The translations under genes and the position numbers were made by a program. 64,000 bases of DNA from the NCBI GenBank assembly GCA_001600635.1, contig BCKL01000007.1, positions 148,303-212,302 on the forward strand, given 5' to 3'. Below are positions 1 to 64,000 of the stretch, piece by piece (position 1 is the first letter of the stretch; each line of letters opens with the position of its first letter). Origin of the DNA: Leucosporidium creatinivorum. Its lineage: Eukaryota; Basidiomycota; Microbotryomycetes; Leucosporidiales; Leucosporidiaceae. A model generated the notes under the pieces. The model was not told the DNA's origin, did no database searches, and was given only the letters and a program-made list of their open reading frames with translations.

Positions 1-307
1 GGATTGATCCCTGAGTTGGCGGTCAGGCCGAGTCCTATCGGAGATATTCAGGTGCTCGTTGTGCATGGAACGGACGACGCAGCGGTGAGTCTTTCCAGCT
101 CTGAGCCTCTCCTCCTCGGCGCTGATCTCGATCTCGACGCAGTACCCCTTCGAGCGCAAGTACCACGAGCGCACAGTCAGCGCTGTAGGAGAGGACAACG
201 CCGAGCTCTATGTCGTACAGGACGGCCCGCATTTCGTCACGGCGAGCCACTGGGAGGAGCTGGACAAGAAGATCGTTGAGTGGATCGCGAGGACGGTGCA
301 GAAGTGA
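1..307 (+). CDS. Alpha/beta hydrolase, C-terminal part (partial)
   Basis: The window opens inside this gene, so only the last 80 or so residues are visible. Two exons join in phase 0: 1-84 and 143-307, with a GTGAGT...CAG intron between them. The first exon carries VLVVHGTDD, the usual strand and acidic-residue turn of alpha/beta hydrolases. The second carries GPHFVTASHWEEL, which fits the histidine of the catalytic triad, followed by a terminal helix. The nucleophile elbow lies outside the window, so the substrate and subfamily (esterase, lipase or peptidase-like) cannot be given. The stop is TGA at 305-307. It faces the next gene tail to tail with about 195 bp between them. Confidence 0.65.
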
Positions 308-502
308 GAGTACGGCGTAGAGTAGAGCTTGATGCTGCACATAGACTTTGCTCAAGCCCTGACGTCTCTTAAGGAGCCGCTTTTCTCCTTTCGAAGCTCG
401 GCGCTGCATCCCGAGCAAGAAAGACGAGAGAACGAACGACTAAAATGCATCATCGAACAACGAGCAAACTGCACAATATGAACAAGACCTCCGCCCTCCA
501 CT

Positions 503-2460
503 CTACATGTCCCAACCAGCCCTCAGCATCGCCCCAAGATTGATCCTCGTCGTCGCTCTCGGCTGACCATCCTCCTGGACCAACCCAAACATAGTCGCAC
601 TAGCCCTCTGCGCTCTCGGCGCTCCTCCTGTTGGCGTACCGGCGGCAGAAGAGGAGGTCGAGGAAGGTAGAGGGGCGATTCGGCGCCGAGCGATGGCGGC
701 GGCTTCGGCGATGGCGGCCGAGGTGAGAGGTCGGGAGAGGGGACTGAGGTTGAGCGACGCATCGGATGCGGACGAGGTGGTGATGGGAGGGGAGGCAGCA
801 GCGACGGGCGATTGGGCGAGTGAGGAAGCGGGAGTGTCGTCGGCGGCGGGGTGGAAGAGAGGGGTGTTGGCGGAGGTGGAGGGCGCGGCGCTGGTACCGA
901 TGGATGCGACGGAAGGCTCCTCGGGATGGTGACGGGCCGCCACCGTCTCGCGCATGGCGTCCAATTGGCGGTCGACCGCGGCTCGTCGACTCTCCCTCAA
1001 GATGCTCGCCTGCACTGCCTCGTAATGCTCGCCCCGCAGGCGCTCATCCATACCCATATCCTCCTCGAGCACCCTTGCCATCTCAACCACCCCCTCAGCT
1101 CCCTGGCTCGGCGCTCCTCCGGCCCCCTCTGCTCGGTCCCTCTCTGCCCGCCTGTGCGCTCTCCGCTCCCTCGCAAACGAAGAGAACTCAAAGTCTTCCC
1201 CTGCTCCCAGTTCCTCCTCCTCCTCATCGTCGGGAAAGTGCTCATGAAAGAGCGAGCTCAAATCCCTCGAGTTGCCCTCCCTTGCTTCTGCCCTCGCTCG
1301 ACTGGCGGGGTTCCTATTCCTCACGACGTTGCCAATGCGAATGGCGATAGTCGGGTCGCGCTCTACCAGCTCGGTGCAGAGTGCGCGAAGGTCGTCCGCG
1401 AGAAGTTGAGTGGTCGAGAAGGGCGAAGCGTTGATGGCTCGAACGAGGTCGGGGAGGGAGGCGATGGAGTCGTGAGGATAAGGAGTATCGTCGAGTAGAA
1501 TTGACCATAGCTCTTGGAAGGTAGGTAGGACGGGAATGGTATGGATGGCGAGGGGGAAGTTGGCGCGATTCGGGCGGAGGGAGGACGGGGTAAAGGTCGG
1601 GCGATTGTCCTCGTAGCCAAAGAGGTCGTCCATCACTCTCGAGCGAGCTGCATCCGAGTCGGCGCGTAGGTAGTCGATGGCTCGGCGCAAGTTGCGCTGC
1701 GAGTTGGCCTCGGAGGTGGAAGCAGCGCCGTTCGGCTCGGCGGAGATGTCCCCTGCTGCTCCTTCTGGTCGCCTCTCTCGCCTCTCCCGCTCCACCTGCA
1801 TCCTCAACAACCTCGACACGGTCGGTTGGTCGTGAGGGTGCTGTTCTCCGTAGCCTGCGCCATCGTCGTTCGTGACCGCCCGATACTCGACGTCGTCCTC
1901 CGAAGATGACTCGCTCGTGGTGTCGGAGAGAGCAAGCATGCGACGACCGTTCAGTCTCCATGACCTCGAACCGACTCTTGTAGCTCCCTCGGCGTGGTTG
2001 GCGAGATTGTTGGAGGAGGACGAAGCCAGGCGGCGCGTCGAGATGCCCGAGGTGGAAGCTTGTGGTGCTTCGGTGGTGCTGGTCGAGGCGTTGGCGATGT
2101 GTACAGGCCTCCGCATGCGCACCGTCGTTTCCTGTAGGGCGGTAACAGCGAGGATAGAACGAGAAGCGCGCACGCGATCAGCGGTCCTGCTTCGCTGCAA
2201 GAAGTCGGAGGGCACTCACGTAGACGATTTTCTCCATAGCCGCCATATTAGTCTTGTGGTTGACGTCCAAATCCTTGACAAACTGCTCGTAAGAGACGCG
2301 AGAGCTACTCCGCTTCGGCTGGTTCAAGACGGAGCCGCTGTTTCGGGGTTGTAGACGGTCAGCTAGGGTGTGGGGTACGAGAACAGACGTGTACGTACAG
2401 CAGAGTCTTGACCTTGCTCAGCAGCAGCTCATCGTACGCGTCGGGCGACCAGATGCCCAT
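503..2460 (-). CDS. Ser-rich low-complexity protein, unknown function
   Basis: I do not recognise this protein. Coding exons are 2399-2460, 2220-2337 and 503-2131, joined by introns of 61 and 88 nt; all joins keep frame. The start chosen is the ATG at 2458-2460, which follows a CAG acceptor directly, so an intron (2461-2540) probably lies in the 5' UTR. The N-terminus (MGIWSPDAYDELLLSK) looks folded. Most of the rest, about 600 residues in all, is rich in Ser, Ala, Arg and Glu with acidic runs and little predicted structure. A helical middle part (TFQELWSILLDD and onward, near position 1500) is the best candidate for a domain. It is divergent from the RNase III gene, with which it shares a promoter region of roughly 300 bp. 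Confidence 0.6.
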
Positions 2461-2540
2461 CTGAATCGCGAGTGAGAGGCGCCACCGAAAGGGTTAGCGC
2501 TGAGCTCGAGCTGTAGTCTTGCAGGGCTAGTTAAACTCAC

Positions 2541-2830
2541 TTTGAGCAAGCGAAAGAGAGCTGTAGGTCGATAGAGTCCAAGAGCCAAGTTGTAGGAGGT
2601 CGACAAGCGGAGGGGCGCGGCCAAGTCTCGAGTGCAAGCAGTGCGCAGAGGCAAGCAGGTCCGCTCTCCCTCCTGCTTTGTACTCGCGCCGCTTCACTTG
2701 TGAGTGCTAGCTACAGCTGTGTAGGCTTACAGACAGCTTCTCCTGACCCTATCCTCCTGCAGGCTCCCTGTCCCGCGCTGCTCGCTCTCCTTCCGCTCCG
2801 CCTCGCTTTCGCTGGACACTGCTCTTGAGC
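2541..2830. promoter_or_regulatory. Shared intergenic promoter of two divergent genes
   Basis: This stretch separates the start regions of the Ser-rich gene (-) and the RNase III gene (+). The left end probably holds the non-coding first exon of the Ser-rich gene, because a GTGAGT donor on the minus strand at 2535-2540 pairs with the acceptor before its ATG. That exon has an open frame but no in-frame ATG, which favours UTR over coding. No clear TATA box or other named element was seen. Confidence 0.35.
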
Positions 2831-3812
2831 ATGGCCTCTTCGGCTTCTTCTCTTCAGCTGGATCCACCTCCGGCCTCTTGGCGACCCCCAGGTACTCGTC
2901 TGAACGTCGCCGCTCTCCCTCCGCTGCCGCCCATTCACGATTCGGCGCTCCTCACCCGCGCATTCACCCACGTCAGCTCGATCGACCTCCCAGCAAGCAC
3001 GAGCACCAGCGTCGCCCCCTCTGCCATCCAGCATTTCGAGCGCGAGACTCTCAGCTACGAGCGACTCGAGCTTGTGGGAGATGGAGCGCTGGCGCACTTC
3101 GCAACCGACCTCGTCGCTCGCCGTTTTCCTGCTCTCACCTCGGGCTGCCTCTCCGTAAGCCACGCACCATCTAATCTATAAGTACTATACTCACTGCCCT
3201 TTGCTCTGCAGCAACTGAAGGAAAAGCTCGTGCGCAACGACACCCTCGCCCATCTCGCCTGGGCCTACGGCTTCTCCCCTCGTATCCTTCGCGAAGCCAG
3301 TCGACTCCTTCCACCTCATCGGATCCTTCCTTTGAACGAGCAGCAAGAAATTCTCGCCGACGTCTTCGAAGCCTACCTCGGCGCCTTGGTCACCGAGGGC
3401 AACGCCGAGATTTGGCGCAACTGGCTAGAGAAGGTGTACGCCGAGGAAGTCTTTCCAACTCTTGATACGGCCGCACAAGAGCTCAAGGACAAGGCTCTCA
3501 GGACGCTGGAGACCCGCTACGCCAAGAAGCGGACGGCACAATCCGAAGGCAAGACGACCGAGCCTTCTCTTTCCTCTCTCTTCCCGCTGCACAAGCTGAT
3601 CAGGCTCGGCGACTACAGCTCCTACGCCACCGCCGACCGCGCCGGGACCCGACCCTCTCTTGTCCTGGTCCGACAGCTACGTACAGCGAGCCGGCACCTA
3701 CACTCAGATGCTGTACGATGGAGTCGCAATCGCGGAGGGAGTGGGAGCCAAACAGGTTGAGGCTCGATCGGCAGCCATGGCAGCCTACGTCCGAGCTCAT
3801 CTCAAGTCGTGA
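2831..3812 (+). CDS. Ribonuclease III with C-terminal dsRNA-binding domain
   Basis: Predicted to cleave double-stranded RNA, for example in rRNA, snRNA or mitochondrial RNA processing. Exons 2831-3154, 3212-3548 and 3604-3812 give 289 residues. The RNase III signature is YERLELVGDGAL near residue 76, and the second acidic cluster is LADVFEAYLGAL near residue 156. The metal-binding Glu and Asp of both clusters are kept, so it should be active. The end (GVAIAEGVGAKQVEARSAAM) fits the second half of a dsRNA-binding domain. Reaching that frame needs a GC-AG intron at 3549-3603, which has an AAG|GCAAG donor, a GCTGAT branch site and a CAG acceptor. Without it the frame runs on to a stop near 3760 and the domain is lost. 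At 289 residues it is shorter than yeast Rnt1. A mitochondrial ribosomal relative such as mL44 is possible, but those usually lose catalytic residues. Confidence 0.8.
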
Positions 3813-3848
3813 GGAAGGGAGGAAGGAGGACTCGGCTTTCCCTTCAGA

Positions 3849-4375
3849 AGGTCGGCTTCAGAGGAGAAGATGACGAGACTAACCTGGCTCCGACGATGCA
3901 GGCTGCTTCACATCTATCTCAAGAGATTATTCGACAGCCTTGCTGCCGATCTCGTGCTCGACCGGTGGGTTTGCCGCCGCTCCTTCTCGGCGCTCTCGCT
4001 CATCTCCTCCTCTCGCTTCGCAGGTCTTTCGCCATCGCCCCAAGACACCATCGACACTACCACCACTCCACACTTGACTGTTCTGCGTCGCCAACTGGCC
4101 GGCGTCTTCATCGTCCAGCCTCAAGTTTTCAAATCCCGCCCGCCGAACCTCTCGCTCGGATCGAATTCGCCGTCTCGGTGGGCATGTAGGCGGAGCACAG
4201 TGGCATTTCGTCGGACAGGGTGAGATGGTAGGGTATTGGCTCTGGAGAGGAAAGGCAGAGGCTATACGGGGGGCTGGTGAGGAGTTCGGGGAGTTCGGAG
4301 GCCGCGCTCGCCGGCGATTGCTGCAGCTATGTAGGGGGGTCGGATCGAGCTCGGGTGGGGGCCTAGGTCCTTCTT
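3849..4375 (+). pseudogene. Decayed copy of the SEC10 3' end
   Basis: This stretch aligns by eye to the last part of the intact SEC10 gene at about 29330-29950. It keeps the exon-intron order of the source, including intron sequence with the GGCGCT(C/G)TCGCT(C/G)AT block, so it arose from DNA and not from mRNA. The best part encodes GVFIVQPQVFKS, against NVFIVQPQILKS in SEC10. A second matching block near 4270 (GGGGGGCTG then GGAGTTCGG) corresponds to the last 30 codons and stop region. The middle is shortened relative to SEC10 and the frame is not kept. It starts just after the RNase III stop codon. Divergence at many third and first positions suggests an old duplication. Confidence 0.7.
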
Positions 4376-4683
4376 TTGATAATCCTGTCCTACTTTGCTC
4401 ATCTCTCTGTCAACGTACATCCCTCTACCTTTCGTTTGGACCGAGGAGGCGAGTTTCGGCGGGTCGTGAGACGAGCTCGAGAGCGGCTGAGAGTTCGTCT
4501 TGAGCAAAGTTAAGCCAGCTGTACATCAACAGCATGCACCACTGAAGTTGAAGCGTCAAGTCTGGGCTTCATGCGGGGGGCGCGCCCAAGTCCAGCGCCG
4601 GCGCGCCAGCTTTTCTCCCTCCTCCACCTCGCCGCCGCTTCTCCCTCCCTTACAACCGCTTTTCCAGCCTATTCTACTACAAA
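4376..4683 (+). promoter_or_regulatory. Upstream region and pyrimidine-rich leader of TCTP
   Basis: About 300 bp without a gene separate the SEC10 relic from the TCTP start. The last 80 bp are strongly C/T-rich on the plus strand (CTTTTCTCCCTCC and similar runs) and end in CTACTACAAAATG, a good fungal start context with A at -3. Pyrimidine-rich leaders are common on highly expressed fungal genes. In animals TCTP mRNA carries a pyrimidine tract that links translation to growth signals, but applying that here is inference. Confidence 0.35.
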
Positions 4684-6000
4684 ATGCTCCTTATGATTGA
4701 CACGATTACAGGCGACGAGATGATCTCGGACGCCTACGACGTGAGTCGCTGCAGAACGAGCTTGGGAGGCGGAGCTGCTCGCTTTCCACGATTCAACTTT
4801 CGCCGAGGGCGTTCTGGAGGCGCGGGAGCTGGACGGGGCAGGGGCGACAACTTTATGCACCAGCTGCATACCATTGGAGCAGCCACAGCACCTCCCAGTC
4901 CCTCTCTACAGCTCCCACGGCACGTTTTTGTCGTTCCAGTCCAAGACGCTAACTATCGCCCAATGGGTCGTCTCTGATACAGCTCACCATCGTCGACGAT
5001 GTCATCTACGAGGCTGACTGCCACATGATCACCCTCGGAGCCACCGCCGTTAACACCGGAGCCAACGCGTGAGTCCCGCCGAACCTCTCTCCTCGCCGGT
5101 GCCGCTCCTTCGGAATGGGTCAAGATGGATGCTGGGCTACTCGGGAGCAGCGCATCTTGTATCGGCATTGGAGATGGTGATCTGGGCCTATCGTACACAT
5201 GCTAACTGTACTTCCTTGCAGTTCCGCTGAGGAGGCCGAGGAGGAGACTGAGGATGGAGAGCAGAAGGTCAACAACATTGTCAACTCCTTCCGCCTCACC
5301 GCTACCTCCTTCGACAAGAAGTCCTTCCTCACCTACCTCAAGGTGCGTCGCCGCTCTGGCTTTGGAGCTATCGAGCTCGACTCGGTCGGCGATCCTTCTT
5401 GGGCTCTGCTAACCCTTCCACGTACAGGGCTACATGAAGGAGATCAAGACCAAGCTCCAGGAGACCAACCCCGACCGCGTCGCCGCCTTCGAGAAGGGAG
5501 CCCAGACCTTCGCCAAGAAGTGAGCTTCGCCGATCCTTTCGCCGAACTTCGTTTGCTGACCTCTGTTTCGCTCCATAGGGTTGTCGCTAACTTCAAGGAC
5601 TACGAGTTCTACACCGGAGAGTCGTGAGTCACATCTTCGCAACTGGGGGGGCAGATTCGGACGCCTCAAGGCGTTCGAGCCACCCCGCCGCGCTGAGCAT
5701 GCTGGCTGACCACTTCTTCACTACAGGATGAACCCCGACGGAATGGTCGCCCTCCTCAACTACCGCGAGGACGGAACCACCCCTTACTTGTACGTTGTTC
5801 AGCCTCGAAACGGTTTCTCGGCGATTCCTGACCTTCTCACCGCCCTCCCTCGCTCCAACACCCCTCCGGCACCTCACAACATTGCTACAACGCTTTCTGT
5901 AGCTCATTCTGGCGAGATGGTCTCAAAGGTCGGTCCGATCCGTCTGCACACGAACTTAACACTTACGCGATTTTCCGTCTCCGCAGAGGTCAAGCTCTAA
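4684..6000 (+). CDS. TMA19: Translationally controlled tumour protein (TCTP)
   Basis: A conserved eukaryotic protein bound to ribosomes and microtubules, acting in growth and stress responses. Eight exons (4684-4740, 4983-5068, 5222-5342, 5428-5519, 5579-5623, 5727-5789, 5903-5928, 5987-6000) join in frame to 167 residues, the normal family length. The N-terminus MLLMIDTITGDEMISDAYD and the following VDDVIYEADCHMI are diagnostic. The end is FWRDGLKEVKL. The first intron (242 nt) is much longer than the others and could hold control elements. The intron before the last exon uses an unusual GTCGGT donor. The final exons are tiny, with 14 nt in the last. Identity is certain; the exon ends are read by eye. 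Confidence 0.95.
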
Positions 6001-6387
6001 ACGACTCGCTCCCTACCCCGGTGCACCCTCGTTCTCAGCTTTTGTTCTTCTTTTGGTTTTCTGTAGCGCATCCTTCTTTGCTCATAGGGCTTGGGGACGT
6101 CGGGCTGCTAATCACAGAGCTCTTCGTTCTCGAGATTCCTGGGTCGGGTCCGAGGCGCGAAGAGAGCGGGTTCCGGGGACTTTCGATGATCTCAGCTCAC
6201 GCACACGCTGTAGAATGATGGACGACATCGCGTTAGTCCTCTCAAGGAGGCACATCTACGCAGAGAAACTCGCTTTTTCGGTCGTTGACGAACATCGCCG
6301 AGCTCTCGCCATCTTCACTGTTCGCTACAGCAAGGGGGAGAAAGTAACCGGGCCGATATCGAGAAACACTTTTCGAACCATGAGATG

Positions 6388-6765
6388 ACCTCTGGTGTGT
6401 TGAGGAGCGCCCGAAGAAGATACATGACCAGCTGCTGGGCCGTCGTGGTCGCCATGGTCGGCCTCATCCTCCTCACCGTCTCCGCCATCCCCTCGGTCAT
6501 CTCCAACCCCAACGGCTCTCTCGCATGCTTTGTGATTAGCATTGTTATCATGGGGTGTGGAACCGGAGGGTGAGCTCCTCTCAGCTCGGAGAATGAGCAG
6601 CAGAACCGAGTCTGACCCTTCTCGGCGCCTATCTCGCAGATTCAAGTCCAACATTGCTCCTCTCATCGCTGAGGAAACCAACGTCGAAAACCTTCGTGTC
6701 AAGACCCTCAAGAATGGTTCCTAGGTCACTTTTGACCCCGTCATGAGTGAGTTGGCAAGCAGGCG
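6388..6765 (+). pseudogene. Relic of a PTR2-type peptide transporter
   Basis: A short stretch encodes AMVGLILLTVSAIPSVI, then a GTGAGC...CAG intron at 6571-6639, then FKSNIAPLIAEETNVENLR. This matches the conserved GTGGFKSNIAPLIAEQ region after a transmembrane segment in proton-coupled oligopeptide transporters (POT/PTR2 family). Typical family members have about 12 membrane segments and 550-620 residues; here only about 100 residues are recognisable. An in-frame TAG follows NGS at 6722-6724, after which VTFDPVM still looks like the family. No N- or C-terminal part was found on either side, so it is a remnant rather than a gene. Confidence 0.7.
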
Positions 6766-7065
6766 AGGCAGCTTGGCTTTCGGCGCTCGCCGACTTCGAC
6801 CGACGAGCCTCGCCCGTAGACTAACCCGTGCTCCTCAGCCACCGACCCTTTTTTTCATCACACGTTTCCGATCCTGTGCGTAGAGTTGACTAAATGAGGG
6901 GCTGCCCATTCGCTGAAGTTGCGCGAGAGCTCGCCTCACATCACAGCTCGCCGAGCAGGTTCGCCCTGCGCCGGGCTTTAAAGGTTGAACGAAGATGTGC
7001 GATTGCGAGGATAGAAGCGTGAAAGAACGATATGTTGCTGTAACTCAGCCGAGCCCCGTCGAAGA
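6766..7065. other. Intergenic, no gene seen
   Basis: Between the PTR2 relic and the stop codon of the glycosyltransferase gene. It includes an intron-like stretch at the left end, probably left from the transporter gene, and the 3' UTR of the minus-strand gene. Nothing else was recognised. Confidence 0.3.
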
Positions 7066-9491
7066 TCAGCCGAGAGACCTGCGATGAAGACTGGTCAGCG
7101 CCGAGCCGCAAAAGTTGAGCGCCGAGATGACTTACCAGCTCTCAGCGAGTTGCGAGTATGTGGCGATACTGACGAATGGTGACGAGTCAGCTCACGTGAC
7201 GGCCGCGAGCGGCAGGGGACTCACGAAGAGTCCAATCGGCAGTCGAGCTTCGGCCGAGTGACAGTTCCATGCGGGCCAGCGGCCGCTCGCCCGACGCGGA
7301 TGGTCGAGCCGGGACGACCACGAAGCCAAGTTGGAATCTTGCCGAATCCTGAATGCGCCGTCAGGATCTGGAAGTCGGTCCCTGTGAGCGCAAGAGGTGA
7401 GCGATCGCTCGCGACTCGCGAGCCGAGAAGCAGATCGGCGGAAGCGTACCAGCGAAGGTCCTGAACCGAGGGGCGAGTCAGTGAAGGTAAGAGGAGCAGG
7501 ATGGGGCGCAGCCAAGCTCACCAAGTCTCGGCCAGCGTGTCCATGAAGCCTTTAGCATCGGCGGTGACCTTCTCCAAGTCGAACAGCGCCGTCGACTCCT
7601 TCTCAGCCTGCACCTCAGCCTTCATCTGCTGCTTCCCACCAATTTCAATATGCTTCTGCGCCAATCCCGAGACGACGACCGAGGAAGGGTACGCTCGAAC
7701 GGCATCTTGGCGAAGGTGCGCCGAGTCGGTGATGATGTAGTAGACGATCTTCTGTGAGGGCTTGGCGTAGGTCATGGCGACCTGCTCAGCGCACTCGAAG
7801 TAGTGGCGATGGCGGTCGACGGTGTTGACCATGTCGTCCTTGGCCGAGCGCTGCGAAGGGAGAGAGTGTGTGAGCAGCAGCGCTTGGCGACAGTGTAGCA
7901 GAGAGCTCACCATGTACTTGTCGCCTGTACGGATCTGGATGCCGATAGTGAAGACCGAGGGGAGAGCGAAGAATGAGGTGTATTGATGGATGAAGGCGAG
8001 CGAGGAGGGCTTCGGTCGGATGAGGTAGTTGATGAGCGACGAGTAGGCGTGGTCCATGGTAAAGCCAAGTGCTTCGAGTTGCGGAGCGACCGCAGGGTAG
8101 CGGAAGCTGCGAAGGGTCACGCCTCGGTTCATCGCCTCGTTCTGCAAGCGGGAGGCGAGGGCGAGTGAGAGAGCGAGCGAAAGAGGAGGAGGAGGCGCGA
8201 AAGGGAGACAGGAGGAGGAGCGGAAGGAGCAGTCAGCTATTTGTTCACGCGCTCGCGCGATCTCCGTTGTACTCACGATGATCCAGTCCTCGCGAAGCGT
8301 GGAAAAAATGGGCCAGAATGCATCGAGCACCGGCTCCGAAGGGTTGTGGCTGTGGGTGAGGGTGAGGGCGTTCAAGACGAGAGTCTGATTGGTGTAGATG
8401 TCGCGAGTCGCGGTTGATCCCGGTTTGAAGCGCTGAGACCAGTCGACGTTCGGCGAATCGAAGAGGACGTCGAACGGGAGCGGATGCTCCCACGAGACGG
8501 AGAAGGCGCGGCCAGTGAGGATGGCGTAGAGGAAGGTCGAGGTGATCCCGAGCACGCTGTTTAAGAGCAAGTGAGCGACGGTCGGCAACGAGTCGGAGTG
8601 CAGGGCTCACCGGTCGCCGAGCCCTCCACAGAGCTTCGCATTGGGGCAGCGATACTCGAGCAGCTTCGGGTCTCGCTCGCCGCTCAGAATCTGCAGAAGA
8701 GGACGTCAGCGATTATCGAAGGGGGGAGAGAGAAGCAGTACTGCTGACCTCGGCGTGAAGCTTGGTGTACTCGTCTTCCCATTTTCCTTTTCCGTGTCCT
8801 CGCTGGCGACCAGTCTGCCACTCCTCCAGCAGCTCAGCGTATCTGTGGAGAGCAGAGATGTTATGTTGGTCAGCAAGCTGTGAGCCTTCGATCGGGGTGA
8901 CAAATCGCCAGCTCACTTCTCCCAACTCCCCTCGCCGAACTCCCCAGGCCCTTCGTTCGGCCTCGGGAGGACACCATGAGCTTGTGCAGGCTGAGCAGGA
9001 CGAATCGGCTCTGGAGGAGAAGCAGCTCCAAGTCCAACGCCAACGCCCCGAGAAGCATGTGGTCGAGTCGCGAGCAGCCAGTCTCGCGTTCGGCGATCAT
9101 CCTGCGAGCCGAACAAGGGTCAGCTTAGCCAGGCGCTGGAGGACAGTCGGAAATTTACCTCGTCCAGCTCAGCAATCATCACCCTCAGCGTCTCGTCAAT
9201 CTCTGGCGTCTCCCACTTGTAATCGCGCAGCTTCTCCTCCTCCTCGGTCCACTGCACCGCCTTCTGCTCGACTCCTTCTGCCCATTCCTCGCCGATGACC
9301 TGTCCGTCTTGGCTGCTGAGCGTCTGAGGCGTGGGTAAACCGAGTCCGAAGCTGCTGAGCGATGCGTCCTCTGCATTCGCATGAGTCCCGACCAGCATGA
9401 GAAGGGCGAAGGCGGCGATGCCTCCTCCTATGAGCATTCGTTTGTTCCGCCTGTTGTTCTCCTCGTCGGCGGCCGCCCATGTAGGTAGCAT
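7066..9491 (-). CDS. Fucosyltransferase-like type II membrane glycosyltransferase
   Basis: Likely a Golgi enzyme moving a sugar, perhaps fucose, from a nucleotide donor to a glycan. Eleven exons join in frame to about 581 residues. A short basic cytoplasmic tail (NNRRNKR) is followed by one membrane helix (residues about 19-37), as in type II Golgi enzymes. CGGLGDRVLGITSTFLYA near residue 225 resembles the GGLGDR segment of plant xyloglucan fucosyltransferases (GT37). IGIQIRTGDKYM fits the basic donor-binding motif, and SGFGKIP near the end fits the last conserved motif. The best model needs an 11-nt exon (7450-7460) before exon 7225-7381, then small exons 7136-7168 and 7066-7078. The start is the first ATG before the membrane helix. 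Family placement is inference from motifs, and the acceptor is unknown. Confidence 0.7.
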
Positions 9492-10065
9492 CTCTGGTAG
9501 ACCGAACGAAAGCGGTCGGATGTGGGCGTCGGCCGAGTCCTGGAGCTGGCTGTGAAGGGCGAAGTGGGGCGCTGTCGGCGGAAGCAGCTGCTTGTCGGCG
9601 TTGTCGGCGAGTGCTGCAGTCGACGAGGGCTTGAGCTACAGAAGTCGGGAGCAGCTGCAGACGAGCAAAATGTAGTCGGAGTCGAACTTGGCAGGGGCAC
9701 GGTCCGCGCCGTCAAAAGAGAGGGGAGCGAGACGAGGACTGTGCGGCGCAAAGGATTCCCCGTCGAAATCGCTACAGAAAGCTCGGCGGTAGGTGGTAGA
9801 GCAGAGCATATTGAATCACGATCATCATGAGCGGCCGACGAGCCTGGTAGCGAGTTGTAGTCGACTGCGAGGTGAGCGCTAAGAGACAAAGGGCCGATGG
9901 AATCTCAAGTTCTCACCTCGCTTCTTTCCCTTCGCCGAATCGCTTGATCTTCTCGCTCATCTTGCCGCCGCTCGAGACACTAGTCGAACCACTCACATAC
10001 CCGCTACTGCTCTACCAGCCGTTCCCGCCATCGAATCAGCTGTCTGAACGCCCTCATCTCTCGAC
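9492..10065. promoter_or_regulatory. Divergent promoter region
   Basis: About 570 bp between the starts of the glycosyltransferase (-) and the BTB gene (+). Open frames run through it on the minus strand, but their Ser/Pro/Thr-rich translation looks like antisense or UTR noise. No named promoter element was recognised. Confidence 0.3.
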
Positions 10066-11362
10066 ATGTCGAAACGCGGCAATGAAGCCTCGCAGGACAG
10101 CGCTACAGCTGCACCAGCTCTTCGCCTCTCGCACAACTTCCAGTCTTCTTCAGCCGACATCGAGCTGCGGTCTAAGGAGTGAGTAGCGAAGCTCTCGGCT
10201 AGCTTTCGCCCTCGCTGACCTCGTCCTCCTCCACAGCGGCGTTCGCTTTCTCGTCCACAAGGCCAATCTGAGCTCCTCAAGTACAGTCTTCCAGGATATG
10301 TTTACCTCGGCAACGAGCAGCGACCCGACACGCCCCGCCATCGACTGGCGGAGAGCGCCGAGATCCTCGAGCGCTTGCTGCCCTACTGCTACCCAGCAGT
10401 CACGCCGATGTGGGAGTACGTTGAGGCGGATGATTTGACGTTCGTAAAAGCAGTCGACAAGTATCACGTACGTCTCTCGAGCTTCTGTCCCCCCTCGCCG
10501 TCGCTAACCGAGTTCCTTCGCACAGATTCCTCGGGCGATTGAAGCCGGCCGAGCTAGCCTCTTGTTCGTCGCTTCTAACATCAACGAGTCGTCATCTTCT
10601 GTTACTCACGCTTTGCTGCGCAGCGGCGAGCTCTCGCACTACAGGGGGACCCGCCCGTCTTCAACTTTGCACTCTCGGCGTTTTCGTTCGCGAGCCGCTT
10701 CGCCTTGGACGACTTGGAAACGTTCGCCTTCCCGCTGTTGATGGCAACGCTAGCAGACACTATGTGCTCCCAGGGAATGCTCCTCTCCATACTGCTGCCT
10801 TCCTCTCGACAACTCTCCCTCTCAAGTGCCGACCGCCTCTTCGCCTTCCTCAGCCTCCTCGCCACCAACGCTGCAGACCTGTATGGAAGGGTGGAGATAT
10901 CTCTCCTGGATGCCATCGCCGACAGCCCGCGGGGTCCCTGTCGTTCGAAGGATGCCAGGATTGTCCCCGACTCTTCGATCTCGGCGCGCGAGGAGGCTGA
11001 GCGTACTCTGGCGCACCCGCTGTGCAACGCAGGCATCGACAACTGGCGTCGTTTGCAGAGGGTTACCACGGCGGAGTGGTTTCGTGAGGTGGCGTGGAGC
11101 CTGCTTGACGAGAGGGAACGGGTGACGGATTGCGACCGATGCAACAGGCGCTTGCAGATGGCGGCCCAGCAAGTTGAGAACGGACTGCGAGATTCTGAGC
11201 GGGAGATGCGGTTACAGTTCGTCACCGTTTCTGGTGACGGTTACCTGTGAGTTGGTGTTCTACTCGAGATTCGGCGCTCGTGGCTGACCGAGCTTCTCGA
11301 TTCGCAGGAAGGAGTATCGTGCTTGGGTGAAAAGAACGTATGGGCATAGAGATGACGAGTAG
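10066..11362 (+). pseudogene. BTB/POZ domain gene with one frameshift
   Basis: A protein of the BTB type, which normally mediates dimerisation or recruits substrates to Cullin-3 ligases. Exons are 10066-10178, 10237-10467, 10526-10567, 10624-11246 and 11308-11362, with good splice sites. The first part reads DIELRSKDGVRFLVHKANLS, the typical BTB strand-helix start, followed by VFQDMF. Near 10345 the frame must shift by one base to continue as LAESAEILERLLPYCYP and on through the rest of the domain. As written, translation stops soon after at a TGA. The remaining exons stay open for more than 200 codons, ending KEYRAWVKRTYGHRDDE. The change is therefore either very recent or a base-call error, and a working gene is possible. 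Confidence 0.6.
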
Positions 11363-11946
11363 TCGTGCAAGCTTCAAGCCTTCTCATGAGTCCCAGAGCG
11401 GCGAGGCAAGCGAAGGTGACCTTGGACCGAACTTGCGACGCCGCCCCGACCCTCCGTTTCTTGTTTCAATAAGATCGGCTAGTAAGCTCGAGTTTCTCTC
11501 AGCCGTATTTCACTTCTGGCAGCACCTAGTCTCCCTTTTGTCGTCGCTTGCTCTCGTCACTCTCGCGAAGAGCCTGCTCGGCGAAGTTTCGGCTCTCGCT
11601 CTTTCTCTCTGTCTCTGTGCGAGAGCAAACCAGCTTCCATCGAAGCGACCAACGGTAGAAGTCGTTTCCCCAATGCCCTCCCATCTGCCAGCAAACCTTG
11701 CTCGGCATTGTCGGGGTCACAGAAGAAGAAAGGGAGCTGCCTTCGCAACGCCGAGATCACTCCCTCGCCCAGATGTGATGGTGAAAGGTCTGAATATGCA
11801 CGCCGGCAATAGCTACAGTGGTGGTTCTACACGACAGGATAGGTATAGACAGCTTAATGGTATCTCTCCCGACAATTCTCGGCGCTTCCCCCAGCTCGGC
11901 CGAAGCCAACCTCACGCCCGAGCTCCTTCTACAGCGAACGCCATGC
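11363..11946. other. Intergenic, no gene recognised
   Basis: Lies between the ends of the BTB gene (+) and a small minus-strand gene. Open frames of 60-200 codons exist, but their translations lack recognisable motifs and start without good context. I see no supported gene here. Confidence 0.3.
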
Positions 11947-12430
11947 TCAGCAAATGATGCAGCACGCGTCCCTTGACTGCTTCTTCGATTCTGCATCTGT
12001 AGAACGAGCACAAATCAGCTCCTGCTTGCGAACCCGCCATCTCCGCCGACGAGACGAGAGACGCACCTCGCTTCCTCGACTCGAGCTCCGGCACCAGAGT
12101 CTCTCCAAAGGGCATCTTAGTCATAGCCTGCTCCTCAAACATGTTGCTCAGCCCGACAAAGTAAGCGCGTTGAGTGGGAGTAGCGAGATAGTGGGGGTCG
12201 TCATCCAGGGAGTCCGGCGAGCGGGGCGCGAGCGAGCTGTTGCAGTAAGGCGGAGGGGTGGCGAGCGGTGCAGGGGGAGCTCCTTTGCGAGGGTGGATGC
12301 GCGAGGGGAAGACGTTGGGTTGGTATGGAGGGGGCATCTCCCAGGACGAGTCAAGGGCGAGCTGCTCGTCGTCGTCGAGCCGGCGAGGCTTGTGTTGGTG
12401 AAGGTATGGCGCGAAGGAAGGAGGATGCAT
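11947..12430 (-). CDS. Small protein with Cys-rich C-terminal tail, unknown
   Basis: I do not recognise the family. Exons 12067-12430 and 11947-11996 join in frame through a GTGCGT...CTACAG intron and give 137 residues. The start is the ATG at 12428-12430; the open frame continues upstream but begins with TTG only. The N-terminal half is Pro-rich and disordered (MPPPYQPNVFPSRIHP). A helical part follows (RAYFVGLSNMFEEQAM), then a charged segment (LESRKRDAESKKQSRD) and the end DACCIIC. The three cysteines at the extreme C-terminus would suit palmitoylation or other membrane attachment. It is not a standard CaaX box because CIIC is preceded by another Cys and ends in Cys. Function unknown. Confidence 0.55.
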
Positions 12431-12648
12431 CTTGGAAGGATTTGTGGGTTGTCCGTCGGCCTTGTCCTGGGTGATTACGAAGGCGAGGCGGGAGGGAGAA
12501 GCGAGCGACAAAGGGAGCCAACACCAAGTCGTCGCCGGAAGGGGCCTCGCCCCCGAGGTTTACCCACCGAGTCCCATGGATCTGCTTCCCACAGAGGTAC
12601 CTGTGTGGTGCAGAACGGCGATATCACCGCTGCTCGCCTGCCGCACTG

Positions 12649-13060
12649 CTACCGAGCTTCCTCCCGACCCCCTTCGGCCTGCTCTTGGAGACAAAAGAAC
12701 CCATCGAAAGTCATCGAATCCGGGTTGTCCTCGATGCAGATTACATCCGTGCAGTGACCCACGCGCAGCGGTTCGGTCCTCGGTAGCCCAGCTGCTCGGC
12801 TCAAGACCTGCGAAGCGCCGAGCCTCGAATCGGCCGAGCTGCCGCTTGAAGGTGTCCCACGAGCCGTCTGCAGCTTTCATGAGTTTGACCAGCTTGCGTC
12901 TGCTCCTACTACGCCCTCCGAGCCTTGCAGTCGACTGCAGCTGTGCGAACGCGGTGCGGAGAGATGAGGCGAGCTGCTCGGCGACTTCAGGCTCCTGCAG
13001 GGTCTTGAGGAAGGTAGAGCTGCTCTATAGTAAGGTCTTCATGTTCTTCTTTAGCGCCAA
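12649..13060 (-). CDS. Hypothetical protein, N-terminus unresolved
   Basis: Coding signal is seen on the minus strand in two blocks. The upstream block reads FLKTLQEPEVAEQLASSLRT, a helical charged segment. The downstream block (12649-12807) follows a TTCGCAG acceptor and reads VLSRAAGLPRTEPL and then DVICIEDNPDSMTFDG, ending at a TAG. A GTCAAA donor would join them in phase 0, but this donor is weak. The true start could not be fixed: the nearest workable ATG overlaps the CHS5 start codon on the other strand, which makes it doubtful. No family was recognised. The amino-acid composition of both blocks looks like real protein rather than antisense noise. Confidence 0.35.
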
Positions 13061-13169
13061 GTCGAGTCGAGTTGCAGTCGAGTAAATCGCAGGAGAGCAA
13101 GAGCTTTGGTCGCTGAAGCGCTGAAGGTCTCTTTCCCGCCGTTACCTCGTCGCTTCTTTCAGCTCGAAC

Positions 13170-15391
13170 ATGATGGCATCCGAACCGTCCAGGAGCAGCC
13201 GAGCTGCTAGCAAGAAGGCTTCTACCAGCGCCAACGTGAGTACATCTCGCTACAGACGCGACGCTTGGCCCGCCCCTTCTCTTGCTAGCTGCCAGCGCTT
13301 CTCGAGAGCTTGTAGCGGCACGGCGGGGAGCTTCTTGTACTTCTACAGAGGTGCTGCGTGGGCTACACGCTCAGCAGAAGTGCTGGGAGATGGCCGAAAT
13401 GGGCGTGTTGACGCGTGTCGACGATGACAAGCCCGAGAGGAAGGGCTGACGGCTTGCTATTCACTTACAGGTCATCGAGGAAGATCCCTCATCGCAACGC
13501 TTCGTCATTGGCAAGATTGATGGTGAGCTTTGCCGACTTACACGTACGCTGAGCCGCGCTGACCGCCTCCCCTGCCCCAGCTGGAATCGCCGTCCTCATC
13601 TCCGACGTGAGTAGAGCAGTACAGGCCTCGAGTATATAGCTAACCTTTGCCCCTACAGTCCGTTCACCTCATCGAATTCCCCTCGCTCCTGCTGCCCGCT
13701 GGAGTCGGCCCAGGATCCATCGTCAACATCGCCTGCTCTCGCAACTTTGCCGCCGAGCGCGAGGCCACCAAGTCCTTCTGGGATCTCCAGAACGACATCT
13801 TCACCGAGTTTGGAGCCGAGGAGCCCCAGGCGCCCAACCTGCGCATTCGCAACACCACTCAGACGAGCGTGAGTTCGGCGGTCGAGTGCATGATGGAGGC
13901 GCGCCAATGCTGACCTTTCGCTCCAGGTCACGCTCGAATGGGACAAGCTGCAGCTCGCTAAGGCCAAGCTTCTCGGTCTGTCCATTTGGCGCAACGGCCA
14001 GCGCCTCACCACCATCCCGAACCCTCTCAGCAACACCTCGACCAAACTATCCGGCCTCTCCCTCGACACGGATTACACCTTCCACCTCGTGCTCAAGACC
14101 TCGGCCGGAACCTTCACCTCTGCCATCGTCAAGACCCGCACCCACACCATTACCGATACCTCGGGCATCTCGGTCTGCTTTGGCCATGTCGAGCCGGAGA
14201 ACCTCATCACCGAGGCCAAAGCGGCGCTCGGCTCGATGAAGGCGAGGTTCTACGACAAGATCCAGATCGATACGACCCACTTTGTCGCTACGAGCCCTGC
14301 TAGCCCTTCGAACCCGTCTGGCGGACCCGGCATCGAGTACCAGAAGGCGCTTCAGCTCAGCATCGTAAGTCGACGTTGCTCTCGCCTCGCATCTTTTGCT
14401 GACCCCACCTCACTTTCAACAGCCCGTCGTCAGTCCCGAATGGGTCATCGCCTGCAACCGCGAGCAAAAGATGGTGCCCATCAGCAACTACTACATCGGC
14501 ACCGTCAACCACGCCGCCTCCATCTCTTCCGCTCAACTCGTTACCTCGAACGGCCAGATCCCCCCTCCCAAAACCCAACGTCGCGCTACCGCCGCGATCG
14601 ACGAGGAGGAAGCCAGCACTTCGACCAGGGCGGCTGCACCCGTTCCCGCTGTCGCCCCGGCGCCGAGCAACCTCCCTCCGAGCGAGCTCGCCGAGGAGGA
14701 GCCCGAGACCCCGCCCATGGACGCTACAGTCAGCGCTCCAGTTGACGTCGTCGTTCCCGAAGAGCCTGAACCTCAGCCGGAAGCGCCAGTCGAGGCCGAA
14801 GCTGAAGCCGAGCCTTCAGCTCCCGAACCTCCCGTCGTGGTCGAGCACCCCGAGATCATCGTCGAGGCGCCCCAGGAGGATCAAGTCGTCGTGGAGGAGC
14901 CGCAAGCACCTACACCTCCCCCCACTTTCAACATTGTCGCCCCGCCAGAGGACGCCCTCGAGGAGCCTGAAGCGCCCGAGTCAGAGACTCAGCCCATCCC
15001 CGAGATTGTCGTGGAGCCTACACCGGAGGAGGAAGAAGTGGAGAAGCCGACGCCTGAGGAGCCTGCCGAGTCGGTGCCGGAGATTGTCATCGAGCCGTCA
15101 GCTGAGGAGGAGGAGCCTGTCGTCGAGGAGCCTGCCGTCGAGGAGGCTCACGTCGAGGCTGAGCAGTTGGAGGAATCCGAGGTGAACGACGTCGCTGAGG
15201 ACGCGGATGTAGAGGCCGAGCCGAGCGCTCAGGAGGACAAGGAGGAGGCGGAGGAGGAGGAGACGCCCGCGGAATCGCTCGTTTCAGACTCGCTCGTCGA
15301 CGTCGACGTCGAGGACAAGAAGGACGAGGACGTCAAGGCGGAAGCAACGGACGCCAAGGCAGACGAGAAGCTGGTGGACATTGGGTTGTAG
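13170..15391 (+). CDS. CHS5: Exomer scaffold protein Chs5
   Basis: Chs5 is the scaffold of the exomer coat, which exports cargo such as chitin synthase Chs3 from the trans-Golgi to the cell surface. Six exons (13170-13235, 13471-13522, 13581-13606, 13659-13868, 13927-14364, 14423-15391) join in frame to 586 residues. The N-terminal dimerisation part includes HLIEFPSLLLP. An FN3 domain follows (about 112-197), then a BRCT domain (about 200-290) ending at PEWVIACNREQKMVPISNYY. The last 280 residues are a Glu/Pro/Val-rich acidic tail, as in other Chs5 proteins. Two ATGs stand in tandem at 13170 and 13173; either may start. The FN3-BRCT order and the start motif make the identification firm. Confidence 0.9.
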
Positions 15392-15950
15392 GCGAGAGCT
15401 GAGTAGCAGCTCTCGCAGGGACGTTCTCGTTCAGCTCGGCGGTTCGCAGGGGCAATTGATCAGTCACGCAGTTTATTCGTTCGCTGTGGCCCGAGACGTA
15501 GAGAGACGTATCATCCTGTAGGTAGCCGCTTGGCTCGCTCGTGTACTACAGGGTCTGTTCCGCGAGAGAGAAACGGAGGACGGAGAAGCAATTCGGGCTC
15601 CGACGGCGCTGGGGAGCAATCACTTCCCTTCCGAGCTGCTTCTCTCATCCGGCCAGCTTCCCCGCTGAAACGAGGTACAGTACCGTATCTTTGGCGGTGG
15701 GTATTTGAAAAGCTGCAGCGTGTGCTTCGGCCCCCGGGAAGTCTGACTTTGCTGCTGGAAGGGGATCCATCGCCGAGCGACGAGTTTTGGGGAAAGCAGG
15801 GGGATATGCATGCGGTGGTGGTACATCAATAAGGAGAAGGGGTATGCAAGTGGTGTGTATGTATATATGGAATGCTATGAAGGTCAACGGGCTGTATGCT
15901 GGTCCGAATTGCGGAACCGACCTCATCGCCGAGAAGTGTCGAGGAAAGGC
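15392..15950. other. Intergenic between convergent genes
   Basis: About 560 bp between the CHS5 stop and the stop of a small minus-strand gene. It should hold both 3' UTRs. No further gene, repeat or RNA was recognised. Confidence 0.3.
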
Positions 15951-16373
15951 TCAGGTCTTGGTCGCCTGCTTGCCGTCGTTTTCTGTGAAAGGATAGAGCA
16001 TGTCAGTGCATATCCCGCCATAAGGTAACTGGTGCAGCTCACTTGGTTTGGGTGCAGAGGCTGCCAAGAATCGAAAGAGCCGGATCAGATCGAGGCGCGA
16101 GGTGAGAGGTTGAGTGAGGTGCGAAAGGCATACTCACCATCCGAGGAAAGGGTCGTGTTCTCTGGTAGGTCTTCGGTGGCCGTGAGGAAGGCGTCGAGCT
16201 GTAGGCAGATGGTGCGAAGCTCGGGCGACCCCCAATCCGACCCGTCCGGTAACGGCACGATCTCTTGTCCTTCGAAGGTGACTGCAGAGGTGAAAGCGCG
16301 TCAGTCTGGTTACGAAGTGGACGGAGCGGCGTGACGCACCTCTGCTGTCGTCAAAGAGGTAGAAGCCGGACAT
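15951..16373 (-). CDS. 75-residue acidic protein of unknown function
   Basis: Four small exons (16340-16373, 16138-16281, 16043-16060, 15951-15982) join in frame to 75 residues, all with standard donors and acceptors. The sequence starts MSGFYLFDDSRVTFEGQEIV and continues LPDGSDWGSPELRT, then a short helix (CLQLDAFLTATEDL). It ends in a Lys-rich tail (SAPKPKNDGKQATKT). The third exon is only 18 nt. The overall character resembles small subunits of larger complexes, but I cannot name a family. The ATG chosen is the first that makes a compact protein; an open frame extends upstream with a hydrophobic run that looks like UTR. Convergent with CHS5 and divergent from SMC5. Confidence 0.55.
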
Positions 16374-16936
16374 GGCCGCCGAGCAGGGAAGGCCAGCGGT
16401 GAAGGGAGACGAGCGAGGGAGAAGCAGAGCAAGTGATGGGAGGGAGAGAAAAAGAGACACAAGAGATGCAGGGAGTCCTGGAGACACCAGGACATCTCGT
16501 CGAGGTGCATCCCCTCAATTAAGAAGCTCGCCTCTGAGAACCTGTCCTTGTCGCTCAAAGGGGCAACTGGATCTCTCCCGCGAGTGCCGAACCGAGATCG
16601 TCCTGACGGCAGAAGCCGGTACAGATGGACTTAAAAGGCCATGCACCCCATCATGTGGGTGCGAGCGATACCGGCCTGGCAGGCAGGCGTAACGAGACCT
16701 GCCGAGACGAGGGCCGACCCGCTTTCTACGACCGAATTGCGAGGGCAGGGGAGCAATTGAGACACCTTTATTTGATGCGTTAGCCGTAGAATCGGCCACA
16801 GAGCATGACGATCGAGTAACGACCGAGTTGTAGCAGAGAACGAGAGCTGGCCAGCGAGTAACGTCGGAGAGAGAGAAAGAGGGCGCGTCGAAACGTCCAA
16901 GTCCTCTTGCCCTCGACCGCATCACCTCGACTGGCC
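16374..16936. promoter_or_regulatory. Divergent promoter region upstream of SMC5
   Basis: About 560 bp between the start of the small acidic protein (-) and SMC5 (+). A perfect short hairpin (GCACCC, 8-nt loop, GGGTGC) lies near 16642. No gene is supported here. Confidence 0.3.
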
Positions 16937-19900
16937 ATGGTCGATCGCAAGATCAAGCCCGAGCCTTCTGGCAGTAACAGGAAGCTCCCAGCTGCTGCCT
17001 CGGACCAATCCGAGCCCGAGGAGAGCCCCCGAGCGAGGAAGAGGGCGCGCAAGGAGCAGGACGGCGACAGCGAGACGGATCAAGACGACGAGAAGCCGGT
17101 TCCCATGGACGACGAGGAAGAGGAAGCTGTAGAGAAGGATGGACTCATCAGGGACAAGGATGGGTACGTCCTACTCTCGTGGCATTCGGCCTCAGAGCTT
17201 CGAAACTGACGCTTTGGACGCGTCGCGTCTCTTTCCTCTGGTTCTGCTCGCCTACAGCTATGTTATGGGCTCCATCACCCGCATCGCCTGCAAGAACTTT
17301 GTCACCTACAACCATGTCGAGTTCAACCCGGGCCCGTGAGTTGGCGCAGAGCTTCGAACGGCAGACAAGCTCGACGCGATGCTAACCCTGCTCGGCTTGC
17401 CCATCTTACAGAGCACTCAACATGCTCATCGGTCCCAACGGAACGGGAAAGAGTACCATTGCCTGCGCCATCGCCATCGGTCTCGGCTTCCCTCCCAAGG
17501 TGCGCTTCATCTCTGGTTCGCGCAAGCGGACGCGCTCTGCAACTCGTTAGAAGCGACGCCGACTCACACGCCAACACCGCATAGGTTCTCGGACGCTCTA
17601 CCAAACTCTCGGCGTTCGTCAAGACCGATGCGACCGACGAGACTTGGATCGAGATTGAGCTCAAGGGTCGTCCCGGCAAGAAGAACCTCATCGTGCGCCG
17701 CTATATCTACAAGGACAGCGAGAAGTCCGAGTTTACTCTTGATGGTAAGCTACAGCAGCGCCACGGCGACGCGAGCGAACTGCTGACTCTTTCTCTCGCA
17801 GGCGACAAGGCCATCGCCAGTGCCGTCGCCGAGAAGATGAACGAGCTCAACGTACAAGTCAGCAACCTCTGGTGCGATATCCTCTCTTCTACCACTCTCT
17901 CAGACTGCCGACGCTGACGCCGCCTCTTCCCTGCCTGCAGTACCTTCCTTCCTCAGGACCGAGTCGCCAGCTTCTCCGCCATGTCCCACTCGGAGCTGCT
18001 CGTCGAGACGCAGAAGGCTGCTGGAGATCGCAACCTCAGCCACTGGCACAAGACCCTCATCGAGCAACAGAAGCAGCAGAAGTCCCTGCAGACGGTGAGT
18101 CGAGTCGCGCTGACCAGCTCCGTGCGTTTCGCTGACCTCGCTCTGCCCGCTTCTAGGATCTCGACCTCGTCGCCGAGCGCCTCAAGCGTCGCGAAACGAA
18201 GCAGGCCGAGAGTGAGAAGGACGTCAGGAAGGCCGAGCAGCGCATCAAGATTGAGCACGAGCTTGCCGTCTTGTCCATCCTCCTCCAGTTTGCCGCCTAC
18301 GACGACGCGCATGGCCAATGGCTCGAGGCCAAGCAGAACAAGAACCAGGCCACCGATGAGCTCAAGGAGCTGCAAGCCGCCAACCGTCCTTTCGAGGACT
18401 CGCAGAAGTACGGGGTCTGCTGCTCTCGCCCTCGCCCGAGCATCTCGCTGACCTCGTCGTGTTCTCGCCCTCGAACAGAGCTCTCCACGGCATCGTCGAG
18501 CATCTCACCGGAGTCAAGCAGACGTCGGAGTCCAAGGCGCGCAAGCTCGAGCGTGAGATCCAGAAGGCTCAAGGCAACTTGGAGAAGGTCGTGAGTCGCT
18601 TTCGCTCTCGTCGAGACTTCGGTTTCGATGTACTGATGTCGCCTCCTCACACCCACAGGAGGAAGACGCGACTCGCACCAGGGAGAAGTACGACACCGTC
18701 AAGAAGGACGAGCAGGACCGCCGCAAGGTCATCGACAAGCTCGAGAGGGATGTCGCTACGCTCGAGACCAAGGTGTCGGCCAAGCTCGAGCCTGTCGACT
18801 ACGCTCCCATCCAAGCCGAGATCGTACGCGACTTTTGGCTCGTTCGTCTCTCTCCGCCGAAGCTGACTCCCTCCTTGACTCGCTGTAGATGGTCAAGAGC
18901 GCCGAGAAGGCCGATATCGCCAGTCGCCTGACCACCAACCAAGCCGACGTTCACGCCATCGAACGAGAGCTGAGGAACGTCGTGAAGCAGGAGCAGTCCG
19001 ACGTGCAGCGGTGAGTCTTGTTCGCTCTTCCGTGCTCGTCGACTTCCGCTAACCCGCTTGTGGCTCCCACAGACTCACCCAGCTCAACAACATCAAGGTG
19101 GCGAGGGAGAAGAGCCTGCAGCAGTTCGAGCCCGAGACTTGGAAGGGAGTACACTGGCTGCGCGCCAACAAGGATCGCTTCAAGGGACCCGTTCACGAGC
19201 CTGCTCGTCTCAACGTCTTCGCCAAGACCCGCGACCCCCAGATCCTCAACCTCATTGAGGGACCTATCGCGCTCAACGCCTTCAAGGTCGGCTTTCACTG
19301 CTCTGCCCGCGCCGAGAGTTACAGCTGAACTCCTCCTTCTCGGCCGCAGACCTTCCTCTTCGAATATCAGGAGGACTATGACCTCATGATGAGGGAAGTC
19401 AACGACAAGAAAATCGCTCGCATCAACGGAACTCAAATCGCCCCGGGCAGGAAACTCGCCGATGTCGCGACGCAGATGACCCCCGAGAAGGTGAGCCTGA
19501 TCTTGGCCGTTCACTCGATGAGGTCCTGACTACGATCTTCTACTTGTACGCCATCAGCTCGCCCACTTGGGCTTCGACGCGCTCCCCATCGACTACCTCG
19601 AAGGACCCGACGCCGTGCTCGCTTGGCTCGCCGATATGCACAAGCTTAGCAAGATTGTGCGCCGCTTGCCCTCGTCTACTTATCTTCGAGAACTGACGCC
19701 TCTTCCTCTCTTGTTGCAGCCTATCCAAGTGCGACCAAGGCCGCTCAACCAGGTCGCCATCGACAGCGAACCCAGTATCCAGGCCTACTTCACGCACGAC
19801 GGCAGCTTCAACATCAAGCGCTCGCGATACGGAGCACAAAACGCCCAGGTCGAGCAGCGCACTCTACAGCCAGCCAAGATTCTCTCCGGTGGTCGTACGT

Positions 19901-21940
19901 CCTCGTTCCCTCTCCCGTCTCGGCGCTCGAACGCTAATCCCCGACCCTCTTCTCGCTCGCAGTGGACAACAACAGGATCGCCGAGCTCGAGAAGAACCTC
20001 GCTAACTACAAGATCACCAAGGCGGACCTCAAGCGCTCGAACGACGACCTCGTCGCCATCGACAACGACTTGCAGAACCGCATCGAAGTCCTCGACTCGG
20101 AGAGGGTGAGTTCACTCGCTTCATCCTTCGAGTCTCGGAGGGACGCTGACTTACCCTGCTACCATCTCCCTGCAGCGCGACCTCATCAAGCAGAAGGAGA
20201 AGCTGGGCGAGCCGTACAAGATCATGGAGAAGAACAAGGCCGCTCTTCGTACGCTTGGCTTCCTGAGCCTCGCTGTTCGTGCTCAGCTGACTCTGACTCC
20301 CGCCCCGCAGAATCCAAGCGCGTTACGCTCGAGAAGGAGAAGAGGAAGCCCTCCGCCGAGGCCAAGCGCAAGGCTCTTCTCGACGAGCTGAGCAAGTTTT
20401 CGAGCAAGCGAGTTCGCCTCGCCCTCGAGCACAAGGTTCGTTCGCCGGTCTCACCCGCAATCGAGTCCTTGTAGCTAACTCTCTGCACCTTTACAGGATC
20501 TCGCCCTCAAAGCCAGTCAAGTCCACATTCAGGGAGTCGCCATTCACCTCCGTCACCTCCAAGCCGAGAGCGACCTCCGCGCCATGGCCTCGTCTGCGTC
20601 GGAGAAGGATCAGGAGATTCGCGACAAGCAAGCCGAGCTCGAGGAGAGTGAGTTCATCGTCTTGCTCGCTTCTCCCCTTCGCCGAGCCGCCGAGACTGAC
20701 CTCTTCATCCTCTCGCAGTCTCTGCCCGCACTTCGCAGCTCTACCACAAGGCCAAGCGCATCATGGAGGAAGCTGAAGAATCCACCAACGGTGCCGACGA
20801 GGATGTTAGCGCCGAGGTGGCCGCTTACCGCGAGGCGAACGACTTGGACCTGCAGGAGCTCAGCGCGAGGCATAGTGCGTCGGAGGCGCAGCTGGCGCTC
20901 ACGGCGCCGATTCAGGCTAGTGTGCTCGAGGCCCACGAGAAGAGGAAGAAGGAGGTACATTGCTTCTCTGCGCCCACTTCGTCGCCGAAGCTTTGGCTGA
21001 CCCCCTTCGCTCGACAAACAGATCGCTGCTCTTCGCAAGGAGGTCGAAGAGGCTGACGAGAAGCTCGAGGGCTCTACTTCCACCCTCAACCGTGTTCGCG
21101 TGAGTGATGCTGACCCACTTTGTCGCCGACTCGCCGATTGACCTTGCCTTCGCCGCTCCTCAGGAATCCTGGCTTCCCCGTCTCGAGGCTCTCATCACCA
21201 AGATTAGCCGCAAGTTCAAGGATGCGTTCGATGGTATGTTCTTTGATCTGCTTGACCCCACTTCGGCTCCGGCTGACCCTTCCCTTCGCTCGCAGCTCTC
21301 GGTCTGCTCGGCGAGATTCAGCTTGGCAAGCACGACGACTACGCGCAGTGGGGTATCGAGATTCTCGTCTCCTTCCGCGACAACGAGCCCTTGAAGGTTC
21401 TCACCGCGCATCGCCAATCTGGAGGAGTGAGTCCTGCCTCAGCCGCCCTTCCTCAGCGCTGGCTCGTCCAGTCAGATTGACATCCGCTGACCGTGCTCTC
21501 CACTTTCACCCTTTCTCATTGCACAGGAGCGCGCTCTCACCACCGTCATGTACCTCATGTCCCTCGCCGAGCTCGCCCAAGCTCCCTTCGCCCTCGTCGA
21601 CGAGATCAACCAAGGAATGGACCAGCGCGTCGAGCGCAACGTGCACAACGCTCTCGTCAAGACGACTTGCAAGGACGATGTTGGACAGTGAGTCTCGTTC
21701 TCCCCTCCTCTCTCCCACTTCTCCTTCCTCTTCGGCGTCGAGCTCGAGCTGACCCCTACCGCTCGCCCCGACAGGTACTTCCTGCTCACCCCCAAGCTCC
21801 TCCCCGACCTCGAGTACCACCCTCTGATGAAGGTGCTCGTTATCCAAGCGGGAGCGTGGCTGCCCGACAAGCTCTCCCTCGCCGATGTCGTCAAGAGGAA
21901 GCTCAAGAGGAAGGCGCTCGCTGGGCCGGTCGAGGCTTGA
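16937..21940 (+). CDS. SMC5: SMC5, subunit of the SMC5/6 genome-stability complex
   Basis: Smc5 pairs with Smc6 in a ring-shaped ATPase that acts in DNA repair and resolution of replication intermediates in the nucleus. About 24 exons are needed, all with short introns. An acidic, Lys/Arg-rich N-terminal tail precedes GSITRIACKNFVTYNHVEF, which is the Smc5 start, and the Walker A motif GPNGTGKST. TFLPQDRVASFSAM is the conserved segment after the head. Long coiled coils flank a hinge around positions 19100-19700. The C-terminal head has the signature QSGGERALTT at about 21420-21545 and Walker B ALVDEINQGMD. The ATPase parts are complete, so the gene appears functional. It ends at the TGA at 21938-21940, tail to tail with RRP43. 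Confidence 0.93.
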
Positions 21941-22108
21941 TGAGTCGAAGGGGCAGCAGAGCAGCAGAGAAGGAGGCACGAGTGGTCTGTGTTGTACATG
22001 ACTTGATACGCATTCGAAGTTTCGCTGTGCTTTTTCCCCGACTCTCGGCCAACTCGTCCAGGCGAACAAGCGAGTAGCGATCCTTCCACCGCCTCCTCGT
22101 CTGCACAT

Positions 22109-23513
22109 CTACGCCAACACCTGCAGCAACCCCTTCGCCCTACTCCTCGCCAACGCAATGCACGCCTTCAACTGCTCCCTGCCTCCTCCTTCTCCATTCG
22201 CTCCGGCGCTGGATAATGGCGCTCCCGCCTGGTAGACGTGCAGTAGCTTGCTCGTGGTCGAGGAGACGACGATGGTGATGTGGGAGGTGCAGAGTGTCGA
22301 TTCGAAGAGGGTCGGGTCGGGGAGGAGGTGGCTGGTGGTGTGGGAGGGAGCGTGCCGAGATGGGAGGGGAGCGGGGAGCGGATGTCAGCTCGCGCTTAAG
22401 GGTGAGGGGCGGAGGACCAGCAGCTCACCCGTTAAAGATGCCGAAAGTAACGCTCAGCGGCAGGGGGTTGAGGGGTATTGTCTCCCCCGTGGCCTTCTCC
22501 TCGAGCGGCTCGCAGATGGTCGCGCCCGTATCGGGGTCCCAGGTCGCTTTCGGGAGTCGCACTGCTCGCAGAACGGGTCAGCGTCAATTTCTCGGAGGGC
22601 GAGCGAGACGACTGACGGTTCTTCAGCGCTCCCACGCAGGCGAGCACGGCGGCATCAAGCGCTCCGCCGTCGAAGTTGAGGCAGACGACATCGAGGTAGA
22701 CGACGAAGGCGGCCTTGGCGGGCTCGATGATAAGAGAGGAAAGGGGGAGGACGTTCGATCTAGTAGTGGCGAGGTGTTAGCTACAGGTCGCGATGAGAGA
22801 GAAAGGATCAAGGACGAACGCGATGAGAATGTCTCGTAGCCGGGTCGAGAGGACCTGCGCCTCGTCTGACGGTGGTCCGGGACGGAAGAGAGGAGAGCAG
22901 AGTGCTGGGAGGTCCACGTTAGGCACTGCAGTAGTCAAAGCGAGGTCAGTGAGAGTGACTGGACGCCGAGAAGGTCAGCTCGAGCTGACCGAGAAATCCT
23001 TGGTTCGGCGTGGTGATGTCTGGTGGGGCGATCTCGAGAGTGATACCGCAAACGAGGGTAGTGTTGCCGAGGCGGATCAATGCTGAGGAAGGAGCGGTCG
23101 AGATGGATCCTGCGAGGGAGGGGAGGGTCAGCGAGAGGTTGCGAATCGCCGAAGAGCTGCTGGGCGAGCAGGGGAGCGCAGCGAAAGTACTACAGATGCC
23201 ACTCAAGCTCCTAACTGAGCTGCAGTGTACCCCACAGCCAGTCAGAGAGCAGCGACGAGCAACCGCAAACGCGCTCCTGCTCTTCCAGCTGCTGCAGCCT
23301 TCCAGCTTGTCCCTAAGACTCACCAATATTAACACTAGCTTCCCTCCACACTGCTTCACCCGCATCCGCTCCCAATGGTCGTCCATCTGGCCTCACGCCC
23401 TCAGCGAGAAAGCGGTCCAAGTACGGTCTGGGATGCAGGCGCCTGAAGAGGGCGGGAGTAAGAGCTGAAGAGCCTGCGGGGACGTCTGCTGTAGCTGTAG
23501 TCGATTGGGCCAT
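22109..23513 (-). CDS. RRP43: Exosome complex core subunit Rrp43
   Basis: A subunit of the RNA exosome ring, an RNase PH-fold protein without catalytic activity in eukaryotes, serving 3'-5' RNA decay and rRNA maturation. Six exons (23324-23513, 22990-23109, 22820-22925, 22617-22759, 22429-22561, 22109-22331) join in frame to 304 residues. RPDGRPLG near the N-terminus, SALIRLGNTTLVCGI, VPNVDLPALCSPLFRPGPP and VCLNFDGGALDAAVLACVGAL are all RNase PH-family landmarks and best fit Rrp43 rather than Rrp42 or Rrp45. Two introns use weaker donors (GTTCGT and GTCAGT). The first intron is long (214 nt). Convergent with SMC5, with about 170 bp between stops. Confidence 0.85.
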
Positions 23514-23625
23514 TCCGAACTGTTGAAATGTAGCAACGAGGTAAAGGTTGAAGAGCAAGAGCCGAAGTCTCGAAACAGCTTCGCTTCCATCACTACTTCG
23601 CTTCGCAGACGACGACGAGCTCAAC

Positions 23626-24947
23626 ATGTCGGGCAACAAGACGGGGCGACCGCGGCAGGATGCTACACAGCGCAAATCGATGCAAGGGCGAGAGCACCTC
23701 TACTCGCTGTACACCTCCATCCCTCACTCTCCAGCGCTCAACTCTCTCCCATCTTCGAGCGGTCAGCTTGGGCTCAAGAGAGCAGAGGATAAGGTCGTGG
23801 CACAGTTGGATGAGCTCTATCAGGATGGAGGGGCCGTGTGTGCTTTGAGGAACATTCTGGGGAAGGAGGCGAAGAGGGCGAGTAAGGGAACGAAGCGGCA
23901 GGAGGAGCGGAGGAGAGTTGGCAAGGCTGGGGGAGGAGGGGATAGTGAAGAGTCGGAGGATGGTGGGGATGAGGTCTCGGAGGCAAGAGTTAGTAAGAAG
24001 AGGAAGAGGGCGAGGAGGGGGGAGCTGCAGTTGGAGGTGCCCGAGCTGCAGAGGCCCGAGGTCGAGCTGCGTGAAGGTGAGCTGTCGCTGCTGTATGCTA
24101 CTACGTGCCTTTGCTGAACCTCTCCATTGCCATAGATCTACCACCAGGAGTGAGCTCTTTCCCGCCTCATCAGCTGCCCTCGGTGCCCATGCTGACCCCC
24201 TCGGCGCTCCCCTCCCACAGAACCTCCTCACTTCAATCCACCACCGAGCCTCGCACCTCCTCCGCGACACCTACCACATTCTTCCACCTCTAACCCCCTC
24301 CTACGCACGGCACTCCCCCTCCACCATCTCCCATTTCGACAGCCTCACCGACGCTCAAGCCCAGTCCGAGACCGAGCGCCTCTCCTCTCATCCCACACAT
24401 CGGAATTACAAGACCGTGGCGGGGGAGAGGGTGGTCAAGGCTATTGGGGAGAAGAGCGTGGTGAAGCAGATTGGAGGGAGGGAGACTTGGAGGAATGCGG
24501 AGAGGGGGTTTGAGGCGAGCGCGTTGGTCGCGGTTGGTGAGTCGTCTTCGCTTTCTCGTTCACTGGACGCGGCGGCTGACGTACTGATGGGACACAGGCA
24601 TGTTTATGCAACTCCTCGCTGCTGATACCGTCAGCAAGACCCTCCTCGACGCTGTGCCGCCTCAGCTGCTGCCCATCCTCGAGCATGATCGACCCTCGGA
24701 CGCCGGCAAGAAGAAGAAGAGCAGAGAGGGGAAGGGGAAGGGAAAGGCGGTGGATCAGGGTGCAGATCTTGGCGCGGAGGATGATGAGGACGGAGACGAT
24801 GCAGAGATGGGCGAGTCGCAGGAGGACGGCGAGCGGCTCGATCCCTCGGCGCTGGTTGCAAGAGCGCTGGGCTCGGCTGGGGTGCTTGGGGGAGACCTCA
24901 GTGATACAGCAGGTATAGCTGGCGGTAGCAGGACAGCTGTAAGGTGA
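23626..24947 (+). CDS. Possible Rrn9-like RNA polymerase I factor
   Basis: Exons 23626-24076, 24136-24149, 24221-24536 and 24598-24947 join in frame to 376 residues. The N-terminal third is a basic, Lys/Arg-rich region with acidic patches (EESEDGGDEVSEARVSKKRK), suggesting a nuclear protein. The middle is helical and conserved in look (HHRASHLLRDTYHILPPL). The segment FEASALVAVGMFMQLLAA resembles the SALxAxGxLxE core of the Rrn9 domain of the yeast upstream activation factor for rDNA. This is a weak resemblance and the function is inference. The C-terminus is acidic and Lys-rich. The second exon is only 14 nt. It is divergent from RRP43 with about 110 bp between starts, so they share a promoter. 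Confidence 0.6.
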
Positions 24948-25082
24948 ACGCAGGCGTTTCCCTCAGCAAAGTCATGGGCGAAGGCTCAGGGTCGACGCCA
25001 GGCGAAGCTCTTCTGCCGACTCTCCGTGAAGGCTTGGTGTCGTATAAGCGGTCTGCGCCTTTCTTTTCTATCGCTCAGGGCG

Positions 25083-25890
25083 CTACATCAGCAGCCTCAT
25101 CGAGTAAGCGTCCTCTCCATCGGCATCTGTACGGATGAGAAGGTCAGCGCCGAGCTCCGCTCTTCTACTTCCCCAGCCCTCTCAACAGCGCTGAGAGATC
25201 CAACTCGACTCACAATACTTCTTCTCGACCTCGACGACCTCGAACCCCAGGGTATCCTTATACAGCGCCAACGCCGCTCGGTTCGTCTTCCTCACATGCA
25301 GGCTCACGTGCTTGGCCGCGAAGCAGGTCTTCATGGCGTGTTCTGTGGGAGCGCAAGATGGTCAGCTATCTCGGCCATCGTCCAGTGCTTGCCGCAGACT
25401 ACAGAAGCGGCCCGGCTAGCAGCTAGAAGAGACGAGAGAAGGGAAGCGAAACGCACGAGAGCGCTGCATGAGCTTGTTGGCCAACCCCAGCCGCCGGTAA
25501 TTCCTCAATACCGAAATGGAAGTGACATGTCCGTGTGGTGCTCCCTCCTCGTCCCTGTTGTACAGCAGCAGTAGCAGCAGAGCAGCGAAGGGGGGAGAAG
25601 CGCCATCAGCTCGGCTCTATCAGGGTGACGAGCGGGAGTTGAAGCTCACATCTTGGCGAGAATGTATCCTACGATCCTGCCCTTGTGGTCCTCTGCTACG
25701 AATGAGACTTGTGTCCAAGTGAGAGCGTGGAAAAGGTCTGGGAAAGGGAGAGCGGGCGTAAGTCGCTGCAGAGCTTGGGGAGGGTAGCTGATGACCTACA
25801 GTACTTCATCTGATAGTTCTCTGGCAGGTTGTGTAGGTTGCAGTTCTGCATCTCCATCAGGTCGGCCACCGTCGCGTTGCGGACGTTCAT
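25083..25890 (-). CDS. ARD1: N-alpha-acetyltransferase catalytic subunit (NatA, Naa10/Ard1)
   Basis: The catalytic subunit of NatA, which acetylates nascent protein N-termini at the ribosome with Naa15. The start [20 protein letters not shown] and then [11 protein letters not shown] are the Ard1 hallmark. [17 protein letters not shown] forms the GNAT core, and [10 protein letters not shown] fits the acetyl-CoA-binding R/Q-x-x-G-x-A motif. The protein ends [15 protein letters not shown] at the TAG at 25083-25085. Five exons are joined by short introns. At about 155 residues it lacks the longer C-terminal tail of yeast and animal Naa10, but the GNAT domain is complete. It faces the Rrn9-like gene tail to tail. 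Confidence 0.9.
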
Positions 25891-26146
25891 TGCTGCTGCT
25901 GGGGGAGCTCGGTGTTGAGGTGTAGGAGAGGCTGAAGGCTGTGGAGAGGCTGTAGGGCGATAGAAGACCGAAAACGAAGTGCCGAGAGGTAGTCGAGTGT
26001 AATGCGCAGAGCCAACCCGCCTCGAGCTTCGCTCCGACAGCTTGTCCTCTCGACGTCCTCCGTTCAGTTCGCCATCTCGCTCATTACTCGGCTACAGCTC
26101 CCGCACGGCTCAGCTAGAGCTCCTACCAGCTCTCCGGCCTGCACCA

Positions 26147-29100
26147 ATGTCGTCTCACATCGCTCTCGAGACGTTCCAGGCCTCCGACTTCAACGTCGCT
26201 GCTCTCGTCGAGGGATTGATGGAAGAGGATGTCAAGAAGGCTAAAGCAGAGGGTGGAGGTACGTCTTATCTTGCTACAGAATTATCTCTCTGCTCTGCAG
26301 TACAGCTCGCTCGCCGGGAGAGCTCAGACGTGACGAGGAGGCGGGGGTCGCGCGTCGCTAGCTAGAGCTGGAGCTGTTGTAGCTCATTCGAAGCCAGAGC
26401 AGCTGCTTCAGAGTAGTAGAGCTCGGAGCTATGGTTTCTGACCCCTTATGTACCTCCCAACAGCCTTCAACCCTCAACCACACATCAAAACGCTCGAGCA
26501 CGCCCTCTCGCTCCTCCTCCCTCTCCGAAAAGCCAACGCCGCCAAGACCTCAGAGCTGGAGAGATCAGTGGCAGTAGCAGAGAGGGCATACCGAGGAGAT
26601 GTACGAGGTGCCAAGGCTGGTTTTGAGGTGAGTTCGAGCTCTCAGAGAGCATCGCGAGAGGTGGGGGAGCTGATTCGGTGTATCCTTGGACCTTGCACAG
26701 ACCGTCAACAGTCAGTTCCAGGCGTTGGATTCCAAGATTACGAGTGTAGGGCGGACAGCGGTTAGGATTGGTGAGTTCCGGACCGAGGGCGGTTCGACGA
26801 AGACCGAGCTGACCTCGCTCTTCCCCCTGACCTCGCTCTTCCCCCTGACCTCGCTCTCCCCCTCACAGGCGAGCAACTCGAGAGCATCGACCGACTGCGA
26901 CAGAGGGCATCAGAAGCCCATGATCTCATCCTCTATTATAACGAGTTCGCTCTGGGCGATACTTCTCGGTGAGCAGAGGCTTCCGTTCGGCTCGGTTCGT
27001 TAGAGCTGACCCATCCTCGCTTCTTAGACTCGACACAATGCGCAAGGAAGGCGGCAAAGAAGGTCGAGCAAAGGTCGCTATCGCTGCTCGGCGGTTGATG
27101 AGCTTAGCAAAGGAGGTTGAGGGCGTCGAGGGAGCTGAAGCGGTGAGCTTGCGCAGAGCCGAGTCCACATTTTTGCTGGTGAGCTGACCAGTACTTTCCT
27201 GCAGACCAAGGATACGATCGAGAAGTACTGCGAGCGCTTCGAAAAGGACATGCTTCGTCTCTTCGACCGCTACTACCGGAAGGGAGACCCAAAAGCCATG
27301 GCCGTGAGTCGACTCGGCGCTCTTTCGTTGCGACAAGCGCTGACCTTCGCCCTTCTACTGGTCTAGCACTGCGCGCAAACGCTGCAAGACTTCAACGGTG
27401 GCCAGTCGTGTATCCAGATCTACGTCAACCAGCACGACTTCTTCATCTCGAAAGAGCGCGTGCAGGAGGCGGCAGGAGGACTCGTCGGCGGCGCCATGTA
27501 CGTCGAGGAGATTTCGGGCTTCTCAGTACGACTGCTGACCTATCTTTCCACAGCTGGGAACTTCTGCCCGACCCCGATGCACCTGCACCAAAGTCGGAAC
27601 CCGGCTTGGCCAACCTCTACGAAGAGATCCGAGTGACAGTCGGCCAGGAGGCTCAGATCATCACCGCCGTCTTCCCCAACCCCGCCATCGTCATGCAGGT
27701 CTTCCTGCAGCGTGTCTTTGCCCAAGTGGTGCGTTCGTCCTCGCTTCTCGTCTCCAGCTCGGCGCTGACACCTCGTCCCTCGCAGGTTCAAGCCTACATC
27801 GAAACCCTCATCGAAACGGCCACCTCCTCCTCCACCCTCGCCTACCTCCGCATCCTCCACCTCGCCCGCTCCTCCACAAATTCGCTAATCGAAGACCTCA
27901 AATCCCACGAATTCTTCCGCACCGCCTCCCAACTCGCCGCCAACAACGCTTCCACCACCACTCTTACCTCTCCCCTCGGCGCGACTTTCGCTGGATCGGC
28001 GAGTGATCCCAATGTACCGGGGAGTGCGGGAGCGTTGTCGGCGACGGCTGGCGCTGGCGGGGTGGGAGTCGCGGCGGTCAGCACGATGTTGGAGTCGGCG
28101 ATGGATGAGCTGTTTGTTCCGTATATGGAGGGGACGAGGTATTTGGATAAGGAGTCGAAGAGCCTGACGGAGTTGTACGCGGGGAAGCTGTTGCGGTTCA
28201 CGAACTGGCATGTGAGTTCGGCGTTTGGGTTCTCGGTCGAGGAGCTCGCTGACTTCCTTCCTATTCAATCGCAGCGCGCGATGAACCAAGCCAAACCCTC
28301 CAACACCATCTTCGACCGCATGGTCAACCAGCTCACCACCGCCGCCCATCAAGCCTCGAACGCCACGCCTCATCACCCGCAACCCGAGCAGCACGACTCC
28401 TCTCGCCTCGATCGGCTAATGAAGCTCTCTGGACTCGCTAATATTGCGAAGGAGAAGTTGATTGGAGAGGATGTGCAGCCGGAGCAAATGTTTGAGGAGG
28501 GCGACGGGGCGTTGGATTTGGGAGTCGCTGAGAAGATGCTCAAGTGGCATGCGGAGGCCGTGGGGAGGATGGTCGAGTTGTCGGCGTTGGGCGATGTGTG
28601 AGTCGTGCTGGAGTAGGTCTAAGGGAGGCTAAGCTGACCTCGTTCGAGCACCGCAGACCGAAGAACGCCTACACTCTCCTCAAGGTCCTCGCCGACAACT
28701 TCGGAAAGGCTTACGTCGAGACCGCTCTGGACACGTACGAGTCTTCCTACCCTTCCCAGTGCTCCGAGCTAACCCTCTTACTCTCCACAGCTCCCTCCAC
28801 CAACTAGAGCTCTACGACTCGAAAGCCGAACCCGACCTCAGCCCCATGTTCGTCATCCGTCTCGCCGACATGACAATGCACCTGTGGCAACGCTACATCG
28901 CTACCGCTCTCGTACCTCTCGCTGGTACTTCCGTGACCGTGCGGAGGGAGATGGGCATCTTCAACAATCACGTCACGGTCAGGATCGAGGGCAAGGTCAA
29001 CGGCATTGTGCAGAGGACGACGGATGGTGAGTAGCCCTGTCGCCGTAGAGCTCGAGGAAGGAAGACGCTGACGTTCTCTCGCCCCCAGCCATCATCGCGT

Positions 29101-29938
29101 GGCTCACCATCCTCCTCGCCAAGCAAAAGAAGCTCGACTTTAAGCCTCGCAACGACAACGAAGCCTTCTCGCGCCTCAACACCGAGCCATGTCTCCTCGC
29201 CTGCGACTTCCTCGTCAAAATTCGCGAGTGCGCTTACTCGAGCTTGAGCGGGAGGAACGTTGAGGTCTTCTTGACCGAGGTTGGAGTGACTTTCCATACG
29301 TGAGCTCGGCACTCGACGGACAAGAGGATGAGGCTGACCAGTTCTCAATGATGTAGGCTACTTCTCGATCACCTCAAGAGGTTCCCCATCAGCGCCACCG
29401 GTGGTCTGATGCTCACCAAGTGCGTTCGCTTCTCGCTCGTTCTCGGCGCTGTCGCTGATCTCCCTTCGCCTCGCTTCACAGAGATCTCGCCCTCTACCAA
29501 GACACCATCGCCACCTTCTCCCTCTCCGCCCTCGACTCTCGCTTCGAGATGCTCCGCCAACTCGGCAACGTCTTCATCGTCCAGCCCCAAATCCTCAAAT
29601 CCTACCTCACCGAAGCCTACCTCGGTCGGATCGAGAACCGTCTCCTCCGCCCTTACGTCATGTGCCGCACCGACTACGGTGATTTCGGTCGCAAGTTTTG
29701 GGAGGATATTCTCGGGGACGATGCGGCGGCTGCTTCGACGGCGCCGGCTAACGGAGGCAAGATGGGAATGGCGCCGGGGTGGGGAGGCATCTCATCGGGC
29801 GCGACGTTTGGGGAGGGGGGAGACAAGAAGTCGACGGTGGCGGAGAGGAAGCAGAGCATCTTCGGGGGGCTGATGAAGGAGTTTAGCGATCTCGGGATCC
29901 ACGACCACCGCACGTCGATGCAGGGCGGCTCGATTTGA
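26147..29938 (+). CDS. SEC10: Exocyst subunit Sec10
   Basis: Part of the exocyst, the tether that docks secretory vesicles at sites of growth on the plasma membrane. The gene has roughly a dozen exons from the ATG at 26147 to the TGA at 29936-29938. The N-terminal half contains HIKTLEHALSLLLPLRKANA and RTAVRIGEQLESIDRLRQRA, a coiled coil typical of Sec10. The middle includes GGQSCIQIYVNQHDFFI, highly typical of the family. The C-terminal part includes KNAYTLLKVLADNFGKAYVE and NVFIVQPQILKSYLTEAYLG. A Gly/Ala/Ser-rich spacer near 27950-28090 is an insertion relative to the helical core. A decayed copy of its last exons lies at 3849-4375. Confidence 0.92.
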
Positions 29939-30209
29939 GCTGGAGGTTGAGAGGCAGTGTTTGTGATACCCTTGTTGTAGTTCAGTAGCTCTCTCTGTGA
30001 AAGCTCTTCAGTCGCTCGCTACTCAAAAGCGAGTCCAAGCAGCGACATCGCAGCGAAGCATCGCTCAGCGCTCGGCGCTCCCCTTCGCTGTGCTGTCCTC
30101 TCCAGCTTTATCCTCGTGGAGGTACAAGTCACTGATAATCTTCCTCTGCGACCTAACGCTGACTGCACTCCTTGCGAAGAGTTCACTGCGCCCAGGAAAC
30201 GGAGAAAGG

Positions 30210-31830
30210 TCAGCTCGCGCCGAACGGGATCAGGAAGGCGCGATTTACGCGCTCCGAGTGGGCCGTGGTCTCGAAGAGCTCTTGTGTGCTTCTACGAATG
30301 AGGTGCAGCTGCTTGAAGGTGCGGTGGATGCTCGATTGGATGCGAACGTCGAGTAGCTTCGTCGACCGAAGGGTATCGAGGAGGGAGCTGAACCAGGCGG
30401 GACATTCGGGGTGAGGCGGAGTAGCGAGAGCTTGGGGAGGAATCTGGAAGGCCTTGTCGGGTAAACCAGACAGGTTGAGTCTATCAACATTAGGGGTGCA
30501 GGGAAGGAGGGCGCCGAGGGTCTGAGTGCCGCGATGCTGCACAGGGTTCCTAGGTCAGACAGAGGCTAGGCGGCACGAAGGAGGAACTCACCAGCGCCTC
30601 AATCTCATCCCTAGCTCTTTCTTCACCCGATTTTAAACAGCGGAAGATGAAGTCGTCGTCGAAGAGGCTGCCTCGCAGATCTAGCGCTGTGACCGAAGGC
30701 AGGCAGAAAGTGAAGGAGGCCGAAAGCCCGGGGCGTTGCGTGTAATCATCGATTCCAAGCAGAAGCGTCCGCACTCCCGATGGGGCGAGAGCAGACAGCA
30801 GCTTCTCGACGCCGTCTTCCAGGCCGAATCGCTCGTCGCCCTGGTCGCGCTGGGTTCGAAGACACTGATCATCCAGCTTGAACGATCTCAGAGCAGATGA
30901 GCCGGTTTTGATCGTCTGCTAGGTAGCAGACCCTTTCAGCGCGTGGCCTCACACATCAGGACTCAAACTCACCACCGAAGACAGCAACCTCTCCGTCTCC
31001 TTCATTTCTTCTCCGTCGCGAGTATCCGAGCCACGGGTCGATATCTCGAGATGCTGCAATGTAGGAAGGCAGGAACGAAGCGCGGCGCAACCGGCGTTGC
31101 TGATGGGCATCTGAAGCGATTTTAAGCTCGTCGCGTCGAAGAACAGCGGTTCGGCGGAGAAGATATAGTCAAAGGTGAAGGAGTGAAGGGCAGGCAGATG
31201 GCGACCAAGTGAGAAGGAACGGTCGGCAAACTTGTGGTGAGTGGTGAGGTGGCGGAGTCGGCCGAGCAGCTTCAAGTTCTCGGTGACCTCGATTGGGATG
31301 GACCAAGCGGGATTCTCCTCGTCGAGCTCCATGGCAAAAGCGTAGCTCTGGTCGTTGTCGTATCCGTTTCTTCCTCCCTGGGGTGGGGGACCGTGAAGGA
31401 TGAGCGTGTCGAGGTTGGCGAAGGTGCTGAGGAACTGCGCCGAGAGGCGGTAAGACGTGGAGGGCGTGCGATAGTCGAGGCGACGGACGTAAGAGGAGAG
31501 GTTGAGGTTGACAAGGTGGTACATGTGCTCGTCGTGGCTTTGGTCACCAGGCTGTAGCTTGACGGAGCGCCACAAACGAGGCTTGATGAGGAGGAAGAAG
31601 GTTCTCGAGAGGCCTTCGAGTTTGGCCAGCAGCTTCTTGTCCTCGGGGAGGAAGCTGACGATGTAAGCGAGTATGTCGTGCGGGAGCGAGTCAAGGGGGC
31701 GTGTCGGGCTGTCGTATGGGGAGAAGGGGGAAAGTCAGCGACGCGCTCTACTCCTCTCTGGAAGACCGACCTACAGCGCTTCGGAGATACTGGCAGCAAT
31801 AGTACCCTTACTCGACGCTTGGACTTCCAT
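30210..31830 (-). CDS. F-box protein with leucine-rich-like repeats
   Basis: Probably a substrate receptor of an SCF ubiquitin ligase. Exons 31775-31830, 30973-31708, 30592-30915 and 30210-30536 join in frame to 480 residues. The F-box spans about residues 22-60: PLDSLPHDILAYIVSFLPED, continuing to LIKPRLWRSVKL. After it come irregular leucine-rich repeats such as LDTLILHG, LKSLQMPISNAG and LPSVTALDLRGSLF. This layout is typical of the large, fast-evolving F-box families of basidiomycetes. The target is unknown. The third exon starts after a TAGCAG acceptor, with an in-frame alternative nearby. Confidence 0.75.
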
Positions 31831-34800
31831 CTTGTGCTCGGGTGTACGTCCTCGACGAGATTGCCTGATGAAGAGACGCGTTCAGCTCGTTTCGACCCGC
31901 GTTGAAGTCCTGCAGAATCACTCACAGCTCAGTAAAAGCCAGAGAATGAAGCAGTAGGTCGCCCAGAGTCCTCCAAATGAGTCGAGAGCGAGTGACGAGA
32001 GTAGCGCGGAGAGCGCGGGAGGGAGAGTCAGGAAAGTGAGGTCAAAGCAGGCGACTTCAGCGAGTCGAAGCCTTGCAGCTGAGCAGGAGATACTCTGTAC
32101 TGTACACAGCTATCAATCTGAGCTGTCCAGGTTTCACCACAGCCCGCTGTAGCCTTTGCGGCCGGTAGCAGCGCGCCCGACCCCCCTTTTCAACTTCGCC
32201 GAGCCTGAAGGCGAGCCTTGCAGGAGAGTATCGAGGTCTCGCTTCCTCAGTATAGATAATATGAACAACTTTGAGCTCGTTCTTGCTATTCTTGACGCCT
32301 GCCGTGCAGTGCGAGAGCCACCTCTTCAAGTTCGGCGCGAAGAGAGGCAGCTCGGCTCACCCTTCTCGAGCTTGATCAGGGTCGCTGCAGTCGGGCTGTA
32401 GCTCAAAAAGTGACATGTAGCCCTGCTGTACTCCACTCGCTGACCTGTAACCCATCTCCATGAGAAGAATGGAGAGAGAGTCTGAGCTTGGCGAGTTAAG
32501 AATTGAGCCCGGCTTGCTCTCTTCTCTCTTTCTCTCCTGCCACATCCTCCTGGAGTGGTCGTTGCGTGTAGCATCCACAAGCATGGTGCTCTCGCTCGTG
32601 TGAGTGCAAGCCTTCTGTACAAGGCTCTGCCACTGGATCAAGGCCCGACTCTTCCTCACGTGAAGCTGCTCGTCGACCTCCAACCTCTCTCAGCGAACGA
32701 TCGCAGAATCAGTCGCTCCCGCTCTTGTAGCGCTTGGGAGCAGTCTCACTCACGATCCTGGGACGACTGCTTTAAGCCTCCCAACAGCTCTCGCAGCCTG
32801 CTCTTCGTTGAGCAAGCTCGAACTGAGCCAGAGCGCCCGAGGAGCTCGCTGCCCTTTGCTCCTCCTTAGCGATGGGAAGACCGCTATAGCTTTCTCACTC
32901 CGACCTAGACCATCCTAGTGGTGCACACCTACAGGATGCTGCTCACACAGCGGCCTTTCGCAACCGAGGAGCCGCGAGCAAGTGCTCCTCACCTTCAAGC
33001 GTCGACGGGAGGCGCGCTAGAAGTCCTCCCTCTCCTGCAGCTCTCGAGGCTGTGGGCTTCTCGGTGGTCTCTAGATGTGTAGTGGGGTCTACAGGTAAGT
33101 CTCCACTTCCTCGCTGGCTCGAATGTACTGCAGCGGTGCGCTGCGGGGAGAGGAGGAAAGGGCGAGGGAGCGTTGGAGCGGCGGAGGGTGCAGGAGGGAA
33201 GCTGGGCAAGCAGAGAGGGCTGTCACTCAGAAGAAAACAGCTCAGATACCATGTAGCTTACCCTCGCCTGTCGTTGTAGTCGCAGCATCGTCGACTATTC
33301 ACTCCTACGCTCGGCGCCCGTTCACTCGACGAGGCAAGTCCTTCCCGCTGCGCCGATCAGTCCCTCCTGTCCACCCCGAACGTTGGGGCTTGCAAGTACA
33401 GCCGACTGTCGGGATGAGCTTCGAGAGCTATGGGGTTTGGGAAGGCGAGGGACGAAGCTTGCTTTCGCCGAGGCATGAGCGAGTGTTCGAATTGACGCTT
33501 CGCCCGGCGAGGCGAGCAAGCTGATGACTCCCGGGAGTCCCCGACCACGCCATCATAGCCTGTTGCTGCGTCGGGTCGCGCTCTACGCTTCGGCTGAGGG
33601 GATTGCGGAGGAGGGAAGCGGCGGGCCTGTTCTCTTTCCGCCGAATCGAGCGCTGACCTCTCAACTCTGCCGATGTTCTCACTACCACGCTGCCGATGAG
33701 CTACAGAGTGGCATTAGAACCCGTGATCCCTACTGCACAGGTGAGTCAGCTGTCATCCTCTAGCTTGTCAGACGAGGAGCGCGAGGCGAAGCTGCTCGCC
33801 GAGCAAAGGTTGGCGCTGTCACCCTAAAGGGGAGCTCTTGCGTTGCTTGGCGGTTCGTCGCGGCGTGGAGGTGGTCTGGACGCAGTATTGGGGACGCCGA
33901 GATTGCTCGAGGTGTAAGACAGAGAGCAAGGGCAGCTTGGCGGTAGAGCGACTGCTCCGCAGAGCTCGGCTCGAGGGGGGGAAGAGGGCACATGCTACAG
34001 GCTGGAAAGCAGCCCAACAGAGCTCTGAAGGAGCTGTAAGTCGATCCAGAAGCTCTCCGTGTCCTTCTGCGAGCTGCGTGACTGGTAGACAGGGAGAAGA
34101 TGGTGCTCGGCGCAGCCAAGCAGTAGGCTCGGTCGAGTGGACAAAGGGCTTGACCGAAGAGCCGAGGGTTGAAGTGATCTTGTAAGGACGTCGAAGCTCT
34201 CCCCTCTCACTGGCGCATGTAGCCGAGTAGACAGACCTACAATTGACCATTAGTCTCGAGGACTAACTCGGCGCTTACTCGGTTCGTAATCCGCTGCTTC
34301 CCAAAACGCCCGACGTGTTCTGCGAGCTCTCTTCGCTTCCTCGTTCATCCTGCTCAATCCTTCTCTCTCGTCAACGCTTCCCCGTTCTCCAAGAAACCCC
34401 GTCTGCTTGGTTACAGGGTCTGCTCGGCTCGGCTTTTCAGCGCAGAGCTCAGGAGCTAGGAGAGGAGGAGAAGCTTGAAATGGCTTCTTTTCGAACTGAT
34501 CAGCTCGGATGCGATGTCAATACGTAGTGCGGTACACTTTAACGCTCTTCCAGCCGACTTGGAGAAGAAACCGGGCGACCGCTTTTCGCACAGGCCCCTA
34601 TCGCTCGGTGCAGTATCCGATATCGGCGAGGTGCTTCGGGGGAGCAGGAGTGCGCTGAACGAGGTCTCACGAGCTCGGTGCGGTAGTGGAAGATCAGCTC
34701 AGTGCTCTCCTGGCTGAGCGGCGCCGACCAGCTCGGGCAGGATGCGCCGTCGTCGTCGCCGAGATCGAGGGAAGAGGTCTGCTGGGCCGAAAGGCTGCCA

Positions 34801-35235
34801 GAGGGTGTCTTTCCATCCTCTCAGCCAGCCATCCCGCCCTACTCCACCTTCCACAGTCTGCTAAGAGGCTGCTGTCGAGGTGGGAGAGGACGCAGAAGAG
34901 GGGATTCGCAGAGGACGGGCTCGGTCGAGGGTAGCCAGGCAGCTGTGAGGTCTGCGGAGACGGTGCTGTACCCCTATTGACTGGTACTACTCCTATGGCC
35001 CAAGCTCAATGACCAGCCATCTCTCTGCGGCTCTCAGAGGATGCGACAGGGCTACAAATTGATGCTCGGCCAGCTCGACCTCTCTTGACTTCCTACTTTT
35101 CACCGCTCTCTCGCTTCGGCTCTCGCTTATCTCAGCGCTACAGCCCTCGTCTACCAGACTACAGCGCTTCACCTCACACCAGCACACCTCACCTCCCCAC
35201 CCACCTCACCACCTCACACCTCGCTGTGCTCCAAA
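31831..35235. other. Gene-poor stretch of about 3.4 kb
   Basis: No protein family, RNA gene or repeat was recognised here. GC content and short-word style resemble the surroundings, and intron-like donor and branch sequences occur (for example near 33650), so fragments of decayed genes are possible. One 108-codon frame at 32357-32683 (-) is listed separately. A 143-codon frame on the minus strand at 33819-34250 has no recognisable motif. The right end carries the promoter of the gene at 35236, with C/T and CACC-rich DNA just before its ATG. Confidence 0.4.
32357..32683 (-). CDS. Hypothetical 108-residue protein
   Basis: A continuous frame from a real ATG encodes MEVDEQLHVRKSRALIQWQS and onward, with a helical, charged composition and a less Arg/Pro/Ser-skewed content than typical antisense frames in this genome. 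It contains no intron and no recognisable motif, and it ends QAREG. It lies alone in the gene-poor stretch. It may be a small gene, the remnant of one, or chance. Confidence 0.2.
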   Translation of the reverse strand: MEVDEQLHVRKSRALIQWQSLVQKACTHTSESTMLVDATRNDHSRRMWQERKREESKPGSILNSPSSDSLSILLMEMGYRSASGVQQGYMSLFELQPDCSDPDQAREG

Positions 35236-36330
35236 ATGGCCTTCTCCAAGTCGCTCGCCGCTCTCTCGTCCAAGCTCCGCTCCAAAGTCGCTCGCACGAG
35301 TAGCAGCAAGATTGCCACCATCTCGGCACCCTACAGCGTGAGCAAGTTGATGTCGCCAGCCCTCGAACAGGTGAGCTTCCTCCTTCTCGCTCAGCCACAT
35401 TCCTCGAGCGCAAAAAGTCTGACCTGGGTTCTCCTCGGCTCACTCGCGCAGATGTACGACGACAAGCTGTTCGCCGATGGGCTCTGCAACCCTACCGCCC
35501 CTCCTCGCCAGCCTGCCTTCCCCATCAAGCACAAGGTGCAGCTCCCCAGACTCGACGCCGAGCACCCCGCAACTTCGCTCTCGGCTCAGCAGCAGCAGCC
35601 CGACTTCGCCTCGCCCTCGCCCGAGCTCATCAACACTTCCACCTGCTCGTACGACGCTACTTCGGAGCACCACCCCGACAAGGACGTGGTCCGCTGCAGC
35701 ACTCCCACCGAACAACTCTTCTCACCCTCGGCGCCCGCCTCGCCCAACACCTCTTCTCGGTCGACTCGCACTCCCTCGCCCATCTTTGACTCGGTCACCA
35801 CCTTCGAGCTCGTCGACTCAACCACTCCCCTCACCATCAACGAGGACCGGTTCACCGACCTCCCTCCTCGTATCTTTCCTCTCCGCCGCACCGGTCGCGC
35901 TGAGCCCAGGGTCGTCGCTACTTCAACCGTAAAGGAGTACACCACCACCACCTCGGACCCCTTCGCCACCCTCTTCAGCGGCCCCTCTCCCTCCTCCTCC
36001 GTCCACTCGCTCGCCAGCCTCGCCAGCTTCGGCGGCCGCCTGGCTCTCGCCAAGGACATCGAGTCCGGCCTCGCTCGCATCGGCTGCGTCAACGCCCGAT
36101 TACCCACCACTATGAACACTGGCCTCGACACCCTCTTCGCTGGTCCCTCGCCCTCCAACTCGGTCAGCTCACTCGCCACTCTCGCCTTCGCCGAACGCAC
36201 TCCGCTCAAGGGTGACATCAACATGGGAGTCGTCAGCATCGGAGAGGTCAACAGCTACCGTTCGAGGGCACTTCCTGCTACCCCCATCGTCCAGCACGAG
36301 GGATGCTCTGCCATCGTCGAGGAGTGGTGA
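35236..36330 (+). CDS. Pro/Ser/Thr-rich protein with internal repeat, unknown
   Basis: I do not recognise a family. The start ATG has a good context (CCAAAATGG). A likely intron at 35371-35451 has a GTGAGC donor and GCGCAG acceptor. It is 81 nt and free of stops, so the protein has 337 residues if spliced and 364 if not. The N-terminus (MAFSKSLAALSSKLRSKVAR) is a basic amphipathic segment that could serve as a mitochondrial targeting signal. The middle is disordered. Two repeats near the end share DTLFAGPSPSNSVSSLA-type cores followed by an (I/V)xxGxxxIGxVN motif. Strong codon bias (C-ending codons) suggests high expression. Confidence 0.65.
   Translation: MAFSKSLAALSSKLRSKVARTSSSKIATISAPYSVSKLMSPALEQVSFLLLAQPHSSSAKSLTWVLLGSLAQMYDDKLFADGLCNPTAPPRQPAFPIKHKVQLPRLDAEHPATSLSAQQQQPDFASPSPELINTSTCSYDATSEHHPDKDVVRCSTPTEQLFSPSAPASPNTSSRSTRTPSPIFDSVTTFELVDSTTPLTINEDRFTDLPPRIFPLRRTGRAEPRVVATSTVKEYTTTTSDPFATLFSGPSPSSSVHSLASLASFGGRLALAKDIESGLARIGCVNARLPTTMNTGLDTLFAGPSPSNSVSSLATLAFAERTPLKGDINMGVVSIGEVNSYRSRALPATPIVQHEGCSAIVEEW
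35956..36252 (+). repeat. Two-unit repeat inside the 35236 gene
   Basis: Unit 1 starts at about 35956 and encodes ATLFSGPSPSSSVHSLASLA then GLARIGCVNA. Unit 2 starts at about 36121 and encodes DTLFAGPSPSNSVSSLATLA then GVVSIGEVNS. Each unit is about 45-50 residues. The units are diverged in sequence but keep spacing, so the duplication is old and under constraint. Confidence 0.7.
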
Positions 36331-36608
36331 GGAGGGGGCGAAGCAGGGAGAGGGTTCGGCGAGGGAACAGCGGGGCTTAGTCAGGCATCAGTGTGGGCTT
36401 AGTATCTAATCGTTCGTAGAGTCGTATTCTTGTTGTCATAGTAGTGTCATCCTCAGTTATCCTTCACCTGTCAACTCGAGAGAAACCGCGAGCTAGGCCT
36501 TCGCCGACCGGTCCGCGACGTCTGCCTGCGATATTAAAGTGTATTTTGCGAGTACAAGCATCATGAGAAGCAACAAGTGTCTATATCTGCGTCTATTTGC
36601 GACATCCC

Positions 36609-39600
36609 TTATACCTCCTTCACTCGAATAACGGACTCTACCTCGCCCTCGGCGAACGCCTTCGCACTCTCCTCGAACCTCCAGACCTTGTCCACCCTGG
36701 CCCTCAGCTCGCCCTTCTCCACCGCCACTCTCACTCGATCCAGCACTTCCCTCGGACTCTCTCCCCTCGTCTCGATCGTCTCGGACGTGATGGAGAGGAC
36801 GGAGAGTAGCTTGCGGTCCTTCTTGACGAAGGTGCGCCTGAGCGAGCGAAGAGACGCCTTCCACGATGATTCGGGAGCGGCAGTGGAGGAGGACGGGACG
36901 ACAAGAGGGGAGACGGTGCTGATGAACGCGCCGGAGTGGTGCAGAACCCGACGGGAGGCGTCGTAGACTGTTGGGCGAGCGAGAGATCAGCTTCCATATT
37001 CGGATCGAGAGCTCGAATGAAACTCACTCCTCCTTCCTCCAACACAATCCACCACAACGTCAAACTCGCTCTCGTGACATCCGTTCAAGACGGCGAGAGG
37101 CTCGTCCACGAGAACGGAAGACACTCCTGCGTCTCGGCACAGCTGAGCGTCGGCCTCCATGGCCGAGGGGCATTGAGCGACGATGTAGAGGTCTCGCTGA
37201 GGGCGGAGATGGGCGGCGAGCTGCACGCAGAGGTAGCCGATCGATTGGTGGGCTGCGAGGATGAGGATCTACGAGAGCGGGAGGTTAGCGACGTTGAGGG
37301 AGGAGCAGAGCGAGGAGGGGACAAACCTTAGATCCTCGAGGCAGCTCCCGGCAAATGGGTTCCATCACTTGCATGGCGCAAGCTCCCGCAGCAGGGAGAG
37401 CTGCGATCTCCTCAATGCTGAGTCGATCGGTCGGCGAGGGAGCGAGCGAGAGGCGGTCTCGAGGGATCGTGACGAGCTCCGAAAGGGCGGAGGACTGCGA
37501 AGGCGAGGCAGTAAGAGTGGCTCGAGATGTAGGGAACAGCTCAAACGCACCTTTTTTAGACCAACTACACCCCAGACCATCTCTCCCTTCCTGACCGTAC
37601 CCTTGCCCTCGACCGCATCTCCCATCTCCCGAACCCTACCAAGCACTGCTCTTCCTGGAACCCATCCGAAGCCCTCCCTGACACCCGCCATTTCCCTCGT
37701 CTTGACCAGATCGACCTCCTCCAATCCAACTGCAATGACCTCGACCAAGACCTCGTCGGACTTGAGCTTGTTTGCCGAAGGGAGGGGAGCGAGAGCGCTG
37801 TAGGTGAGGTCGCGGACGGGGGAGAAACGGCGCGAGTGAGTTTGGGAGGAGGAGAGTGGAGGCTCGATGGCGGAGCGCTTGAAGGGGTTAAAGGAGGAGG
37901 AGGCGGAGGAGGTGCCGCCCTGGGAAGGGCGAGCGAGGGCTGAGGCGGAGATGGAGAGGGTGAACATGAGGTTTGGGTTGCTCTTAACTGGTGCGGGGGA
38001 AGGGGTGCCGTGGTGAAAGATCATAGCGGCTGCGTCGAGCGGCATGGAAGGCGCCGAGAGTCGATGGGTGGCGCGACTCCGGGCAGGGTTCTTGGGCGGG
38101 CGAGAGAAGGCGCCGGTGGGGACTGACATGGTCGAGTAGCGAGAGGTTGAGCCCTGCGATTGCGAGTAGAGGGAGGGGTTGTCCTCCTCTTCGTCGTCGG
38201 CGAGGCTGCGAGGGCGTCCTGAGACGACCGAGAGAGCTTGCCGGGTGAGGGGTTGCGAAGGCGGGAGGGAGGACGAGCGAGACGGGGAAGAGAGAGAAAT
38301 GGGTCCAGAATGGGGCGCGATGATGGGTGGGGGGTAATAGGGCGAGGGCTCGATGGCCGACTGAGTGCGCCGACGAGGGGCGCGCTCCTCCTCCTCGATG
38401 GCGAGTGCTGGCGCAGGCGAAAGAGGGCGTCCCTCACTCCCACGCTCCCTCGCCGACGCGCTCGAGTTACTCCTCCTCATCGGCGCAGCAGAATATGGTC
38501 CAGCGTTCATGCTAGAGCTCCTCTGCACCTGCGCGGGCGTCGGCGCCGCGACCGACCTCTCCACCACCGCCAAAGTCGACGCCATGTCTTCCTCCTTCTC
38601 CTCCCGCATCACCAACGGCACCTCCACCTCCCCCTCCCCCTCATCCATCTCCGGCATCGGCTCCATAACATTCCTCGGCCTCCTCAAATTGCCCAAGCTG
38701 CTCGGCCTCCTGACCGGCTGCTCCCTGATCCTCTGCCTCTCCGTCTCCCTCAACTCCCTCTGCTGCTCCTCATATCGTTTGACAGTCCAATGCGGCTCGG
38801 GCGTTGAGCTCCTCCCGTTCTTGGAGCGAGCAGAGGGCATTTGGATGAGAGGTTCGATCGGCTCGCCGAGGGCGCGGATACGGGTCAGCCAGGCGGGGTC
38901 GGCGGAGGAGGAGGCGGCGGTGATCATTGGTGGTGGGGTGGAGGATGGGTCGTCGAGAGGGAGGGGGGAGGCCGAGCGAGAGCGAACGGGAGAGGAGGAG
39001 GCGACGACTTCGATGGTCGTGGCGGGCTGAGTCGAAGCTGCGACGTCGGAGGTGGTTGAGCGGCGCTTCGAGCGCTTGCGAGTGACAGATGAGGGGGTAG
39101 TGGAACTTCCCTGCTCCTCTTCTTCATCTGAAGGGACTTCGACGTCCCCCTTGATGCCCGCCGCCGATTGATCCGACTCAGTCCTCGTCAGGCAAATTCG
39201 AGGGACAGTGTGCGAGATAGCATTTGAGCCGAGATGGGCGGTAGGCGAAGCTGAGCGGTCGATCGAGTCGTTGAGAACCGTCGTCTTCTCCGTCTCGGCT
39301 TCGGAGGTGTGGGCGAGAGAGGAGGAGGTAGGCGATGGAGGCGAAGGGAAGGCGAGGGTTGGCTCGGGAGTTCCGGTGGCGAGGGCGAAGAATTCGTCGA
39401 CCGAGTAGTATTGACGGGATTTCCTAAGCGACGGCTGCAAATGAGGAGAGGTCAGCGCCGAGCTCTTGGGGCGCCACGAAGGAGTAAAGCACGGGACTCA
39501 CATCGGCGAGAGTTGGCTCCGGCGCAGCAAACTTGTCCAGCACTCCCATTGTCTGCGAAGAGACGAGCGCGACGTCCTGCACTCGGTCGTTGCTCCTCGC

Positions 39601-40533
39601 GCCATGCTCAATCGCCTCCTCGCTCATCGCCGTCACAAGCTCGAGCGGCTCGTGGATGCTCCTCCTCCGCTCCTCCTCCTCATTGTCCTCTTGCACGATC
39701 TCGAGACCGCGGTCTTCGTACTGCTGAGCAATGTCGACCACCTCCCTCGGCGCTCGTGGCTTCTTCTTGGTGCGCTTGGGTTGCGGTGGATCGAGGGTAG
39801 GGAATTGCAGAGGGAGAGGGTTCGATTGGATTGGAGTGATGGGCGGAGAAGAGGGCGCGGAGGAGATAGAGGAAGCGAGAGAGGGAGCGTCGGAGGAAGG
39901 CGAGGTGCGTCTTGTGGAGGCCGAGGAGGAAGTTGCGGAGGGAGTGGGAGAGAGGGACGCGTAACGACGCGAGGGAGCGGCGTCTGTACCAGAGTAGCGA
40001 CGACTGGTGCCGCTGGATTGCGAAGACGGCCGAGGGGTGGTCCGAAGCGAAGCCTGCTCCGGCGAAGTCCAAGTTGGCGGCAGCTGGGAGCGAGATGCCG
40101 AGGATCGTACAGAGCTCAAACTTTTGCTGCTCTGATGCGAGCGCATCGACCGAGTATCGTCGTCCGCCATCCCCGATTCGCTCCTGCTGCTGGATCCCCT
40201 TCGGCTGCTCCCTTGCCTCGACGACGAGCTCCTCCTCGTCTCGCCTGGTACTCCCAACGCGCTGGCGACCTCGGAAGGATGGATCGAGCTAGGCCCTCTG
40301 GTCAGCCCCGAGCGACCGCCGTACTGAGCCCACTCCCATTGCCCATTATTCCAGTCGCCTCCGCTGCTACTCCTGGCCGAGTCGCGCGAGCCACTGGACC
40401 GAAGGGAGGAAGTGCGCCGAGATTGCGAGGACGAGTGTAGCGATACATCGTAGAGGGAGGGTGAAGGTGAGGAGCGCCCCGAGTAGGATTGCGACGGCTG
40501 CCGAAGGAGCGTCTGAAGGAGAGAAGGGGCCAT
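36609..40533 (-). CDS. Giant disordered protein with C-terminal MDR oxidoreductase domain
   Basis: One gene of about 1290 residues. Exon 39502-40533 (344 codons) and exon 37551-39434 (628 codons) encode mostly Ser/Pro/Arg-rich disordered sequence with many basic and acidic patches. From about residue 890 a domain begins: DEVLVEVIAVGLEEVDLVK, then GWVPGRAVLGRVREMGDAV, typical of the GroES-like part of medium-chain dehydrogenases/quinone oxidoreductases. Three further exons continue with IEEIAALPAAGACAMQVM and DVVVDCVGG, ending at the TAA at 36609-36611. The nucleotide-binding loop reads LILAAHQSIGYLCVQLA, lacking the usual glycines, so catalysis is doubtful. No structural zinc cysteines are seen. 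A regulatory or scaffold role is inference. Confidence 0.75.
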
Positions 40534-41097
40534 GGCGACGGGGCGACTCTTCGGCTACAGAGGGGCTGTAGTATGAGCTGTCGGTCGTCTGCTGTACTTG
40601 ATGGTCAGCTCTGCATGCTCCGCTGCGGCCCTTCGACCGCCTGACGATGCTCACCGAGCTATTCGAAGTTGAGATCGAATCGAGCGCAACTGCTTGAGCG
40701 TCCGCGTGCGCTGTGAGCGACTGCTACTGATGTACAGGCGGGCGCCGGGTGAGGACGATCCTTATTGAGCGAGACGAGCTGTAGTCGAGTAACGAGATGA
40801 TGCAAGATGAGGAAGAAGACCAACCCAGGAGAGCGGTTGTCATCGACCTTTGAGACTTTGATCGACAGCCGAAGGGGAAATTGAAGCAGGGTGCATGCAG
40901 GTCGGTACAGACGAGGACTACTGAGCTTACAGCAGTAATTCAGAGCTGTAACACTGATCTTATGCCGCGCTGGCTGGTCGCCGAGCCATCGCCGAGACAA
41001 CCCCTGGGCCCGCTCGACTTCGGCGCCCGCTTGCGAAGGTCCCGCTCTCACTTCAACTCTCACCTAGTCTCAGCTTCTGTAGTCGACTCGAGCCAGT
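40534..41097. promoter_or_regulatory. Divergent promoter region
   Basis: About 560 bp between the starts of the oxidoreductase-fusion gene (-) and ECM16 (+). No gene, repeat or named element is supported. Confidence 0.3.
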
Positions 41098-44000
41098 ATG
41101 TCGAACCCTAATGGAACGACTCGACCACGGTACAACGTCAAGGGGCGCATGGCTTCGATACAGCAGCAAAAGGACCACAAGCGCAAACGAGCCTACGAGC
41201 CCGATGATTCCAATGCAGAGATCATTGATCCAGAGGAGAGAAAGCGCAGGAAGCAGGAAGTATGTCCTCTCGCTGCTCTGTAGGCTGGTACGAGAATTGC
41301 AGGAGCAGAAGGCAGAATGAGGGGCAGCCCGCTTTTTGCGTCCGAGCAGCAGGGCTACAGGGAGAGGCTGTAGAGCTGGACCAGAGTTACAGCAGCTTTC
41401 TAATACCTCTAGAGTATCTTCGACGAGCTACAGCAACTCTCAGAAACTCCTGCCAGCCCGCTGACCCTGCTTTGCCTTTCGCTTCGACAGGCCGAAGCCG
41501 CTGCTGGACCTGCCCCCGAACCAGCACCTACCAAGATGTCATCCAAGAAGAAGAAGCGTATGGAAGCCTTCATCAAGCGCAAGCTCAAGAAGGACGACCG
41601 CGTCAAGCTCATCGCCTCGCTCGCGTGAGTTCTCCCTGCTCGGCGCTCGCCTTCAACTCCCTAACTGACGCTACCACTTTCGGCCACAATAGCCAAACCC
41701 AATCCTCCTCCCTCGACCTCCGCTCCTCCTCCGCCCTCGGCTCCAAGCAGTTCAAATCCCAAGCCGAGAAGCTCGAGCACTCGTCGGCCGTGGAAGAAGG
41801 TCGTCGTGGACGTGCGCAGAAGATAGTGGCGAGGATCAAGGGAAGAGGTCATCTCAGCGATGACGATGAGGACTTGACGGATGACGATGACGAGGAAGGA
41901 GGAGACGCCGAGATGGAGCGCGAGATGGTCGCTCAAAATGAGACTGCGTCGCTCGCTGCTGCTGTACCTCGCTCGACGACCACCCTCAACAGCAAGAAAC
42001 CACCGCCATTCAACGCCTCCGGCTCTCTCGGCATCGTCGAGGTGGCCAAGCCCTCCCCCTCCTCCGCTCCTTCCACCTCGGCGCCCGCCATCCCAACACT
42101 CGCTCTCGCTCCCACCGCCGTAGGTAGCGGACTGAAGGCCGGTGCAGTAGTACAGGTAGTCAAGAGGAAGCCCAAGGAGAAGGGACGGATGCGGGCGATG
42201 GCTGGGATGGCGCCTGCTGGCAAGGGCAAGGGCAAGCAGGTCGAGGACAGCGACGAGGAGATGAGCTCCGAGTTTGATTCGTCGGATTCGGCGATGGATA
42301 GTGAGAGTGAAGAGGAAGGTGGGGAGGAGAGCGAGCAGGAGTGGGGTGGGATTCAGGAGGAGAAGGACGAGGGAGCGCCATCTGTTGGCGCCGAAGAGGA
42401 AGAGGAGGAAAGCGACTCCGACCCAGAGTCAGAAGACCCCTCCGTCCCCAGTCGCCCCCCTCGGGAGAAGGGTTCCTTCCAAGCCTGGGCCGAAGCCCAA
42501 GTCGCCACCGCCTCAGGCCACGCCTCCACCCTCCCTTCTGCCGACCCTCAATCGACCGCCGAACCGTCCTCAACAGGCTACGCTCCCCTCCTCCCCTCCG
42601 GCTCTGGCGCACCCGCCGCATCCCTCCCCGAAGGCCTTACAGGTCCTCTCGGCTCTGCCATCCCCGCCAACCAACTCCCTACTCTCCCTCCTCAGCGCAC
42701 CACTCACATTCCCATCGAGAGGACGGAGGGGATGCAGAAGCAGAGGGAGGAGCTGCCGATTGTCAAGGAGGAGGACAGGATCATGGAGGCGATTCGAGGG
42801 AATAGTGTGGTGGTCATTTGTGGTGAGACGGGTAGTGGAAAGACGACGCAGGTCGGTCAGTTCTTGTGGGAGGCTGGATGGGGAGATAAGTCGAGTGGTG
42901 AGTCAGGCTGGTTTCTTTCGCGCGACTACTTTCATTTGGTGCTGATGCTCAATGTTCTCTACCACAGACAACCCCGGCATGGTCGCCGTCACCCAACCCC
43001 GCCGAGTCGCCGCCCTCTCGACCTCCTCCCGCGTTCGCGCCGAGCTCTGCCTTCCCTCCGACTCTCCTCTAGTCGCTCATCGCATCCGATACTCTTCTAC
43101 CACTTCAGCAGATACCAAGCTTGTGTTCATGACGGATGGAGTCCTCCTGCGCGAGTTGGCGGCCGATTTCTTGTTGAACAAGTACAGTGTCGTGGTCGTC
43201 GATGAGGCGCACGAGAGGGGAGTGAATACGGATGTGTTGATTGGAGTGTTGAGTAGGGTGGCCAGATTGAGGGAGGATATGTGGAAGAAAGGCAAGGAGG
43301 GAATCAAGGTGAGTGGTCGCTTCTCGATTCGGCTTTTCTCGTAAGGAGAGCGCGCTGATCTCTCTTCTCTCACGTTCACTCTTCCTTCCTTCTACCACCC
43401 CCGCCTCTTCCAACAGCCCCTTCGCCTCATCATCATGTCGGCCACCCTCCGCGTTTCCGACTTCGCTGAGAACCCTACTCTCTTCCCCACCCCTCCTCCC
43501 GTCCTCCATGTAACAGCCCGTCAGCACCCCGTCACCGTCCATTTCTCCCGCCGCACCTCCGCCAACTACCTCGAGCAAGCCTACAAGAAGGTCGCTCGCA
43601 TCCACTCTCGTCTCCCCTCCGGTGGGATCCTCGTCTTCTGCACCGGACAGAATGAGATCGTCAGTCTGGTGAAGAAGTTGGAAGCCAAGTTTGGAAAGAA
43701 GGCGATTGAGGCGAGGAAGAAGAGGGTGCAGGAGATGAAGGAGAGGGATGAGAAGAGGAAGTCGGGCAGGGAGGAGTGGAAGGCGGCGAGGAAGGCGGAG
43801 AGGGCGGAGGATGAGGAGAATGCGAATGCGGGTCCAGTGGAGAGTGAGTTGTATTCTGGCGTCATTGACAGGCTGGAGCAGATCTGACGGACTCTTTCCT
43901 CTCGCAGTGGGAGACGATCTCGAGGCCGAGGAGGTCGAGCTCGGCGACGACAAGGACCTAGCGGCCGATGTCGACGATGGGCTTTACGACGAGGACGACG

Positions 44001-45985
44001 TCGATGGATTGGAGAGCGACGAGGATGAGGAGAAGTTCGGCGGCCTTGATCTCGAGGACGACACGGATGGTGAGCTCTTACGCTCCCCTCATACTCAGCC
44101 GACGATGGCTGACGGTCCCTTCTTCGTCTCGAACAGAGCCCATGCACATCCTCCCTCTCTACTCTCTCCTTCCTACCGACAAGCAGATGAAGGTCTTCGC
44201 CGAGCCGCCAGCTGGCACTCGCCTCGTCGTCATCGCCACGAACGTCGCCGAGACTTCCATCACTATCCCCAACATCAAGTATGTTGTCGACTCGGGTCGC
44301 GCCAAGGAGGTGAGCCTTTTCTTCGAGCTGGTCCAGCGCGCTGGAGCTGACTGTCGCTTCTCGCCCTTCAGCGTCAATTCGACATCGACAGCGGCATCCA
44401 GTCGTTCGAGGTCTCCTGGATCTCCAAGGCTTCGGCATCGCAGCGCTCCGGTCGAGCAGGACGTACCGGCCCAGGACACTGCTACCGCCTCTACTCGTCG
44501 GCCGTCTTCGAGAACTACTTCGACCAGCACACGAAGCCCGAGATCCTTCGCATGCCCATCGAGGGCATCATCCTTCAGATGAAGAGCATGAACATCGACG
44601 CCGTCGCCAACTTCCCCTTCCCTACACCACCGGATCGTGACAGCCTCAGGAGGGCGGAGAAGACGTTGGTGCACCTCGGCGCGCTCGAGAAGAGCGAGAG
44701 CATCTCCAAGGTCGGCGGCAAGATTACCGAGCTCGGAAGGTCCATGTCGCTTTTCCCTCTTTCGCCGAGGTTCTCCAAGATGATCGTAGCGGGACAGCAG
44801 CACGGCTGCTTGCCCTATGTCATCGCCGTCGTTTGCGCGCTGTCGGTCGGCGATCCCTTCATGCGGGAGCAGAACCTGGCCGACGAGGATGGCGACCTGC
44901 CAGAGATGGAGGAGGAGAAGGCGTTGAGCGCAGCGGAGATCAGGCATATCAGGGATCCTGAGATTCGCAGGAGGGAGGAGCTCAAGGTCGCGAGGAAGTC
45001 GTTCTTCTCGGTGCAAAGCGTGAGTTCTCGGTCGGCAGCTGTTGTCTGGCCAGCGACGGGCTCTGATCTCTTCTTTCCCTACCACAGAAATATGCCGCGC
45101 TCGGCAAGGGAGCCAGCGACGTCTTCAAGATGCTCAGCGTCGTCGGCGCCTACGAGTACGAGGGCGGCAAGGACTCGTTCTGCGAGGCCAACTTCGTTCG
45201 GACGAAGGTCAGCCTCTTATCAGTCTCTTATCCCCGCGTGGAGTCGAGCTGACCTCTCGCCTCCCCTACAGGCCATGCAAGAGATCCACAAGCTCAGAGC
45301 ACAGATCTCGAGAATCGTCCAATCGACTTACCCCGGCATCGACGCCGGCTTCGTCCCCAAGCTGCAGCCTCCTTCCGACACCCAAGTACGTCTCGCCTTG
45401 CCCTTCCTCGTCCGCTGAGCTTGAACTCATCCGCCTTCCCTTTCGCAGCTCAAGGTCCTCCGCCAGCTCCTCACCTCGGCCTTCATTGACCAAGTCGCCA
45501 TCCGCAAGGACATCGCCGACAAGCAGAGCACCATCTCTTACGCCAAGACTGCCTCGACTCGAGGAGTCCCCTACCGCGCGTTCGGCATCGACGAGGACCT
45601 TTTCATTCACCCTTCTTCGGGCCTATTCCATCAGACGCCGCCCGAGTTCATCGTCTTCACTGAGCTGCATCGGACCCATAAGGTCTGGCTGAAGAGTACG
45701 TCGTTATCCACGTTCGCTCGGTCGACGACCTAGCTGATTCAAGTCTCCTCAACAGCCATCACCAAGATCAACTCGGCCTGGCTTCCCACCCTCGGTCGCC
45801 CTCTCTGCACCTTCAGCAAACCCATCGAGACGACTGCGACCTCACTCGCGACAAAGACCAAGTCGACCGGCGAGGATACGAGGCAGACTTTCGTCGTCCC
45901 TCGCTTCGGCTCGGGCGTAGGAATCGAGCTGAAGCCCGTGTTGGTGGAGCAGAAGTTGGTGAACGGGAGGTGGGTGTTCACGTAG
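41098..45985 (+). CDS. ECM16: DEAH-box RNA helicase Ecm16/Dhr1 (DHX37), ribosome assembly
   Basis: This nucleolar helicase releases U3 snoRNA from pre-ribosomes during small-subunit assembly. The N-terminal region is long, Lys-rich and acidic ([26 protein letters not shown]), as in Dhr1. The helicase core follows: motif [11 protein letters not shown] near 42820, motif II DEAH at about 43203, motif III SAT near 43440, then [10 protein letters not shown] and motif [14 protein letters not shown] near 44440. A Lys/Glu-rich insert followed by an acidic run (43670-44080) sits between the RecA domains, a known Dhr1 feature. The C-terminal HA2 and OB-fold parts end RWVFT at the TAG at 45983-45985. 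The first intron (41260-41490) is long at 231 nt; the others are short. Confidence 0.93.
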
Positions 45986-46156
45986 AGCGTTAGGATCGAC
46001 AGAGCTGTGTTGTAAGAAGTTGAGGAGCTCTACTACTGGTCGAGGGCGAGCGAGCGAGCCAAGGGAGGTCGGCGTTTCGGTTCGAAGCCTCGCAGCTCCT
46101 TGCGCTCGATGAGCTCTCTCGCATCTGCTGCCCTGCTATACATCAAACGGCGCGTG

Positions 46157-47804
46157 TTACACCTCCTTACATTTGCTCAACAGCTCCCGCTCCCACTCCC
46201 TCAGCCCCTCGGCATCCTTATCCTCCTCCATCGCCGATCCATCTCCTCCTCCACCCTCAGCCGCCTTCTTCGCCTCATCCATTTTCTTGATAGCCGCCTC
46301 GAGAGTGCTCCACTCGATGCAACCGCCGGGGAAGGTGTCGAGGGCGAGGGGCGCCGAACTGGCCTCGGCGGCCGGGACCTCGCTCTCGACCGGTGCGGAT
46401 GCAGCAGCGTCGGTCGAAGCAAGGAGAGCTGGCGGCTCGAGTGTGAACTCTCCTTGACGGGTGCGGGTGAGCTTGACGACGTGGGCCGAGGAGCCGAGGG
46501 CGGTCGCGATGTCGTGGATGATGGAGCGGACGTAAGTGCCCGATGAGACGGTGAGGGAGATTTCGAAGATCGGTGGGCGGGGTGCGGCTGCGTGGTGCGG
46601 TCGTAGAGAGAGGGTAAGGATCGAGATGGGAGGCGCAATGAACCGCGAGAGGCAGGAGGCGAGGATGAAGGTCAGCGGGGGTCGCAAGGAAAACGAGGAA
46701 AGTATGAGCTCACATGCAGGGACCTCCTCTGGCTTCTCGGCCGCTACAGGAGCAGCCTCAGGCTCGACCGCCGGCGCCGGAGCAGCCTCTTCGCCCTCGG
46801 CGCTCGCTGCCGGCGCCTCTCCCTCCTCCCCCTTGGGCACAACCGTTCCACCCTCCTTGACCATCTTCTCCAAGCTCTCCAACTCCTTCTTGGCCTTGTC
46901 ATCGAGCTCCTCCTTGGGGTACTCGTAGCTGTGGGCATCGCCCTCGGTCCATTGAAGCAGCTCGAGCGAGTGCACTGTCACTTTACGAGCGGGGATCGGT
47001 CGAGGAAGAGGGGTGCCGGAGCGAGCGTATTCGTAGAGAGGCTTGCCGTCCATCTTGAGGGCGGAGAAGCTGCGAGAGGCAAAGGCGAGATTAGCGAACG
47101 CCGAGAGGGAGCTCAGCTTCGCGCGAAACGTACATGGGAGGGGTCTGCTCAATCTCGCCGCGGAACTGTTCGAGTACAGCCTTGATCTTGTCGGGCGTGA
47201 CATGGTCGAAAGGCGTCAGGCGTACACGCTTGCCGTCCGAGTCGAGGGAATCGGTCGCGCAGCCGAGCAGTCCGATGGCGCGGTACTCCTTGGTGCAGTC
47301 GAGGAACTTGGAGAGCTGCTTGGTAGCGTTGTTGGTGCCGACCACTGATGTACGAGGGAGTCAGCTTACAGTCAGCGAGCTTCGCAAGGAGGGGCGCTTG
47401 CAGGAAAGCTGAGCTCACCTAGAACACCGTCTGCCAGCGGGTCGAGGGTTCCTCCCTGACCCATCTTGACCCTCTCCTCCTTCCACTTGCGCCGCCTGTT
47501 GGGCTTGCCTCCCTTACTGCCGCCAACGTTGGCCGCGAGCTGCTGAGGATCCTTCTGAAAGAGAGGCGACGAGCCGAAGAGCGGTTGCAGCTTGTTGAGA
47601 AGCTGTGGGAGAGTATCCAGTATGAGCTGTGTCTTACTGATACGGTGGATAGACTGCAGAGCTCACCTGCATCGAGACGACGCCCGTCGGCTTGTTGATC
47701 GCGAACAGGCAGGAGAGCGGGGTGGAGCGAGCTTTCGGCTGCGTGGTAGAGCAGGGAGGTTAGCTAAAGCTATCTGAGATCTCTACAAGGCTGCAGCTCA
47801 CCAT
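46157..47804 (-). CDS. PUS4: tRNA pseudouridine-55 synthase (TruB family)
   Basis: Converts U55 of the tRNA T-loop to pseudouridine. The N-terminus LFAINKPTGVVSMQ and GGTLDPLADGVLVV contain the TruB motifs; the Asp of TLDPLA is the catalytic residue. CTKEYRAIGLLG, QTPPMFSALKMDG and GTYVRSIIHDIATAL follow in the family order. An Ala/Pro/Glu-rich insert (about 46730-46830) interrupts the domain before the last conserved part. The ATG at 47802-47804 stands alone before a phase-0 intron; the next exon begins PKARSTPL at 47738. Both introns around the first exons have standard sites. It ends at the TAA at 46157-46159. Location may be nuclear and mitochondrial, as for yeast Pus4. Confidence 0.88.
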
Positions 47805-48007
47805 CTTGAGCAGTCTGACTCTCTCTGCTGCGAAAGTCTAGGAGCTCAACCTGTCGGATTTCGTCCGCCTCGTCTCTTTCCCTCGTTCACCTCGCTTCGT
47901 TTCCCGCCGAGTCGTTTCGCCTGCTTTGTCAAGCAGCTGTATCCCTGTATATACACCTCTTCAACAGAGGATCATCGTCTCTGCTGTCCAACAGGCTTAG
48001 TCCGAGG

Positions 48008-50579
48008 ATGGCGAGCAACAAAATGCGCTCTCCGCCGGCGTACGATCTCATCCATCGCTTCTTTACGACTTTACCGCAGGCTCCACGAATCTGTACCCTA
48101 CCAAAAGCTACTCTGGCAAGAGTACCAACGATGCTCGGCGCCCGTCTGAGCACGGCAGCAGCAGGGAGGCCGGCGTCATCGTGGGGAGGCATAGGTGGCG
48201 GAGCGTCTAGGGAGCGATTAGGGCTGTACGGCAGCAGCAAGCCGCCACCTTGGACCCGAGCATACAGCACGCCCCCTACCCCGCCGCCTAACTCGCCTCC
48301 TCCCGCCAGCGCCGCCTCATCTCCTTCCTCGGTCGAAGCCGCCGATCCCCATCTCGGCGTCCCCGCTCTGCGGCCGAACAAGGCTCTCACCCCTCGCAAT
48401 CCACATCCAACCTACCTCGCATCCCTCCCTCGCTCCCTCCGCCGTCTCGCCGCCGCTCTCCCAGCCCCCGCCGGTCGACCACCCTCCCGCGACCAACTTC
48501 TCGCCCTCACCACCTCCTTCTTCGAGCGCCTGCGGATCCGCTTCAAGTGGGCGACNATTCGCTCCTACCGTCGCTTCCGCGCCGACGACTACTCGGCCTT
48601 CTTCTCTTTCGGCATCCTGGGCACGCTCGGCTGGTTCCTCCTCTCCACCACCTCCTTCTTCGCCTTCGCCTTCTTCCTCGTCAACTCGCTCTCCTCGCAA
48701 GAATGGCTCGCCAAGAAGCTCGGAGACTACATGACGGCGCATACGGGCGTCACCGTGGTCTTTGAGAACGCCATCGTGCCGAAATGGGGTCTCGCGGGAG
48801 GGGGCAGCAAGATCGTCTTCAAGAATGTCTACATCTCGCGAGGACCGGCCAAGGCCGAGCTGGGAGTCCTTCCTGCCAACCTGGGCGAGGAGAGGGAGGA
48901 GACGGATGAGGAGCGAGAATGGAGGGAGGCGCTGGCCAAGTGGACTCATTTCCATCTCAGCATCGACACGGTCGAGGTTAGCTTGAGCTTGAGGAGGTGG
49001 TTGGATGGCAAGGGATTGGTCAAGGATGCGTCGGTGACGGGAGTGCGCGGCGTAGTCGGTGAGCCCCTCCTCCGCTGATTGAAGCCAAGACCGAGATGCT
49101 GATCCTCGCTGTTCGCAGAACGCTCGCACATCACATACGACCCCGACGCACCTCGAGACCGCTTCGCCTACCGCCATCATGCTCAGCCAGGCGATTTCTA
49201 CCTCGAGAACCTCCAGATCGAGGACTTCCTCGTTACCATCTACCAGCCCGACCACTTCCGTCCCGTTCGTCTCGTCGCTTACTCGCCCTGCTAGCCGTCA
49301 GCTGACCCTCTTTCGTCACCACAGTACACCTTCTCCATCTTCAACGCCGACATCCGCCGTCTGCGCAAGCAGTGGCTCTTCTACGACCTCATGTCGGCCG
49401 ACTCGATCACAGGCCAGGTCGACAACTGCCTCTTCAGCCTGCACAAGCCTCAGAGCATCGGTCGCACAAGCGAGGAGGATCTGAAAGATGTTCGCTGGGC
49501 TCGCATGGTGGGTCTTGGCTCTCCGCTTGCGCTATTCGGCGAGGCCATCTGCTGACCGACTTTTCACACCAACAGTCACGCTTCCGTATCGACGGCGTCC
49601 CCGTCGACCATATGCAGTCGGCGCACGATACGGGTGTCATGTCCTGGGTGACCTCGGGTCGCTGCGACCTCGTCGCCGACATCCGCTTCCCTCGCGACGA
49701 ATCCGACATTGACCTCTCCTCCATCGTCGCCGATATCGTCGATCAAGTCGGCAATCATCTTGGGCATCAAGCTAAGCTCGGCGGAGTGAAGGAGGAAGCA
49801 GAGGAAGCCGAGTTTGCGAGGAAGGGCGCTAGGATTCCGGGGAGACAGAGCTTGACGAAGAGTGCCTTGGAGGCGCCTAAAGGCTGGAAGGTGCTGGATG
49901 AGGTGGAGGAGCAGGTGGAGAGGGAGAGGGCGGCGAGGGCGGCTAGTTATCCGCTGTCGGCGAAGGAGGGGGAGGGGGAGGAGGCGCATGAGGCGGATGG
50001 GGATCGCGAGAAGGAGATTGAGGATCGCAGGGTGTCGATTGATCTGGATATCAGGTTCAAGGATCTAAAGGCTTCTGTGCCGGTGAGTGGTCTCCTTCTC
50101 GCCGAGCCGAGCCAGCCGAGCTGACCCTCTTCGCACCCTCCAGTTCTTCACCTCCGACCTCTCCTACGTCAACAACGCGCTCATTCGCCCCATCGTCGCA
50201 TTCATCAACTCGAACCGCACCCTCATTCCCATCCATTGCCACATTGATCTCGCACTGAGCGAGTTCAACGGCTCATGGACGACCTACGACGTTGGGTTGC
50301 TCGACAGGATGTCGGAGCAGGTGAGTCGTTGCGATTTCGCCTATGTGACTCGAAGCTGACTCACTCGCCCCTCGTACAGACATACGCCGCCTTGGCTCAT
50401 CACGTTCAGGTGAGCCTTCTGTCCTCGCCATCTCCTCCCCGAGCCATAGCTGACCTCCTCCTGCTGCTGTACAGAACGCCAACCACCAACGACTACAGGC
50501 AGTGAGCTTATGGACCCTGCAGATGACTGCCTCGGGCGTCCTCTCTGCTTTCAAGAACAACCTCGGCGCTCCCTTCTAG
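48008..50579 (+). CDS. MDM31: Mitochondrial inner-membrane protein Mdm31/Mdm32 family
   Basis: Needed in yeast for mitochondrial shape and lipid homeostasis. The N-terminal 170 residues are basic and Ser/Pro-rich, fitting a mitochondrial presequence, and include RAYSTPPTPPP. A membrane segment (FGILGTLGWFLLSTTSFFAF) follows. The family core includes GVTVVFENAIVPKW, FKNVYISRG, WTHFHLSIDTVEVSLSLRRW, HITYDPDAPRDRFAYRHHA and GDFYLENLQIEDFLVTIYQP. Exons continue to SAFKNNLGAPF and the TAG at 50577-50579. One ambiguous base (n at 48556) falls inside codon 183 but does not disturb the frame. Mdm31 rather than Mdm32 is a guess. Confidence 0.88.
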
Positions 50580-51071
50580 TAGATTGAGCACTCGAAATCA
50601 CCCCTTTACCATCGCTTTCGAGGTCTGATGCGAAGGTATCTTTAGATTCCGCCTCGACGCCTACTGCACTACAGCGACGTCCGTGAGGCCAACCGGGTGC
50701 AGGAGATAAGCTTCTCCCTCGCCAATCAGACGCCGAGAAGTCCAGCCGCTTGGACCCCCTCTGCGAAAGCTGGTTGTAGGACGACAGAATCGCATGACAG
50801 CTGCCGAAACGGCTCGGAAATCTCTGTTTGAAGCGCGGAAAGTGGTTACAGGGAACTTCGAGAGCAAAGGGTAAATCGTGCTCCGCCCTCGGCGCAAGCG
50901 GAACTTGGCCACGAAACGCTCGCGACAGGCTTGCGCTCCTCCACAAACCCTCGCCTGCTCCCCGCTTCTCACTCGCTTCGCCCGCCTATACCCCTCCTTA
51001 TCTACCTACAAGTGCGTATATAGCTACAGCCCTAATACAGTGGCTGATTCGCTTCTCGCCGCTTCAGAATC
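50580..51071 (+). promoter_or_regulatory. Upstream region of the cytochrome b5 gene
   Basis: About 490 bp between MDM31 and the cytochrome b5 start, both on the plus strand. A TATATAGC element lies near 51016, about 55 bp before the ATG, a plausible TATA-like site. Nothing else was recognised. Confidence 0.35.
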
Positions 51072-51908
51072 ATGTCTGAGGTCAAGACTTACACTTGGGA
51101 CGAGCTCAAGGCGCCCTCGGCTGCCGACAAGAAGGGAATCCTGATGCTCATCAACGGCAAGGTCTACGCCATCGCCAAGTTCCTCGACGAGGTCAGCTAC
51201 AGCTTCTCTCAAGAGCGTTGGGTCAAAGAGCTGATCGCGTTTCGTTGTCTCCTTCCAACAGCACCCTGGAGGAGACGAGGTTTTGCTCGGTGAGGCTGGA
51301 AGGGATGCTACCGAGGCTTTCGAGGATGTAGGACATTCGGATGAGGCTCGCGCGCTGTTGGATCAGTACTTTGTCGGCAATGGCCCTGAGGTGAGTTCGC
51401 CGCTTCTCGCTTTCAGTCGTGTGAGGGGGGGAAGAGGTAGCTGTGCAGGTCGGACCATCCACGACCATACGCTGCTACAATGCATGCTTGCTCTAGTGCA
51501 GCGGAAGAGCTCGTCTTTCGCGGCAGCTGGGAAGCGCGCTGTCGCCTCGTCGCGGGTTGAGCTCTGTGTCGCCTCAGCTCTGTATGGACGACGAGAGCAT
51601 ATCGCTGACTTTGCTACACCTCTATCGCCTACAGGGAGCTCCCAAGGCCGAGCCCAAGAGGCAGCGCGGAGCTGGAGTCGAGCACGGTCAATCGCAGTGC
51701 GTTGTTCTCTCGATCTTGTTCGGCACGCGACTTGTAGTCTGACCAGCTCGCATCACAGATCCTACACCTACCTCTACCCTCTCGCCGGTCTCATCGCCTA
51801 CATCGCCTGGAAGTGAGCTGCCCTTGCCACTTGCTCACGTCGTCGGCGCTCTCGCTGATCGCCTCCCACTTTCGCAGGTACTACTCCGAGTCGACCGCCT
51901 CGGCTTAG
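51072..51908 (+). CDS. CYB5: Cytochrome b5, tail-anchored
   Basis: An ER electron carrier for lipid desaturases and other oxygenases. The start [20 protein letters not shown] and [14 protein letters not shown] lead into [20 protein letters not shown], whose first His is one haem ligand; [10 protein letters not shown] carries the second. A linker ([13 protein letters not shown]) and a membrane tail ([17 protein letters not shown]) follow, so it is a tail-anchored protein. Exons are joined by standard introns. The one between the haem domain and the linker (about 51391-51636) is long at roughly 245 nt. The stop is TAG at 51906-51908. Confidence 0.92.
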
Positions 51909-52279
51909 AAGGACCACCTATCTTGTACTTACTACCACATTACACCACCACCGTTATTTCTCTCTACTGGGGTCCTCAGCAACTCGCCGTCGTTACTTTC
52001 ATCTCCCTTCGTCCCTAGCGCAAGGTCAACCAGCGAGTTGCAAAGGGCTCAACACGAGGAGCGATCTTCTCTTACAGTCTCTCGTCTGCTCCTGGGTTCC
52101 CTTGCTCAACAACACCGCAGCGCAAGCAAGGTCGGCGAGCCTTCTCGGCGAACCCCCGCCCGAGCCGCCAGTCGACCATGTCCCGTCGAGGGCAGAGCTC
52201 TTGAGGAGGGCTTGTGCAGACAAGTAAGCGGTACAGAACTGCGGCCGAACATGAGCCCTGTTGAGACAAACGGGCGAGA

Positions 52280-52730
52280 AACCCCGGCCGAAAAGAGACT
52301 TCGCCGAGCACTCGCTCTCTTCCTCTGCTGTGCACCCGAGTCGAAAAGATCGCAAATGTCCAAGAGATGAAACGACAGTAAGGGGTAGGGGTCGGTGGGG
52401 GTATTATCGAGAAAAATGCAGCAGAACTCCTCCACTCAGGCGCTCCTCGTCTCAGTAGCCTTCCTCCCTCCCTCGTCACAGCGCCAGAGCAGCAACTCCC
52501 GCCGCTCCGACGAGCAATCCCACTGCGACGCTCAGATCCCACCTCTTGGATCCAGCGCTCGTATCTCCCGCTGTTGTAGAGATGAGCGAGGCGGAGACGA
52601 GGTAGGTCGGGAAGGGGTAAACGAAGTGCGACGACTTGGGCGCCGAGCTCTCCATTTTGCTGCCAACGGTAATCCGCTGAATGTTGAAGGGAGTACCATT
52701 GGTGAATTGGAGCTGCCGAGTGAGATCGCA
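52280..52730 (-). pseudogene. Broken copy of the glyoxal oxidase 3' end (copy A)
   Basis: The minus strand encodes TSAGSKRWDLSVAVGLLVGA and the same ending as the intact oxidase at 54764, with closely matching DNA in the last 30 codons and in the 3' flank out to about 52290. Further upstream it diverges: FTNGTPFNIQRITVG aligns with VVNGIPSEGQWVTVG of the oxidase, and GELGAQVV then appears in another frame, so the copy is frameshifted. The Ser/Gly stalk of the intact gene is missing. The catalytic part is absent. The copy is in direct orientation to the intact gene. Confidence 0.7.
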
Positions 52731-52836
52731 TATCGTACTACAGCTTTTGGCCATTCGCCAGAACCCATAGCCGACTCCTCGGACTTGGCCATGAGGCTCG
52801 AGCTCCCTCCTTCTCTCTCTCTCCGTCGCTTCGACC

Positions 52837-54073
52837 ATGTCGTCCTCGAGAACACCGTCACGTCTAAGAGAGGAAGTGCGCAGGGACGAATTTCCGGAGA
52901 TGGATCGACTCTTGCGGCAGGAGCGGCGAGCGAGGGGCCTGCAGCGGATCCAACGCCACGGCGGCGACATCAAGGTGGACGTGCATGAGAAATGGAGGAA
53001 GGAGGCGGTCAGTGGTGACGCAAAACATCAGGTGAGTACCATTATTCTTCTGCTCAAGACGAGAGCTGACTGTTTGTCGTCCTGCAGCAAGATGAACGTA
53101 CGTCTCTCGGCCTTCTCGGCTTCAGGCCTTCCGCCCCTCCTTAACTGGATTTCTGTGACTCTGAACAGGCCAAGTTCTCATCGAGCTCATCAAGAAGCAA
53201 GCCGTGGACGAAACCGAGGTCGAGAAAGAGATCAAGGCCGCTATTGATCAGGACAGCGGGCAAAACGACCTTCGGAAAGGCAACAACGAGCTGATCAGGC
53301 TGTGGAACCGCCTGTTAACGGAGAACATCAAGCGGGAGAAGAAGGCTAAGAAGCAGCGAGAGGCGGAAAGCCGCAAGAGGGAGAAGGTGGAGGTGTGCTC
53401 GCGAGTTTATTGAACCTCGGCGATGAATGTCAAGGCTGACTCCCTGTCCCTCATTTGCAGGCCGACGCAGCAGAGGTAGCTCGCCTCAAGGCCAAGCTTC
53501 CGATTGTGCTCGAACAGGTGCACGATATCATGTTCACACGAGCTGATCTACCCTACGCTGGTCGAGCGGCGGAGGTCATGGCCACCTGCAAGCGTTTCAC
53601 CGAGGATCCGTCATCCATGGACCAAATGAGCAAGAGCCAACTGGAGAGTATGATCTCTCAGCTCGAAGCCGACTGCACGGTAAGTTGTCGGGTGGGCGAT
53701 GAGAAGGAGGAAACTGGGCTAACCTTCAGCGCCGAGCACAGCTTTACGGACGGAGATCAGCGGTCGAAGGTCGGGTGGTGAGTCGCATCTTCAGGCTATT
53801 CGATTAGATTGACTGCCACCTGACCTTCACCCGCACCTACAGAAAGCGCTGAGCAAGCTGAAGAAGAAGCAAGCTGCTGCTCGGGCGAAGCAGTCAAAGT
53901 CTGGCGGCCTCTCCAACAAGACGTGCACCGTCATGAGCTTGTCGAAGGACGGCGCGCATCTTCCGAGTCTTACGACTAGGCAGGAAAAGCGATACGACTT
54001 GCCGGAGGAAGATCTCCGAGCTCGCTGGAGTGGAGTGAGCGCCGAGCGGGATCGCCGAAGTCGGGAGATTTGA
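52837..54073 (+). CDS. Unknown charged coiled-coil protein (X1)
   Basis: No family was recognised. Exons 52837-53031, 53088-53097, 53169-53392, 53461-53679, 53742-53777 and 53843-54073 join in frame to 304 residues. The second exon is only 10 nt. The N-terminal half is Arg/Lys/Glu-rich and likely helical (LIELIKKQAVDETEVEKEIK; NIKREKKAKKQREAESRKRE). The conserved C-terminal half (VLEQVHD, DLPYAGRAAEV, SKSQLESMISQLEADC, then MSLSKDGAHLPSLTTRQEKR and LRARWSG) is shared with X2 at 58168-58733, so this half is a real domain. It sits in the left arm of the inverted repeat around the oxidase gene. The acceptor of the fifth exon may be 12 nt earlier without changing frame. Confidence 0.6.
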
Positions 54074-54092
54074 TTGAGCAGGCGGAGAACTT

Positions 54093-54575
54093 GCAGCTGG
54101 GTAGCGCGTAGCCTGGAGTGGACGGTACAGATATTCTGAGTATTCTTCGAGCTGTATCTCGTCTTCTTGGCCTCCGATCTGTGCTCTCCTCGGCGCCGAG
54201 CTCCCTTGTTCGCAATCGCCGAACTTGCTCGCCTGCAAAAGTGGGTTGTAAGGGTGCAAAAAAGCGCGCGATAACTCTGGAGCGCTTCCAGAATGTCAAG
54301 GACATAAAGCTGTACAGACGCGAGCTGGATCCATTGCAGAACGCCGTGTTCTCGCACCGCCCTTCGAGGGCCCACCAGGAGCCAAGTTCTCCTCACGCGC
54401 CCAAGTCGTCCTCGCTCTCCTTCAAACAACATTCGTCGCTCGTCGTCTCTCGCCTCCAACTCTCGCTCGCTCGCCAATCTACAAGACAAGGACTTTTTGA
54501 CTCATCCCCTACACCTTCCCGCCGCTCTCCCACTCGACTACAGCGCTATGGCGCGCGCACATGCCCCGACCGCTC
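54093..54575 (+). repeat. Left inverted arm: second copy of the oxidase 5' flank and start
   Basis: This is an inverted copy of 57650-58140. It reproduces the upstream region of the glyoxal oxidase gene and its first 11 codons (ATG at 54548, encoding MARAHAPTARR), then stops abruptly at about 54575, where the 3' flank of the intact gene begins. Identity is high near the start codon and lower outward. As it stands the copied start leads nowhere, but a promoter copy may still be active and would drive transcription antisense to the intact oxidase. Confidence 0.75.
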
Positions 54576-55015
54576 GCCGTGACTTCGCCGAGCACTCGCT
54601 CTCGCTTTCCTGCCTGCGACCGAGGCTCAGGTTGAGAATCGCAAATGTCCAAGAGATGAAATGACAGTAAGGGGTAGGGGTCGGTGGGGTATTATCGAGG
54701 GATATGCAGCAGAAACTCCTCCCTCAGGCGCTCCTCGTCTCAGCAGCCTTCCTCCCTCCCTCCTCACAGCGCCAGAGCAGCAACTCCCGCCGCTCCGACG
54801 AGCAATCCCACTGCGACGCTCAGATCCCACCTCTTGGACCCAGCGCTCGTTCCTCCCGTCGACGAAGAGCCGGAGGAGGACGAGCCCTTCTTGGTCGCCG
54901 AGGCAGCGGGGGCGCCCGAGGTGCCAGACTGGGTCTGCGTGAGCTGGCCGTTTCCAGAGTTCCAGGATCCACCGTCGCCGCCAGTAGAGGCAGGGAGAGC
55001 TTGAGCAGCGCTTTT
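54576..55015 (-). repeat. 3' end of the intact oxidase gene shared with two other copies
   Basis: The 3' flank and last exon of the intact oxidase gene. It matches 52280-52570 in the same orientation and 58880-59290 in inverted orientation. Shared flank words include AAATGTCCAAGAGATG and GGGGTAGGGGTCGGTGGGG. The match with the inverted copy covers the whole last exon and looks about 95 percent identical by eye. Confidence 0.75.
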
Positions 55016-57694
55016 GGTGTAGGAAGGTCGAGATCAGCTCGGGTCCTCGGCGGACGAGGAGAGCGAAAACTCACGTTACGGTCTGAGCTCCGAGCTTTCC
55101 ATTACCGACGGTGACCCACTGACCCTCGGAGGGGATGCCGTTGACGACGACAAAGATGAGGCAGGGTCCAGGAGCAAGGATGGCAGGGTTGGGGGGCACC
55201 TGGCTGACGTGCAAGACGGCCGAGCCATCAGCCTTGGCGGTGAAGGTCGAGTCGAGCTGGACGTAGCGCTGGCCCATGTTCATCGCGTGGGTCGAGAATC
55301 CAGGACGGATGAGCACGACCTTGGTGTTGTCGAGGTTGGCGATCTTGCGGACGTCGGCCTTGGTGAGCGAGACGTCGAAGTACTTGCCTCCGTAGCCGAG
55401 GGTGGTCGGGAGGCCGGTGGGAGCGGGACGAGTAGCGGTGTAGTAGTCGGGGTAGAAGCGCTCGACGCTGGTGCAGGCGCGCGGATCAGCTAGCTGCTCG
55501 GCGAAGAGGAGCTGAGAAGGGAAGGGCAACTCACCGGTACTCGGAGGGGTAGAGGTATCCAGGGGTTCCAGCGGGGACGTAATCAGCATTGGGGTTGGAT
55601 CCCGACGAGAAGACGGAGCCGTCTGAGAGGCGAAGGAAGAGTAAGCTCGGTCGCGACTTCGCCGAGAATCGAAAGAAGCGACTCACCAGGAAGAAGGGTG
55701 GCACTCGAGTGGTACATGCGGTCGACAGTAGACTCAGCAACGACCTCCGAGAAGCGCGATCCCATGGGCTGGTTGGGGTCGTAGTAGCGAATGCTGATGG
55801 TTCGACAAGTACGTCAGCTCGCCATCCTCGCTCTCCTCTAGCAGCTGAACTCACGCATGAACGGGATCATCTCCGAACGACTGGCCAATAGCCCACGAGG
55901 TGTTTCCGTAGCCGGCTGTACCCTTGCCGATACCGTTGATGAGGACGAGACGGCCGTCGGGGAGGAAGATCCAGTTGCCCATGACTCGACCCTCGGGGAG
56001 AGGCTCCTCGTCGATCCAGTCGGTCGAGAGATCGGGGGTCATGGAGACGCAGGTGCTGTCGGCGGGGTAGGCGGCGATCTGTAGGGAGTGAGAGGGAAGT
56101 GAGCGAGAGCGCGAGAGAAGGCGACCGAGACCTCGTAGGAGGCTGTAGTGGACGACTCACGTTCCAGGTGGTCACCCACTGGTCAGGCTGAAGGTCGGTT
56201 CCTCCGCACTAGTGGTCAAGGAAGGTCAGCTTCGATCCTGGGTAGCAGACCAGAGGCGAACACGACTCACGAACATGATCTGGGCGGTCCAGTTGTTGGC
56301 GGGGGTGAGGGGCATCATGGCGGTCGCAGCGGAACCGGGGTAGGTGCTGTAGATGTGCAGAAGTCAGCGAACTGCGTCTCGAGCGCGAGAAGGGGACAGA
56401 AACGAACCGGACGGCGTGAGGAATGTTGGCGAGAGGGTACTGCGAAGGGGGAGGGTCAGCTTTCGCTCCTCAATCTCGAGTAGCTCAAGCTCACCTCGAT
56501 GTTGTTCTTGTAGTCGAATACCTCGGTTCCGAGGTTTGTCTGGATGAAGATGTTTCCTGTGAGAGAAGCGAAAGTCAGCTCGGCGCACTCGGCACGGCCT
56601 CGATCTGAAGCGTGAAGAGCTGACCAGACGGCAGGAGCCAAGTGAGGGGGAAGAGGTTGGCGGGTAGCGTAGTCGTGAGGATGTTCAAGCCGATGGGGCC
56701 GCCGGTCGAAGGGTAGAACTCGTATGTGGGGTTGTTCTGGCCCGCGTCGTTGACGTAGCCTCCCCAGTCGCATCCTCCGATCTGCAGGGCGGTAGAGGTC
56801 AGCTATGGTACTCTACGAAGCGCGAGCCGAATGTACGATAATCATGGTGCCGTCCTCCAGCGTCTCGAGCGTAGGATACCAGCGGCGAGTGGTCATGTAG
56901 TTTGAGCCGTCGTCGGTCCAGTCGCACTTCTCGTCCTCGCAGACGTCGAGGGTCCTGTGTAGTGTACATAGGTCAGCTTCTCGGTTCTCTACTCAGCCCG
57001 ACGAGACGCACCTGGTCGCCTTTCCTCCATCGCCGTTTTGGTAAGGGTTGGTGGCTCCGAGATTGAGTCCTCCGGGGCCGACAGCCTGGTTGCCTCCAAC
57101 GTTGACCCAAGTGCCGTTACCGAGAACATTTCCTCCCGCGCAGAACGAGTTGGTCTCAATGTCCATCGTGCGGAAAGTGTTGGTGGTGTAGTCGTACTCG
57201 GTCGCCCATGCTGGGTGGCCTGCCACCGAAACGGGGTTGCGCTCCGTCTTGTCTACGATGTACACCTTGTTGCTCTGTCCTAGGAAAAGCTGCTGGGCGC
57301 TGGTGAAACGGAGCAACAAGTCGTGGGTCAGCCGATGGTTCGAGCGCGCCGTTCGTTGTCTGAATCGTCGGTCTCTGCTGCAGCGAAGGTCTTGCCACGC
57401 CAGGGCTGCTGTAGCTACTCGCGTCCAGCTACTAGTCATTCCCTGTAGTGCTCTGCTGTCCTGCAGACTGTTCCCTTCGGCAAATCCGAGCTTCTGGGTC
57501 CCCCCGAATCGCGCTGTGACGGTCCGAACGGGAAAATTGAGGTCGAGGATGGCTCACCTCACACCAGAGTCGCCGACGATTTCGATAGTGTTGTCTGCAG
57601 GAGCAGCTGCTACTAGGGAGAGGGAAGCGGCGAGGGCGAGGGAGGCAGCCAGCCTGGCGTGACGGCGAGCGGTCGGGGCATGTGCGCGCGCCAT
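54764..57694 (-). CDS. Glyoxal oxidase (copper radical oxidase), secreted and GPI-anchored
   Basis: Oxidises small aldehydes to acids and releases hydrogen peroxide at the cell surface or wall; in wood-decay fungi it feeds peroxidases. About 13 exons encode roughly 700 residues. A signal peptide (LAASLALAASLSLVAAAPA) starts it. NSFCAGGNVLGNGTWV holds the Cys that cross-links to the Tyr in TTRRWYPTLETL. DRMYHSSATLLPDG gives the Tyr-His copper ligands and FSTHAMNMGQRYV the last His. All five key positions of the family are present, so it should be active. A Ser/Gly stalk and hydrophobic end (LSVAVGLLVGAAGVAALAL) indicate a GPI anchor. The gene is enclosed by inverted copies of its own ends and of an unknown gene. 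Confidence 0.92.
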
Positions 57695-58140
57695 AGCGCT
57701 GTAGTCGAGTGGGAGAGCGGCGGGAAGGTGTAGGAGATTAGTTGAAAAGTCCTTGTCTTGTAGATGTAGGCGAGCGAGCGAGAGTTGGAGGCGAGAGACG
57801 ACGAGCGACGAATGTTGTTTGAAGGAGAGCGAGGACGACTTGGGCGCGTGAGGAGAACTTGGCTCCTGGTGGGCGCGCGAAGGGCGGTGCGGGAGTCGTT
57901 GTTCTGCATGAAGCTCGGGTCTGTGCAGATTTTGTCTGCTTCTAATTCTTGAAGCGGTTCAGAGTCACTGCGCGCATTTTTTGTACCCTCACAATCCAGC
58001 CTTCCTGGCCAGCAAGCTCGGCGATTGCAATCGGGAGAGCTCGGCGCCGAGGAGAGCACAGATCTGAGGCCAAGAAGACGAGATACAGCTCAGAGTGCGC
58101 AGAATATCTGTACCGTCCACTGCAGGCTACGCTACTCAGC
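57650..58140 (-). repeat. Right inverted arm: oxidase 5' flank and signal-peptide start
   Basis: The true promoter region and first codons of the oxidase gene, repeated in inverted orientation at 54093-54575. Shared words include GGACGGTACAGATATTCTG and ACTTGGGCGCGTGAGGAGAA. Small insertions and substitutions distinguish the arms. The conserved CTACAGCGCTATGGCGCGCG block spans the start codon in both. Confidence 0.75.
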
Positions 58141-58167
58141 TACAAGTCCTCCCCTCAGCCTTCGTTC

Positions 58168-58733
58168 TCACGTTCTCCACCTCGCCCTCAGCTCGGCCTC
58201 TGACACCCCGTATTGCGCTTCCTGCCTTCCACTCAGGGAAGGCACATGCCAGTGATCCTTTGACATGCTGAACTCTTCTCCTAGACCCGCTGCAGCTCGC
58301 CGAGCAGCATTTGCTCGACGGTTCTCCTGCATTTTCGCGAGCCGAGCCTGTCGCCGAGAGAGGTTAGCTCAATTCCCATCGCTATCGGAATGTAGCTCAC
58401 CGGTGCACCACTGATGATTGGGTACTGGTCAAGTACCCGCTTCATCTGCTCAAGCTGTCCAATTTCCCGCTCCATCTGCGCTGCCGAGAGGCCATTGAGG
58501 AGCTCGGGGCGGATTCGGCAATTGTCGAAGCGAGCGAAGATCTCCTTAGCTACTCCTGCGTAAGGAGGACCATCTGGAGGACCCCTGCAGTGGAGGAAAG
58601 CAGAGTCGTGCGCCTCCTCCATGGCGTGAAAGAGAGAGAGGCGAAGGCGGTGGAGGTCGGTGGGCTGCAAAACGGGCGAGATCAGCGCCAAGCTATGTGG
58701 TCGACGCAGAACGTCTCGACTTACGCTGCTCAT
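58168..58733 (-). CDS. Short paralogue of X1 (X2), N-terminally truncated
   Basis: A minus-strand gene of about 165 residues. Its first exon is only MSS (58725-58733); the next begins PTDLHRLRLSLFHAMEEAHD, in the same splice phase as the ADAAEVARLKAKL exon of X1. PPYAGVAKEIFARFD, LSAAQMEREIGQLEQ, FSMSKDHWHVPSLSGRQEA and LRARWRT match X1 in order. The charged N-terminal half of X1 is absent, and a copy of the oxidase 3' end lies in its place upstream. It may be a working short gene with a new start or a decaying copy; the open frame and splice sites are all intact. Function unknown. Confidence 0.55.
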
Positions 58734-58879
58734 CGCTACCAGGTACAGCGAGAGTAAGAAGAGTCGCTTGGCGAAAGGACGAGCAGGACAAGTCCGCGGA
58801 CACCCCTCTGCACTTCGTCGTCGTCGCCGAGCACCGAGGGAGGAGCCGGCAAAAGATCAAGTCGGCGCCTGTTCATCTT

Positions 58880-59330
58880 CGAAAGAGCACCGCCCAAGCT
58901 CTCCCTGCCTCTACCGGCAGAGACGGCGGATCCTGGAACTCAGGCAACGGTCAGCTCACGCAGACTCAGTCGGGCACCTCGGGCGCCCCCGCTGCCTCGG
59001 CGACCAAGAAGGGCTCGTCTTCCTCCGGCTCTTCGTCGTCGGGAGGAACGAGCGCTGGATCCAAAAGGTGGGATCTGAGCGTCGCAGTGGGATTGCTCGT
59101 CGGAGCGGCGGGAGTTGCTGCTCTGGCGCTGTAGAGGAAGGAGGGAGGAAGACTGCTGAGACGAGGAGCGCCTGAGGGAGGAGTTTCTGCTGCATATCTC
59201 TCGATAATACCCCCCCAACCCCTACCCCTTACTGGCATTCCATCTCTTGGACATTTGCGATCTTTTCGACTCGGGTGCACAGCAGAGGAAGAGAGCGAGT
59301 GCTCGGCGAAGTCCCTTCTGGCGGCTTCTT
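58880..59330 (+). pseudogene. Orphan copy of the glyoxal oxidase 3' end (copy C)
   Basis: On the plus strand this encodes AQALPASTGRDGGSWNSGNG, then the Ser/Gly stalk and SKRWDLSVAVGLLVGAAGVA to a stop at 59131-59133, nearly identical to the last exon of the intact oxidase. It begins at the acceptor-like AAAG that precedes that exon and has none of the catalytic exons. The 3' flank is copied too, through the AAATGTCCAAGAGATG block to about 59330. High identity points to a recent duplication or gene conversion with the intact gene. Confidence 0.75.
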
Positions 59331-59584
59331 ACTCGTTCGTGGCACGACTCAGCTTAAGTCGATCGTGGGGTGTGTACTGTCTCCTCAGTTGCACCAAGAG
59401 CGGCTCGTCACACCTTTCTCGACCAGGCAACCTTCCTTTGCAAGCATCACTGCGTTCGCTGTCGTGTCGCTTCTCGGCGGGAAAATTGAGAGAGAACGAT
59501 GATACATGGCTAGGGCTACAGATCGCTGGGTATGAGAGCGGGGTACGAATCTACTGCTGAGGAACTACAAGGGAAAACGGAAAT

Positions 59585-62500
59585 CTAACGCTGACCCTGC
59601 TTGCCGAACGCCTTGGGCTTCATCCCCTTGCGATGATCTCGAGCGACTCCGGCGACCCACTCGCCACCCTTGATCGTCTCGAGCTCCTTCAACAGTACAG
59701 TGAAGGCGTCGACGATGGGGATCTCCTCGGCCTGCTGCTGGAGCGAGATGGTGTGGTTGTACATCGGCGTTCCTTCGGCGAGGGGTTGGGCCGTCTGCGA
59801 GTGCGCCGAGAGAGGGTAATAGAGCTCCTCCTCGGGGATGGACCACTGCAGCTTGGACGCGATCTTAGCAATGTGGCGTTGCATGCGGTGAATCTCCCTC
59901 GGCGTGATTTGCTCGAGGCGCTGGATGAGGGTAGGGCCGACACCGTTGATCATCTCGTTCTCGTCGACGTAGACGGTGTATCGCGACATGTCGTTGATCT
60001 CAGGCGACGAGGGGAAGAGGCGGCCGTAGCTCTTCTCGCGGAAGATGACGGGGATGCAGCCGAGGAGGAGCGCCTCGTAGATGGCGCGGCGGGTGGGCGA
60101 GTCGCCGGCGGGTTGAGGGCAGAAGATGGACTGGGACATGTGCTCGTGGAAGGCGGTGAGGTTCTGGGCGCCGTCGAACGAGTTGGTGATGTCGTCGAAG
60201 ATGATGGTGGAGGTGGCGTCGGGAGGAGGGGAGTTGGTGTAGGCGGAGAACTCCTTGTGGAGGACGTTGCGAAGGGCGAAGCCGTTGAAGGGATCGGAAG
60301 CGGGAAGTCCCCAAGGGTGACTCGCGGCGGCGGCGTAGTGGAGGCTGAGGAGGGAGAAGCGCAGGGTCAGCGCCGAGCTCGTTCGAGAAAGGCTGAAGTC
60401 AAACGTACAGAGAGTGACGGTTCTGGTTCAACCAGTAGTCTCCAGATCCAGGCTTGGCGCCGCTCTGAGAGAGCGAGAGATGGAAGGAAGTGGGGTCTGG
60501 CGAGGAGGAGAAAGGTCAGCTTCGGCGCCGAGCATCTTTCGGCAGGCTCAAACTCACAAGGAACGTCGATCAAGTACTTGAGTCCCTCCTGGTAGGTCTT
60601 GGGAGCCGACTCGATGGACACGATGATGACGCTATCCTTGAGCTCCTCCATCAGCTCGGGCGTGAGGATCTGAGCCTCGAGGTTGGAGCGAATGCCCGCG
60701 ACGGGGAGGATGATGCGAGGGTAGTCGGTAGGTCCGACGCTGGCGACGATTTGGCGGAGGTACTCGGTGGTCTGACGGATGCCCTCGGCGAGGTCGGGCA
60801 CTTGGCAGCCCCAAGGGTTGGACCAGATTTGCGAGAGGACGGGGAGGAAGATGAAGTCGGGTGAAGGGGTCGAGAGGAGGGGCACGTTGCGAGCGTAGTC
60901 GACCATGCGAGTGGTGAGGATGTCGTCGAGAGCGTATTGATTGGTGTTGGCGACGTAGTAAGGGTAGTCCTGCAAGCGAGAGAAAGGTTAGCGACTCTGC
61001 GAGAGAGCTCGTCGGCGCCGAACTCACCGAAGGGACGGGGTGGTTGCCTCCGTAAGGCGCCTTGTTCGAGTACCGGTTAGGCGAAAGACCCCAACCGCAA
61101 GCTCCCTCTCCAACACCAGCAGCCTTGGTCATGAGCGCGTTGATGGGTCCCATGTCGGCAATGGCGATTGTCGGCAGGTGCGAGATGCCGTGAGGAGCGG
61201 CCGAGTGCTCTGCAACGAGATCCCATGCACCATCGGTGACGGAGAAGTGGCGCGAAGGGAAGACGGCGACTCCAAAGGTGGTGGCGAGGATGACGAGGAG
61301 GAAGTAGTGCCAGCGGCGGAGGAGAGGCTTGGAGGGGGAGAAGGGGTCGGGCTTGAGGAGTTGGCGGAGGAACTTGTCGTCGGCCTCGTACAGCAGGGTC
61401 GATCCGACGACGGCGAGTCCCCCGAGAGTCGAGGGGACGGTGAGCTTGAAGTCGAAGAGGATGACCGAGAGGAGGAAGGTGAAGACGATCGAGATGGAGA
61501 GGGCGAATCCCTTGGCGACGTTGTCGGCGTACTTGATGGCGAGGGCTGTAAGAGAGAGGTCAGCAATGCTTCTCGAGACGCTAAGACGCTACAACTCACC
61601 GATGAGAAGACCTCCAACGGTTTGGAGGGCAATCACGAACCAGACCATGGGGTGGAAGCCGTCGAAGAAGCCTTGAGCGGCCGTCATCACGGGATCGTAC
61701 CAGTGCTCGAGGGGGTCAACCATGCCCTTGAAGTCGAGGGAGAGGCCTCCGTAGCCCATAATGTGGCCGGGGTTGGCCTGGACGAGGACGACGATGATGC
61801 CGAAGAGGGTCGAGAAGAGCGAGAGCTGGATGTTGCGCACCCAGAGGCTCGTGGGCTTGATGTCGGGAGGAGCGACGAGGAGGAACTCTTGCACCTCGGG
61901 CACGACGGGCTTCTTCTTGATGACGAGCTCAAAGTAGGTGGCGGCGATGGCGCTCGAGAAGCACGAGATGAGGACGGCCGAGACTCCCGTGAGGTAGCTG
62001 GCGGTCTCGGTGGTGGGTACTGGTCCATGGTCGTGGGAGTCGGCGGCCTTGGCGTGGATGGCTCCGAGCTGCATCGTCGCGACGCCGGCGCCGAGCATGA
62101 GGAGCGAGAACCACTGAGTGATGGTGAGGCGACGACCGAGCATCGCGACGGCGCACATGGCGGTGATGAGGGTCTGTAGAGGTGTAAGAAGGTCAGCTTG
62201 TTGATCCGTACAGCCCAAGAAGCGCCGATGAAGAGCTCACCTTGAGCTGGAAAGTGATCTGGAAGACGGGGACCGAGAGGTTGCGCGCCGCTACGTAGAT
62301 CAGGTTGTTCTGAACGGCGAAGAGTACGGCAGGAATGCCCATCTTCCACCAGTCCGAACCGAAGATGTCCTCCCAAAGCATCGCCCTCAAGCCCATCCGC
62401 CGCCGCCGAGTCCAGAGGACGGGGTCGGTGAGCATCTTGACGAGCTCGGGCGAGCCTGGTAGTCCATCCTTCTCCTGTACGACGGGCGAGAGGGGAGCGC

Positions 62501-63172
62501 GAGGCCATTGAAACGTGCTGAGCGTCGAGTTCTCGGGGAAGCGCTTGAGCTTGCCTCCCTTGCCTCCTCCATCCATCTGCACGCTCAGCGTATCGGAGGG
62601 GGCCATCGCCGAGCTACGACGACGGAGGTTGTTGCTGCTCTGCAGGCCGGGCGCCTGACCGTTGACCAGGAGGGAGGGAGGGGTCGTGTCGAAGGGGTCG
62701 TCGGCGTAGACGTCCTTTTGGTGGACTTCGTCGGCGAGGGCGTACAGTTCGGGGGAGGGGAGGTTATGCCGAGGGGCGTGTAGGGTTGCGCGCTCTTTCC
62801 ATGCGTCGCGAAGGGCGAGAAGAACGGAAAGGACCAGCTTTCCAATCTCTGCGAAGGGGCGGCGCGAAGGGCGAAGGGGTGAAGGGTAGGGGAAAGAGTC
62901 AGCATGGGCTTCCCGCCAACTGTACAAAGAACGCATTGTCCACTCACCGGTGATGAGGACGGCGCTCGACGCCTTGTACTGCACTTGTCCCGGCTTCAAG
63001 TTGGCCTGGGAAACGTGAAGGCTGGTCGACGACGAAGGGAGTGTAAGGTCAGCTCTGGTGTGGTGGGTGAGCAGGAGCGACAGGCTTACATGATTGCGAG
63101 AGCGGTCGACTGCAAGCAGACGGCAGCCAAGCTGATGAGGCGGTAAGGGGAGGATTCGCGCACGCCAGTCAT
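59585..63172 (-). CDS. Nucleotide-sugar transporter fused to exostosin glycosyltransferase
   Basis: One gene of roughly 1040 residues in about eight exons. The first half is a nucleotide-sugar transporter of the SLC35A type: LHVSQANLKPGQVQYKASSA, IPAVLFAVQNNLIYVAARNL, PVFQITFQLKTLITAMCAV and YADNVAKGFALSISIVFTFL are family landmarks. A disordered loop (about 62530-62740) is inserted after the second helix. A linker with one more hydrophobic segment (HYFLLVILATTFGVAVF) leads to the exostosin (GT47-like) part: YALDDILTTRMVDYARNVP, PDFIFLPVLSQIWSNPWG, QSIFCPQPAGDSPTRRAIYE and ALLLGCIPVIF. The joining intron after NHPVPS is phase 0 on both sides, with no start, stop or promoter space between the halves. 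A Golgi location is inferred. Donor sugar and product are unknown. Confidence 0.88.
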
Positions 63173-63707
63173 GGTCGCCTCGAGTGAGTCCTGCTTCAGT
63201 TGAAGGCGAGTCGAGGTAGGCAGCAGCTGCTAGGACGAGGTGGATAGGTGAAGGGAGAGCAAAAGAGCTGCCCTCTGTGCCAACTGAGCCTGCCTGCAAG
63301 CGAAGTCGGGAGTAGCGAGACCAAGTCTCAGGCCGAGCTGGGAGAGGGGGCTGCCCCTGATCCTTCTCGCCTCCCGTGAGCCGCTCTGGGCAAGCAATTG
63401 AGGACTAAGCAACGAATTGCCTCGATTAGCGCGGCATTAGAAAAGGACGAATTGGGGTAAAGGGAAGAAGGGGGGCTGGACCGAGACGGGGCTGGCTTCT
63501 CCTTCCGCTCTGAGCGATGGACCATGTCTCTCCCTGAATCCGTCATGGAGCTCCCGACCGACTGCAACATTACTCTTCGACTCAAGTGCGATCACCCTCT
63601 CCCATCACAATCTCTAGAGTCTGTAGCCAAGCTTGCGAGCTCCCAGGGAGGCCGGCTCGCTCTTACTTCGCCTTTTCGCTGCTCCTCCGCTCGTCCTGCA
63701 CCTCACC
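63173..63707. promoter_or_regulatory. Divergent promoter region
   Basis: About 535 bp between the starts of the transporter-exostosin gene (-) and a membrane protein gene (+). An open frame crosses it, but the translation lacks protein-like features. No named element was seen. Confidence 0.3.
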
Positions 63708-64000
63708 ATGACCTCCAGCGCGGCCCAAGTTCACTTCAGATCATTATCAGGCTCCACCATGAGCCGTCGCCCATCCGTGAGCTACCGCTCGTCGCTGGAC
63801 CTCAAAGCCGACGAGGACGACGCACTGGACCACCAAGCGCTGCTGCTCAACAGCTCGGCTCGGCCTACTCGACTACCACGCACCTACCGCTGTCTCCGTA
63901 CTAGCGCTTTCCTCGGCTGGACCCTCTCCTTCCTCCTCCTCATCGTCCTCGTCGTCAGCCATTCGACCATGGCGCCCGAGATTCCTCGAGTGGACCTTCG
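63708..64000 (+). CDS. Type II membrane protein, N-terminal part (partial)
   Basis: The frame opens at ATG 63708 and runs off the window end, giving 97 codons. A Ser-rich, charged cytoplasmic tail (SRRPSVSYRSSLDLKADEDD) is followed by one membrane helix (FLGWTLSFLLLIVLVVSH) at about residues 69-86. This layout is typical of Golgi glycosyltransferases, vacuolar peptidases and some phosphatases. A second ATG 17 codons downstream is a possible start. The function cannot be judged from this part. It shares a divergent promoter with the transporter-exostosin fusion. Confidence 0.55.
   Translation, partial: MTSSAAQVHFRSLSGSTMSRRPSVSYRSSLDLKADEDDALDHQALLLNSSARPTRLPRTYRCLRTSAFLGWTLSFLLLIVLVVSHSTMAPEIPRVDL

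Follow-up and report, generated by a model that had tools for sequence, protein, structure and literature searches.

A single gene model in Leucosporidium creatinivorum predicted to join a nucleotide-sugar transporter to a lumenal GT47 exostosin domain

To our knowledge, it is unsettled whether nucleotide-sugar transporters fill a common lumenal pool or hand over their substrates to particular enzymes. A locus in the basidiomycete Leucosporidium creatinivorum raises this question within one predicted polypeptide: an initial annotation of a 64,000-nucleotide stretch of contig C7 (positions 148303 to 212302, hereafter the window) had proposed that an SLC35-type transporter and an exostosin glycosyltransferase share one open frame. 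We considered whether the two halves form one gene, where they meet, on which side of the membrane the enzyme would lie, and what such an arrangement might do.

The coding region occupies 59585 to 63172 of the window on the minus strand, with an ATG at 63172 and a stop codon ending at 59585, exactly the coordinates first given for it. Our model, in which splice sites were picked from sequence alone, divides it into eight exons and seven introns encoding 1038 amino acids. The introns measure 68, 99, 67, 54, 58, 61, and 64 nt, and all run from GT to AG; CTGAC is present in six of the seven and CTAAC in the remaining one. The sole alternative acceptor that was tried, at 63006 for intron 1, was rejected because the resulting frame was full of stops. 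Once spliced, the frame comprises 1038 codons without a stop. The openness of a frame is weak evidence when taken alone, as 120 codons are open by chance in about 2% of cases; codon usage was scored against a reference set of 2410 codons, drawn from the four stop-to-stop frames (putative genes) that are the longest non-overlapping ones in the rest of the window. In all 21 bins, the fusion frame ranked highest of the three frames, also across the junction and in the last bin of 38 codons; values were weak, at 0.05–0.10 bits per codon, for residues 201–250, 551–600, and 1001–1038. It is the combination of consistent splicing, codon usage, and two family matches above cut-off that makes the single-gene model credible. 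In this predicted model the transporter and the GT47 exostosin are one gene with one open spliced frame, and the central proposal of the initial annotation stands; the halves are separated neither by a stop nor by a start that could be used.

A domain search of the joined protein bore out both family assignments, returning the nucleotide-sugar transporter family PF04142 (1.3e-69, 235.2 bits against a cut-off of 27) and the GT47 exostosin family PF03016 (1.3e-17, 64.5 bits against 33.4). The transporter half covers residues 1–499 (61388 to 63172, minus strand, introns within), and its PF04142 match falls into two stretches, the best at residues 187–499. Two further Pfam families match the same half more weakly, UAA, which passes its cut-off, and EamA, which does not reach its own, and the NCBIfam model "solute carrier family 35 transporter" matched residues 1–544 with 141.9 bits against 55.85. 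A PDB search with the fusion returned three sequences at E ≤ 0.01, all of them CMP-sialic acid transporters, the best being 6oh2 (mCST; E = 7.5e-30). A Kyte-Doolittle scan with a cut of 1.0 predicted ten membrane segments in residues 13–499 and an eleventh at residues 526–544. The ten segments, the PF04142 match, and most of the substrate site are thus features that the protein has in common with SLC35A transporters, whereas the eleventh predicted helix, a 494-residue C-terminal lumenal enzyme, and a 156-residue loop between TM2 and TM3 set it apart from them.

The substrate site was compared with that of mCST, in which the roles of K55, K124, F195, N210, and K272 are described in a section of PMC6508934. 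Five of the seven residues checked are identical: K255, F336, N369, and K458 correspond to K124, F195, N210, and K272 in strongly aligned regions, and K56 corresponds to K55 through a weakly aligned N-terminal stretch (2.0 bits). The other two are changed in what may be the direction of UDP-sugar transporters, Y214 of mCST being replaced by Ser373 and S261 by Ala447; according to the same section of PMC6508934, UDP-Gal and UDP-GlcNAc transporters have Gly at mCST position 214 and Ala at position 261. Ala447 therefore agrees with UGT and NGT, while Ser373 is small like the Gly of mammalian UDP-sugar transporters yet is not Gly, which is a point against a UDP-sugar reading. On this comparison with the mammalian transporters, the predicted donor leans toward a UDP-sugar.

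The loop between TM2 and TM3 (residues 66–221; 62343 to 62810, minus strand) is predicted to be cytosolic, and contains many charged residues as well as much Ser, Pro, and Gly. A disordered loop in the transporter had at first been thought unusual, but standalone paralogues, read from unspliced frames, have a seemingly long TM2–TM3 stretch on contig C20, a short one on C4, and an intermediate one on C1. Because the C20 transporter appears similar in this respect, we dropped the idea that the loop is tied to the fusion. In the C4 paralogue (C4:1452000–1460000), the unspliced frame has a long Ser/Thr/Pro-rich stretch before an RNLQ motif, and low-complexity inserts may recur at differing places among the PF04142 paralogues of this genome.

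The two halves meet within exon 5 (61028 to 61545, minus strand), which by splice model, hydropathy, and codon usage spans TM9, TM10, a linker, and TM11 and runs on into the lumenal part. The linker (residues 500–525; 61310 to 61387) is basic, with six K/R and four D/E, and is predicted to be cytosolic; its 26 residues, or 78 bp, are all that separates TM10 from TM11 (residues 526–544; 61253 to 61309), a predicted helix placed as a type II signal anchor would be. A helix at TM11 is also present in a low-confidence AlphaFold model of exon 5 alone, built without relatives (mean pLDDT 46.1, too low for the model to be usable). The family boundary consequently falls between residue 499, where the PF04142 match ends, and residue 544, where TM11 ends. 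The initial annotation had instead placed the join at a phase-0 intron after NHPVPS; that intron is indeed found in our model, as intron 5 (60970 to 61027, between NHPVPS and DYPYYV), but it sits inside the enzyme half and was rejected as the fusion point. Between residues 431 and 578, the fusion frame contains no in-frame ATG, so that a separate enzyme with TM11 as its anchor could not start here unless it had an unseen leader exon. With no start, stop, or spacing between the halves, a reading as two separate genes was rejected.

The remaining 494 residues (545–1038; 59588 to 61252, minus strand, introns within) were delimited by Pfam, hydropathy, and comparison with a paralogue on contig C13. 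The PF03016 match covers residues 726–917 (59951 to 60651, interrupted by introns) and positions 121–283 of the 293 in the family model, the N-terminal half of the GT47 region being divergent. An acidic residue, E876 (codon 60074 to 60076), lies in YEALLLGCIPVI where the C13 paralogue has D; it was assigned to the conserved GT47 Asp/Glu from its motif rather than from a structure or an alignment to EXT1. A portion of PMC9178029 links the Asp/Glu of the GT47 C-terminal subdomain with binding of the donor, and also with activity in the case of hamster EXT1. Further searches yielded little about this half: an NCBIfam scan of residues 544–1038 matched zero families in a library built for prokaryotes, a PDB profile search with the enzyme half and the C13 paralogue at E ≤ 10 recovered no GT47 structure, and the sole row for the enzyme half (dAID23.4L, E = 0.11) looks like chance. 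An AlphaFold model of the C-terminal exon alone, made without relatives, had a mean pLDDT of 32.8, too low for the GT-B fold to be judged.

SLC35 proteins have both termini in the cytosol. Given a cytosolic N-terminus and an even number of predicted membrane segments (ten) before TM11, the GT47 half would be in the lumen, where the initial annotation had also expected it, and hydropathy suggests that it stands there behind TM11 as its membrane anchor. Two further segments in this part scored marginally above the cut of 1.0, at residues 573–591 (1.07) and 869–887 (1.05), the latter overlapping the GT47 match; we read both as probably soluble. The lumenal part has sequons at N847 and N982.

Among the matches listed for this genome, the fusion locus is the only one with both PF04142 and PF03016. 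There are at least four PF03016 loci (six matches), namely the fusion gene, C13:620k, C1:120k, and C1:1241k, and at least five PF04142 loci (11 matches), namely the fusion gene, C1:1713k, C4:1455k, C20:553k, and a weak one at C1:909k; both counts are lower bounds. In 14 control genomes, PF03016 matched in one (Synechococcus elongatus) and PF04142 in none. The GT47 paralogue on C13, like the fusion, has a PF03016 match above cut-off; it is 32% identical to the lumenal half, and GDSPTR and LLLGCIPVIFR are the same in both. It differs in that its N-terminus consists of a tail and a hydrophobic anchor of its own and in that it has no PF04142 among the nearby matches listed, whereas the anchor of the fusion follows a transporter. 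At C1:120k, a frame upstream of the PF03016 match also has an anchor-like stretch. In the simplest history, a type II enzyme would have lost the start it once had, and its anchor would now connect it to a transporter tail. Comparison of the C-terminal exon with prokaryotic contigs gave nine pattern stretches and zero relatives, and with viral contigs one pattern stretch and zero relatives, results that say little about fungi.

What could such a protein do? We consider it moderately probable that the gene encodes a self-supplying membrane glycosyltransferase, comprising a UDP-sugar antiporter, a linker with TM11, and a lumenal GT47 enzyme, in which import would feed transfer. The ten helices would act as an SLC35A-type antiporter for a UDP-sugar; from the cytosolic C-terminus of this transporter, the basic linker would lead into TM11, which would cross to the lumen bearing the GT47 half and would substitute for the N-terminal anchor of the enzyme. 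The UDP-sugar would be imported into the lumen of the Golgi (or ER) beside the enzyme, which, kept near the exit by TM11, would transfer the sugar to a glycan. In the general mechanism of these transporters, the antiporter takes in a UDP-sugar in exchange for UMP, which forms by cleavage of UDP; GT47 enzymes, for their part, use donors of the UDP-sugar type. A UDP-sugar would then be the donor shared by both halves, transport and transfer would be coupled, and proximity would speed transfer, with the counterpoint that the donors of transporter and enzyme could differ. The product may be a wall or extracellular glycan. GT47 is present in Mucoromycotina and Cryptococcus, where a glycosaminoglycan-like role is put forward as a hypothesis in a passage of PMC5872309. 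A stronger form of the proposal, in which a dedicated enzyme couples import to transfer within one chain and draws on a private donor supply apart from the general Golgi pool, is one that we hold tentatively, as possible but short of probable.

Proximity between pump and enzyme has a precedent, since mammalian SLC35A2 and SLC35A3 associate with glycosyltransferases: non-covalent pairs of SLC35A2 with UGT8, and of SLC35A2 and SLC35A3 with Mgats 1–5, are described in a part of PMC9368800. These pairs resemble the fusion in that a pump and an enzyme that uses its substrate are held together in the membrane, but they are separate, associating proteins, whereas the fusion is one polypeptide. The bi-domain exostosins EXT1, EXT2, and EXTL3 likewise combine GT47 with a second functional unit in one chain. 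Their partner is GT64, however, where the fusion has a transporter, and, in contrast to the heparan polymerases EXT1 and EXT2 with GT47 and GT64 in one chain, the fusion had no Pfam match to GT64 at E ≤ 0.1. A transporter–GT47 fusion was not described in the open-access titles and abstract starts among the matches listed, and may well be recorded elsewhere. Because a natural covalent pair fixes both the partner and a 1:1 ratio, cutting the linker would be a clean test of direct feeding; the fusion further suggests that an uncharacterised GT47 probably uses, as its donor, the sugar that the transporter carries.

The alternative that survives best is a conservative version of the same anatomy, against which we found no specific counterpoint: the single protein is real, but fusion serves co-targeting and fixed stoichiometry, as in retention within the correct Golgi cisterna, and the donor joins the pool in the lumen. 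TM11 and the basic linker resemble a typical type II anchor appended to a transporter tail, and the fusion could simply replace the N-terminal tail and hydrophobic segment that the C13 paralogue has of its own. The active sites of a bi-domain exostosin lie >45 Å apart and their reactions are not concerted, according to a section of PMC9178029, and so one chain need not mean hand-over. We regard this explanation as rather unlikely, though a serious contender.

Improbable, in our assessment, is a reading in which the GT47 half is a partner without catalytic activity, a scaffold or pseudoenzyme comparable to the GT47 domain of EXTL3, which is argued in part of PMC9178029 to be non-catalytic. The divergence of the N-terminal GT47 half, which Pfam leaves uncovered, would fit such a role, whereas the retention of an acidic donor-site residue at E876 and the two motifs identical in the C13 paralogue argue for a working enzyme. 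Most improbable of all is that two adjacent genes look like one because of an assembly error or the splice model: the genome (27.7 Mb) is in 63 contigs and the splice sites were chosen as described above, but the join lies in an uninterrupted exon, one frame of which shows codon usage like that of coding sequence, the gene contains no N, TM10 and TM11 are a mere 78 bp apart, and the enzyme would be left with no start codon ahead of its anchor.

Other glycosyltransferase matches lie near the C13 paralogue. Within C13:617000–625000 (local positions about 5186–8001), the paralogue stands head to head with a GT8 frame (PF01501, 1.8e-13), and about 1 kb beyond the latter, on the same strand, is a GT64 match (PF09258, 1.4e-32, in a piece joined by eye); the GT8 and GT64 matches are perhaps one gene. 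A set of GT47, GT8, and GT64 recalls animal matrix-glycan enzymes. Two GT64 matches on this contig, at C13:594147–594266 and C13:624037–624162, have equal scores of 24.7 bits; they are on opposite strands with some 30 kb between them and may represent an inverted duplication. Further GT64 matches occur on C8 and C19.

Within the window, the fusion gene has a divergent neighbour that begins 535 bp from its ATG and extends from 63708 to 64000 and on to about 65433 (L030 5011–6736), so that a common promoter region is possible. The model of this neighbour has six exons and 457 amino acids, with a hydrophobic stretch near the N-terminus noted by eye; it is perhaps HtrL/YibB-like, the match to PF09612 (E = 0.052, 13.6 bits) being below the cut-off of 24.1. 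Farther away, at 7518 to 8606 on the minus strand, is a 362-amino-acid frame that we take, by eye from the motif IQIRTGD, to resemble a fucosyltransferase-like enzyme.
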